From NCBI GenBank assembly GCA_002839355.1, contig PGXW01000030.1:1-45924 (forward strand): a stretch of DNA of 45,924 nucleotides, given 5' to 3'. The DNA comes from Spirochaetae bacterium HGW-Spirochaetae-2. Its GTDB lineage: Bacteria; Spirochaetota; Spirochaetia; Sphaerochaetales; Sphaerochaetaceae. Of the stretch, positions 1-45,924 are shown piece after piece. Both the position numbers and the translations under genes were made by a program. The notes below the pieces were generated by a model. It ran no database searches, had not been told where the DNA came from, and saw nothing but the letters and a program-made list of their open reading frames with translations. Every line of letters begins with the position of its first letter. Within the stretch, counting starts at the first letter, position 1.

Positions 1-9
1 ATCACGTAT

Positions 10-64
10 CTCCTTCTTATTGAAACGTTGATACATGATACTGCATTAATTCGGGATTTGTCAA
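10..64 (-). promoter_or_regulatory. Promoter and ribosome binding site for a gene leaving the left edge
   Basis: Minus strand: a perfect -35 TTGACA (59-64), an 18-base spacer and -10 TATCAT (35-40), then an AAGGAG Shine-Dalgarno at 10-15. The start codon is at or just past the edge: a GTG lies at 3-5, and an ATG would begin at base 2 if the next base outside is G. This is a near-consensus sigma-70 promoter. The gene it serves cannot be seen. Confidence 0.6.
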
Positions 65-74
65 ATAAGTATTG

Positions 75-120
75 AAAAATTTACGATATGGCAAATTTCA
101 CGGTAACAACTTGCCGTAAA
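75..120 (-). terminator. Possible terminator downstream of metA
   Basis: On the minus strand, TTTACGGCAA (111-120) can pair with TTTGCC...CGTAAA (80-95), with a four-base ATAT bulge, followed by a run of five T (75-79). It is the only hairpin-plus-T structure between metA and the next minus-strand promoter. The bulge and the 15-base loop make it imperfect. Confidence 0.35.
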
Positions 121-217
121 CCGAGTTGATTTCCCAACGGAGCGAGCGTAAAGGAAACGGCTTGCCGATTCCCCTGGCGAACGAGTGCAGGAAACGCAAG
201 GAGAACAAAACTTTCAT
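98..217 (-). CDS. Possible 39-codon ORF coupled to the metA stop codon
   Basis: The ATG (215-217) overlaps the metA TGA (214-216) as ATGA, the pattern of translational coupling. The predicted 39-residue peptide is rich in Phe, Leu and Arg and ends in ...SVYGKLLP. There is no separate Shine-Dalgarno, and the last part lies in the hairpin proposed as metA terminator. I recognise no family. It may be a real small protein, part of a dispersed repeat, or chance. Confidence 0.2.
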   Translation of the reverse strand: MKVLFSLRFLHSFARGIGKPFPLRSLRWEINSVYGKLLP

Positions 218-1185
218 TGCAATCTGATATGCTTTGGTTCCGCCGGAGACCCCTGGTGTGTATATGTTTCCGGCAACAAATCCAGGTCGAAGGGCGTTGT
301 CTGATACACATAATAATTCAACCAATTGGTATACAGCAACTGGGCATGCGAATACCAGCTCACCACCGGTCCTTGCTCCGGATCGTCGTTCCGATAGTAG
401 TTCTTCGGTATCTCGATATGTAGCCCCTTGTCGATATCGCGGCGGTATTCCTGGTCCAATGTGCCCGACTCATACTCGGGATGCCCGAACACAAACACCT
501 GCCTTCCGTCTTCGCTCGCGACAATATAGAGTCCCGCTTCGTCGCTATCGGAAAGAACATGCAATTCCTTGACTTTCTCCAGGTCTTCGGACCTGACCTC
601 CGTGTGCCGCGAGTGGGGAGCCTTGAACGTATCGTCGAATCCCCTGAGCAAGGGGGTATTGGAAACTTTCACCCGATGCTCGAAAATTCCGAACATCTTT
701 TGCTCCATAGGGTATTTGCGGATCCCATAATGGTAGTACAGACCGGCTTGGGCACCCCAGCAGAGGAACAAGGTGGCGAACACATGGTTCGCCCCCCACT
801 CCATGATCTCGCAGAGTTCGTCCCAATATTCGACATCCTCGAATTCCATGGTCTCCACTGGAGCCCCTGTGATTATCAAACCGTCGTAGGACAGCTTCCT
901 CACCTGGTCGAACGTCTTGTAGAATTCCTCGAGGTATTCGGCCGAAGCATGTCGCGACGTATAGGTCGCGGTCCTGAGGAAATCCACCTCGATCTGCAAC
1001 GGCGTGTTGGACAACCGGCGCAACAGACTGGTCTCGGTGCTGGTTTTCAATGGCATGAGGTTCAGAATCAACAACCTCAGGGGACGGATATCCTGGCTTG
1101 CCGCCCGTTTTTCCGTCATGACGAAGATATTTTCCTGTTCGAGGACATTCTTTGCAGGCAAGGCATCGGAAATCTTTACTGGCAT
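214..1185 (-). CDS. metA: Homoserine O-acyltransferase (MetA family, predicted acetyl-CoA specific)
   Basis: Activates L-homoserine by acylating its hydroxyl group, the first committed step of methionine synthesis; cytoplasmic. The 323-residue length is close to the family norm. The active-site residues known from E. coli MetA fall at the same numbers: Cys142 (in FLCWGAQAG), His235 and Glu237 (in FGHPEYES). Residue 111 is Glu (GAPVETMEF); family work shows that Glu here, in place of the Gly of E. coli, selects acetyl-CoA over succinyl-CoA. That fits the O-acetylhomoserine sulfhydrylase gene directly upstream. The start is well fixed: the TAGGAGG Shine-Dalgarno (1191-1197) contains the metY stop codon, so translation of the two genes is probably coupled. 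An automatic label of 'succinyltransferase' would probably be wrong. Confidence 0.95.
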   Translation of the reverse strand: MPVKISDALPAKNVLEQENIFVMTEKRAASQDIRPLRLLILNLMPLKTSTETSLLRRLSNTPLQIEVDFLRTATYTSRHASAEYLEEFYKTFDQVRKLSYDGLIITGAPVETMEFEDVEYWDELCEIMEWGANHVFATLFLCWGAQAGLYYHYGIRKYPMEQKMFGIFEHRVKVSNTPLLRGFDDTFKAPHSRHTEVRSEDLEKVKELHVLSDSDEAGLYIVASEDGRQVFVFGHPEYESGTLDQEYRRDIDKGLHIEIPKNYYRNDDPEQGPVVSWYSHAQLLYTNWLNYYVYQTTPFDLDLLPETYTHQGSPAEPKHIRLQ

Positions 1186-1194
1186 ATCGACCTC

Positions 1195-2481
1195 CTACAA
1201 TTCCAACGCCTGGGCAAGATCGGCGAGCAGGTCCGTGATATGTTCGGTTCCGATCGATAGGCGTATCGTTCCTGGCTCGATTCCCGCGGCAAGCAACTCG
1301 TCTCCAGTCAATTGGCTATGGGTCGTACTCGCAGGATGTATCACAAGGGATTTGACATCGGCCACATTGGCGAGCAATGAGAAGATCTCCAGCTTGTCTA
1401 TAAAGCGCGTCGCACCTTCGGAACCACCTTTCACCACGAATGTGAATATCGAGCCTCCACCCTGCGGCAGATATTTGGTGTACAACGCATGTGTCGGGTC
1501 GGTCGGCAACGAAGGATGGTTCACACGGACCACGTTGGGATGCTTATTCAAGAAATCTACCACCGCCAACGTGTTCTGTACATGACGTTCGACCCTGAGG
1601 GAAAGTGTTTCCAAACCTTGCAGGAACAGGAATGCATTGAATGGACTGAGTGCCGCACCATAGTCCCTGAGCAAAATGACGCGTGCACGGGTGATGAACG
1701 CCAGATTGCCTGTGGCCTCGGTATAGCTGATCCCATGGTAACTCGGATCGGGTTCCACGAACCAAGGGAATTTGCCCGAAGCCTTCCAATCGAACGTTCC
1801 TCCGTCGACTACGACTCCTCCGATGCTCGTTCCATGTCCGCCGATGAACTTCGTCGCGGAATGGACAACGATATCGGCACCATATTCGATCGGCCTGAGC
1901 AGATAGGGGGTGGCGAATGTATTGTCCACCACCAAGGGGATTCCGTGGGCGTGGGCGATTCGGGAAATCTGTTCGATATCGGACAGGTTGGCGTTGGGAT
2001 TCCCGATACTCTCGATAAACACTGCCTTCGTATTCGGTTGTATGGCGGCCTCGAGAGCTTCGAGGTCATCGGAGTCGAAGAAGGTGGCCGTCACGCCGTT
2101 TTCCCCGAAAGTCCTTCCAAACAAGTTGAACGTTCCCCCGTAGATGGTCCGGGCGGAGACGATATGGTCGCCATGGTGGGCGAGGTTTTGCATGGCGATG
2201 GTAATGGCCGCTTGGCCGGATGCGGTCGCCAAGGCTCCAACACCACCTTCCAGGGCGGCGATCCTCTTCTCGAACACGTCGGTGGTCGGGTTCATGATAC
2301 GGGTGTAGATATTTCCGGACTCGGAGAGGTCGAACCGGGCCGACGCCTGCCTGCAATCGTCGAACACGAACGAGGTTGTCGCATATATAGGGACAGCACG
2401 TGCTCCAGTCGCCGGATCGGGTTGTTCTTGTCCAGCATGCAGCTGGAGGGTCTCGAAATGTAATTTCTGTGAATTGCTCAT
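1195..2481 (-). CDS. metY: O-acetylhomoserine sulfhydrylase (PLP enzyme)
   Basis: Makes homocysteine directly from O-acetylhomoserine and sulfide, bypassing cystathionine; cytoplasmic, pyridoxal-phosphate dependent. The 428-residue protein is a typical member of the Cys/Met metabolism PLP family: an N-terminal HAGQEQPDPATGARAVPIY block, a SGQAA segment near residue 88, VVDNTFATPYLLRP near 184-197, and the PLP-binding lysine K211 in VHSATKFIGGHGT. The length (about 425-430, not 380-400) and the LHAGQ start favour sulfhydrylase over cystathionine gamma-synthase. The ATG follows an AAGGAA Shine-Dalgarno that itself overlaps the TAA of a 37-codon ORF upstream. metA follows two bases into its own Shine-Dalgarno, so ORF-metY-metA reads as one unit. 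Confidence 0.95.
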   Translation of the reverse strand: MSNSQKLHFETLQLHAGQEQPDPATGARAVPIYATTSFVFDDCRQASARFDLSESGNIYTRIMNPTTDVFEKRIAALEGGVGALATASGQAAITIAMQNLAHHGDHIVSARTIYGGTFNLFGRTFGENGVTATFFDSDDLEALEAAIQPNTKAVFIESIGNPNANLSDIEQISRIAHAHGIPLVVDNTFATPYLLRPIEYGADIVVHSATKFIGGHGTSIGGVVVDGGTFDWKASGKFPWFVEPDPSYHGISYTEATGNLAFITRARVILLRDYGAALSPFNAFLFLQGLETLSLRVERHVQNTLAVVDFLNKHPNVVRVNHPSLPTDPTHALYTKYLPQGGGSIFTFVVKGGSEGATRFIDKLEIFSLLANVADVKSLVIHPASTTHSQLTGDELLAAGIEPGTIRLSIGTEHITDLLADLAQALEL

Positions 2482-2492
2482 GATTTGGTTCC

Positions 2493-2606
2493 TTATTGGA
2501 TATATGTGGGATAAGCGCGACCAGACTGGCGCATGATGGACTGAAGTTGTCGCATGCTGCTGCGGACGGAGCCATAACGATGGTATGTGTTGTATGCTCT
2601 GCTCAT
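2493..2606 (-). CDS. 37-codon small ORF upstream of metY
   Basis: This reading frame is too short for routine gene calling. It has a full AAGGAGG Shine-Dalgarno (2614-2620) seven bases before an ATG (2604-2606) and ends in a TAA (2493-2495) whose bases run into the AAGGAA ribosome site of metY. The peptide begins MSRAYNTYHRYGSVRSSMRQ and ends ...SGRAYPTYIQ. It is basic, with five Tyr, about seven Arg and three Met. There is no run of Met codons as in a classical attenuator leader, no signal peptide and no membrane segment. It lies just after the rpsU terminator. It is either a small protein or a translated leader controlling metY-metA; the family is unknown to me. Confidence 0.6.
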   Translation of the reverse strand: MSRAYNTYHRYGSVRSSMRQLQSIMRQSGRAYPTYIQ

Positions 2607-2627
2607 CCAGGAACCTCCTTGATCAAA

Positions 2628-2633
2628 AGTATA
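2628..2633 (-). promoter_or_regulatory. Possible -10 box (TATACT) in the rpsU terminator T-tract
   Basis: On the minus strand the eight-T tail of the rpsU terminator runs straight into TATACT, five of six bases of consensus. Transcription from it would start about seven bases on and give a leader of only some 15 bases before the 37-codon ORF. No acceptable -35 sits 16-18 bases upstream (that region is the terminator stem), so read-through from rpsU remains the alternative. Confidence 0.3.
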
Positions 2634-2661
2634 AAAAAAACCGCCGGTTGTACACCGACGG
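2633..2661 (-). terminator. Intrinsic terminator of rpsU
   Basis: Minus strand: CCGTCGGT (2654-2661), a five-base loop, ACCGGCGG (2641-2648) with one G-T pair, then eight T (2633-2640). A textbook rho-independent terminator 27 bases after the rpsU stop codon. Confidence 0.9.
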
Positions 2662-2687
2662 CGATCACGTCACATGTACTGAGGCGA

Positions 2688-2906
2688 TTAATAGCTCTTC
2701 ATGGAGTGCATCTTACGAACTTTCTTCATCTGCTTTCGCAGTAAAGCCTTCTTTTTCCGGTTTTCGATCGTGGAAGGCTTCTCGAAATATTCGCGCTTTT
2801 TCCATTCCCGGATAATGCCCTCTTTCTCGACCATTCTCTTGAATTTCTTGATCGACTTCTCGAGTGGCTCATTATCGTCAACTCTTACGTAAGCTATAGT
2901 AATCAC
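2688..2906 (-). CDS. rpsU: 30S ribosomal protein S21
   Basis: Small basic protein of the 30S subunit that helps base pairing between the Shine-Dalgarno and the 16S 3' end. The 72-residue sequence has the family layout: an N-terminal [20 protein letters not shown] segment, then [15 protein letters not shown], and a lysine/arginine-rich tail ([16 protein letters not shown]). The start is a GTG (2904-2906) immediately preceded by GAAGGGGG; no ATG fits as well. It has its own terminator, and a perfect -35 lies between it and recJ, so it is probably a separate transcript. Confidence 0.95.
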
Positions 2907-2940
2907 CCCCTTCCCTCAGCTTGGGAAAAATTTCTGAATC

Positions 2941-2969
2941 ATCTTCCCGAATTAATCGCTTTTTGTCAA
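2941..2969 (-). promoter_or_regulatory. Probable rpsU promoter
   Basis: Minus strand, just inside the gap after the recJ stop: perfect -35 TTGACA (2964-2969), 17-base spacer, weak -10 GAAGAT (2941-2946). The -35 is convincing, the -10 is not. Confidence 0.4.
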
Positions 2970-2970
2970 G

Positions 2971-5145
2971 CTATCGGAGAATATCCTCGATGGGAGTCTT
3001 GTGTTTCTTCAAGGAAACGACAGTCAATTGTATCGATTCGCTGTTCCTGAAGTAGTTGCGTCCCATGCGGAACACGATATCGACCGAATCTCCCGTGTTG
3101 AATATCGTGCCGACTTCATCGGCGGCATTCCAATAGAGGGCCGGCCATCGGTATTGCCCGAACAGCAATTGCAGCTTGACATGGCCCGGCCCTGTGCCTT
3201 TCGAGCGGTTCAGGAATTGGACTTCCTCCACCGTCGCCCCTTGGATCAGGAATTGCAAGGGAGGATTGCCCTCCCCATACGGCTCGAAGGTCTCCACCAG
3301 TGCGATCAGTTTGGGGGTCATATAGTCGGCTGGCAATTCTGCATCGATCAGAATCGGCTCATCCTCTTCATCGTCCCGCGATTCCAGCTCGGCAATCGTA
3401 CTGTTTATACGTTTGCGCAATGTATCGAGATGTTTACGTTCCATACTGAAACCGCCGGCACACCGGTGTCCACCGAAATCGAGGAACAGGTCCTCGAAAG
3501 CGCTGAGAAAATCCCGGACATTGAAATGCTGGGGACTGCGAATCGAACCGGTCACCCTATCGGCATCGACATGTGCTATCACCATGCTGGGGGAGTTGAA
3601 TTGGCGGAGCAATCGGGAAGCCATGATTCCAGTCAAACCCCGGCTGACCGTTGGGTCCTCCACCATAAGGAATTTGCCGTCGAAATCCCCATGGCTGGAT
3701 TTGGCTTTCGGCAACAACCGTTCCCACGAGTCGTCCCCCTGCTTTTGCCTCTCACGATTCAATCGCATCAGTTCCCCGGCATACTCCTCGCACTGGTGCA
3801 TATCTTCTGCCAGGAACATGTGTGCCGCGACCTGCGGTTTGCCCAACCTTCCCGAGGCATTGATCACAGGAGTCAGCTGCCACCCGATATCCGAGGTCGA
3901 CAACCTCTTGCCTACAAGATTCTGCATGGTCATGAGGGCGAGCAGCTCTTTCCGGACCCCCTCTGTCATAATTTTCATCCCCGAGCGGACCATGATACGG
4001 TTCTCATCGACCATCGGCATCAGATCCCCGATCGTGCCCATCGCCACAAGATCCAGAATCTTTTCGTACTCGACGGAAAGGGAGGGAACCGAACGCAGCA
4101 CATACGCGGTAAACAGGGAAACAAGCAGATCGAGCTCCGAAGCGGTCCGGGTATATCGGATGGATTTGCTGACACGCATCAGGCTGAACAGGCTTTTGCC
4201 CACCATCTGCGGCAAGACCTGCTCGAACTGGTTGCGCAAGTCGGCCATGTGGATATCGATTCCCGAGCCAAAGGCACGCCGCAGCAACTTCTGTTCGACA
4301 TCCACGTCCAAGGCGAGGATCGGGAGCCCGCAATCGAGGAACCGGATCATGCGGCTCTGGTGTACCTCGAGGACGCCCGGCACGATCTCCTCGATCAAAC
4401 GGTCTTCAGGAACGAGGTTCTTCATACGGACCGCTTCGATGATGACCGTCTCGTTGCCAGGTGTGGTGCTTCCCGGACAGGCGTGCAACAGGATCAATTC
4501 CTCACGGTAGAAATTGCTACAAGCGAATCTGAGTGCCCAGATACATTTTGCCACGACACCACAGCCCGCCAGATGCGCGAACGGATAGCCACACCCTTCC
4601 AGCTTCGGATCGATCACCGCCTCGGCGGCCGGAATGATATCTCCAGCCAAATGGTGGTCGGTGACGAGGACATCCATACCCAACCGCCGCGCAAACGCGA
4701 CTTCCTCGATATTGGAGATACCACAGTCGACGGTGATTGCCAGTGTGACATCCTGATCGGCAAATGCCTGTATGCCATCCTTAGTCAATCCATAGGGCTC
4801 GTCTCCCTCAGGCAATCGCCAGAGGGTCTCGATTCCCATCGAACGCAACTCCTGCACGAGCAGCACGGTGCTGGTTATGCCATCGACATCGCGGTCCCCG
4901 AATACACAGACCTTCTCCCCTTCGTCCCGTGCCTGGAGCACACGCTCGACAAAATTTTCCATTTCATCGAACAAGAACGGATTGTGGAGGTACGAGACAT
5001 CGGTTTCCAGGAAATACTGGACAGTTTCAGGCTCTACAGCCCCCCTACGTGCCAACAATGAGGCGGTGATGTAATCCACCCCAAACTGCTCGTTGAGCTT
5101 TCGGATCAGCTCCACGGAAACAGGACTCTTCTTCCATTCCTTCAT
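2971..5145 (-). CDS. recJ: Single-stranded-DNA-specific exonuclease RecJ
   Basis: Degrades single-stranded DNA 5' to 3' in RecF-pathway recombination and in mismatch and base-excision repair; cytoplasmic, Mn/Mg dependent. Phosphoesterase motifs are visible: motif I GDRDVDGIT with D84, D86 and D88, motif II TVDCGIS (D140), motif III VTDHHLAGD (DHH 163-165), and the DHHA1 signature GGHRCAGG at 558-565. A C-terminal OB-like region follows (FEPYGEGNPPLQF...). Motif I reads DRDVDG where most RecJ proteins have DYDADG. At 724 residues it is longer than the usual 560-580; the extra length lies mainly between DHH and DHHA1. The ATG follows TAAGG. recO ends 21 bases upstream, so the two repair genes form an operon. 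Confidence 0.93.
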   Translation of the reverse strand: MKEWKKSPVSVELIRKLNEQFGVDYITASLLARRGAVEPETVQYFLETDVSYLHNPFLFDEMENFVERVLQARDEGEKVCVFGDRDVDGITSTVLLVQELRSMGIETLWRLPEGDEPYGLTKDGIQAFADQDVTLAITVDCGISNIEEVAFARRLGMDVLVTDHHLAGDIIPAAEAVIDPKLEGCGYPFAHLAGCGVVAKCIWALRFACSNFYREELILLHACPGSTTPGNETVIIEAVRMKNLVPEDRLIEEIVPGVLEVHQSRMIRFLDCGLPILALDVDVEQKLLRRAFGSGIDIHMADLRNQFEQVLPQMVGKSLFSLMRVSKSIRYTRTASELDLLVSLFTAYVLRSVPSLSVEYEKILDLVAMGTIGDLMPMVDENRIMVRSGMKIMTEGVRKELLALMTMQNLVGKRLSTSDIGWQLTPVINASGRLGKPQVAAHMFLAEDMHQCEEYAGELMRLNRERQKQGDDSWERLLPKAKSSHGDFDGKFLMVEDPTVSRGLTGIMASRLLRQFNSPSMVIAHVDADRVTGSIRSPQHFNVRDFLSAFEDLFLDFGGHRCAGGFSMERKHLDTLRKRINSTIAELESRDDEEDEPILIDAELPADYMTPKLIALVETFEPYGEGNPPLQFLIQGATVEEVQFLNRSKGTGPGHVKLQLLFGQYRWPALYWNAADEVGTIFNTGDSVDIVFRMGRNYFRNSESIQLTVVSLKKHKTPIEDILR

Positions 5146-5166
5146 ATATCAACCTTAAAATAATAT

Positions 5167-5928
5167 TCATTGCATTGTTCCCTGCAACACGCCTCCGGCG
5201 AGACTGCGTAAAGGCCCACCGAGTATGTTGGTGACATATCTTATCATATATCCGACCAAACGGAGTGTAGCGGTTTCACTCAATTCCACCAACACGGAAT
5301 CGTGGTCGGACAGTGTCCTTGTCAAGATCAGGTATCTCCTGGCTCCGGGCCCCAAGGCAAGTTCGAATCCCCCGGTATCCACGTCCGCGCACTTGTCGCA
5401 ACACGGTACGTGCAATCCGGTGTTGAAGGATAGTATCTCCTGTTCGCCAAAAGTCCGTGAACACACAGGACATGCCGTCAAATCGGGTTCCAATCCCATG
5501 ATCCGGACAAATTTCCAAATGTATTGGATCAGGACCCGTCTCGGATCCACAGAATCGTCGGAAAGGAGCAACACATGGTTGCACAACACGCTGTACAATT
5601 CGGAAAAATCGCCCCCATGCATGCGCATGGCCAATTCGGCCAACGTATTGGCCGTATACAATCGGCGCAAATCGGTACGAATGGCATCGACCCTATACTG
5701 GGGATCGATATCGGTAATGGAATAGGTGTTCTTGGCTCCGTTGTGGTAGAGATAGAATGTACCGATGGTGAACGGTTCGATTCCACCCGCAAGTTTCCCC
5801 TTGCGCGCACCATAGGCGACCGCATCGAAAATTCCGAGTGTGGGAGAAAGCAACGTGACAAGCCGATGCAACTCTCCCCAACGTCTGTTGGTAAGCACAA
5901 TGGCTTCGCTGGTACTGTTACGCTCCAT
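5167..5928 (-). CDS. recO: DNA repair protein RecO
   Basis: Recombination mediator that works with RecR to load RecA on SSB-coated DNA. From the chosen ATG the protein has 253 residues, the normal size: an N-terminal OB-fold (EAIVLTNRRWGELHRLVTLL), a helical middle and a zinc motif CPVC...CCDKC (Cys153, 156, 176/177, 180). The frame is open 34 codons further upstream, but those residues match nothing in RecO and overlap the promoter, so the start was set at 5926-5928, preceded by a weak AGGTG. recJ follows after 21 bases; pairing with recJ supports the call. Confidence 0.92.
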   Translation of the reverse strand: MERNSTSEAIVLTNRRWGELHRLVTLLSPTLGIFDAVAYGARKGKLAGGIEPFTIGTFYLYHNGAKNTYSITDIDPQYRVDAIRTDLRRLYTANTLAELAMRMHGGDFSELYSVLCNHVLLLSDDSVDPRRVLIQYIWKFVRIMGLEPDLTACPVCSRTFGEQEILSFNTGLHVPCCDKCADVDTGGFELALGPGARRYLILTRTLSDHDSVLVELSETATLRLVGYMIRYVTNILGGPLRSLAGGVLQGTMQ

Positions 5929-6001
5929 AGGGACACCTGATGATAGGGTCGCCGGATGATGGCAGCGGGTGAATCGGACAAATCCTGTCATGCATGGAAC
6001 C

Positions 6002-6030
6002 AGAGTAGCTTCTCGCCGAAACTCTGTCAA
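6002..6030 (-). promoter_or_regulatory. Probable recO-recJ promoter
   Basis: Minus strand: TTGACA (6025-6030), 17-base spacer, TACTCT (6002-6007). It would give a leader of about 70 bases before the recO ATG. It lies beside the divergent promoter proposed for the DUF4105 gene. Confidence 0.5.
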
Positions 6031-6047
6031 CCAAACCGACGGAAATG

Positions 6048-6056
6048 TGGTATGAT
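6048..6056 (+). promoter_or_regulatory. Extended -10 promoter abutting the DUF4105 start
   Basis: TGGTATGAT is an extended -10 (TGn + TATGAT at 6051-6056). Only six bases separate it from the ATG at 6063, so transcription should begin at or next to the start codon. There is no good -35 and no Shine-Dalgarno, consistent with a leaderless mRNA. Confidence 0.45.
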
Positions 6057-6062
6057 GGCCGC

Positions 6063-7451
6063 ATGTTCCCAGGCAACCCCCTACGTCGGACCATCCTGTT
6101 AGTCCTCGTGCTTCTCATAGGTTTTCCCCTCATGGCCGTCTCATTGGTTCCCGGTTCCCGCTTCGAGGATCCCAACGCTTCGCAAACCATGTTGGCGGGG
6201 CGGGATTTCACCAAGGAGTTGACCAAAACCGAGCAGGTGTCCGCAGACCTGCTGGACATACACCTGACCACCATGGGCAAAGGCGATCCCCTCTACGTAT
6301 GGTTCGGACACACGGGCTTGGTGGTAACCGATAAACGGGACAACCGGAGTGTCATGTACGACTACGGGATCTTCAGCTTCGACGACGACTTCTACCAGAC
6401 CTTCGCCATGGGCCGCCTCAACTACGAGGTTTGGGCTACTTCGGCCGAGGCACGGTATGATTTGGCGCAGAAGGAGAACCGGGACATCTCGAATATCACG
6501 ATACACTTGCCCGACGCGGCGAAATTGGAATTGGTCAGGTTTCTGAATTACAATATCCAGCCCGAGAATTCGACATACCTCTACCACCACTACCGGGAAA
6601 ACTGCTCCACCAGGATACGGGATATGCTCGACAAGGCAGTCGATGGGCAGTTCCAGGCATGGGCCCGTGCGATTCCCCTGGATGAGACCCTGCGGCAATT
6701 GGTCATGCGCCACACCTATGCATCGCCTTTCATCGATTGGATACTGAATTTTCTACAAAGCGGTTCCATTGACAAACCGATCACCTTGTGGGAAGCAATG
6801 TTCTTGCCAGCCGTGCTGGAACAGGCGTTGCTTGATTTCTCGTATGTCGACGGATCGGGGAAAGTAGTCCCTATTGCCACAGACAGGAAAACTCTCAACT
6901 TTGCAACAATCGGAGCGAGGGCTCCGGTGCTCGAATCCTCCAAGTCCATGACACTACCAGGCTTGTGGTTCGGACTGTTGGTCGGCCTCGTGTCTCTGCT
7001 GTTCGGCAGGGCCATTGCCTCCAGCCAATTCAAGGGCATCCGACGATTCGGTCATCTGGTCGAGGGGCTCCTTGGGTTTGTCTGGGCGACAGCGGTGGGA
7101 ATACTAGCCAGCCTCTTGTTGTTCATGATGGTTGCCAGCAGCCATGATGTGACCTATTTCAACGAAAACATCGTATTCGCATCCCCTTGGGCACTAGTCA
7201 TGGCGGTGCAGTCGCTCCGGGGTGCCTTTGGAAACGAAGCGGCCCGGAAACGATTCCGCAAGGCGAACACCATCATGGCAATCCTGATCGGAACAACCAT
7301 CGTCATGAAAGTCATCTTCCTTGATCTGCTTGTCCAACAAAACTGGCAGATTCTGCTGACACTTCTGCCCATATACCTATGCAACAGTTCCATCCCCTTC
7401 GAGCGCTTGTTCGAGCGGAAGCAAAAGGAATTGGACGATTCCGACTGGTGA
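6063..7451 (+). CDS. Membrane-anchored DUF4105 (Lnb N-terminal periplasmic type) protein
   Basis: A 462-residue envelope protein of unknown precise activity. Residues about 8-24 (ILLVLVLLIGFPLMAV) form a signal peptide or anchor. The following 200 residues match the DUF4105 pattern: WFGHTGLVV, YDYGIFSF, an MGRLNYE segment and a later HHYRENCSTRIRDML block with conserved His and Cys. The C-terminal third holds about four hydrophobic helices (LWFGLLVGLVSLLF, FVWATAVGILASLLLFMMV, ILIGTTIVMKVIFL, ILLTLLPIYLC). Family members look like cysteine-peptidase-fold periplasmic proteins, but no enzyme activity can be asserted. An ATG at 6045 is an alternative start, but it would lie inside the -10 region. 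No Shine-Dalgarno precedes either. Convergent with arcC. Confidence 0.75.
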   Translation: MFPGNPLRRTILLVLVLLIGFPLMAVSLVPGSRFEDPNASQTMLAGRDFTKELTKTEQVSADLLDIHLTTMGKGDPLYVWFGHTGLVVTDKRDNRSVMYDYGIFSFDDDFYQTFAMGRLNYEVWATSAEARYDLAQKENRDISNITIHLPDAAKLELVRFLNYNIQPENSTYLYHHYRENCSTRIRDMLDKAVDGQFQAWARAIPLDETLRQLVMRHTYASPFIDWILNFLQSGSIDKPITLWEAMFLPAVLEQALLDFSYVDGSGKVVPIATDRKTLNFATIGARAPVLESSKSMTLPGLWFGLLVGLVSLLFGRAIASSQFKGIRRFGHLVEGLLGFVWATAVGILASLLLFMMVASSHDVTYFNENIVFASPWALVMAVQSLRGAFGNEAARKRFRKANTIMAILIGTTIVMKVIFLDLLVQQNWQILLTLLPIYLCNSSIPFERLFERKQKELDDSDW

Positions 7452-7473
7452 ATCCAAGCGGAACACCATAAAA

Positions 7474-7500
7474 TTCAGGACCCCCAACGGAGGTCCTGAA
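7474..7500. terminator. Hairpin terminator between the DUF4105 gene and arcC
   Basis: Perfect nine-base stem TTCAGGACC (7474-7482) / GGTCCTGAA (7492-7500) with a nine-base loop. On the minus strand it is followed by TTTTAT, so it works best for arcC; on the plus strand the tail is only AAAAGTTT. Its place between convergent genes fits a shared terminator. Confidence 0.7.
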
Positions 7501-7524
7501 AAGTTTGGGAGGAGATAGTTCAGG

Positions 7525-8472
7525 TCAGAGAACGATTTTCGTCCCCTTCCCCTCATATAAGGCACCGTAGATATTCTCGGGATTGGTGATAAGCCCGACA
7601 TTTCCGGTGGTCTTCACAAAATCCATCATTGCCTGTATCTTCGGCAACATGCTTCCTGGAGCGAAATGCCCTTCATCCACATATTGCTGGCATTCCGCGA
7701 GATCGATCGTATCGAGTTCCCGCTGGTCGGGCTTCCCATAATTCAGGCAAACCTTTTCAACCGCGGTGGATATGACGAACATGTCGGCCTTCAGTTCCTT
7801 GGCCATGAGTGCCGCGGCCAAATCCTTGTCGATGACAGCTTCCCTTCCCTCGAACGAGCCGTCGGCGTTGCGAACCACGGGAATTCCACCACCGCCGGCG
7901 GCAATGACAATGACATTGTTGTCCACCAGGGTCTTCACCGTTTCCAACTCGACAATCGAAACAGGCTTGGGTGATGCCACGACACGCCGATACCCACGGC
8001 CGGCATCCTCCACAACGTCCCAGCCATCGTTGATCCTATGGTTGTCCGCATCTTCCTTGCTCATGAACGACCCGATCGGCTTGGTCGGCTTCTTGAAGGA
8101 ATTGTCGTCGGGATCGACCACGACCTGGGTAACCACCGTCGCCACCTGAGGCATCAATCCGACTTTGACAAACTCGTTGTGCAAAGCCATTTGCAATTGG
8201 TAGCCGATAGCACCTTGTGTGTCCGCAACACAAGAATCGAGGGGCACGGCATGCAGGATCGATTTCGCATACTCCGCACGCAGTAGGATAAACCCGACTT
8301 GGGGTCCATTCCCATGGGCAATGACTACCCGATGCCCTGCTTCGACCAATTTCACGATGTGATTCGCTGTTTTCCGGGCGGCTTCGTATTGTGCCGATAC
8401 GGTCACATGCTTGTTGTCTTCGATGAGCGAGTTTCCTCCGATCGCAATTACTATCAGTTTACTTGTTTCCAT
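7525..8472 (-). CDS. arcC: Carbamate kinase
   Basis: Transfers phosphate between carbamoyl phosphate and ADP, making ATP, CO2 and ammonia in fermentative arginine or purine/allantoin catabolism; cytoplasmic. The 315-residue length is standard for the family. Visible motifs are VIAIGGNSL at the N-terminus, VVIAHGNGPQVGFI, VIAAGGGGIPVV and DKDLAAALMA of the amino-acid-kinase fold, with GTKIVL at the C-terminus. The ATG at 8470-8472 has a CGGAG Shine-Dalgarno; the frame is open further upstream but without family sequence. No arginine deiminase or ornithine transcarbamylase gene is nearby, so the source of carbamoyl phosphate is not shown by context. It has its own promoter and a terminator. Confidence 0.95.
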   Translation of the reverse strand: METSKLIVIAIGGNSLIEDNKHVTVSAQYEAARKTANHIVKLVEAGHRVVIAHGNGPQVGFILLRAEYAKSILHAVPLDSCVADTQGAIGYQLQMALHNEFVKVGLMPQVATVVTQVVVDPDDNSFKKPTKPIGSFMSKEDADNHRINDGWDVVEDAGRGYRRVVASPKPVSIVELETVKTLVDNNVIVIAAGGGGIPVVRNADGSFEGREAVIDKDLAAALMAKELKADMFVISTAVEKVCLNYGKPDQRELDTIDLAECQQYVDEGHFAPGSMLPKIQAMMDFVKTTGNVGLITNPENIYGALYEGKGTKIVL

Positions 8473-8519
8473 GGTATTCTCCGTTGATTCCAGTATTTCT
8501 TTCGGGTACCGGTATGCAC

Positions 8520-8547
8520 AGTATACCAGCAATGCAACAAATTGCAA
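8520..8547 (-). promoter_or_regulatory. arcC promoter
   Basis: Minus strand: -35 TTGCAA (8542-8547), 16-base spacer ending in TGG, -10 TATACT (8520-8525). It is an extended -10 promoter about 50 bases before the arcC ATG, divergent from the nagZ-like gene. Confidence 0.6.
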
Positions 8548-8668
8548 CATCTTTCTTTCCATTGACAAAAACGTTGGCACAGTGGTACCGTTTTTCATAC
8601 AATTGTTTGGGATAGTGGTATTTGTACCCGACGGTTCCCGACACGTAGCAGACCAAGGAGCGCCATGC

Positions 8669-10225
8669 ATGCATAATGAACCCACTTTCGAGCAGTCGGT
8701 CGGACAACATCTTGTCACAGGCTTGCAAGGAGTATCCCTCGACGAACAATTCATCGAACTGGTGAGAAACCATAAGATTGGTAATGTGATCCTTTTCTCC
8801 CGGAATATTGTGGACAAGTACCAGCTGAAAGCGCTGTGCGCAGACATTCATGAGTTGATCGAGCGGGAAACCGGCTTTCCTCCGCTTATTTCCATCGATG
8901 AGGAAGGAGGCATGGTATCCCGTCTCGGCCCCGACGCGACACACTTGCCGGGCGCTATGGCAATCGGTGCGACAGCCGATCAGGGAAATGCCTACACGAT
9001 CGGAAGGATTTCAGCTTCCGAATTGCGCGCATTGGGCATCCAATGCAATCTTGCACCATCGTTGGATGTGAACAGCAACCGCATGAATCCCGTAATCGGG
9101 GTTAGGGCTTATTCCGACAACCCCGAGACGGTGGCAAGCTTCGGCACAGCCATGGTCAGGGGGCTCACCGACGGGAACGTATTGAGCGTGGTAAAGCATT
9201 TCCCCGGTCACGGCGACACGGATGTCGATAGCCATACGGGGCTTCCGGTAATCGGGAAATCGAAGGAGGAGTTGCTTGTTTGCGAGCTTGTCCCTTTCAA
9301 GGCCGCGATCGAAGCGGGAGTGCCCGCAATCATGACAAGCCATATCCTGTTTCCCGGAATCGAGAGCGAGCCGGTTCCCGCGACCATGTCACGAATAATA
9401 GTCACCGACCTACTACGCGCTGAACTATCCTTCGATGGCCTGGTATTTTCCGATTGCCTCGAAATGGGTGCGATCAAGGACCACTACGGAACTTCCCGGG
9501 CTGCGGTGGAGGCCATCCGTGCCGGGGTCGACCTCGTATTCGTCAGCCATACCTATGCCCTGGTGGCAGAAGCCGCCGCAGCGGTCGCGGAGAGCATCCG
9601 CAACGGATATATCGACTCCGACGAACATGCCGTTTCGGTGGGAAGGATCGCAGAGGCGAAAAAACGGTTCGACGTACCTTCCGAAGAAACGTTGGATACA
9701 GTGGGCTCGGAGGAGCACCGCACCATAGCCAAGGCCATCATGGCCAGGTCGGTCTGCATCGGCAATATGCCCACACAAACATTGCCTGATATTGGGGACC
9801 AACCGTTGTTTCTCGGGTGCCGACCATTTCATACCACACCAGCCAGCAACGGCGAGTCGGAGACGACACCCTTCCCCGAGTGGATGGCGTCCCAACTAGG
9901 TGGCAAGGCCCTGGTGACACCTGATGACCCGACAAATGAAGAGATCATAGCTCTCATGGAAGAAACCCGTGGCGCCACCTGTATCGTCATTGGCACATAC
10001 AACGGACACATCCGGCAGGGACAGTTGGCTTTGGCCAACGCCATGGCAGGGACCGGACTACCGACAATTGTCTGTGCTCTGCGCAATCCGTACGATCTGG
10101 TCTACCTCGCCGAGAACATCTTCAGCTTCGCGGTCTTCGAATATTCGACACTTGCCTTTGAAGCGATCCGTTGCATCCTGACGCAAGAACGGTCCGCAAC
10201 CGGAGTTCTTCCGATACATTGGTAA
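8669..10225 (+). CDS. nagZ: GH3 beta-N-acetylhexosaminidase (NagZ-like) with C-terminal domain
   Basis: Glycoside hydrolase family 3 enzyme expected to remove N-acetylglucosamine from peptidoglycan fragments or chitin-type saccharides. The catalytic barrel occupies about residues 1-340. It carries the NagZ signature KHFPGHGDTDVDSH (176-189), whose loop His acts as general acid/base, and the nucleophile Asp262 in VFSDCLEMGAI. Residues about 345-518 form an extra C-terminal domain, so at 518 residues it is longer than the 340-residue Gram-negative NagZ and closer to two-domain forms. No signal peptide is seen, so it is probably cytoplasmic. The start is fixed by AAGGAG (8655-8660) eight bases before the ATG; an ATG four bases earlier is closed at once by TAA. 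A GNAT gene follows after 15 bases. Confidence 0.88.
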   Translation: MHNEPTFEQSVGQHLVTGLQGVSLDEQFIELVRNHKIGNVILFSRNIVDKYQLKALCADIHELIERETGFPPLISIDEEGGMVSRLGPDATHLPGAMAIGATADQGNAYTIGRISASELRALGIQCNLAPSLDVNSNRMNPVIGVRAYSDNPETVASFGTAMVRGLTDGNVLSVVKHFPGHGDTDVDSHTGLPVIGKSKEELLVCELVPFKAAIEAGVPAIMTSHILFPGIESEPVPATMSRIIVTDLLRAELSFDGLVFSDCLEMGAIKDHYGTSRAAVEAIRAGVDLVFVSHTYALVAEAAAAVAESIRNGYIDSDEHAVSVGRIAEAKKRFDVPSEETLDTVGSEEHRTIAKAIMARSVCIGNMPTQTLPDIGDQPLFLGCRPFHTTPASNGESETTPFPEWMASQLGGKALVTPDDPTNEEIIALMEETRGATCIVIGTYNGHIRQGQLALANAMAGTGLPTIVCALRNPYDLVYLAENIFSFAVFEYSTLAFEAIRCILTQERSATGVLPIHW

Positions 10226-10240
10226 CCAAAGGAGTCCACA

Positions 10241-10723
10241 ATGCCAGATATGCTGGTGAATCTGTTGAACTTGCCGCCTGCAGAACCTCTGGTTGCAACT
10301 CTTGCAGCAGAGGGAATTCAAATCAGACGGGCCATGGCCCCCGACAGGCACTTGATTCTCGATTGGGTGGTACGGCATGCCGGTGCTCCGGCGGCAGGGG
10401 AATGCGAAGTGGCTTTCAGCCGGATACCGGTATCGTGTTTCATCGCGACCAGAAATAGGGAAATTCTTGGATTCGCCTGCTACGAGGCGACAGCCAGGAA
10501 TTTTTTCGGACCGACCGAAGTCCTCCAAACAGAACGGGGAAGAGGAATTGGAAAAGTCCTGCTCATCCGAAGCCTGCAAGCAATGCGCGACGAAGGGTAT
10601 GCATATGCGATCATCGGAGGTGTCGGACCGGCCGAGTTCTATGCTAAGAGTGTCGGAGCGGTTCCCATCGAAAACTCCACACCGGGAATCTACCGGGATT
10701 TCCTTGGCGGAACAGACAATTGA
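10241..10723 (+). CDS. GNAT family N-acetyltransferase
   Basis: A 160-residue acetyltransferase of the GNAT fold, using acetyl-CoA; substrate unknown. The acetyl-CoA-binding motif A is clear as TERGRGIGKVLLIRSLQAM (about 97-115), preceded by a central strand ILGFACYEATARNFFGP and followed by YAYAIIGGVGPAEFYAKSVGA, typical of the C-terminal half. The first 30 residues are not part of the core fold. The ATG has GGAG nine bases upstream. It lies 15 bases after the NagZ-like gene, suggesting co-transcription and perhaps an amino-sugar or peptidoglycan-fragment substrate, but that is context only. Confidence 0.8.
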   Translation: MPDMLVNLLNLPPAEPLVATLAAEGIQIRRAMAPDRHLILDWVVRHAGAPAAGECEVAFSRIPVSCFIATRNREILGFACYEATARNFFGPTEVLQTERGRGIGKVLLIRSLQAMRDEGYAYAIIGGVGPAEFYAKSVGAVPIENSTPGIYRDFLGGTDN

Positions 10724-10753
10724 CGAAGCCTGGTACCGAGTAAACCGGTTGGA

Positions 10754-10782
10754 CTTTACCAAACACATGAATTCCGCTATTG
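10754..10782 (+). promoter_or_regulatory. Possible internal promoter
   Basis: TTTACC, a 17-base spacer and TATTGT lie in the 87-base gap before the queuosine-transporter remnant. Each hexamer matches four of six consensus bases. It could drive the downstream genes separately from nagZ. Confidence 0.3.
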
Positions 10783-10810
10783 TCTTTCCAAAAATCATAC
10801 GGGAGTTGCC

Positions 10811-11381
10811 ATGTTGAGTCGTGACCAGAAAAAAATGTTTATTCTTCATGCCTATCCTGTTTTTGGTGACAGATATCGTCGGCGAGGTATACGGACGCAA
10901 GACTTCGTCCCAATTCGTGAACCTTTCGACGATCATGCTCGTGTTCATGTTCATCATGATGGCCTTGTGCATCGTATTGCCTCCCAATTCGACATGGGGT
11001 CTGCAAGAATCATATGCATCGATATTCGGTTCCAGCATGCGCATGACCGCAGCGAGCCTGGTATCGTTCTTCTTCGCCCAGCACCTGGATGTGTTCGTAT
11101 TTTCCACCATCAAGCGGCTGACCAAGGAGAAGCACCTGTGGATCCGCAACAATGCCAGCACGATCATAAGCCAGTTCATCGATACGACCATCTTCATGTT
11201 CCTCGCCTTCTACCATATCAGCGATCGCTTCACAACCGGCTTCATCTTCAGCCTCATCTTCCCCTATTGGGCTTTCAAGGTCTTGTTCGCCTTTCTTGAC
11301 ACCCCCTTGTGTTACCTGGGAGTCTGGTGGTTGAAAAAAAGTGAAGCCCAAGAGACACAGAAAGGCAACTTGGACACATGA
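10811..11381 (+). pseudogene. Queuosine precursor transporter (YhhQ/VUT family), 5' end damaged
   Basis: Most of the sequence is a clear YhhQ-type membrane protein that would import preQ0/preQ1: PILFLVTDIVGEVYGRKTS, a DVFVFSTIKRLT segment, NNASTIISQFIDTTIFMFLAF and PYWAFKVLFAFLDTPLCY, with about five hydrophobic helices. The N-terminal 35-40 residues and first helix normal for the family are missing. A good start with CGGGAG before ATG (10811) opens a different frame that reads MLSRDQKKMFIL and then runs into unrelated residues. The transporter frame is closed by TGA at 10815-10817 and could start only at GTG 10821, which has no well-placed ribosome site. The simplest reading is an out-of-frame internal deletion. 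A functional short form of 187 residues cannot be excluded. The stop overlaps the next ATG. Confidence 0.65.
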
Positions 11382-12112
11382 AGACAACCGTGCTGTTTGG
11401 AGACAGCTTGACTGCAGGTCGGATCGGTCTCGCTTTCACACGGTATATGCCCGTCTCCACCGAAGCACACGGCCTCGAGGGCGATACCTGGCTCGGAGTG
11501 GCGCGGCGTGCACGACGGTACCTCACCGGTCGGTTCGGACAAACCCATACCGTACTTGTCCTCCAAGGGGGAGCCAACGATCTTCTCATACCCCATATGA
11601 TGGCAACCAACGACCGTTGGAAACCCTCGGGCCGCAGTCTGATCCGTGAAGAGACACCTCCGGTGCCAACAGATTCCGAGTTCCTTCCTTTATTTTCAGC
11701 TTCCTTGGCCGAAATCACCCGGACACGCCCCGAAGCACACCTCGTCGTCTGCTCGCTTCCTATCCTGGGAGAGGATCTCGACTCCGAATTGAATGGACAG
11801 CGACAGGAACGCAATGCCGGTATGGAATCGGTTGTCGGCAAGTTCGAGCATATCGTTTGGTGCGATATCGCCAGTGTGTTGGAGGAAATCGTCAGACAGA
11901 GGAACCTTTCGGGAGACAATGGGGAACCGAGCTATCTGCTTGACGATCCGGGCAACTTGGAGCGTGATGTCCGGACCATCGGGACCGATGAAACGAAAGC
12001 CGAGGCAGTATCCCGAAGTCGCCACCTTGCGGTCACCATCGACGGGGTGCATCCGAACGGAGTCGGCGCACAAGCGATCGTCGCGGCGATTACCGCAGTA
12101 CTGCCCTGGTAA
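11378..12112 (+). CDS. SGNH/GDSL-type hydrolase
   Basis: A 244-residue esterase-like protein of the SGNH superfamily. Block I is FGDSLTAG with the nucleophile Ser10; block III is GGANDLL (64-70) with the oxyanion Asn; block V is DGVHPNGVGA with Asp222 and His225. No signal peptide is seen, so it is probably cytoplasmic. The substrate cannot be read from sequence; family members deacetylate sugars, cleave lysophospholipids or act on acyl-thioesters. The ATG overlaps the stop of the damaged transporter gene (ATGA), so it was probably translated by coupling with that gene. The neighbouring hexosaminidase and acetyltransferase suggest an amino-sugar or cell-wall substrate, which is inference. Confidence 0.8.
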   Translation: MKTTVLFGDSLTAGRIGLAFTRYMPVSTEAHGLEGDTWLGVARRARRYLTGRFGQTHTVLVLQGGANDLLIPHMMATNDRWKPSGRSLIREETPPVPTDSEFLPLFSASLAEITRTRPEAHLVVCSLPILGEDLDSELNGQRQERNAGMESVVGKFEHIVWCDIASVLEEIVRQRNLSGDNGEPSYLLDDPGNLERDVRTIGTDETKAEAVSRSRHLAVTIDGVHPNGVGAQAIVAAITAVLPW

Positions 12113-12161
12113 GTTGTCTTCTACATCGCAGAAACAGCTTCACGGCTGGAACAACTTTTAT

Positions 12162-12188
12162 TACATTGAAGGTACGAATTACAATGTA
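12162..12188. promoter_or_regulatory. Inverted repeat (candidate operator) in the lon promoter region
   Basis: Perfect half-sites TACATTG (12162-12168) and CAATGTA (12182-12188), separated by 13 bases, lie 23 bases before the lon ATG. Possible -10 boxes (TACAAT at 12180-12185, TATCAT just after) fall in or beside the second half-site, so a bound protein would block the promoter. It is not a CIRCE element (TTAGCACTC-N9-GAGTGCTAA). Confidence 0.45.
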
Positions 12189-12211
12189 TCATTTCAAGTG
12201 GAGGATATTTC

Positions 12212-14578
12212 ATGGCAGATCAGGAATTGTTGCCGATAGAGCAGACACTGCCCCGCAATCTTTTTGTACTCCCGCTAGTCGGAAATCCAATATTTCCAGG
12301 CCTTTTCACCCCTTTGGTGGTTGAAAGCAAAGAAGATATAGAGATCGTCACGCAAGCCATGACCCATGGTGGCGATATCGGCTTGCTATTGGTCAAGGAC
12401 GAAACCAAGACCGACTATGAAGCCGAGAATCTCTATCGGGTCGGTACAATCGCAAAAATCATAAAGAGGATCAAACTACCCGATGGCGGTATGAACATCT
12501 TCATCTCGACACTAAAGCGTTTCCAAGTACGTGATTTCCACAGCAGTGGAAAATTCATCATGGCGGAAGTCGATTATCTGAACGATATAGAGGACAATCC
12601 GACCGAGCTGAAGGCCTGGACCAGACAGCTGATCACCGAGACAAAGAAATTGTCGAAGGGAAACCCGCTCTTTACCGAAGAGATGCGGTTGAACATGGTC
12701 AATATCGATCAAGCGGGAAAGATGGCCGACTTCATAGCAAGCATCATCAACATCGACCGCAGGCAACAACAAAGGATCCTCGAAACGCTGAATGTGCGCC
12801 GGAGAATGGAACGTGTGCTCGTATTCATCAAGAAGGAGCAGCAGGTCCTGGCGATGCAGGAACAGATCCAGAACCGGGTGAACAGCAAGCTTGAGAAGAA
12901 TCAACGCGAGTACTTCCTCCGGGAGGAGCTGCGGCATATCCAGCAGGAGTTGGGCTTGACCAGCGACCCGCGCAGCGCGGTCTACAATAAGATCGCCAAG
13001 CAGATTGCGACACTCAACCTGCAGGGAGAAGTGGCCGAATCCGTGAACAACGAACTGGAAAAATTCCAATCGCTGGATCCGAACAGTCCCGACTACTCCA
13101 TTACCCGGACATATCTCGAAACCATCGCGGCCCTTCCATGGAACGAACCGAAGCCGGAGGATTTCTCCATGGATTCGGCACAAAAGATACTTGAACGAGA
13201 CCACTACGGGTTGAAGGATGTGAAGGACCGTATCTTGGAATACCTTGCCGTCCGCAAGAAGAAACAGGATACGAAGGGCTCGATCATCTGTCTGGTCGGT
13301 CCTCCGGGAGTTGGAAAGACTTCGGTGGGACGATCCATCGCACGGGCGCTGAAGAAGGAATACTACCGCTTCAGTGTCGGGGGCATGCGTGATGAAGCCG
13401 AGATCAAGGGACACCGCAGGACCTATATCGGGGCTATGCCCGGCAAGATAATCCAAGGACTCAAGACGGTAAAGACCAAGAACCCGGTCTTCCTCATAGA
13501 CGAGGTGGACAAGATGGGTATTTCGTTCCAGGGAGATCCGGCTTCAGCCTTGCTCGAAGTCCTTGACCCGGAACAGAACTCGGCTTTCAGGGATTATTAT
13601 CTCGACCTGCCGTTCGACATTTCGGAAATATTGTTCATAGTGACAGCCAACTCGCTCGAGACGATTCCACGGCCATTGCTCGACCGTATGGAGGTTATCC
13701 ATATCGCCGGGTATACGACACAGGAAAAGCTTTCGATCGGAAAGAAATATCTGGTGCCGAAGAGCTTGAAGAAGCATGGACTCAATAAAAAGGAAATTTC
13801 GTATACCTCTGCGATTCTCCAGGAGATAGCCGAATCCTATGCACGGGAAGCCGGAGTGCGAAACTATGAGAAGTCGTTGGATCGCATCCACAGGAAAGCA
13901 GCACGCGAAATCCTCGAATCCTCTCCGAAACTGCCCATTAGGATTACCGAAGAAAAGATGATCCAATACCTCGGACAACCGATATTCCGCGAGGATGAGA
14001 TTCTTCGGGCGGATCGTCCCGGAATGGCCATTGGGTTGGCTTGGACTAGCATGGGTGGAGACACATTGGTGATAGAGGCGGTCACCTATCCCGGCAAGGG
14101 CGAGTTGAAGCTGACCGGCAAGCTGGGGGAAGTCATGCAGGAATCGGCAAGCATCGCTTTGACGCATCTCAAGTCGATCGCCTCCAAGCATGGTATCGAA
14201 GCCAATTGGTTCGAAACCCACGCGATCCACTTGCATGTTCCCGAGGGAGCGACGCCGAAAGACGGACCTTCTGCAGGAGTCACGATGGCTACGGCATTCT
14301 TCTCCCTGATCAAGGACCAGACGATCAAAGCCGACTTGGCGATGACCGGCGAACTGGACCTGGTCGGAAAGGTGATGCCGATCGGTGGATTGAAGGAAAA
14401 GATCTTGGCGGCAAGAAGAAACAAGATCAAGACCATCCTCATACCGAAATTCAATGCCCGTGACTTGGATGAACTCGATGCCGAGATCAAGGAGGGGATT
14501 ACCTTCCACCCTGTCTCGACATTCAACGAGGTGTTGTACCACGTGTTCGATATCGGTTCACAACACAAGGAAGCCTAG
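12212..14578 (+). CDS. lon: ATP-dependent Lon protease
   Basis: Cytoplasmic AAA+ serine protease that degrades misfolded and short-lived regulatory proteins. All domains are present in 788 residues: an N-terminal substrate-binding LAN domain (LPLVGNPIFPGLFTPLVV), a helical coiled region (about 190-250, with REYFLREELRHIQQELG), Walker A GPPGVGKT (363-370), Walker B VFLIDEVDKMG, and the protease domain with catalytic Ser687 (KDGPSAGVTM) and Lys730 (GGLKEK). The Ser-Lys spacing of 43 equals that of E. coli Lon. The start is set by GGAGG seven bases before the ATG. A U32-family gene begins on the base after the TAG, so the two are co-transcribed. Confidence 0.97.
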   Translation: MADQELLPIEQTLPRNLFVLPLVGNPIFPGLFTPLVVESKEDIEIVTQAMTHGGDIGLLLVKDETKTDYEAENLYRVGTIAKIIKRIKLPDGGMNIFISTLKRFQVRDFHSSGKFIMAEVDYLNDIEDNPTELKAWTRQLITETKKLSKGNPLFTEEMRLNMVNIDQAGKMADFIASIINIDRRQQQRILETLNVRRRMERVLVFIKKEQQVLAMQEQIQNRVNSKLEKNQREYFLREELRHIQQELGLTSDPRSAVYNKIAKQIATLNLQGEVAESVNNELEKFQSLDPNSPDYSITRTYLETIAALPWNEPKPEDFSMDSAQKILERDHYGLKDVKDRILEYLAVRKKKQDTKGSIICLVGPPGVGKTSVGRSIARALKKEYYRFSVGGMRDEAEIKGHRRTYIGAMPGKIIQGLKTVKTKNPVFLIDEVDKMGISFQGDPASALLEVLDPEQNSAFRDYYLDLPFDISEILFIVTANSLETIPRPLLDRMEVIHIAGYTTQEKLSIGKKYLVPKSLKKHGLNKKEISYTSAILQEIAESYAREAGVRNYEKSLDRIHRKAAREILESSPKLPIRITEEKMIQYLGQPIFREDEILRADRPGMAIGLAWTSMGGDTLVIEAVTYPGKGELKLTGKLGEVMQESASIALTHLKSIASKHGIEANWFETHAIHLHVPEGATPKDGPSAGVTMATAFFSLIKDQTIKADLAMTGELDLVGKVMPIGGLKEKILAARRNKIKTILIPKFNARDLDELDAEIKEGITFHPVSTFNEVLYHVFDIGSQHKEA

Positions 14579-15826
14579 ATGATTGAATTGCTCAGTCCGG
14601 CCGGGACGCTGGAGAAATTGGAATACGCCTATGCTTATGGTGCCGATGCCGCATACATAGGCATGCAGGACTTCTCCCTGCGGACCCGGGCCGGAAACAT
14701 CGGCGATTCCGATATCGGGGCGATGCGGGAACTGAAAGGCGACAAGAAACTGTTTGCCGCGGTGAACAGCTATCTGCACGAGGACGATTTGGGTCTGCTC
14801 TCCGATCGGCTCGAAATCTTGTCCGCCTACCCGTTCGATGCGTTCATCGTCAGCGACCTCGGGGCTGCGTTGGTGTTGCGGGAACACTTCGGCGATTCGA
14901 GGGCTTTGCATTTGAGTACACAATCCAACACGCTCAACAGCGCGGCGGTGCGCGCCTACCGTGACATGGGCTTTACCCGCGTCATCCTTGGACGTGAAAC
15001 TCCGTTGAAAGACATCGCCAGGATCAAGCAGGCGGTTCCGGATATGGAAATCGAGACATTCGTCCACGGAGCGATGTGCATGGCCTATTCCGGCAGGTGT
15101 TTCCTAAGCGCATTCATGACCGGCAGAAGTGCGAACCAGGGTGATTGCGCCCATACATGCCGCTGGACCTACCGGCTCATGGAACAGGCGGAAAACCAGG
15201 ACAGGACAGGGGGTGTATTGGCACTGGAGGAGGAATCCCGACCCGGACAATACTTCCCGGTGTATGAAGGCGATGGATACACCACCATACTGAGCTCCAA
15301 GGACCTCTGCATGATCGACCATTTGGCCCAACTTCGCGATGCAGGGGTAGATTCGATAAAGATCGAAGGCAGGATGAAATCGCTCTACTATGTTGCGACG
15401 GTGACCAGGGCGTATCGCAAGGCCCTCGATGCGTTGGAGGGCAAGACGGATGCCCAAGACTGGAAGCTGTACCGTGACGAATTGTTCCAAGTCAGCCATA
15501 GGGAGTTCTCGACCGGGTTCTACTTCGATGCCGAGCAGATCGCAAATCCGACTGAAGTCAGTTACCTGAGGGATTATCTGCTGATCGGAACAATCCAAGA
15601 GGAAAAGGAACCGGGAGTGTTCGCCTTGTCATTGAAAAACAAGATCGAAACAGGGGTGCCCATCGAATATATCGGCCCCAAGACCTTGGCTGTGGCGGAT
15701 GCCGATTTCTCTTTGGTGGACGAACAGGGGCAATCGATAGCCCAGGCGAACCATCACCAAACGGTGTTTCTCCGTACCGGCAAACCGGTATCTAAAGGGT
15801 TCATAATCCGTAAAAAACTGAAATAG
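14579..15826 (+). CDS. Peptidase U32 family protein (TrhP/RlhA-like RNA hydroxylation type)
   Basis: A 415-residue U32 family member. The signature ETFVHGAMCMAYSGRCFLS (159-177) is complete, and Cys167, Cys174, Cys190 and Cys194 match the four-cysteine arrangement that holds an iron-sulfur cluster in characterised relatives. Those relatives (YegQ/TrhP, RlhA) hydroxylate tRNA uridine-34 or 23S rRNA using prephenate-derived chemistry; 'collagenase-like protease' is an older label. The N-terminal LLSPAGTLEKLEYAYAYGADAAYIG and the later DSIKIEGRMKS block support the tRNA-hydroxylase group, but the exact target is inferred. The ATG directly abuts the lon TAG with no own ribosome site, implying translational coupling to lon. 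Confidence 0.85.
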   Translation: MIELLSPAGTLEKLEYAYAYGADAAYIGMQDFSLRTRAGNIGDSDIGAMRELKGDKKLFAAVNSYLHEDDLGLLSDRLEILSAYPFDAFIVSDLGAALVLREHFGDSRALHLSTQSNTLNSAAVRAYRDMGFTRVILGRETPLKDIARIKQAVPDMEIETFVHGAMCMAYSGRCFLSAFMTGRSANQGDCAHTCRWTYRLMEQAENQDRTGGVLALEEESRPGQYFPVYEGDGYTTILSSKDLCMIDHLAQLRDAGVDSIKIEGRMKSLYYVATVTRAYRKALDALEGKTDAQDWKLYRDELFQVSHREFSTGFYFDAEQIANPTEVSYLRDYLLIGTIQEEKEPGVFALSLKNKIETGVPIEYIGPKTLAVADADFSLVDEQGQSIAQANHHQTVFLRTGKPVSKGFIIRKKLK

Positions 15827-15880
15827 AGTCAAAAATCAACGATTTTACCCTATTTTTTCGTGTATTTTCTTTGAAATTTG

Positions 15881-15908
15881 TTGTCATTTGGCTTAAATAT
15901 GGTACTAT
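15881..15908 (+). promoter_or_regulatory. Promoter of the Hc1-like gene
   Basis: TTGTCA (15881-15886), a 16-base spacer ending in TGG, then TACTAT (15903-15908): a strong extended -10 promoter in an A+T-rich gap, 29 bases before the ATG. Confidence 0.65.
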
Positions 15909-15937
15909 TATCCTAAGAACCAATAGGAGGCTTGCCA

Positions 15938-16114
15938 ATGACAATTCATGAGCAGATTGTAGCTCAGTATGAAGCTTACATCGCAGAAAATCAAAAATTC
16001 ACCGAGAAGGGAATCAAAGCTTCTGCCGCTAGAGCAAGAAAAGCTCTTGGCGAAATCGCCAAGCTCGCAAAAGACAGACGTAAAGAAATTCAGGAAGAGA
16101 AAAGCGAGATCTAA
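15938..16114 (+). CDS. Small basic histone H1-like (Hc1-type) protein
   Basis: A 58-residue protein starting at an ATG seven bases after a perfect TAGGAGG (15924-15930). It is helical and strongly charged: QYEAYIAENQKFTEKG, then KASAARARKALGEIAKLAKD and RRKEIQEEKSEI. The core K-A-x-x-R-A-R-K-A-x-x-E-I-x-K-L pattern resembles the small histone H1-like proteins (Hc1 family) of Bacteroidetes and Chlamydiae, which bind and compact DNA. The match is by pattern, without alignment. It is a single-gene unit, with its own strong promoter and a strong terminator, suited to an abundant nucleoid protein. Alternative: an unrelated coiled-coil small protein. Confidence 0.6.
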   Translation: MTIHEQIVAQYEAYIAENQKFTEKGIKASAARARKALGEIAKLAKDRRKEIQEEKSEI

Positions 16115-16140
16115 ACGCGACAAGCGTATGATTGTTACGG

Positions 16141-16176
16141 CGGGCCTATTTATTTCAATAAATATGGCCCGTTTTT
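16141..16176 (+). terminator. Terminator of the Hc1-like gene
   Basis: Stem CGGGCC + ATTTAT pairing with ATAAAT + GGCCCG across 16141-16171, followed by five T (16172-16176). It separates the gene from the convergent valS 3' end at 16191. Confidence 0.88.
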
Positions 16177-16190
16177 CCGTATAGCCACAA

Positions 16191-18845
16191 TCATAGCGAA
16201 CGCAGCAACGTCAGGTGTTTGCGTCCTTTTTCCAACTTCTCCTCGAACTCCGCCTGCTTTCCGCGTTCCTTATCAATCGCTTCCTGCTTGGCATTCGACA
16301 TGAACTGTTCGTTGGACAATTTCCTCAAAGTTCCCTCGAGGGATTTTGCGTTCCGTTCCAAATCGATTTCGATCTTCCTGATTTCGGAATCCACATCAAT
16401 CGCATCGCGCACGAAAACGAATACCTCGAAACCATGTCCGGCAACGGGTATGGCTTTCGCAACCGACGTTTCCGCGTGCGCATCCACAACCAATTGTGAA
16501 GCTCCCACGAAGGTACTGATCAATCCCACGTGTTCCGAGACGAATCCGGTCGCAACGAAGGCCGCATCGGGGCGGAACACTATCTGCAACTTGCGTTCGT
16601 TGGGAATCTGCAGTTCGCTTCTCAGCGAACGGACACCACGGACCAGCTCCTGCATGGCATCGACAATCGCCTTGGCATCGTCATGATTCCGTTCCTCCCG
16701 GTATGAGGGATAGGGAGCATCGATCACCCGACCGGTCGTATTCGGCAGTTTTCCATAGATTTCTTCTGTAATGAAGGAGACGAACGGATGCATCAGACGC
16801 ATCAACTCGGCCAACAGGTCGAGCATGACACTCACCTGCCGGTTCCGTTCGGCCTCGTCTTTTGTTGCCAGCGCATGCTTGGTCGCTTCGACATACCAGT
16901 CGCAGAAATCGTTCCAGAACACATCGTAGATCGCTTGGGCGCCATCGTTGAAACGATATCCTTCGATCGCCGCCTTCACACGGGAGGCCGCCTCATTCAC
17001 CTGACGGTACATCCACCGGTCCATGATGTTCAGGTCTGAATCGACGATCGGAACAAGCTCCTTTCCCTCCAGGTTCATCAGCAGGAATCTGGTTGCATTC
17101 CACATCTTGTTGGCGAACCTGGAACCGAGTTTGAAGGATTCCATGTCGATCAGGATATCCTGCCCCTGCGCTGCCATATAGCAGAGGGTGAATTTCATGG
17201 CGTCGGCTCCATACAAATCCACCACTTCCAACGGATCTATACCATTGCCGAGGGATTTCGACATCTTGCGTCCCTGCTTGTCCCGAACAAGCCCGGTGAT
17301 ATAGATATCCCTGAACGGCACCTCACCCAAGAACTCAAGCGATGCCATGATCATTCTGGAAACCCAGAAGAAGATGATGTCATAGCCGGTCACCAAGGTG
17401 CTGGTAGGAAAGAAACGCTTCAGGTCGGGAGTGGATTCGGGCCACCCCAGAGTGCTGAATGGCCATAACCAGGAACTGAACCAGGTGTCGAGGACATCCG
17501 TATCCTGTAAAATAGTGGAACTGCCACATTTGTTGCAACTCGTCGGATCCTTCCGTTCAACCATCATCTGGCCACAATCCTGGCAATACCAGACTGGAAT
17601 CCGATGTCCCCACCACAATTGTCGGCTGATACACCAGTCCCGGATATTCTCAAGCCAGTGGCTGTAGGTGTTCTCCCATCGTTTCGCATAAAAGACGATT
17701 TTTCCATCTTTCCAAGCGCCAAGAGCCTTGTCCGCCATCCCTTTCATGGAGACGAACCACTGTTCCGACAAATAGGGTTCTATGACCGTTGAGCAGCGGT
17801 AGCAATGGCCCACATCATGGTTGTGATCGGTCTGTCCGACAAGGTATCCTCCGGAAACCAGATCCGCGACCACCAGTTTGCGGGCACTTGTCACATCCAT
17901 ATTTCGATAAACTTCTGGAACCGCATCGTTCAACGTACCGTCCGCATTGAGGATATTGACCATTTCCAAGTCGTGCCGACGTCCGATCTCCCAGTCGTTG
18001 GGGTCGTGTGCCGGTGTGATCTTCACCATACCGGTTCCGAACTCCATATCCACGTACGAATCGGCAATGATTGGAATACGCTTGTTGGCCAATGGAAGGA
18101 TCACGAAAGTGCCGACAAGGTGCGCGTACCGTTCGTCGGCCGGATTGACCGCTACAGCCACATCACCGAACATGGTTTCTGGTCGGGTCGTGGCGACGGT
18201 GATGTTTCCGGAGCCATCGGCATAAGGGTACTGGACCTGGTACAACTTCCCCGGCAGGTTCTTGTATTCCACTTCGTCGTCGGCCAGGGCGGTGCCGCAA
18301 TGGGTACAGTAATTGACCAGATAGTTTCCCTTGTAGACAAGACCCCGTTCGTACAGCGTCACAAAGGATTCCCGGACTGCCTGGGACAGCCCTTCATCCA
18401 TCGTGAACCGCTCGCGTGTCCAGTCGCAGGAGCTGCCGATCTTCTCCAGTTGTTGGGAGATGATCGCATGATGCCGTTCCTTGACTTTCCAGGTCTCCTC
18501 AACGAATTTCTCACGTCCCAAATCCTGCCTTCGCAATCCCTTGGCAGCCAATTGGCGTTCCACGACGTTCTGCGTCGCTATGCCCGCGTGGTCGGTACCC
18601 GGGACCCACAAAGCGGGCCTGCCACACATCCGATGGTATCTGACCAACGTGTCTTGCAATTGGTTGTTCAGTGCGTGACCCATGTGAAGGATTCCGGTTA
18701 CGTTCGGCGGAGGCATGACTACTGTGAACGGTTCACCGGGAGCTTCCGCATCCGGTTGGAAACAACCATGTTCTTTCCAATCCGCGTAAATCCTGTCCTC
18801 GAAATCTTTCGGGTTGTATGACTTCTCGAGCTCCACAGCTTTCAT
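16191..18845 (-). CDS. valS: Valyl-tRNA synthetase
   Basis: Class I aminoacyl-tRNA synthetase charging tRNA-Val and editing threonine errors; cytoplasmic. The 884 residues cover the whole family: the HIGH-type motif GILHMGHAL (HMGH 54-57), the editing domain (TTRPETMFGDVAVAVNP), zinc-type Cys pairs (CYRC and CQDCG...CNKCG), the KMSKS loop GRKMSKSLGN (527-531), the anticodon-binding region and a C-terminal coiled coil (DSEIRKIEIDLERNAKSLEG). The ATG at 18843-18845 follows TAGGAGG; the frame remains open 44 codons upstream, but that stretch holds the promoter and nothing family-like. No T-box structure is visible in the 40-50-base leader; a small GGGTGA/TTACCC hairpin is present there. Confidence 0.97.
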   Translation of the reverse strand: MKAVELEKSYNPKDFEDRIYADWKEHGCFQPDAEAPGEPFTVVMPPPNVTGILHMGHALNNQLQDTLVRYHRMCGRPALWVPGTDHAGIATQNVVERQLAAKGLRRQDLGREKFVEETWKVKERHHAIISQQLEKIGSSCDWTRERFTMDEGLSQAVRESFVTLYERGLVYKGNYLVNYCTHCGTALADDEVEYKNLPGKLYQVQYPYADGSGNITVATTRPETMFGDVAVAVNPADERYAHLVGTFVILPLANKRIPIIADSYVDMEFGTGMVKITPAHDPNDWEIGRRHDLEMVNILNADGTLNDAVPEVYRNMDVTSARKLVVADLVSGGYLVGQTDHNHDVGHCYRCSTVIEPYLSEQWFVSMKGMADKALGAWKDGKIVFYAKRWENTYSHWLENIRDWCISRQLWWGHRIPVWYCQDCGQMMVERKDPTSCNKCGSSTILQDTDVLDTWFSSWLWPFSTLGWPESTPDLKRFFPTSTLVTGYDIIFFWVSRMIMASLEFLGEVPFRDIYITGLVRDKQGRKMSKSLGNGIDPLEVVDLYGADAMKFTLCYMAAQGQDILIDMESFKLGSRFANKMWNATRFLLMNLEGKELVPIVDSDLNIMDRWMYRQVNEAASRVKAAIEGYRFNDGAQAIYDVFWNDFCDWYVEATKHALATKDEAERNRQVSVMLDLLAELMRLMHPFVSFITEEIYGKLPNTTGRVIDAPYPSYREERNHDDAKAIVDAMQELVRGVRSLRSELQIPNERKLQIVFRPDAAFVATGFVSEHVGLISTFVGASQLVVDAHAETSVAKAIPVAGHGFEVFVFVRDAIDVDSEIRKIEIDLERNAKSLEGTLRKLSNEQFMSNAKQEAIDKERGKQAEFEEKLEKGRKHLTLLRSL

Positions 18846-18892
18846 GGACTGCCTCCTAGGGTATGCAACTTCACTTTGGGTAACGATCACCC

Positions 18893-18921
18893 ATACTAGC
18901 AAAATCAATTCATTGTGACAA
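18893..18921 (-). promoter_or_regulatory. valS promoter
   Basis: Minus strand: -35 TTGTCA (18916-18921), exactly 17 bases, -10 TAGTAT (18893-18898). The -35 overlaps the tail of the terminator that ends the anti-sigma transcript, so termination and re-initiation are packed within about 60 bases. Confidence 0.65.
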
Positions 18922-18922
18922 C

Positions 18923-18955
18923 AGAGAAACGCCCCGGACAGCAGTGTTCGGGGCG
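18923..18955 (-). terminator. Terminator after the sigma/anti-sigma genes
   Basis: Minus strand: CGCCCCG (18949-18955) pairs with CGGGGCG (18930-18936) around a 12-base loop, followed by TTTCTCT. Strong GC stem, moderate T tail. Confidence 0.7.
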
Positions 18956-18999
18956 GTACCAGTACAAAGGATGGCAATCAGGCAACAAGCCTCTATGAT

Positions 19000-19599
19000 T
19001 TATTCGGTGACGGTCGGTTCCACAGGTTCCAAAGCAGGTTCGACAGGCTCAATAGGTTCCCCCCCCATCGGTTGGATTCCCTTCACGCGAAGGTCGACTT
19101 CATACCCGCGGGAATCGAGATACTTCAGGATCTCCTCCAGCGGATAATTTTCCAGCACTTGCGAAGCGGCCAGCCCTTCGGTTGCGCGTACCTGCACCAC
19201 GGCTCCCCCGGTCGCGGGAACCACACGTGGGATAAGTGCGTTGGGTTCCGCCTGGGTCGACGGACCGATGAGCAGCGCACCAACCAACACGAAGACAAAA
19301 GCAGCGGCTGCAGAGAGCAACATTGGGGTCTTTATGCGAAAGTCCTTGTGCAGAAACCCAATCTTGTTCTTCTTCTCCATATAATTCTTCTCGATGAACT
19401 GGAGGACCTTTTCCTTGTGGGGGGCGATCTCCTGTTCTTCGAGTCGGGAGCCCGACACTACCGCATGCAATGTACTCAACTGTCCAAACCGAGTCTTGCA
19501 GGCTACACAATAATTGAGATGTTCCTCTACCTGGGTCTTCCACGGTTCGGTCAGCTCTCCATCCAGATAGGTATTGAGAATCTGGTCGTCAAGACACAT
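19000..19599 (-). CDS. Zinc-type anti-sigma factor, single-pass membrane protein
   Basis: Predicted to bind and inhibit the ECF sigma factor encoded just upstream and to release it on an envelope or redox signal. The first 40 residues carry the ZAS/zf-HC2 motif H27-x3-C31-x2-C34 (EEHLNYCVACKTRF) after DDQILNTYLDGELTEPW. One membrane helix spans about 91-112 (TPMLLSAAAAFVFVLVGALLIG). Residues 113-199 are outside and end in a Pro/Glu repeat (EPIEPVEPALEPVEP). The ATG at 19597-19599 has GGGAGG upstream and overlaps the sigma gene by 11 bases, a coupling that keeps the pair in fixed ratio. A longer frame upstream lies inside the sigma gene and is rejected. Confidence 0.88.
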   Translation of the reverse strand: MCLDDQILNTYLDGELTEPWKTQVEEHLNYCVACKTRFGQLSTLHAVVSGSRLEEQEIAPHKEKVLQFIEKNYMEKKNKIGFLHKDFRIKTPMLLSAAAAFVFVLVGALLIGPSTQAEPNALIPRVVPATGGAVVQVRATEGLAASQVLENYPLEEILKYLDSRGYEVDLRVKGIQPMGGEPIEPVEPALEPVEPTVTE

Positions 19600-20116
19600 G
19601 CATTTCCTCCCGGTCAAGCATCGATTCCATAATCTTCCTGGCTCGATGAACCCTGACCTTGACATTACTTTCGGAAATATGGAGTATCCCGGAAATCTGC
19701 TTGTAATTCAAATCGGCGTATTCCTTCAATACCAGAACCGATTTCAACTTCTCCGGCAATTTCTCCACAGCCTCCCGGACCAACGTCCTCGTTTCCGAAT
19801 CTATCAGCGCATCCTCTCCGTTCCGAACAGGCACTTTCGGTGCTTTCTTGATCTTGTCGACCATGGCCTGTTCCCTCGATTTCCGCTTCATCACGTTGAT
19901 CGCCAGATTTTTAGTCACTCGGATCAACCAGTACTTCGCCTCGTCCACCGAGCGAAAATCGATATTCTTTTCATAGAACCGGATGAATGCCTCTTGGCAG
20001 ATATCCTCGGAGACGTCCATGTTGTAGGTTACGTGGTACGCAACGCGCATCACCACCGGGAACACCTCTTCATATACCAGCCTGAACGATTCATTCTCGC
20101 TGCTCTTTATTTCCAT
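19589..20116 (-). CDS. ECF-type RNA polymerase sigma factor
   Basis: A 175-residue extracytoplasmic-function sigma-70 factor. Region 2 is visible as FRLVYEEVFPVVMRVAYHVTYN and VSEDICQEAFIRFYEKNIDF, with AKYWLIRVTKNLAINVMKRK for promoter melting. A basic linker follows, then region 4 (VEKLPEKLKSVLVLKEYADL, YKQISGILHISESNVKVRVHRARK), a standard helix-turn-helix for -35 recognition. The next gene is its membrane anti-sigma factor. No strong Shine-Dalgarno precedes the ATG (only TTAAGTG), and an in-frame TGA 15 bases upstream rules out a longer start. It lies 33 bases after cysS, so at least some transcription comes through cysS. Its target promoters cannot be told from this window. Confidence 0.9.
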   Translation of the reverse strand: MEIKSSENESFRLVYEEVFPVVMRVAYHVTYNMDVSEDICQEAFIRFYEKNIDFRSVDEAKYWLIRVTKNLAINVMKRKSREQAMVDKIKKAPKVPVRNGEDALIDSETRTLVREAVEKLPEKLKSVLVLKEYADLNYKQISGILHISESNVKVRVHRARKIMESMLDREEMHVS

Positions 20117-20149
20117 ACACTTAACAACTCATCCATGGTCTTGGTTACA

Positions 20150-21559
20150 TTATTTTGTGACAAGCGTACCATCGGGAGTATCCTTTAGTTTGTAACCAGC
20201 TTTTTCCACTATAGCACGCAACTCGTCCGCACGGTGATAATTCTTGTTCCGCTTGGCCTCGATACGTTCATCAACCAAGGCTTGTATATCTTCGGGAATC
20301 GACTCGGAACCTTCCTCATCCACTTCGATTCCTTCCAATCCAAGACCTAGGATACGATCCATATCGTATAGGCAAGCCAACTTCTCATCCGCAGGAACCG
20401 AACCGTCCTTGATCAGGTTCCACATATCGGCCAATCCCCGGGGAGCGTTCAAATCATATCCCAGATGTTCGGCGAATACCCTCAGATACTCCTTGGCGGC
20501 AGCGGAAAGTGTGGTCGCACATCGAGCCGCTTCCCGTTTCAACGATTGCACCTGGCGAACCAGATTCCTTCTCGCGTTCTTCGCCGCATCCATGGATTGC
20601 CAGGAAAATACCAGCTGGGACCGGTAATGGCCGCCGAGGCAGAAGTACCGGTAGTCCATAGGATCGTACCCCTTGTCCTGCAATACCGTAAGTGTGAGGA
20701 ATTCACCCTTCGATTTGGACATCTTACCCGTCTCGTTGATCAGGAATTCCCCGTGGATCCAGTATTTGACCCAACGCTTTCCGGTCGCCGCCTCGCTTTG
20801 TGCGATCTCATTGGTATGGTGCACGGGAATATGGTCGATTCCACCGCAATGGATATCGAACGACTCCCCCAGGTACTTCATGCTCATCGCCGAACATTCG
20901 ATATGCCAACCAGGGTATCCCGTTCCCCAAGGGGAGTCCCAAACCATCACCTGGTTCTCGAACTTCGAATTGGTGAACCATAGGGCGAAATCCTTGGGGT
21001 TGCGCTTGTTCTCATCGACATGTATCCGGGCACCCGACATGAGTTCCTCGAGATTCAGCCTTGCCAACTCGCCGTATCTGGGAAAGGTGTCGATGCTGAA
21101 ATAGACATTGCCACCCGAAACGTAGGTATGGCCTTTTGCCTCGAGCCGCTTGATCAATGAGATCATGTCTTGGATATGGTCTGTCGCGCGGCAAGCCACA
21201 TGCGGACGGAGGATATGCAATGCGTCGGTATCCTGGAAAAATGCGTCGGTGTACATGCGGGCAATGGTATACACATCCCGCCCGGTTTCCTTGGACGACT
21301 TGAGCATCTTGTCTTCACCTTCGTCGGCGTCATCGGTGAGGTGGCCCACATCTGTGACGTTCATGACATGCTTGACGCCAAAACCGGCATATTCGAGCGT
21401 ACGGCGGAGAACATCCTCGAACACATAGGTCCGCAGATTTCCGATATGGGCAAAATTATAGACGGTTGGTCCACAACAATACATCCTCACCACTGGCTCC
21501 TCGACCGGCTCGAAAGGTTCGATGGTACGTGTCATGGTATTGTGGAGGGAAAGGTTCAT
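20150..21559 (-). CDS. cysS: Cysteinyl-tRNA synthetase
   Basis: Class I synthetase charging tRNA-Cys; cytoplasmic, zinc dependent. In 469 residues it shows the N-terminal zinc/substrate site YCCGPTVYNFAHIGNLRTYV (Cys28/29, HIGN 38-41), the central GYPGWHIECSAMSMKYLG and GGIDHIPVHHTNEIAQSEA segments with the remaining zinc ligands, and KMSKSKGEF (279-285). The C-terminal VDERIEAKRNKNYHRADELR helix is the usual anticodon-binding end. The ATG has AGGAGAA upstream. It is divergent from murB with only 50 bases between start codons. The sigma/anti-sigma pair follows on the same strand. Confidence 0.97.
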   Translation of the reverse strand: MNLSLHNTMTRTIEPFEPVEEPVVRMYCCGPTVYNFAHIGNLRTYVFEDVLRRTLEYAGFGVKHVMNVTDVGHLTDDADEGEDKMLKSSKETGRDVYTIARMYTDAFFQDTDALHILRPHVACRATDHIQDMISLIKRLEAKGHTYVSGGNVYFSIDTFPRYGELARLNLEELMSGARIHVDENKRNPKDFALWFTNSKFENQVMVWDSPWGTGYPGWHIECSAMSMKYLGESFDIHCGGIDHIPVHHTNEIAQSEAATGKRWVKYWIHGEFLINETGKMSKSKGEFLTLTVLQDKGYDPMDYRYFCLGGHYRSQLVFSWQSMDAAKNARRNLVRQVQSLKREAARCATTLSAAAKEYLRVFAEHLGYDLNAPRGLADMWNLIKDGSVPADEKLACLYDMDRILGLGLEGIEVDEEGSESIPEDIQALVDERIEAKRNKNYHRADELRAIVEKAGYKLKDTPDGTLVTK

Positions 21560-21574
21560 TGCGTTCTCCTATTG

Positions 21575-21603
21575 TTGTCGGCGACGAGGAAATGAGGTAG
21601 TAT
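21575..21603 (+). promoter_or_regulatory. murB promoter, abutting the start codon
   Basis: TTGTCG (21575-21580), exactly 17 bases, TAGTAT (21598-21603), then six bases to the GTG at 21610, so transcription should begin at the start codon. On the opposite strand the same bases give TATACT (21600-21605), a candidate -10 for cysS, so the two divergent promoters may share one site. Confidence 0.5.
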
Positions 21604-21609
21604 ACCCTT

Positions 21610-22530
21610 GTGAATACCACAATACGGAATGCAGATGAAAAAATCAATATCGACCAGTTGATCCACCGGAATGTAGCCCTGTCGCCCTTGAGCTCCTTCG
21701 GTACAGGAGGAGAGGCAGATTGGCTCGCGACTCCCAAGAATCTTCCGGAATTGCGGGCGATCGTTGGTTGGGCAAGGGAAAAGAACCTGCCGGTTACCAT
21801 ATTGGGTGGAGGATCCAATGTCCTGATCTCCGACGATGGCGTCGAGGGATTGGTCTTGCTCACTTCAGGCTTGACGTCCTACCACTTCCGGGGATCCATC
21901 TTCTGTACCCAAGCGGGACTACCGCTCGATACCGCAATCAATGTGGCGATCGAGCATTCGCTGAGCGGGCTCGAACCACTGGGAGGCCTTCCGGGTACCG
22001 TGGGTGGAGCAGTCCGGGGAAATGCGGGAGCTGGTGGTCTTTGGATCTCGGAGCTCATCGAGTGGATCGACTATCTCGATTCCGAGGGGAACCTGGCCCG
22101 GTACCATGGAATCGACAATGGATTCTCCTACAAGCATTCACCCTTTACCGGCACCAACCGGATAATCTACGAGATAGCGTTCCGCCTCGTTCCCAACAAG
22201 AATTCCTCGGACGCCCGATTGAAAAAGGAACAGAGCCGAACCGAACGGTTGGAGAGCGGACAGTTCGACTTCCCTTCCGCCGGTTGCATCTTCAAGAACC
22301 CGCGTGGAACTTCGGCAGGCAAACTCATTGACGAAGCTGGATTGAAAGGAATGGCGATCGGCGGGGCCACGGTAAGTGAAAACCATGCCAATTTCATCGT
22401 AAACAATGAAAGAAAGGCTACATCGAACGATATCTTCGAACTCAGCACCATGGTTGCCCACGAGGTGAAGAAACGCTTCGACATTGAATTGGAACGGGAG
22501 ATTATCCTTTTGGGACGATGGAATATCTGA
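21610..22530 (+). CDS. murB: UDP-N-acetylenolpyruvoylglucosamine reductase
   Basis: FAD enzyme that reduces UDP-GlcNAc-enolpyruvate with NADPH to UDP-MurNAc, the second step of peptidoglycan precursor synthesis. In 306 residues: SSFGTGGEADW, the FAD loop ILGGGSNVLISDDG (64-77), GGLPGTVGGAVRGNAGAGG (125-143) and SAGCIFKNP...GKLIDEAGLKG (223-247), with the late Glu297 (LEREIILLG). Two positions differ from the usual active site: Cys226 stands where most enzymes have the proton-donating Ser, and YKHS (174-177) replaces the common YRxS. The start is a GTG with no well-spaced Shine-Dalgarno (GAGGT is 11 bases away), probably leaderless. The 3' end overlaps the convergent gene by 29 bases. Confidence 0.92.
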   Translation: MNTTIRNADEKINIDQLIHRNVALSPLSSFGTGGEADWLATPKNLPELRAIVGWAREKNLPVTILGGGSNVLISDDGVEGLVLLTSGLTSYHFRGSIFCTQAGLPLDTAINVAIEHSLSGLEPLGGLPGTVGGAVRGNAGAGGLWISELIEWIDYLDSEGNLARYHGIDNGFSYKHSPFTGTNRIIYEIAFRLVPNKNSSDARLKKEQSRTERLESGQFDFPSAGCIFKNPRGTSAGKLIDEAGLKGMAIGGATVSENHANFIVNNERKATSNDIFELSTMVAHEVKKRFDIELEREIILLGRWNI

Positions 22531-23866
22531 CCGAGACATCGCCGTTACTGCCAAGAGCAAATTCCAACAAGCCTACCGATAGGCGTGTTTTTGCGGAAAT
22601 CGCCACTTCCGCCTTCCCTGCCGTGTGGACAATTTCCGCTCTAACGGTACCGAAACCAGGTATCGACTTCTCCAAAGCATAGGTACCGTTCAAGCCCACC
22701 TTTTTCCCCACTGAGATCTCCGGTTCACACGACAGGTGCACAGCACTCACATGGCATGTGAATCTTGCGGTGAACGTATGGGATCGGGACTTTGTACCCG
22801 ACCGGTTCCATCGGTATGTGCTGTCGAAGGATATCCCGCCATCCCATGAATCCGCATGGAATCCGACATCTCCCGAGACCGATAGGGTTCGCCGTTGGCT
22901 CGCCCCTGCGAATACCGTCGGTCTCCACCACTTGTCATGCAAGGACAGATTGAACTGTATCCGGGAATTTTCAAACCCGGAGACAATGGTCAACTCCTGC
23001 TGGGGCGAGTCCACGGTAGTTGTGGATACCGAGCCGACCGGTCCTGCGAATGCATCGATATCCAGCCGCTTGAATGAGAACCTCCACTGCCCTCTCTCCA
23101 ATTCCAGCAGTACGACAGTACTGGAACCCAAGCCCAGCAACGTATCGTATGAAACCCGATGCAACAGGCCTGCATGCAAGGAACCCGATATCCGGGGAAG
23201 AGGACAGGTTCCTGCCCAACTCCAATATCCGACCCAACCGGTTCCAACCGGTTCGTGGAGGTACCGTACCATCCATGCGTCCCTATCTTCCGGCCGTTCG
23301 CGGACCAGGGCCAGCGCTGTACGGACGATTCCTGTTCGCAAGGGAAATTCAAACACCGCGCCGGTGACCCCTACCCGACTTGTTTCCGACAGTGGCGTTT
23401 GAAGGAACAGATGTGCGGATATCGGCAATTGTGAATTGGTGCCTATAGTGATGAAGCCTCCGGACTTGCCATCGATTGCGATAGGTCGCGCGACCAACTC
23501 CTGGATCTCCAGCGTCCGGTCCATATCGAGACGAAAACCACCCTCCATGAGCGCTTTGATCCGTGCATCTCCCATCAGGTCGCCAAATGAAGCCTTGATA
23601 AAACCGAGTCGGGAAAAACGGATTGCCAGACGGAAATCGGCAAGAAAATCGGATCGGTTTTCCCTATCCCGCAAATTGGCGTTACACCGGAAAGACCAGG
23701 GCACACTGGTATGGTGCGATGGTTCGACCTGCCCCGAATCGGAGATGGTGATCCTTCGGCCCACTTCGGAAACAGTCAAATGCAAAGCTGGGGTTCCTGT
23801 TGCCGTCCGCATGCAAAGTACAAGGACAAACAGGACGAAAAATAGCTTGGTTTTTGGTTTACCCAT
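22502..23866 (-). CDS. Secreted protein of unknown function, beta-strand rich
   Basis: I do not recognise the family. From the chosen ATG (23864-23866) the protein has 454 residues and starts with a signal peptide, MGKPKTKLFFVLFVLVLC followed by MRTATGTPA, so it should be exported. The body has no membrane helices and many alternating hydrophobic/polar stretches, especially near the C-terminus (HTFTARFTCHVSAVHLSCE, GTVRAEIVHTAGKAEVAISA), which suggests a beta-barrel or beta-sandwich envelope protein. In-frame ATGs at 23878 and 23929 are alternatives; none has a strong Shine-Dalgarno, and the last start was preferred for the signal peptide. Its 3' end overlaps murB by 29 bases on the opposite strand, and it is divergent from ackA. 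Confidence 0.7.
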   Translation of the reverse strand: MGKPKTKLFFVLFVLVLCMRTATGTPALHLTVSEVGRRITISDSGQVEPSHHTSVPWSFRCNANLRDRENRSDFLADFRLAIRFSRLGFIKASFGDLMGDARIKALMEGGFRLDMDRTLEIQELVARPIAIDGKSGGFITIGTNSQLPISAHLFLQTPLSETSRVGVTGAVFEFPLRTGIVRTALALVRERPEDRDAWMVRYLHEPVGTGWVGYWSWAGTCPLPRISGSLHAGLLHRVSYDTLLGLGSSTVVLLELERGQWRFSFKRLDIDAFAGPVGSVSTTTVDSPQQELTIVSGFENSRIQFNLSLHDKWWRPTVFAGASQRRTLSVSGDVGFHADSWDGGISFDSTYRWNRSGTKSRSHTFTARFTCHVSAVHLSCEPEISVGKKVGLNGTYALEKSIPGFGTVRAEIVHTAGKAEVAISAKTRLSVGLLEFALGSNGDVSVRYSIVPKG

Positions 23867-23997
23867 ATCCGAATACATGTCGAAAGTGAATGTATTGCAT
23901 CGAATCCATTGATTTTTTGGTCTCGACATGTAAGAATGGTCTCGGCTGTTTTCAGTACACCCACAGATTTTTCGCTTATCGTTAGCAGGAGGTTGGC

Positions 23998-25332
23998 ATG
24001 GTGATTCTCACGCTCAATTGCGGTAGCTCTTCCGCAAAGTATCAGGTTTATGATTGGAACAATAAGGCGGTTCTCGCCGTTGGTGTCGTTGAACGCATAG
24101 GCTTGGAATACTCGGTGATAGAGCATAAGACCACAACAAATGGTGAGTACACCGAGAAGGTGTCATGTCCGACCCATAAGGAAGCGATCGAGCTCATCAT
24201 CAAGATGTTGCTTGATCCACTGCATGGCGTTATCAAGAATGTCAATGAAATCAGTGCTGTCGGTCACCGGGTATTGCATGGTGGCGAATTGTTCAAGCAA
24301 TCGGTCCTGGTCGACGATACCGTGTTGGCACACTTGCGGGAACTGGTTCCACTCGGTCCCTTGCACATGCCAGCCAACATCATGGGTATCGATGCCGCAC
24401 GTAAAGTAATGCCTGAGATTCCCCATGCGATCGTAATGGATACCGCATGGCATCAGACAATGCCCGCCAAGGCCTTCATGTATGCGGTTCCCCAGGAATG
24501 GTATACCACCTACAATGTCCGTCGATACGGGTTTCACGGAACCAGCTATGTCTATACAGCCAAACGGGCAGCCGTGCTCTTGGGAAAGGCTCCGAAGGAT
24601 ACCAACCTGATCATTTGCCATATCGGTAACGGAGCTTCGATTTCCGCAGTCAAGAATGGTGTCGGCGTCGATACCAGCATGGGCCTTACCCCGCTCGAGG
24701 GGCTGGTCATGGGAACACGAAGCGGAGACCTGGATCCTGCGATCCTTCCATTCATCATGAACCGCACAGGCATGAGCGCAAAGGAAATGGACAACGCACT
24801 GAACAAGAAGAGCGGACTTGTCGGCATTTGCGGCATGTCGGACAGACGCGACGTCCGTGACGAAGCGGCAGCGGGTAATGAAAAGGCCCAGTTGGCGATC
24901 GATATGGAATGCTACCGCCTCAAGAAATACATTGGTGCCTATGCTGCGATACTGGGAAGGGTCGATGCCCTGGTATATACCGCTGGTGTTGGAGAAATGG
25001 CACCCCACATTCGGGAGCGGGCAACCAAGGACCTCGATATCCTGGGAATCAAGCTTGACCTCGAAAAGAACAAGATAGCACAATGCCGCAACGCCGAACT
25101 TGAAATCAGCACCGACGACTCACCAGCCAAGATATTCGTCATTCCAACCGACGAAGAGTTGGTCATGACCGAAGATGCCTTTGCATTGATGAATGGCACA
25201 TACGACGTACATATGAATTTCACCTACTCCTTCCAACACAAGGAATACGTGAACAAAGCCCGGGCTGCCGGCTTGGAACAGGATTTGAAGAAGAAGCCCG
25301 AACTGAAGAAGATTCTCGCACTACCACGCTAA
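23998..25332 (+). CDS. ackA: Acetate kinase
   Basis: Converts acetyl phosphate and ADP to acetate and ATP, the main energy-yielding end step of acetate fermentation; cytoplasmic. Family motifs are complete: [15 protein letters not shown] at the N-terminus, [48 protein letters not shown] and [13 protein letters not shown]. At 444 residues it is some 40 longer than the usual 400, with added residues mainly at the C-terminus ([17 protein letters not shown]). The start follows GGAGG (cagGAGGttggcATG). No phosphotransacetylase gene is adjacent. A strong terminator follows. Confidence 0.97.
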
Positions 25333-25361
25333 GTCGTAGGTATCAAGGCAATACTGGAAAG

Positions 25362-25390
25362 GGAGGTAACCGACGGTTGCCTCCTTTTTT
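25362..25390 (+). terminator. Terminator of ackA
   Basis: GGAGGTAACC (25362-25371), three-base loop GAC, GGTTGCCTCC (25375-25384; one T-G pair), then six T (25385-25390). It ends ackA three bases before the convergent alpha/beta hydrolase stop. Confidence 0.92.
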
Positions 25391-25392
25391 GG

Positions 25393-26499
25393 TCACCGGG
25401 CTTTTGACAATATATCCACTGCAATAATCTTTACACATGTTTCCGGTTCCTCGAATATCGGGCTATGGGCCGAGTACTCGAATGAATAGAATCCCTTGTC
25501 CGGTGCATCGATTTTTTCGAAGTACTGCTTCGCCAGGTCGTAGGAACACGTATAGTCGAAAACACCATGGAAGAGATAGACGGGAATATCGAATGAAGTG
25601 CTCTCCTGCATCAGATCGTGATTGATCAGTTCATCCCATATCACGCTGATTCCCGAACTCGCCTTACCTCGCCACAGGTGTATCTTGTCGATAAAGCTAT
25701 ACTCCGAAAAAAGTAGGGATGGAAGGAAGATTCCGGTAATGACATGCTTCATGTTCCTCATTGTCCCTACTCCCAGGTCATGCATGGCATAATTCCGATA
25801 TTTCGTGTAGACCGGTGGAATCGGGCCCACCAGATCGACCGGTTCCAGGATCAACTTTTTATACACGGCCTTTCTTTTCGGGTTGGTCCGATAGTGTTCG
25901 ACAATGTAGTCATAGGCCATCTTTTCCGACAACTTCTGGAAGGAAATTTGGGCGACACCCATATAGGCCTTGAACAGCTCGGGGTATCGTTCGATAACCT
26001 TGATGCCAAGATAGGTACCACCCGAATGTGCCATGACATATATCTTGTCCTGTTGAAACCGGTCTCTCAGATAGTTGACGAACTCTCCGATGAATCCGAC
26101 CATCCCATCGATTCCAATCTGCATTTGCACAGCATCCGCATCGAAGGACAACCCTGCCCCAGGTTGGTCAAGCCATACAATAGTGAAGATCTCGTCCAAA
26201 CCTGTCGGATACCGTTCGGTTAGGAAATAATCGGGCATTCCACCATGCAGGTAGAGGAGCACAGGATTATCCAAATTCTTTCCCTTGATGAAGAAGCCGA
26301 CCTTCTTTCCGCCAATGGCAAGCACCTCTTTGGTTGAGATGCTATCCGCGATTGTTTTTCCGGAAGCATCCCTATAGGGTTTTGGCGTGCCGGGGCTTTT
26401 CATGAGAATCAACAGGAATACTCCGACGGCGATTCCAGCCACAATCAAGAGCACATACATACCATACCTGCCAAATTTCGATATTTGTTTGCGGACCAT
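25393..26499 (-). CDS. Membrane-anchored alpha/beta hydrolase
   Basis: A 368-residue serine hydrolase of the alpha/beta fold. Residues about 10-32 (YGMYVLLIVAGIAVGVFLLILM) form one N-terminal membrane helix, so the catalytic domain probably lies outside the cytoplasmic membrane. Visible parts: the oxyanion segment LLYLHGGMPDYF, WLDQPGAGLS, the nucleophile elbow MAHSGGTYLG (Ser), the probable acid in HGVFDYTC and the His in SAHSPIFEE. The HGG and GAGLS blocks resemble proline iminopeptidase-type enzymes, but substrate is not predictable. The ATG (26497-26499) has TTGGAG upstream; a TTG five codons earlier is less likely. It is the last gene of the long minus-strand run. Confidence 0.75.
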   Translation of the reverse strand: MVRKQISKFGRYGMYVLLIVAGIAVGVFLLILMKSPGTPKPYRDASGKTIADSISTKEVLAIGGKKVGFFIKGKNLDNPVLLYLHGGMPDYFLTERYPTGLDEIFTIVWLDQPGAGLSFDADAVQMQIGIDGMVGFIGEFVNYLRDRFQQDKIYVMAHSGGTYLGIKVIERYPELFKAYMGVAQISFQKLSEKMAYDYIVEHYRTNPKRKAVYKKLILEPVDLVGPIPPVYTKYRNYAMHDLGVGTMRNMKHVITGIFLPSLLFSEYSFIDKIHLWRGKASSGISVIWDELINHDLMQESTSFDIPVYLFHGVFDYTCSYDLAKQYFEKIDAPDKGFYSFEYSAHSPIFEEPETCVKIIAVDILSKAR

Positions 26500-26599
26500 C
26501 ACCGGATACTCCAACTACTGCGCCGTCTTTACAAGCAATATCTTACAAGTCTATGTCTAGTAAGTAGAGATGGGGGAACAAGTGCAAGCCGAACAGGTG

Positions 26600-27232
26600 T
26601 CAATTCTTCGCGGCTTCCATTTCCTCGATGAACCGTTTGAGCATGGCAACAGTACCCTCTATACCTAGAAGCGAGGAATCGAGAGTCAAATCATAGAACG
26701 CCGCATTTCCCCAGGTGCCGGCAGCATAGTAGTCATGGTACTTCTTCCGTTCCTTATCGTATTTGGAGATACGGGAAAGGGCATCCTTGATCTCGATGTT
26801 CTCATAGCGGGAGATCCGCTCCGCTCGGACCTTTTCCGGAGCATGGATGAATATTGCCATATGGTTTGGGTTTTCCTTGAGGATATAGTCCGAACACCGC
26901 CCGACAATGACACACGGGCCCTTTTCGGCCAGTTGTTTGATTATTTCATATTGGGTTAGGAACAAGGTGTCGCTGAGCGGCATATTGTATACTGCCGTCG
27001 CGGCATGACCCAGGGTCGGAATGCTCGAAGGTATGGTATAGAGAAAACGACTCGCAGCCTTTTCATCAAGATTCTCCAACACCTGTCGGCTCATCCCGCT
27101 TTTTTCGGCTGCCATGGAAATCAATGCACTATCATAGAATGGTATTTCGCAAGCCCCGGCAAGCAGTCGTCCGATTTCCCGACCCCCGCTTCCGAATTGC
27201 CTGCTGATTGAAACGACTGTATGTATACCCAT
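26600..27232 (-). CDS. Cytidylate kinase-like family protein
   Basis: A 210-residue P-loop protein of the cytidylate-kinase-like family, distinct from true Cmk. It starts with VVSISRQFGSGGREIGRLLA, where GSGGREIG is the nucleotide-binding loop, continues with IPFYDSALISMAAEKSGMS, and carries the later VIVGRCSDYILKEN, MAIFIHAPEKVRAERI and DKERKKYHDYYAAGTWGNA segments typical of this group. The family is widespread in anaerobes and the physiological substrate is not established. The ATG has GGAGG. A 93-base gap separates it from the DUF1846 gene; TACAAT in that gap could be an internal -10. Confidence 0.85.
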   Translation of the reverse strand: MGIHTVVSISRQFGSGGREIGRLLAGACEIPFYDSALISMAAEKSGMSRQVLENLDEKAASRFLYTIPSSIPTLGHAATAVYNMPLSDTLFLTQYEIIKQLAEKGPCVIVGRCSDYILKENPNHMAIFIHAPEKVRAERISRYENIEIKDALSRISKYDKERKKYHDYYAAGTWGNAAFYDLTLDSSLLGIEGTVAMLKRFIEEMEAAKN

Positions 27233-27325
27233 AGCGTCCTCCTGTCACCCGTATTGTACCGCGGATAAGACGTCAATGAAAGAGGTAATCGGAATCGACA
27301 TGGGCTTGCCCCGGTAATCTACGCG

Positions 27326-28840
27326 TTACTCGTCGTGCAGGTTCGCAGAGGGGAACTTGGGTTCGCTGGTGGTATTGAGGCCCAACTTGCGTAATCCGTT
27401 CGAGTCGCCTACAGAAGGCAGGTGGGTCAAATGGACTTCGCAACCGCGCAATAGGGGGAGTTTTTCCAGAGCGCATTGTGCAGATGGGTTGATCGGCGCG
27501 GACATCGCGAGACATATCAAGGTCTCATCCAGGTCCAGGCTTACCCGTCGACCACTCAAGACATCACGTTTCAGACGCTTGATGGATTCGATGGTTTGTT
27601 TGGGTATCAGATCGATCGCTTTGGGAATGCCGGCCAAGTATTTGGCAGCATTCAACACCAATGCGGAGGAGGCATGGAGAATTTCCGAGTTGGCACCAGT
27701 CACAATCGTACCGTCCGCCAATTCCATCGCAGCGGCACAGACGATCCCATCACGTCCCTTCCCCTTGGCGACAGCTGCTTTCATCGCATCTTCAGCGGCA
27801 CCGACGGTCTTGCGCATCATGGGATTGAGTCCCAACGATTCCATCATCAACTTCAACCGGACTATCGCTTCGTTGGTTCCGATCCCCTGGGCATAATCGC
27901 AAGCGGAGGCGAAATACCTACGGATAATCTCCTGGCATGCCGCCTCACGCACAGCAACGTCGTCGACAATGCCGAACCCGCACCTGTTGACGCCCATGTC
28001 GGTGGGTGACTTGTAGAAGGACGGCTGTAGGGTAATCTTCTCGATAATCCGTTTCAGCAGGGGAAAAGCCTCCATATCGCGCGAGTAATTGACTGCCTGT
28101 ATCCCGTACGCGGAAAGCTGGAAGTGGTCGATCTGATTCACATCCCCGATATCGGCAGTGGCCGCCTCATAGGCGACATTCACGGGATGCTCGATGGGGA
28201 GGTTCCAAATCGGGAACGTCTCGAACTTGGCATATCCGCTCTTCACTCCCCGTCGATAATCATGGTACAGCTGTGAAAGGCAGGTCGCCAGTTTACCGCT
28301 TCCCGGTCCCGGAGCCGTCACCAGCACAACTGGATGTTCGGTCTCGATATAGGGGTTCGAGCCGTAGCCCTCGTCGCTGACGATCGTATCGACATCGGAG
28401 GGATACCCATCGGTAGCCTTATGTGTGTACACCTTGATTCCACGTCTGGCCAATCGGTTCATGAATTGTACGGCTGCCGGTTGCCCGTTGAAACGGGTGA
28501 CGACGACACGAGACACCGCAAGTCCCCAGTCGGCGAAATCGTCGATCATCTTGAACACATCGGTATCATAGGTGATGCCGAAGTCACTTCGGATCTTCCG
28601 TCGTTCGATATCATCGGCAAAAATGCAGACAATGACATCTATCTGGTCCTTCAGGGATTGGAAAACACGCATCTTGACATTTGGATCGAAACCGGGAAGC
28701 ACACGCGAGGCATGGTAATCGTACAGCAGCTTGCCTCCGCATTCGAGGTACAGTTTTCCGTCGCATTCCTTCATGCGTTGCAAGATGGCCTGTGTCTGTT
28801 CGCGCAAATACTTCTCGTTGTCAAAACCCTTGTGCACCAT
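27326..28840 (-). CDS. DUF1846 (UPF0371) family protein
   Basis: A 504-residue cytoplasmic protein of the DUF1846 family, recognised by the start KGFDNEKYLREQTQAIL, the stretch GKLYLECGGKLLYDYHASRV (within 29-48), LPGFDPNVKMRVFQSLKDQI, and VLVTAPGPGSGKLATCLSQLYHDY, which resembles a nucleotide-binding loop. Structural work on the family shows ATP-dependent-enzyme-like folds, but no agreed reaction is known to me. The ATG is preceded by GGGGAGA. It lies 29 bases after the DJ-1 gene in the same direction. Confidence 0.9.
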   Translation of the reverse strand: MVHKGFDNEKYLREQTQAILQRMKECDGKLYLECGGKLLYDYHASRVLPGFDPNVKMRVFQSLKDQIDVIVCIFADDIERRKIRSDFGITYDTDVFKMIDDFADWGLAVSRVVVTRFNGQPAAVQFMNRLARRGIKVYTHKATDGYPSDVDTIVSDEGYGSNPYIETEHPVVLVTAPGPGSGKLATCLSQLYHDYRRGVKSGYAKFETFPIWNLPIEHPVNVAYEAATADIGDVNQIDHFQLSAYGIQAVNYSRDMEAFPLLKRIIEKITLQPSFYKSPTDMGVNRCGFGIVDDVAVREAACQEIIRRYFASACDYAQGIGTNEAIVRLKLMMESLGLNPMMRKTVGAAEDAMKAAVAKGKGRDGIVCAAAMELADGTIVTGANSEILHASSALVLNAAKYLAGIPKAIDLIPKQTIESIKRLKRDVLSGRRVSLDLDETLICLAMSAPINPSAQCALEKLPLLRGCEVHLTHLPSVGDSNGLRKLGLNTTSEPKFPSANLHDE

Positions 28841-28869
28841 ACCTGTCTCCCCTCGGTGAATTCGCTCTG

Positions 28870-29430
28870 TTATGCTGTGAAAAGGATCGCCTTACCGATC
28901 GTTTCCTTTGCTTCGGGTCCGGACAATTTCTCGACAATCGCCAATGCAAACTCAATCGCGCAACCGGCTGCCCGTGCCGTAACGAGATTGCCATCCACGC
29001 ACACACGATCGGTCCCAAACGAAAATCCAGGAGTATTGGCTTCAGCTCCAGGATAGCAGACTGCCTTGTGACCTTCCAACAGTCCTGCAGGTCCCAACAC
29101 AACCGCAGGAGCGGCACAGATGGCAGCAATGATGGAATCGGTATTAGCTATCAGCAACATCTTTTCGTTCACTTCCCAGGAAGCGGCAAGGTTCTTGGAA
29201 CCCTTCCCGCCTCCAGGCAAGAGCATGGCTGCGTAATCCACTCCCGCGTTCGCGATAAGCGTATCACACACCACGGTGATTCCATGCGCACCGGTAATAT
29301 TCAAATTCCCCACTCCCGCCAAGACGACTGTATAGCCTGCGCGTCTGAGTATGTCAACAGGGGCAAGCGCTTCGATCTCTTCAAATCCCTCGGCCAACGC
29401 CACCAATATCCTGATTTCCGAATGTTTCAT
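28870..29430 (-). CDS. DJ-1/PfpI family protein
   Basis: A 186-residue member of the DJ-1/ThiJ subgroup. The nucleophile-elbow cysteine is Cys105 (AAICAAPAVVLG) and the partner acid is in LAEGFEEIEAL (Glu17/18); LLPGGGKGSKNL and GCAIEFALAIVEKL are further family blocks. Relatives include protein/nucleotide deglycases, chaperones and oxidative-stress proteins, so function is open. Two ATGs are close: 29436 overlaps the upstream stop as ATGA but is one base from the GGAGG, while 29430 has ideal spacing and was chosen. It is coupled to the DAHP synthase gene. Confidence 0.87.
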   Translation of the reverse strand: MKHSEIRILVALAEGFEEIEALAPVDILRRAGYTVVLAGVGNLNITGAHGITVVCDTLIANAGVDYAAMLLPGGGKGSKNLAASWEVNEKMLLIANTDSIIAAICAAPAVVLGPAGLLEGHKAVCYPGAEANTPGFSFGTDRVCVDGNLVTARAAGCAIEFALAIVEKLSGPEAKETIGKAILFTA

Positions 29431-29432
29431 CC

Positions 29433-30500
29433 TCATGCCTCCAAATCCTGTTTTCCCTTGCGCAACGCCGATGCGGCACGACGCAGGACATCTTCCGTCT
29501 CTTCCCAACCGATGCATCCGTCGGTGACCGAAACCCCATAGTGCAGGTCCTTGGCATTGTCTCCAATCGACTGGCAACCCGGGTTCAGGTTGCTTTCGAG
29601 CATGAACCCCTTGATCTCGGACCTTCCCCACACCACCTGGTCCACGACAGCGCGCAATACACGTTTCTGCCGCTTCGGATCCTTCCGTGAATTCGCATGG
29701 CTGCAATCGATGATGATCGAAGGGACCAGCGACAGCTTCTCCATGAGACTTGCGGCGGCTTCGACATCCTCCTCGTAGTAATTGGGAGCATGGTCACCCC
29801 CACGAAGTATCAGGTGCCCGCAATCGTTGCCTGTGGTCCTATAGATAGCCGAATTGCCATGCTTGTCTATTCCGATGAATGCGGCGCTCTGCCGTGCACT
29901 CATGATGGCGTTGACAGCGGAGGCATACTCCCCTCCGGTACTGTTCTTGAATCCCACAGCAACGGACATACCGCTTGCCAAGGTCCGATGGGTTTGGCTT
30001 TCGGTGGTCCGCGCTCCGATGGAACACCATGAGAGCATTTCATCGATATACTGGGGGACAATCGGATCGAGCATCTCGCATCCCACCGGCATCCCCAGGG
30101 AGGTGATATCTATCAAGAGTTTCCGCGCAGTGGCTATACCTTCCTGGATATTGTACGAACCGTCCATCCTGGGATCCAAGATCAGACCTTTCCATCCGCC
30201 TATCGTCCTTGGTTTCTCAAAATAGGTACGCATGACAACATACAGTGTGTCGGACACTTCCTTCGCCAATACCTTCAGCCGCTTCGCATATTCTATCGCA
30301 GCAGCCGGATCGTGTATGGAACAGGGTCCGACAATCGCGAGCAGACGGGAGTCCCCACCTTTTATAATGGCATTGACGCATGCCCTCGATTCGAGGATGC
30401 TCTGCGTCAACTCTGTGGAAACAGGGAACTTCTCGGACAGTACAGAGGGACTCGCAAGCGGTTCAACTCCACTGATTCGTATATCGATATTTTTCAACAT
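29433..30500 (-). CDS. aroF: 3-deoxy-7-phosphoheptulonate (DAHP) synthase, class I
   Basis: Condenses phosphoenolpyruvate and erythrose 4-phosphate, the first step of the shikimate pathway to aromatic amino acids. The 355-residue protein is of the AroF/G/H type: LLAIVGPCSIHDPAAAIEYA, RTYFEKPRTIGGWKGLI, the metal and substrate residues in IIDCSHANSRKDPKRQ, and LESNLNPGCQSIG. Symbol aroF is used loosely, because the feedback type (Phe, Tyr or Trp) cannot be read safely. No other shikimate gene is nearby. Its ATG has only a weak GGA upstream and lies 19 bases after the acyl-CoA synthetase stop, so it may depend on coupling. Confidence 0.94.
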   Translation of the reverse strand: MLKNIDIRISGVEPLASPSVLSEKFPVSTELTQSILESRACVNAIIKGGDSRLLAIVGPCSIHDPAAAIEYAKRLKVLAKEVSDTLYVVMRTYFEKPRTIGGWKGLILDPRMDGSYNIQEGIATARKLLIDITSLGMPVGCEMLDPIVPQYIDEMLSWCSIGARTTESQTHRTLASGMSVAVGFKNSTGGEYASAVNAIMSARQSAAFIGIDKHGNSAIYRTTGNDCGHLILRGGDHAPNYYEEDVEAAASLMEKLSLVPSIIIDCSHANSRKDPKRQKRVLRAVVDQVVWGRSEIKGFMLESNLNPGCQSIGDNAKDLHYGVSVTDGCIGWEETEDVLRRAASALRKGKQDLEA

Positions 30501-30519
30501 GGTAAGTCCGAAGCCTCCG

Positions 30520-32280
30520 TTATTGGTTGTCTTTCTTGTCGGTAGGCTCGTCCGTACCCTTTTCTCCCCGTTGGGAGGTCAAAGACATCTTGATATTGTA
30601 CAGGTAGCGTTTGATTTTCATAGTCGGAGTGCGTTGGAAGGGTTCATCCTGCAATGAGACTTCCCGAATGCGGCTGAAGGTGCTCAATTCCTTGTTGACT
30701 TCATCGCGCAGATGGGAAAGGTAGGCCGCGGCACTGTCCTTCGCATCGGTCACCGACATCTTCAGATTTTCTGCCATGAGCTCGAAATCCAGTTTGATCA
30801 TCGCAGCCAACCCGCCGTCGCCCGGGATTACCAGGGACTCCTGGACATACGGATGGTTGTTGATGAGGGTTTCGATAAGTTCGGGATAGATGTTCTCTCC
30901 ACTCGGTCCGAGGATCATCGTCTTTCGACGTCCCTTGATAGAGAGGCGGTTGTGTTCGATTATTCCCAAATCCCCGGTCTTGAACCAACCGTCTGGGGTG
31001 AAGACTTCCGCTGTAAGCTCCTCGTTGCCATAATAGCCCTGCATGACAAACGGACCCTTCGCGACGATTTCTCCCACATGGGTATCTGGATCCGGTTCGT
31101 CGATCCGCAATTGTATACCCTTGACCGCATAACCGATTGTTCCCGGCTTAGTCTGCTTGGGTCCGGATCCGGCCAACAACGGAGAAGTCTCGGTCAAACC
31201 ATAGCCGATGGAATACGGAAATTTGGCTTCCTTGAGGAACTTTTCGACATCGGCATCGAGAGCAGCTCCGCCGACACCGAAAAATTTCAGGTGTCCACCA
31301 AAAGTCCGCTTCAATTTCCTTCCGACCATCCGGTTTATGAATTTCCTGAATACCGGTTTCTCGTACAGTTTCGAGAGCTTCGGGTTGTTTGCTATTTGCG
31401 GAGCAACCGAACTGCGATAGATCTTTTCTATAAGCAGCGGAACCGACAACATGACATTTGGCCGGACCTTCTTCATTGCCGGCAACAGGACACTGGCAGC
31501 AGGCGTCCTGCCCAGATAATGGACTTCGCACCCTGCCATCACCGGTAGCAGGAACCCGATGGTGAATTCATACGAATGGGACATGGGCAGGATGGAGAGG
31601 AATCGCATGCCGGTCTTGATCTTGAAGAACTGGCTGACACTGGCCGATGCATTGCTGGCAAGGTTTTTGTTTGTCAACATGACACCCTTGGACGATCCGG
31701 TGGTGCCGCTGGTGTAGATGATGGACACCAGTTCATCCTCGGGCCGGGACCGCTCGGCGATCCTTTTCAAGTCGGCCTTGGTCCTGAGCATATCCCTGCC
31801 GGGAGCATGTTGGAAATCCCTTATGGTAGTCAGGCTTGGAGAAATCGGCTTCGGGATATGGAACAGGTCCTCCATGCGCATGATCTGATGCGACTCGTCA
31901 TTGCTGAACGGAAGCATCTTCTCGAACAATTTTGTCGACACCACGATTGCCTTGGATCCGCTGTGTGCCAGAATCGTCTCCACTTCACGTGCGGAGAAGT
32001 CCGGAAGAATGGGAACTGCTATCGCGCCGGCCGAAACGATCGCAAGATAGGCGACACCCCACATCGGTTGGCTCTCACCCAGTATCGCAATCTTGTCACC
32101 GGAATCGACACCACTGTCGATCAGGTAGGTGGCCATGGCATCGACGTTTCGCTTCAACTCGGCATAGGTCATCGAGCTCTCGTCATTCCCGATTACCGTG
32201 AGGGCCAGGCGCTGCGCATGACGCTCTACCGAACGTTCCAAAAGATGGCGGATAGTGAATGTATCCAATTCATGTTTCAT
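30520..32280 (-). CDS. AMP-forming long-chain acyl-CoA synthetase
   Basis: Adenylates a fatty acid and transfers it to CoA (or to an acyl-carrier protein). In 586 residues all ANL-superfamily motifs are present: SIIYTSGTTGSSKGVMLTN (P-loop), a FFGVGGAALD segment, GYGLTETSPLL, DGWFKTGDLG and the hinge GRRKTMILGPSGENIYPELIE. The GENIYP form is typical of long-chain fatty acyl ligases. No membrane helix is obvious. The ATG (32278-32280) overlaps the TGA of the upstream metallo-beta-lactamase gene as ATGA. The substrate chain length is inferred from family only. Confidence 0.9.
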   Translation of the reverse strand: MKHELDTFTIRHLLERSVERHAQRLALTVIGNDESSMTYAELKRNVDAMATYLIDSGVDSGDKIAILGESQPMWGVAYLAIVSAGAIAVPILPDFSAREVETILAHSGSKAIVVSTKLFEKMLPFSNDESHQIMRMEDLFHIPKPISPSLTTIRDFQHAPGRDMLRTKADLKRIAERSRPEDELVSIIYTSGTTGSSKGVMLTNKNLASNASASVSQFFKIKTGMRFLSILPMSHSYEFTIGFLLPVMAGCEVHYLGRTPAASVLLPAMKKVRPNVMLSVPLLIEKIYRSSVAPQIANNPKLSKLYEKPVFRKFINRMVGRKLKRTFGGHLKFFGVGGAALDADVEKFLKEAKFPYSIGYGLTETSPLLAGSGPKQTKPGTIGYAVKGIQLRIDEPDPDTHVGEIVAKGPFVMQGYYGNEELTAEVFTPDGWFKTGDLGIIEHNRLSIKGRRKTMILGPSGENIYPELIETLINNHPYVQESLVIPGDGGLAAMIKLDFELMAENLKMSVTDAKDSAAAYLSHLRDEVNKELSTFSRIREVSLQDEPFQRTPTMKIKRYLYNIKMSLTSQRGEKGTDEPTDKKDNQ

Positions 32281-33071
32281 TTGATGGGTTCTCCCGGGTC
32301 CAACGACCCATAATATGAATTCCCGTGTTGACAGATTGTCGTCACCCCACTCCATTTCAGGTGGGTACAACAAGTCGATTCCAACAAATCGGGACGGTTG
32401 TTAGTCTTCGATAGATGGCAGAAATAGACCTGCCGACCACTCTCAGACGGGCATGAATTCAGCAGTTCGATCGCATCCACATTCGACAAATGGCCCCGCT
32501 CGCCTCTGATACGGCGTTTCAATAGGAACGGATACGGCCCCTTGTCAAGCATCGGCACATCGTAATTCGCTTCAAGGAACAGTACATGGGCACAGTTTGC
32601 ATGCATGCGCATGGTATCGTCGATCATTCCAGTGTCAGTCAGTATGGTAAATCGACGTCGGGCGATTTCCAGCGAGAACCCCACCGAATAGGGGCTATCA
32701 TGGCTCGTTGGAAATGCAGTGATATTGAACATTCCTATTTGGAACGGTTGCTCGGTCGTGAAGGTTCGCATCAGCGATGCGGGGATTCCCAGTTTTTCCA
32801 ATTCCAGTGGGTTCTGTTCAACCAATTGCCTGTGCACATACACGGGTTTTCCGGTCTGCCTTGCGAATACTCCTGCTCCCCGACAATGGTCGGGGTGCAA
32901 GTGGGTTATGCACAATCCTTGGATCTGATCGAAATCGAGGGAAGTCTCTTGTGTTCGCCGACGCAACTCGCGCAAGGAGAACCCAGCATCGAACAGGACT
33001 GCCGCCTGTTCGTAGGAAAACAGATAGCTGTTGCCCGATGAACCACTTCCCAATACCGAATAGTGAATCAT
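32277..33071 (-). CDS. MBL-fold metallohydrolase (YycJ/WalJ-like)
   Basis: A 264-residue metallo-beta-lactamase-fold hydrolase. The N-terminal VLGSGSSGNSYLF and VLFDAGFSLRELRRR are characteristic of the YycJ/WalJ subgroup. Metal ligands are in THLHPDHCRGAG (HxHxDH), in FPTSHDSPYSVGF and in LTDTGMI; the conserved GHLSNVDAIELL and YFCHLSKTNNRPDL complete the pattern. WalJ relatives are implicated in coordinating cell-wall metabolism or acting as 5' exonucleases; the role here is not shown. The ATG overlaps the stop of the ArsC/Spx-like gene (ATGA), and its own stop overlaps the next start, so three genes are tightly coupled. Confidence 0.88.
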   Translation of the reverse strand: MIHYSVLGSGSSGNSYLFSYEQAAVLFDAGFSLRELRRRTQETSLDFDQIQGLCITHLHPDHCRGAGVFARQTGKPVYVHRQLVEQNPLELEKLGIPASLMRTFTTEQPFQIGMFNITAFPTSHDSPYSVGFSLEIARRRFTILTDTGMIDDTMRMHANCAHVLFLEANYDVPMLDKGPYPFLLKRRIRGERGHLSNVDAIELLNSCPSESGRQVYFCHLSKTNNRPDLLESTCCTHLKWSGVTTICQHGNSYYGSLDPGEPIK

Positions 33072-33406
33072 GTACGTTCCTGTACTGCCTGCATGAATGC
33101 AGTATCACACCCGGGAACAACCTTGTTTCCCATTTTAAGCAACGGCGTTTTCAATAATTGCGGATGCGACCGCAGTTCTTCCTGCGCATCGTATTCGCGC
33201 CAGAGGTAGCCTTCTTTGGCGAAGAATGCACTGTTTTCATCCACCAAGGTCTCCGGGTGTATGGCGAGGAAGATCTTTTGCCACTCTCCTTCGGACAGTT
33301 CCCGTTCATGCAAGTCGACGAATTGATGCCCAATCGAGCGTTCCTTGCAAAATCGCAAGGCTTTTCGGGTTTCCGGGCATTTTTTCGTACCGATGATTTG
33401 CAGCAC
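33068..33406 (-). CDS. ArsC/Spx-family thioredoxin-fold protein
   Basis: A 112-residue protein of the arsenate reductase/Spx family. The active-site loop is [15 protein letters not shown], with the CxxxR of ArsC (Cys10, Arg14) plus a second Cys at the end of the helix. It continues with [16 protein letters not shown] and [15 protein letters not shown], the usual substrate-side strand. Arsenate reduction is not proven; many relatives of this length are redox or regulatory proteins. The start was set at a GTG (33404-33406) five bases after GGGAGGA; a GTG five codons upstream overlaps that ribosome site. It is the first gene of the long minus-strand unit. Confidence 0.8.
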
Positions 33407-33426
33407 ATCTTCCTCCCACACAAGAT

Positions 33427-33455
33427 ACTATACCGGGTTGTATGCATAACGTCCA
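33427..33455 (-). promoter_or_regulatory. Promoter of the 33406-25393 gene run
   Basis: Minus strand: -35 TGGACG (33450-33455), 17 bases, -10 TATAGT (33427-33432), about 20 bases before the GTG of the ArsC/Spx-like gene. Confidence 0.55.
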
Positions 33456-33576
33456 GCCGGTGACATACGTTTCCCGACGTTCTGAAGCATATGAAGAGGA
33501 TACGACAGTGACGAGTTTAGACTATTCAATCCCTTGCATGCACACGATATGCTCTCATGATTCCGGTCGAATCCGG

Positions 33577-33606
33577 TTGACACGAATATGGGATGCGTGG
33601 AATAGT
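33577..33606 (+). promoter_or_regulatory. asnS promoter
   Basis: Perfect TTGACA (33577-33582), 18-base spacer ending in TGG, then AATAGT (33601-33606). A GATTC/GAATC inverted repeat and a duplicated TCCGGT lie directly upstream (33559-33576). Confidence 0.6.
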
Positions 33607-33630
33607 TGCGCTAACACAAGGAGTCTCCCG

Positions 33631-35019
33631 ATGAACGACCGAATTTCCCAATTGTTGAAAAGGGCCCCAGGCCCTGCGCCAGTCGTTGCCGAAGGCTGGG
33701 TTCGTACCAAACGTGAAAGCAAGACAGTCTGCTTCCTGGAGCTCAACGACGGCTCATGCCTGAAGGGACTGCAGGTGGTGGTGGACCTCGAGACATTTGC
33801 GGATGCAGCCGTACTCGGACGCATAACCACTGGCGCGGCGGTAGCTTGCACCGGTGAGTTGACCGCATCTCCCGGAGGCAACCAGGATGTCGAACTCAAG
33901 GCTTCATCCATAACCTTGCACGGAGAGGCTCCCGCTGACACCTATCCATTGCAAAAGAAACGCCACTCGCTGGAATACCTTCGGGAGATTGCCCATTTGC
34001 GTGCCCGCACCAACACCATGGGAGCGGTCGCCCGGGTGAGACATGCCGTATCCTATGCCGTCCACTCCTATTTCAACGAAAAGGGGTTCTATTACGTACA
34101 TACGCCGATCATCAGCACCAGCGATGCCGAAGGTGCCGGAGAAATGTTCCAGGTAACCACCTTCGATCTGGACAACATTCCAAGGTCGGAAGAAGGAACC
34201 ATCGACTATGCCCAGGATTTCTTTGGAAGAAAGGCTTCCCTGACGGTCAGTGGGCAACTCGAAGGTGAGACCTACGCGTTGGCCCTGAAGAATATCTATA
34301 CATTCGGCCCGACCTTCAGGGCGGAAAACTCGAACACCAAGCGGCATCTCAGCGAATTCTGGATGATCGAACCCGAAATGTCCTTCTGTACCCTGGAAGG
34401 GGATATGGCAATCGCCGAAGAGTTCCTCAAGTATGTGTTCTCCTATGTCCTGGAGCATTGTGCCGAGGATATGGCATTCTTCTCCCAATGGGTGGAAAAG
34501 GGAGTTGCCGAAACCTTGCGGACTGTCGTCGAGAAGCCGTTCGTGCACATGACCTACACCGATGCGATTGTCGAACTGGAAAAGAACAATGACAAGTTCG
34601 ATTTCCCCGTGAAATGGGGCAGCGACCTGCAGACAGAGCATGAGCGTTACCTGACCGAACAAGTCTGCAAGGGACCGGTGATCGTCACCGACTATCCCAA
34701 GGAAATCAAAGCATTCTATATGAAATTGAACGAAGACGGAAAAACGGTTCGTGCGATGGATGTGCTCGTACCCCGGTTGGGAGAGATCATTGGGGGCAGC
34801 GAGCGGGAAAGTCGTCTGGAGGTCCTCACCGAGCGCATGACCTCGCTTGGTCTCGATCCTGCCGACTACTGGTGGTATCTCGACCTCCGTCGATACGGCA
34901 GCGTGCCGCATGCCGGATTCGGACTCGGATTCGACCGGGCTATCCAGTACATCACAGGCATGCAGAACATTCGTGACGTGATACCGTATCCACGGGCAGC
35001 CAAGCAGGCGGATTTCTAG
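33631..35019 (+). CDS. asnS: Asparaginyl-tRNA synthetase
   Basis: Class II synthetase charging tRNA-Asn directly; cytoplasmic. The 462 residues show the N-terminal OB-fold anticodon-binding domain ([24 protein letters not shown]), motif 2 in [33 protein letters not shown] and motif 3 [15 protein letters not shown]. The RHLSEFWM and GGSERE forms identify AsnRS rather than AspRS. The ATG is fixed by AAGGAG (33618-33623) seven bases upstream; an open frame reaching back to 33442 covers the promoter and is rejected. Single-gene transcript. Confidence 0.97.
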
Positions 35020-35033
35020 CAGAGTATATGTGC

Positions 35034-35702
35034 TTACCCGGCCCAATGATCGGGGGCATGGACGTGCATGGCGGCATAGAGTGCCAATTGTTGTAAAGTC
35101 CGTGCTCCTGTCTTCAGATAGAGGGTCCGCTGGTAGGTGATCACCGTATACTTGGAAATCCCCAACCGGAACGAGACTTCCTTGATCGGCGCACCTTGCG
35201 CCAGCAATTCGAGCACCTGCCGTTCCCTGTTGGTGAAATCCTTTCCTGCCCATTCGGAGACACCATCGGGAACCATATGGTCGCCGCTCCCGGCCATACG
35301 GTTCAATTCAGTCGCGATCACCCGCATGCATTGGGCCAACGAAGTCGAACGGGAAAAGACCGCAAGATCGGAGGGAGGGACCCTCCCTTCCATTCCAGGA
35401 GACAGTACCGCGACAAAGCGACCCGGTGGATGACCGTCGGTGTCAGCGGCACGTATCCATTGCAAACCCATCTGCAAGTCGCTTGGGGAAAAGATGAGGA
35501 CGACCTGGAGGTCGAATGCCTGCTGGAAAGAGAGCCCTTCGGCAATAGAAGAGAACTCGCAGGTCCTGATTTCTACCCGACCGGTGAGAAAGGAAAGCAT
35601 CCAATAACGGAACGTCTCGAGCATCACCGGCAGGCTGGATAGTATAAGTATCTGTTGTCTGTTCACACCCAATAGACGGTGTCTGTCCGCCGGATGCTTC
35701 AA
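35034..35702 (-). CDS. LuxR-type transcription regulator with degenerate receiver-like domain
   Basis: A 222-residue regulator. The C-terminal LuxR/FixJ DNA-binding domain is clear: FTNRERQVLELLAQGAPIKE, VSFRLGISKYTVITYQRTLY and TGARTLQQLALYA. Residues about 15-130 look like a receiver fold (ILILSSLPVMLETFR, LQVVLIFSPSD, RFVAVLSPG), but the usual phosphate-accepting Asp and acidic pair are not seen, so control is probably not by normal phosphorylation. The start is unsure: a TTG (35700-35702) gives the full frame, and a GTG at 35664-35666 is an alternative; neither has a good ribosome site. It is the last gene after the GH2 and DUF188 genes and may regulate them. Convergent with asnS, 14 bases apart. 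Confidence 0.8.
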   Translation of the reverse strand: MKHPADRHRLLGVNRQQILILSSLPVMLETFRYWMLSFLTGRVEIRTCEFSSIAEGLSFQQAFDLQVVLIFSPSDLQMGLQWIRAADTDGHPPGRFVAVLSPGMEGRVPPSDLAVFSRSTSLAQCMRVIATELNRMAGSGDHMVPDGVSEWAGKDFTNRERQVLELLAQGAPIKEVSFRLGISKYTVITYQRTLYLKTGARTLQQLALYAAMHVHAPDHWAG

Positions 35703-35712
35703 CTTTCCGGCG

Positions 35713-36264
35713 TCATGGCCCGAATTTGGTATGTTCCTTGTCCATTCTTGTCAATTCCCTGTCCAAAGCGTTGGCGAAGGCCTGGACCTCTCGGGCACCC
35801 ATGGGTCTGGTCCTTTCGAAAAAAACGCCATATTCACGCAATTCGGTCATCATGTTGCGTAGGGAAAGCCGTTCCCTGACCGTCTCTTTCGTGTACTTGC
35901 CACCCCGGTCATCCAACACGACCATACCGAGTTCCGCAAGCCGTGTCGCCAACGGGATATCACGCGTTATCGCCAATGCCCCGCTTCGGCCCAAAGCAAC
36001 CAACATATCGTCGGCACTGTCATCGCCCTTCTCCACCACAATCATGTGGACCAACCGATTCCCGTCCGCATCGGTCAGGTTCCTGTTCTCGGTCTGCACG
36101 ACATCGGGAAGCGGCCGGTCGGCTGCAAACACCGTCGCGACACGCCGTTTCACCACGGCCTTCAGGATAATGTTGCGCAACTGACGGGGACATGAGTCGG
36201 CATCGACAAAAAGTGAAGCGTGTATTGGGATGGTCTCGGGGGGATCCGAAGGTGCAATTGCCAT
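35713..36264 (-). CDS. DUF188 (YaiI/YqxD) family protein
   Basis: A 183-residue PIN-like protein of the DUF188 family. Typical blocks are ASLFVDADSCPRQLRNIILK near the N-terminus, VEKGDDSADDMLV and the ALAITRDIPLATRLAELGMVVLDDRGGKYTKETV region, with acidic residues placed as in PIN-domain nucleases. Family activity is not established; an RNA-processing role is a guess. The ATG has AAGG eight bases upstream. It sits between the GH2 gene (31-base gap) and the LuxR gene (10-base gap) on one transcript. Confidence 0.88.
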   Translation of the reverse strand: MAIAPSDPPETIPIHASLFVDADSCPRQLRNIILKAVVKRRVATVFAADRPLPDVVQTENRNLTDADGNRLVHMIVVEKGDDSADDMLVALGRSGALAITRDIPLATRLAELGMVVLDDRGGKYTKETVRERLSLRNMMTELREYGVFFERTRPMGAREVQAFANALDRELTRMDKEHTKFGP

Positions 36265-36295
36265 ACCAGTACCTTACCTATCGTCGCCACATGCG

Positions 36296-38695
36296 TCAAT
36301 CCACTCTGATGACAATCGTTTTCGGTTCCACGAAGGGCGTTGAGACTTGTACCGTAGCCTCACCGGTTTCTCCTATGGTCCGCAGATAGAACCCGATGCT
36401 TCCCCCGGACAGCGAAAGTTGCGCAGGTCCGAGCAACGCAAGAGCTCCATTGACGGCAACATGCAACGGAGCAGTGGACATCCACAGCAGTTGCCCCGTC
36501 TCAGATCGGAGACTCGCCACACAACGGACGACATCGTAGGTTTCGTCGGCATGCAATGTACCGGAGTCGGCGACACAATGGAGAATCGCCTTGCGTACCG
36601 GTCTGAACACTGCCCGGCTGACAATCTCCCCATGCCTGTGTCCGATGAATTCCCATACGGATTCCTGATCGTCCCACGACAACACGAACCGCTCGAAAAG
36701 ATCCACGGCATCCACCCTGCCCAACTTGTGCTTGTACATGAGCAGACCGAGAGATACCTTTTCAAACAACGGGAACGAGAAATCCCCACGTGCCGCGCGA
36801 TTGAGCACATTCCGCAGCAAGAGCAGTTCCTTTTTGGTGAACCCTTGCAACGTATCCAAGCGTTTGCCGATAAGGTCATCCACCGGTATCGGGGGATGCG
36901 GCAGATGGGGAAACCTTTTCGGATCCGGCCGATAGGTACCGACCAGTTCGCCACAGTAGCGCACTTCCACGCTGTCGCAGTTGGTGAACACCCAGACCGT
37001 CCCTATGGCATGGCCCGGATGGGCACCGATCGCCAGTTGGGATGAAATTTCCATCACCGTCTGTTCCTCCTGTTGCGAGGAATAGGCCGAAGCGGCCAGT
37101 TTCGGGATCCGGAACATGTCGGCGACCCCATGCCAACATATCTGATCCCCACCTCCGAACTGGTGGTGTGTATGGTAATCGCTCATGCACCACCCGATCG
37201 CACCACTTGTCCATCTGTGTGCATACATGGCATCCAGTACCCGTGCATGCCTCAATGCCTGTTCCGTACGGATTCCCTCCGGGTCGCCCGGCCGGGTGGG
37301 GAACATATGCCCGTTGTGTTCGGTTACCAGGTACGGAACCCGCTTGCCTCCGGCAATCCGCTTGGGCTTGGAAAGTGCCGGTCGGATCCCGTCATGCGAA
37401 AAGTCGTTGTAGGTATACACATCCTCCAACAGGTTGCTGTGGGCAAAATTGCGCACCCCTCCAGTCGGCCGGGAAGGATCGAGCCACTTCGCCAGTTCGT
37501 TCGTCCTCGCATACAAGTCGTTGTCATCGGGAGATTCGTTTATCCGGACTCCCCACAGTATCACCGAAGCATGGTTCCGATCACGTACAATCAGTTCCTG
37601 CAATTGCCTGCACGCACTTGCACGCCACGGTTCTGATTTTCCCACATGCTGCCAACCGGGCAGCTCGGTGAACACCAACAGGCCAAGCTCATCGCACTTG
37701 TCCAAAAAATGGGGAGATTGGGGATAATGGCTTGTCCGGACGATATTCACCCCCAAGGTGTGCTTGAGGAATTGTGCATCGCCGTATTGCTGGCTCCTGG
37801 GCATGGCATATCCGACATACGGATAGCTTTGGTGACGGTTCAGCCCCCGCAGCTTGACGTTTTTCCCATTCAGTTGGAATCCGTCCGCAAAGAATCCGAA
37901 ATCACGGAAACCTATCCTCACCCGGTGGACATCGATCGGCTTGCCGTGTTGCAGCAACGTGGTCTCCACGGTGTAAAGGGCAGGATTGTCCAGGTCCCAC
38001 AGCACGACGGCATCCACATCCATCCGTAGGGTGCCACAAAGGGCAACCACGCTTTCTCCATACGTGGTCAGGACAGTACCGTTGGCAGATACGATCGAGG
38101 CCTGTATCGACAGGTCGTCGGGAAATTGTTGGGGAGCAACAAGCTCGTAACGCAACTCCACACTCCTGTCGATAGGGCGACCGTTGGGCTTGGAGGTGAC
38201 AAACACGTCGGCAATCGCACATTCGCCCTTCGCCACTACACAAACTTCCCGATACATACCCCCAGGAACAAGGTAATCGACGACATGTCCGAACGGTGGG
38301 ATATCCGGCGACTCGGTCGCGTCGCAACGGAGAGCCACCACAATCGTTTCCCGGTCGCGTACCTGAGGGGGAATCTCTATATCGAACGGCGTGTAGGCTC
38401 CCTGGTGTGTCCCGGCCACAAGTCCCTCGACAAAGACGCTCGCATCGGTTGCTACAGCCTCAAACCGCACGTACAGTCGATCCGCTCCGTTGAAATCGGC
38501 AATGTCGATCCGTTTGCGGTACCACCCTACAGTCGACACCACCGTGTCGTCGAAATACTGGAAGGGCAATTCGACCATGGAATGGGGAATATCCACCTCC
38601 TGCCAATCGGTATCATCGAACTGCGGATGCGCATATTCCGAACTGTCTCCGAGAACAAACCGCCAGCCAAAGTTCATGGGGTAACGGGTAGTCAT
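36296..38695 (-). CDS. GH2 beta-galactosidase/beta-glucuronidase-type glycoside hydrolase
   Basis: A 799-residue family GH2 enzyme. It opens with the sugar-binding jelly-roll (FGWRFVLGDSSEY, QEVDIPHSMVELPFQY, VGWYRKRIDI), then an Ig-like domain and the catalytic barrel. The acid/base is Glu387 in ILWGVRINESPDDND and the nucleophile Glu459 in YLVTEHNGHMFP; KLRGLNRHQSYPYVG is the usual barrel entry. About 250 residues follow with accessory domains, including QQEEQTVMEISSQL and an Ig-like C-terminus. No signal peptide is seen, so it acts on imported sugars. Whether the substrate is a galactoside or another beta-glycoside cannot be decided. The ATG (38693-38695) follows GAAGGAG by six bases. Confidence 0.88.
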   Translation of the reverse strand: MTTRYPMNFGWRFVLGDSSEYAHPQFDDTDWQEVDIPHSMVELPFQYFDDTVVSTVGWYRKRIDIADFNGADRLYVRFEAVATDASVFVEGLVAGTHQGAYTPFDIEIPPQVRDRETIVVALRCDATESPDIPPFGHVVDYLVPGGMYREVCVVAKGECAIADVFVTSKPNGRPIDRSVELRYELVAPQQFPDDLSIQASIVSANGTVLTTYGESVVALCGTLRMDVDAVVLWDLDNPALYTVETTLLQHGKPIDVHRVRIGFRDFGFFADGFQLNGKNVKLRGLNRHQSYPYVGYAMPRSQQYGDAQFLKHTLGVNIVRTSHYPQSPHFLDKCDELGLLVFTELPGWQHVGKSEPWRASACRQLQELIVRDRNHASVILWGVRINESPDDNDLYARTNELAKWLDPSRPTGGVRNFAHSNLLEDVYTYNDFSHDGIRPALSKPKRIAGGKRVPYLVTEHNGHMFPTRPGDPEGIRTEQALRHARVLDAMYAHRWTSGAIGWCMSDYHTHHQFGGGDQICWHGVADMFRIPKLAASAYSSQQEEQTVMEISSQLAIGAHPGHAIGTVWVFTNCDSVEVRYCGELVGTYRPDPKRFPHLPHPPIPVDDLIGKRLDTLQGFTKKELLLLRNVLNRAARGDFSFPLFEKVSLGLLMYKHKLGRVDAVDLFERFVLSWDDQESVWEFIGHRHGEIVSRAVFRPVRKAILHCVADSGTLHADETYDVVRCVASLRSETGQLLWMSTAPLHVAVNGALALLGPAQLSLSGGSIGFYLRTIGETGEATVQVSTPFVEPKTIVIRVD

Positions 38696-38768
38696 GGAAA
38701 ACTCCTTCACCAGTGGTATGGACCATGGTATTCAGTGTAGCATGGTTTTCGAAATCCCGTGTCAGGCC

Positions 38769-38798
38769 TTGAATCGGTTCGGCCAAATATTCTATAGT
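38769..38798 (+). promoter_or_regulatory. Promoter of the PPi-phosphofructokinase gene
   Basis: TTGAAT (38769-38774), 18 bases, TATAGT (38793-38798), about 45 bases before the ATG. Confidence 0.5.
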
Positions 38799-38842
38799 TT
38801 TTCCAACATAACCTATCCTTGAACCATTTTAGGAGTGCATAC

Positions 38843-40501
38843 ATGGAATTATCACCATTGCAACAAGCGCGCTACGCGTATCAACCGAAACTTCCCGCTA
38901 TCCTGAGGGAAAAGATCGACACCATCGCAATCGCGAAGGGGTCCGAGACCAAACCCGCCACCGATGCGGCGGCAATCAAGGACTTGTTCCCCCATACGTA
39001 CGGACTCCCCCAAGTCGCCTTCACCAAAGGAGACGGCAGTTCGGTAGCGAAGAAGATCAATGTCGGTGTCATATTGTCCGGTGGACAAGCTCCAGGTGGG
39101 CACAACGTGATAAGCGGATTGTTCGATGCATTGAAGAATGCCAATCCCGAATCCAAACTGATAGGATTCCTTGGCGGCCCTTCCGGTATCCTCAATGACG
39201 AGACCCGGGAGATCACTGCCGAATTCCTCAGCGGATATCGGAATACCGGTGGTTTCGATATCATCGGAAGCGGTCGTACCAAACTGGAAACCGAAGCGCA
39301 GTTCGATGTCTGCGCCAAAGTCTGCCATACGCATGGGATATCGGCCCTGGTCATTATCGGAGGGGATGATTCGAATACCAACGCAGCAGTTCTCGCCGAG
39401 TACTTCCTGAAGACCCGGGCGGGCATATCTGTCGTGGGTTGCCCCAAGACAATCGATGGTGATTTGAAAAACGAGTTCATCGAAATCTCCTTCGGATTCG
39501 ATACGGCCACAAAGACCTACAACGAATTGATCGGGAACCTCATGCGCGATGCCAACAGCTCGAAGAAGTACTGGCATTTCATCAAGTTGATGGGCCGCAG
39601 CGCAAGCCATATCGCCCTCGAATGTGCTCTCAGGACACAACCCAATGCCTGCCTGGTCAGCGAGGAAGTCGAAGCCCATGCCACCAGTTTGGGAGAAGTT
39701 GTCGATTACTTGACCGACATTGTCGCGAAACGTGCCGAAAAAGGCTTGAATTACGGGATTGTCCTCATACCCGAAGGATTGGTCGAATTCATTCCCGAGG
39801 TGAAGGCCCTGATCGCCGAACTGAACACACTCCTGGCCAAAGAGGCTGCGGCATACAGCGTGTTGACCTCTTGGGAAACCCAGTCCGAATTTGTCACCAA
39901 CCATTTGAGTGCGCCCAGTGCCATGGTATTCAAGGATCTTCCAAGCGACATACAGAAGCAGCTGCTCATGGATCGGGACCCGCATGGCAATGTGCAGGTT
40001 TCCCGAATCGAAACCGAGAAGATGCTTATCCAGATGGTAGAGAAACGGCTTGCCGACAAGAAGGCCGCGGGGACCTTCGCTGGAAAATTCAGTGCATTGA
40101 ACCACTTCTTCGGATACGAGGGCCGATGCGCATTCCCGTCGAACTTCGATGCGGACTATTGCTACAGCCTCGGGTACAATGCGTTCCTACTGTTGGCCAA
40201 CGGGTGCAGCGGGTATATCTCGTCCGTTTCGAATCTCACCGCCCCGGCAACCGAATGGAAGGCGGGTGGTATTCCGATCACCATGATGATGAACATGGAA
40301 CAACGCCATGGGGAGATGAAACCGGTGATCAAGAAGGCCCTGGTGGATTTGGATGGAAAACCGTTCAAATACTTCTCCAGCAAAAGGGAAACTTGGGCAG
40401 TGGAGACTTCGTTCGTATTTCCTGGCGCGATCCAGTATTACGGACCGACAGAGGTATGCGACCTCACCACCAGAACCCTGGAACTCGAGCACGACCGATA
40501 G
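38843..40501 (+). CDS. pfp: Pyrophosphate-dependent 6-phosphofructokinase (long form)
   Basis: Phosphorylates fructose 6-phosphate with pyrophosphate instead of ATP, reversibly, at the entry to lower glycolysis; cytoplasmic. The 552-residue length and sequence fit the long PFP clade found in spirochaetes and plant beta subunits. Visible are [36 protein letters not shown] (GGDDS, the form that favours PPi), the catalytic [24 protein letters not shown] and, late in the chain, [19 protein letters not shown]. The ATG has AGGAG seven bases upstream. A strong terminator follows, so it is a separate unit from the beta-mannosidase gene, although sugars from both flanking GH2 enzymes would pass through it. 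Confidence 0.95.
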
Positions 40502-40522
40502 TTAGTACCATGTGCAGGTTGT

Positions 40523-40552
40523 GGCCACCGTTCACGCGGTGGCCGTTTTTTT
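40523..40552 (+). terminator. Terminator of the pfp gene
   Basis: GGCCACCG (40523-40530), six-base loop, CGGTGGCC (40537-40544), G, then seven T (40546-40552). Perfect eight-base stem. Confidence 0.93.
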
Positions 40553-40581
40553 ACTTTGCTCCCCGAGATCCTACGCTTTCG

Positions 40582-40590
40582 TGGTATAAT
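40582..40590 (+). promoter_or_regulatory. Extended -10 promoter of the beta-mannosidase gene
   Basis: TGGTATAAT, a full-consensus -10 (TATAAT at 40585-40590) with the TGn extension; no good -35. An AAGGAG Shine-Dalgarno lies between it and the ATG. Confidence 0.65.
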
Positions 40591-40614
40591 CGGTAGGATT
40601 GTTAAGGAGCACGC

Positions 40615-43101
40615 ATGAAAACGACAACCCTTGATGGCATTTGGAGTCTCTCTCCGCTGGATACCGGCGCGACGTTACCATATACCCGTTTCTTCCACAG
40701 ACAACCTTCCATCCTTTGCGCATTGCCCGGTGATATCCACAGTGCACTTCTCGATGCCGGAATCATAAGCGATCCCTATTGGGGTACCGATGAACTGCAC
40801 ATGCAATGGGTGGGGACGTGCGGCTGGCGCTTAGCGAGAGATTTCTCGATTGTCCCCGAGGACCTGAAAGGGTGTAGAGCCATGCTCACCTTGACCATGG
40901 TGGATACCATGGTGGAAGTTGTCGTGAATGGAAAGGCGATCGGTACCTGTTCCAACCAGTTCCGCCGTTGGCGATTCGATTGCACCGAGGCCTTGGTTGC
41001 CGGAACGAACACGATCGAACTGCTCTTTACTTCGGCCGAGAAGGCTGCGTTGGCAGCCTCCTGCAAACTCCCCTATCCTATTCCCTACTCCGAATACCCG
41101 GTAAGCTCCCCGCATAGGAACCTTATCCGAAAATCGCAATGCCATAGCGGTTGGGACTGGGGACCTTGTCTTTTGGCTATGGGAGTCTACGAGTCGTTGA
41201 ACTTGGATTTCGTGGAGCTCGGGCAAGTCGATTCCGTGGTTACCGCAACCACAAGAATCGAAACCGGTTGGCATGTCCATATCGATATCGAATTCCTCGC
41301 CCATAAGAAGGGAGCATTGGAGATCTCGGCTACCGTAGCCGACGGAGCGGCGACCAAAACGGTGTCTGTGACGAAAGGCTCCAACCACTGGTCCTTGGAC
41401 ATGAATGTGAAGGAAGTCGAACCTTGGATGCCTGTAGGCTATGGCAATCCCCATCTATATCCGCTGGTTGTCCAAATCGGTGATCTGGCTATCGAAAGGA
41501 AATTGGGATTCCGGACTGTAGAAATCGTCACCAACGACGGTGCGGCAGGACCGGGAGGCATGACATTCAGCGTCAATGGACGCCCGATATTCTGCAAGGG
41601 TGCGAATTGGATCCCATTGGATGCCTTTCCGAGCCGGCTGCAAAGCCAACGGTACAAACAGCTGTTGCAGGATGCCGTGGAAGCCAATATGAATATGGTG
41701 CGGGTTTGGGGCGGCGGCATGTATGAACACGACTGCTTCTATACCACCTGCGATGAAAAAGGTCTGTTGGTTTGGCAAGACTGCATGTTCAGTTGTGCGA
41801 TGTACCCTGCGACAGAGGAGTTCTTGTCCAACGTCGAAGCCGAGTTGCGCTACCAGATTCCCCGTTTGCAGGACCATCCTTCGATTGTCCTCTGGTGCGG
41901 CAACAATGAGGATTATGGTGCTATCGGCTGGTATGAACAGTCGCGGGCACATAGGGACCGCTACGTGGTCGACTACGACCGCTTGAACGAGGGAACTGTC
42001 GGACGGATCGTCCGTGAACTCGATCCGAACCGTCCATGGTGGCCCTCCTCCCCATCGGCGGGTCCCGGTAAATTCAGCGACAATTGGCATGACGATGCAC
42101 AGGGTGATATGCACTATTGGAGTGTCTGGCACGAGGGGAAACCGTTCGAGTCCTATTATGACGTCGTGCCCCGTTTCGCCAGCGAGTTCGGCTACCAATC
42201 GTTCCCCTCGGTCTCGGGCGTATCCGAGTATGCCCCAGAGGAACAATGGAACCTGACCAGTGTGGTCATGGAGCACCATCAGAAGAACCCGCGGGGGAAC
42301 ACTATCATCCTGGAAAACTTCACCCGATATTTCCGATTTCCCAATGGTTTCGCGAACATGCTGTATCTCAGTCAAGTGCAACAGGCGCTTGCCATGAAAA
42401 TGGCGATCGAATATTGGCGGACACAACGTCCCCGGTGCATGGGAACGTTGTACTGGCAACTCAACGACAACTGGCCGGTAGCCTCCTGGTCCTCGATCGA
42501 GTATTCGGGCAAATGGAAACTGCTCCACTATGCCGCGAAACGCTTCTACGCACCGATCCTTCCTATCCTCTACAAAAAGGATGGCGAGGTCCATGTCCAT
42601 GTCGTGAACGACACCGACACAGCGCTCGATTGCCGGATTTCCGTCAAGATCAGGCGATTCGACGGTACAAAACTGAGCCAACAGGTATTCCTCCCGCATG
42701 TGCAGGGGGAAAGCGATTGCCCGGTCACGTCGTATTCGCTCAACTCGCTTGCCGTACAACCCCAGGAAGCATATATGCACGTGAAGCTTTCGACGAAAGA
42801 CCTGTTCATAGAGAATTCGCTGTTCCTGACCGAGCCTAAGCGATGTGTCCTGCATGATCCCGACATCGGCGTAGAAGTCGGCAAGACCCACGATGGGTTT
42901 GTCGTTACCCTCGCATGCCGGGCCCCAGCCTTTGCGGTCACCTTGGATGCAGGAAAAATCCGTGGCGTTTTCAACGACAATATGTTCGACCTCCGTCCCA
43001 CCGCAAGCAGGACCGTGCGGTTCAAGACCAAGGAAGAGTGCCCGGTCGAAACCTTTGCCAAGAACCTGACCATCACCGACTTGTATTCAAGCAGCAGGTG
43101 A
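40615..43101 (+). CDS. GH2 beta-mannosidase
   Basis: An 828-residue exo-hydrolase of family GH2 expected to release mannose from beta-mannosides such as short mannan oligosaccharides. The N-terminus (LDGIWSLS, LPGDIHSALLDAG, DPYWGTDELHMQWVG) and QCHSGWDWGPCLLAMGVY are diagnostic of the beta-mannosidase branch. The acid/base is Glu432 in WCGNNEDYGAIGW and the nucleophile Glu524 in RFASEFGYQSFPS; MYWQLNDNWPV-type sequence (LYWQLNDNWPVASW) follows. No signal peptide, so it works inside the cell after transport. The ATG has AAGGAG. It is followed by a terminator and the DUF364 gene, and sugar ABC permease genes lie on the other strand nearby. Confidence 0.92.
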   Translation: MKTTTLDGIWSLSPLDTGATLPYTRFFHRQPSILCALPGDIHSALLDAGIISDPYWGTDELHMQWVGTCGWRLARDFSIVPEDLKGCRAMLTLTMVDTMVEVVVNGKAIGTCSNQFRRWRFDCTEALVAGTNTIELLFTSAEKAALAASCKLPYPIPYSEYPVSSPHRNLIRKSQCHSGWDWGPCLLAMGVYESLNLDFVELGQVDSVVTATTRIETGWHVHIDIEFLAHKKGALEISATVADGAATKTVSVTKGSNHWSLDMNVKEVEPWMPVGYGNPHLYPLVVQIGDLAIERKLGFRTVEIVTNDGAAGPGGMTFSVNGRPIFCKGANWIPLDAFPSRLQSQRYKQLLQDAVEANMNMVRVWGGGMYEHDCFYTTCDEKGLLVWQDCMFSCAMYPATEEFLSNVEAELRYQIPRLQDHPSIVLWCGNNEDYGAIGWYEQSRAHRDRYVVDYDRLNEGTVGRIVRELDPNRPWWPSSPSAGPGKFSDNWHDDAQGDMHYWSVWHEGKPFESYYDVVPRFASEFGYQSFPSVSGVSEYAPEEQWNLTSVVMEHHQKNPRGNTIILENFTRYFRFPNGFANMLYLSQVQQALAMKMAIEYWRTQRPRCMGTLYWQLNDNWPVASWSSIEYSGKWKLLHYAAKRFYAPILPILYKKDGEVHVHVVNDTDTALDCRISVKIRRFDGTKLSQQVFLPHVQGESDCPVTSYSLNSLAVQPQEAYMHVKLSTKDLFIENSLFLTEPKRCVLHDPDIGVEVGKTHDGFVVTLACRAPAFAVTLDAGKIRGVFNDNMFDLRPTASRTVRFKTKEECPVETFAKNLTITDLYSSSR

Positions 43102-43117
43102 AATACAAAAGCCTCAT

Positions 43118-43158
43118 GGAGCCACCGCCTTGCCAAGGGGCAGTGGTCCGTTTCTTTT
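43118..43158 (+). terminator. Terminator of the beta-mannosidase gene
   Basis: A 12-base stem between 43118-43129 and 43138-43149 with one mismatch and one G-T pair, then GTTTCTTTT. Confidence 0.7.
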
Positions 43159-43193
43159 GATAAATTTTTATCGCATTGCACCCTTTTTGGTGC
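43159..43193. promoter_or_regulatory. Two adjacent inverted repeats before the DUF364 gene
   Basis: GATAAA-TT-TTTATC (43159-43172) and GCACC-N6-GGTGC (43178-43193) stand side by side in the 116-base gap, followed by a possible extended -10 (TGCTACCAT). They could be operator sites; no known regulator is matched. Confidence 0.35.
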
Positions 43194-43217
43194 TACCATG
43201 GTTCCAGGAGGAATGCC

Positions 43218-43967
43218 ATGGAACTGAATACCAAGATTTTTTCGGTCTTTGCCGAGGAGGCGGAACGATCGGTAATCAATGAGATCCATATCGGACTGGG
43301 CTATACGGCTGTCACATTGCAGGACGGCAGGTGTGGACTCTGTGCCACTCTCTGCGATCCTGAACATTCGTTCTCCGTCAACACCGACACAAACGACTAT
43401 GAAGGCCGTAGCGCCTTCCAATTGTTGCGCCATGTCAAGGACGAGGACAACCACCTCTCGCGAGTCATGGCTGTCGCACTGGTAAACGCACTCAACCAGA
43501 CCTTCGCGAAATCGCTGCCGGAGGGACCGAAGGATCTCCACAAGGAACTGGATCTTCCCGTGGGGGCAAAAGTCGCGATGATCGGGCATTTCACTCCAAT
43601 CTTTGAAAAATTCGAGGAAACCGGATTTGAGGTACGCTCATTGGATTTGGGTCGAAAGATCGGCAAACCGGAAAAATTCTACCCGTGGGCGACAGAGGAA
43701 GCCGACGTTTTGATCCTTACCGCGACAAGCATCGTCAACAATTCCATGGAAGAGGTCCTGGATAGGTTCGCTTTTAGAACCTTACCGATTGTCGTCATGG
43801 GGCCGTCGACCATCATGCGTAGTGAAGTGTACGAAGACCTTCCGATACAATTTCTGGCAGGCTCCGTCGCCATTGTGACAAGGGACCTGTTGAAAGCGGT
43901 TCGCAATGGTAGGGGAACGTTGGATATCCACCATCAGGCGAAGAAAGTATTCATGCAGATACGGTGA
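43218..43967 (+). CDS. DUF364 family protein (putative heavy-metal chelation type)
   Basis: A 249-residue cytoplasmic protein. The N-terminal half (SVINEIHIGLGYTAVTLQDGRCGLCATLC) matches the associated N-terminal domain, and the C-terminal half (KVAMIGHFTPIFEKF, ADVLILTATSIVNNSMEEVL, VVMGPSTIMRSEVY) the DUF364 core. Relatives are annotated as putative heavy-metal chelation proteins and often sit by metal or cofactor genes; function is not proven. The chosen ATG has AGGAGG (43206-43211) six bases upstream; an open frame from 43176 has no ribosome site. Here it sits between beta-mannosidase and sugar-transport genes with no metal-transport gene in view. Confidence 0.82.
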   Translation: MELNTKIFSVFAEEAERSVINEIHIGLGYTAVTLQDGRCGLCATLCDPEHSFSVNTDTNDYEGRSAFQLLRHVKDEDNHLSRVMAVALVNALNQTFAKSLPEGPKDLHKELDLPVGAKVAMIGHFTPIFEKFEETGFEVRSLDLGRKIGKPEKFYPWATEEADVLILTATSIVNNSMEEVLDRFAFRTLPIVVMGPSTIMRSEVYEDLPIQFLAGSVAIVTRDLLKAVRNGRGTLDIHHQAKKVFMQIR

Positions 43968-43981
43968 GCCTTCCAAACGGC

Positions 43982-45079
43982 CTACCCCTTTATAGCTCCG
44001 CCGACAACGCCCTCCGCAAGACGCTTCTGGAATAGGAAATAAACTACCATAACCGGAAGCGTCGCCACCACAAGGGCCGCAAGTTGCCATCCCAGCTGGG
44101 TGCTGGTGAGGCTGGAGAACGAGAACACCCCCACGGGCAGGGATTTCGTCGCTTCGGAACTCGCCAGTACCAAGACCAACAGGAACTCGTTCCAGATACC
44201 CAAGGCGGTGATGATACTCACTGTTACGATCACGGGAGTCGCCATAGGCACGATAATGGAGGTCAACACCCTGAAGGTCCCCGCGCCGTCCATGCGGGCC
44301 GATTCGATAAGGGAACCGGGAATCCCACTGACAAACTGGGTGTCCAACATGACCGCCAACGGAAGCCCGAAGGCGGTATATACTAAGATGATGCCCACAT
44401 GCGTATCGGTCAGGCCAAGTTTCGTCAACATGAGGAACAGCGGGATGATCAACGAGTTGATGCTGATCAGATACCCCAACCCGATCAGGCCACCCACGAC
44501 CAAGGACAATTTCCTGAACTGCATCTTGCTCATGGCAAATGCGGCCATAAGGGCGAACAGATTGACCAGGAACGTGGATGTGATGGAGTAGATGAGGCTG
44601 TTGATGAATTTCTGTCCCAGATTCCCGCGCGTTATCGCCGAACGGTAATTGAAGAAGACAGTCTTCCAATGTATCTCCCGCTGCATGGCGGACGGTAGTT
44701 GGGAAACAGAGATGATATCCCCAGGTTGCACCAGCTGAAGAGACTCCGGCAGATCTTCCTTCACCAGGAAATGCACCATCAACCGCCGTTCGGGCGATAT
44801 GGTTGTCGATTCTATGATCACTCGCTCACGTGGGTCTTGGGCCACATCGTAGTCCGGTATCACATTCAACTGGGGACGGATGACCACATATTCGTCCTGC
44901 TTGTTGTCGAACAGGGCCTTGGGAAAGGCATAGATGTCCCTGACCAACTCCTCATTCGATTTGAAGGACGAATACCCCATCCAAATAAGCGGAAGTATGG
45001 TGATAAGCGTCCATGAAACGAGCACGATATAGGCGATGGTCTTTCCGGTTACCCTTTTTGCAGTATCGAGGTTCATCAT
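43982..45079 (-). CDS. Sugar ABC transporter permease (MalG/UgpE type) with enlarged first loop
   Basis: Inner-membrane permease of a carbohydrate uptake transporter (CUT1). The first helix is IAYIVLVSWTLITILPLIWM, followed by the typical SSFKSNEELV; the EAA loop, which contacts the ATPase, is ESARMDGAGTFRVLTSIIVP. Five more helices follow, and the C-terminus reads FLFQKRLAEGVVGGAIKG as usual for this subgroup. At 365 residues it is some 85 longer than normal. The extra residues lie in the outer loop between helices 1 and 2 (from AFPKALFDNKQDEYVV to QREIHWKTVFFNYRSAI), a mostly beta-type region. Start at the first of two ATGs, after AGGAG; eight bases separate it from the partner permease. 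Confidence 0.9.
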   Translation of the reverse strand: MMNLDTAKRVTGKTIAYIVLVSWTLITILPLIWMGYSSFKSNEELVRDIYAFPKALFDNKQDEYVVIRPQLNVIPDYDVAQDPRERVIIESTTISPERRLMVHFLVKEDLPESLQLVQPGDIISVSQLPSAMQREIHWKTVFFNYRSAITRGNLGQKFINSLIYSITSTFLVNLFALMAAFAMSKMQFRKLSLVVGGLIGLGYLISINSLIIPLFLMLTKLGLTDTHVGIILVYTAFGLPLAVMLDTQFVSGIPGSLIESARMDGAGTFRVLTSIIVPMATPVIVTVSIITALGIWNEFLLVLVLASSEATKSLPVGVFSFSSLTSTQLGWQLAALVVATLPVMVVYFLFQKRLAEGVVGGAIKG

Positions 45080-45087
45080 CCGTACTC

Positions 45088-45924
45088 CTAGTAATCGGTC
45101 TTGCGACTCATCATCCGGCTGATTGCTATCAGGATGAGACTTATCAGGACAATCGTATTGGAAATCGCCGCTCCGTAGGCGAACCTCATGCTGTTGGTAT
45201 AGTTTTGGAATGCCGTCTGGTACATGAATATCGGCAATACCATGGCATTGTTCCGTTGCAATCCCTGGGTGGTGATGGAAAAGATCAGGTCGAATCCCCG
45301 CAAGGACCCGGCTATGGCCAGGATCACCGAAACCAGGATCGTTCCGGACAACAGGGGAACGATAACCTTGAAGAATATCTGGGGTTCCGTCGCGCCGTCG
45401 ATTTTCGCCACCTCGATCAGATTCTCGTTGATCTTCTGCAGGTTTGCCAGAAATATGATCATATACAATCCAGTATAGATCCAGACCAGTGCGAATCCGA
45501 TGGGAATCATGACGGTGTCGCTGTACAGCATGAGATCGAATTGGGCCGAGGGGTCTCCCGAGAGCACTTGTATGAGGCGGGATATGGGCCCATCCGCCTC
45601 GAACATGCGCCTCCATAGTATTCCTATGACAATGGTGGAGAGAAAATGGGGAAGGAATACCGCGGTCTGGAAGAAATTCGAGGCTTTCACCATCTTGCGG
45701 TAGAGGATATAGGCCAAGATGAATCCTATCGGAATTTGGCCGAATACGGAAATACCGACGACAATGAGATTGTTCTTCAATGCATGCCAGAAATTCGGAT
45801 CGGAGACCATGGTCTTGTATTGCAGCAATCCGACAAAATTCCACTGTCCGCCCCTATTCGGATTGAAATCCGAGAAACTGAGCATGACCGAATAGACGAT
45901 CGGATAGGCAATGATGAACAGATA
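45088..45924 (-). CDS. Sugar ABC transporter permease (MalF/UgpA type), 5' end outside the window
   Basis: Partner permease of the CUT1 transporter. The visible 278 residues run in frame to the window edge, so the start lies outside. Seen are the end of helix 1 (YLFIIAYPIVYSVMLSFSDF), NFVGLLQYKTMVSDPNFWHALKNN, four or five more helices and the EAA loop EVAKIDGATEPQIFFKVIVPLL. The gene precedes the MalG-type permease by eight bases; the binding protein is expected upstream, beyond the edge. Nearby beta-mannosidase suggests mannoside uptake, but this is context only. Confidence 0.92.
   Translation of the reverse strand, partial: YLFIIAYPIVYSVMLSFSDFNPNRGGQWNFVGLLQYKTMVSDPNFWHALKNNLIVVGISVFGQIPIGFILAYILYRKMVKASNFFQTAVFLPHFLSTIVIGILWRRMFEADGPISRLIQVLSGDPSAQFDLMLYSDTVMIPIGFALVWIYTGLYMIIFLANLQKINENLIEVAKIDGATEPQIFFKVIVPLLSGTILVSVILAIAGSLRGFDLIFSITTQGLQRNNAMVLPIFMYQTAFQNYTNSMRFAYGAAISNTIVLISLILIAISRMMSRKTDY

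Follow-up and report, generated by a model that had tools for sequence, protein, structure and literature searches.

Leader genes acting by re-initiation, including those of Spirochaetales, show a peak at 10–11 nt in the gap between their own stop codon and the start codon of the gene that follows (Korolev et al., 2016; PMC4833913). The cysteine leaders of actinobacteria carry runs of Cys codons near the stop codon, with no conserved hairpin described (PMC1262725), and in plants the MTO1 peptide of CGS1, which is eukaryotic and lies within the coding region itself, is associated with AdoMet-induced arrest and mRNA decay (PMC8137854). Among open-licence papers, none was found that describes a metY leader of the kind considered here.

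This leader lies in a stretch of 45,924 nucleotides from Spirochaetae bacterium HGW-Spirochaetae-2, the whole of which is called the window below. Relatives with the locus include, by name, HGW-Spirochaetae-4, Spirochaetales SM3-B16.1, and Sphaerochaeta sp. UBA6084, and the family is shared with Sphaerochaeta; genera are numbered g1 (the window's own) and so on. A search for SAM-I riboswitches in the window's genus and close relatives came back empty (no match to RF00162 in genomes G000–G007), which puts the control of methionine synthesis there in question, and the metY leader family offers a directly testable answer.

A small gene between rpsU and metY

The initial annotation had described a strong Shine–Dalgarno sequence (SD), AAGGAGG, followed after seven bases by ATG, 37 codons, and a TAA that runs into the SD of metY, and had seen metY chained in the same way to metA. 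Read from the window sequence, the whole arrangement, with both overlaps, was confirmed on the minus strand. The span originally noted (2493–2633) comprises the leader ORF and its 5' side, the ORF proper being 2493–2606. The features are as follows.

214–1185, minus strand: metA, homoserine O-acetyltransferase (NF047918, 487.8 bits against a cut-off of 460.5)
1195–2481, minus strand: metY, O-acetylhomoserine sulfhydrylase, 428 aa, the target gene (TIGR01326, 648.7 bits against a cut-off of 495.1; PF01053)
2493–2606, minus strand: leader ORF, 37 codons plus TAA, peptide MSRAYNTYHRYGSVRSSMRQLQSIMRQSGRAYPTYIQ; ATG at 2606, TAA at 2495–2493
2614–2620, minus strand: leader SD AAGGAGG, then the 7-nt spacer TTCCTGG before the ATG at 2606
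2640–2662, minus strand: intrinsic terminator after rpsU and just before the leader, a 9-bp hairpin plus T run, whose stem covaries in 10 relatives
2674–2679, minus strand: GUACAU after the rpsU stop; it complements the terminator loop GUGUAC (2655–2650) and might form a pseudoknot or serve as an anti-terminator arm (suggestive only)
2688–2906, minus strand: rpsU, ribosomal protein S21 (PF01165)

The leader TAA overlaps the metY SD AAGGAACC (2494–2487), and the gap from the leader stop to the metY start, with its ATG at 2481, is 11 nt; the metY TAG (1197–1195) likewise overlaps the metA SD AGGAGG (1196–1191), and the metA ATG follows at 1185. On both strands of the whole 45.9 kb, only four ATG-started ORFs have AAGGAGG, TAAGGAG, or AGGAGGT 4–10 nt before the start codon: three long genes, one of them metA, and the leader ORF. 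Because so nearly perfect an SD is this rare in the window, the leader ORF is not an arbitrary short frame, and the small gene upstream of metY is real. Its peptide matched no family in Pfam or NCBIfam. Since it contains Met at codons 1, 18, and 25 only and no Cys at all, it is not a codon-run sensor, and a classical amino-acid transcription attenuator was rejected because there is neither a Met/Cys codon run nor a terminator between the leader and metY; the rpsU terminator, located before the leader, is the sole terminator found in 2450–3050. A consensus search found no promoter between this terminator and the leader.

The rpsU terminator itself has some peculiarities. Its loop is complementary to UGUACAU just past the rpsU stop (window 2640–2690, minus strand; loci L177–L185), and several relatives have both this loop pairing and an alternative hairpin fold that would undo the terminator. 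Among the genera examined, six have such a terminator form, perhaps as a single clade, and in all of them rpsU precedes metY or metA. In genus g21 (L178, L180, L181), a terminator of this type also follows rpsU, the next gene is metA instead of metY, and no leader of the window type was seen before metA in the stretch inspected at these loci. A reading of the rpsU terminator as a conditional attenuator was not adopted and is kept as a lead only: the loop pairing reaches only p 0.07–0.18 per genome where testable and the anti-terminator arm, judged by eye, is not kept in g2, g4, and others.

Conserved core and coding signal of the leader

In the window and in related genera alike, metY is preceded at a constant position by an SD-led coding frame with a conserved peptide core.

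2553–2579, minus strand: conserved peptide core RYGSVRSSM, codons 10–18, from alignment and shuffle tests; Met18 at 2555–2553

The core consensus, R-[C/Y]-x-S-[V/I]-x-[D/S]-[R/H/S]-M, is common to short SD-led ORFs before metY, and leaders with the same core, SD, and position occur in g1, g2, g4, g6, g22, and g3. Individual cores are RNGLVRASM in G002 of the window's genus, SFGPVHSSM in G003, RCSSVRDRM in G007, RCRSVKDRM in G023, and, as the weakest, KIDHFHSRM in G005; about two dozen g3 species have RCGSVTDHM, RCGSVKDRM, RCNSIKDRM, and similar cores. Three species of the window's genus share the open frame and the strong SD: the leader of the sister species G001 has 36 codons (83%), one fewer than the window's, that of G002 is of equal length, and the 125 nt from the leader ATG to the metY ATG are free of indels. 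In most relatives the leader is 16 to 37 aa long and the distance from the core Met to the metY ATG is 67–75 nt (74 in the window and G007), with a second group at 49–51 nt and a few members at 87–100 nt. In many g3 species and in g22, the leader ends tens of nucleotides upstream of metY; the core is still kept there, and the metY SD is masked by prediction.

A profile built from 15 leaders gave strong matches solely just before metY, one per genome, in 139 genomes of the family, and it also matched four genomes outside the profile set (G129, G130, G134, G139). In 395 genomes of the class, the strict core pattern had true matches only before metY in the window's family; matches at L049–L053 lie inside other genes and were set aside as chance. 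An HMM made from the g3, g22, and g6 cores alone, leaving out g1 and g2, failed to single out the window peptide across the whole window, and the link of this peptide to the family therefore rests on position, DNA similarity to G007, and the intermediates. Together these point to the window leader as probably a member of an undescribed leader-peptide family in its spirochaete family. The initial annotation had expected the frame to persist in relatives that keep rpsU next to metY, and this was borne out in part: g1, g2, g4, and g6 keep both the adjacency and the leader, and in genus g16 metY directly follows rpsU and its terminator, with no leader ORF between.

The substitution pattern indicates that the reading frame matters in the core and that the remaining peptide is free. 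Pairwise differences among 12 distinct g3 cores number 95, 103, and 267 at codon positions 1, 2, and 3. Between the window and G001 the whole ORF shows one silent and seven replacement codon changes; the silent one is the only change in codons 10–19, and all seven changes outside the core are replacements (7/7, silent 0). For metY the same comparison gives 108 silent versus 7 replacement codons. With a core free of replacements and only replacements in the rest, the ORF looks like a leader peptide and not like a small protein under selection, and the earlier suggestion of a new small protein was not upheld, even the Tyr residues being lost in the sister species (Y5H, Y8Q). Shuffle tests of peptide similarity gave p=0.001 for G007 against g3/g22, p=0.036 for the window against G007 and against G003, and p=0.007–0.12 for the window against g3 members; these values are per single pair and the core was first spotted by eye, so that they are supportive, not decisive. 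Unannotated ORFs of 16–40 codons with a strong SD can thus hold a coding signal seen only by cross-genus comparison.

Other leader peptides were seen before metY. A second family, found in Treponema-like genomes (f24) and some Clostridia (L265–L293, L226, L227, L240, L244, L248, L258, L260; L073, L078, L092, L104, L121), has the consensus MxxYFEKLVRENFRNGxM(C/R) and a longer, strongly conserved form YFEKLVRENFRNGxM[CR]xCC, with Met nearly always at codon 18. It occurs in up to four copies per genome and also precedes other genes, among them, by eye, one metQ-type lipoprotein look-alike and two methyltransferase/UroD-like genes. Of 32 leaders tested, 17 have an SD region able to pair over at least 7 bases with the region of the core Met codon, a count taken with no chance control and including a few leaders of a related NNRRMCCC type; matched changes are seen in GGAGGCACA/UGUGCCUCU and GGAGGCGCA/UGCGCCUCU. 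The R10 and M18 positions are common to this family and the window peptide, a likeness of position and not evidence of common origin. Sphaerochaeta-like genomes have a further SD-led ORF, MMQMQSSTDSCDPMMCHNALA and variants with the core MMC[RHQ]xA, about 120–350 nt upstream of metY (L026, L028–L045, L048); in g3/g22 the SD of this upstream ORF (MMCxxA) can pair with its own AUGUGCC codons over 6–9 pairs in 12/12 cases, again with no chance control. Genus g8 (L046) has a different SD-led ORF before metY, MTRTLSILCITMCSSMRMPLQG, and the metY leaders of Bacillota and Fusobacteria, MNKSRKIWGNNRRMCCCSM and similar (L075, L081, L091), are of the Cys-run type.

Predicted masking of metY and proposed control

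The pairing, masking, and accessibility results below are all thermodynamic predictions. In the window, two arms are predicted to form a helix between the SDs of leader and metY.

2609–2615, minus strand: 5' arm GGUUCCU of the predicted SD–SD helix, overlapping the leader SD (pair probability about 1.0; duplex test)
2487–2493, minus strand: 3' arm AGGAACC of the predicted helix, inside the metY SD

The pairing is predicted with a probability near 1 and 6–9 pairs in three g1 species, g2, and g4; with 731 other SD-led gene starts as the reference, the share of random draws that match this pairing to the metY site ranges from 0 to 2.3% over six genomes. A ribosome at the leader start is predicted to relieve the masking in g1 and g2, and in the window a footprint there lifts the predicted accessibility of the metY SD from 0.12 to 0.61, while a footprint at Met18 leaves it unchanged. 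In the Sphaerochaeta-like g3/g22 leaders, the metY SD is predicted to pair instead with sequence at the core Met codon or immediately 3' of it, through arms that vary by species (GCUUCUGAA/UUCAGGAGC, CUUCUGGU/ACCAGGAG, CUUCCUUCU/AGAAGGAAG, AUGGGUUUC/GGAACUCAU). When a 31-nt ribosome footprint is blocked in these genera, the predicted accessibility of the metY SD rises for P-site positions from codon −2 relative to the core Met onward, and at the core Met itself the mean predicted gain is 0.28 versus 0.02 for shuffled spacers; L035, L040, and L170 are exceptions with no such release. A ribosome stalled at the arrest site is predicted to unmask the metY SD in g4 also, as in g3/g22, and in G007 the predicted pairing is only partial and masking is absent.

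We consider it likely that the ORF is a translated leader cistron controlling the translation of metY, and that of metA through the overlapping stop and SD. The initial annotation had offered a translated regulatory leader as one option, which gains support from the same core, SD, and place before metY in g1, g2, g4, g6, g22, and g3, together with the predicted masking. In this leader cistron, the SD of the leader itself would sequester the metY ribosome site in a helix. Ribosomes that load on the leader would melt this helix and uncover the metY SD, and those that terminate at the leader's stop codon, which overlaps the metY SD and sits 11 nt before the metY ATG, could move on to metY. We infer that the leader is translated and that the core around Met18 probably serves for pausing or sensing, with methionine supply as the most likely signal, although this last point is a guess. 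In g3/g22, a ribosome pausing at the core Met codon is predicted to switch metY on, and a pause at Met that exposes metY in g3 would fit induction on methionine shortage. In the window's genus, metY would be exposed by leader loading and re-initiation; because no opening of the metY SD is predicted for a ribosome at Met18 or queued directly behind it, a pause at Met18 might either raise or lower metY there.

The leader might merely boost metY through termination and re-initiation, sensing nothing, with an irrelevant peptide. The 11-nt gap at the 10–11 nt peak of leader genes, Spirochaetales included (PMC4833913), the leader stop overlapping the metY SD, and the freedom of the peptide outside the core would all suit such unregulated coupling, but the core is kept across genera with silent third-position changes, and many g3 and g22 leaders end too far from metY (tens of nucleotides) for simple re-initiation and yet keep the core and the masked SD, so that we regard it as unlikely. 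That slowing at a core Cys codon reports cysteine supply is very unlikely: RC does occur in the g3, g22, and g6 cores, Clostridia and Treponema leaders are Cys-rich, and cysteine leaders are known in actinobacteria (PMC1262725), but the window peptide is without Cys, and a ribosome at the Cys position (−7) is predicted to leave the metY SD closed, whereas one at the Met codon opens it.

Even less probable is an RNA-only switch in which the SD–SD helix responds to a ligand, a protein, or temperature and the ORF is incidental. The helix by itself is strongly supported, but the core carries a coding signal, the mask is of two types depending on the genus, with the peptide core and its distance to metY kept in both, and an Rfam match is absent. 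A functional small basic protein of sulfur metabolism would fit the open frame, with its strong SD, that three species of the genus share, but it is highly improbable: between the sister species all seven changes outside the core are replacements, the length is 16 to 37 aa among most relatives, and a family match is absent. As for a chance ORF, the frame is short and the window holds many ORFs of such size, but the profile matches confined to the region before metY, the third-position bias, the core without replacements, and the SD rarity reduce its probability to a negligible level.

Beyond the leader cistron favored here, it is conceivable, if rather doubtful, that the core R-x7-M, with Met at codon 16–19 (18 in the window), senses methionine or SAM as a nascent chain in bacteria, and that the window-type, Treponema/Clostridia (R10, N12, G16, M18), and Sphaerochaeta-like MMC leaders all belong, as separate branches, to a single widespread class of peptide-plus-RNA switches that act on sulfur amino acid genes. 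In any case, the metY leaders are small targets for ribosome-arrest studies.

Comparison with known systems

The SAM riboswitches (SAM-I and SAM-II) resemble this locus in controlling met genes from the 5' region; Rfam scans, run on the window at gathering thresholds and on the region at loose ones, gave no credible hit and no SAM family match. Like the actinobacterial cysteine leader peptides of cys operons and cbs (PMC1262725), the leader precedes a sulfur amino acid gene, but its peptide has no Cys and no Cys codon cluster. The plant CGS1 MTO1 peptide (PMC8137854) would be similar as a cis-acting peptide on a step of methionine synthesis if the core acts as a peptide, and no homology is claimed.

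With re-initiation leader genes (PMC4833913), the metY leader shares a stop codon 11 nt before the gene start and overlapping its SD, but it has in addition a conserved peptide core and a masked SD (predicted). To the erm-type translational attenuators (ermBL/ermCL) it is similar in having a short upstream ORF with its own SD, a downstream SD masked by prediction, and a leader ribosome that is predicted to unmask it, most clearly in g3/g22. However, the target here is a biosynthetic gene and no antibiotic is involved, the peptide core is unrelated, stalling is only inferred, and the masking element in the window's genus is the SD of the leader itself. Overall, by analogy, the metY leader would act like an erm-type translational attenuator combined with close-spaced re-initiation (PMC4833913).
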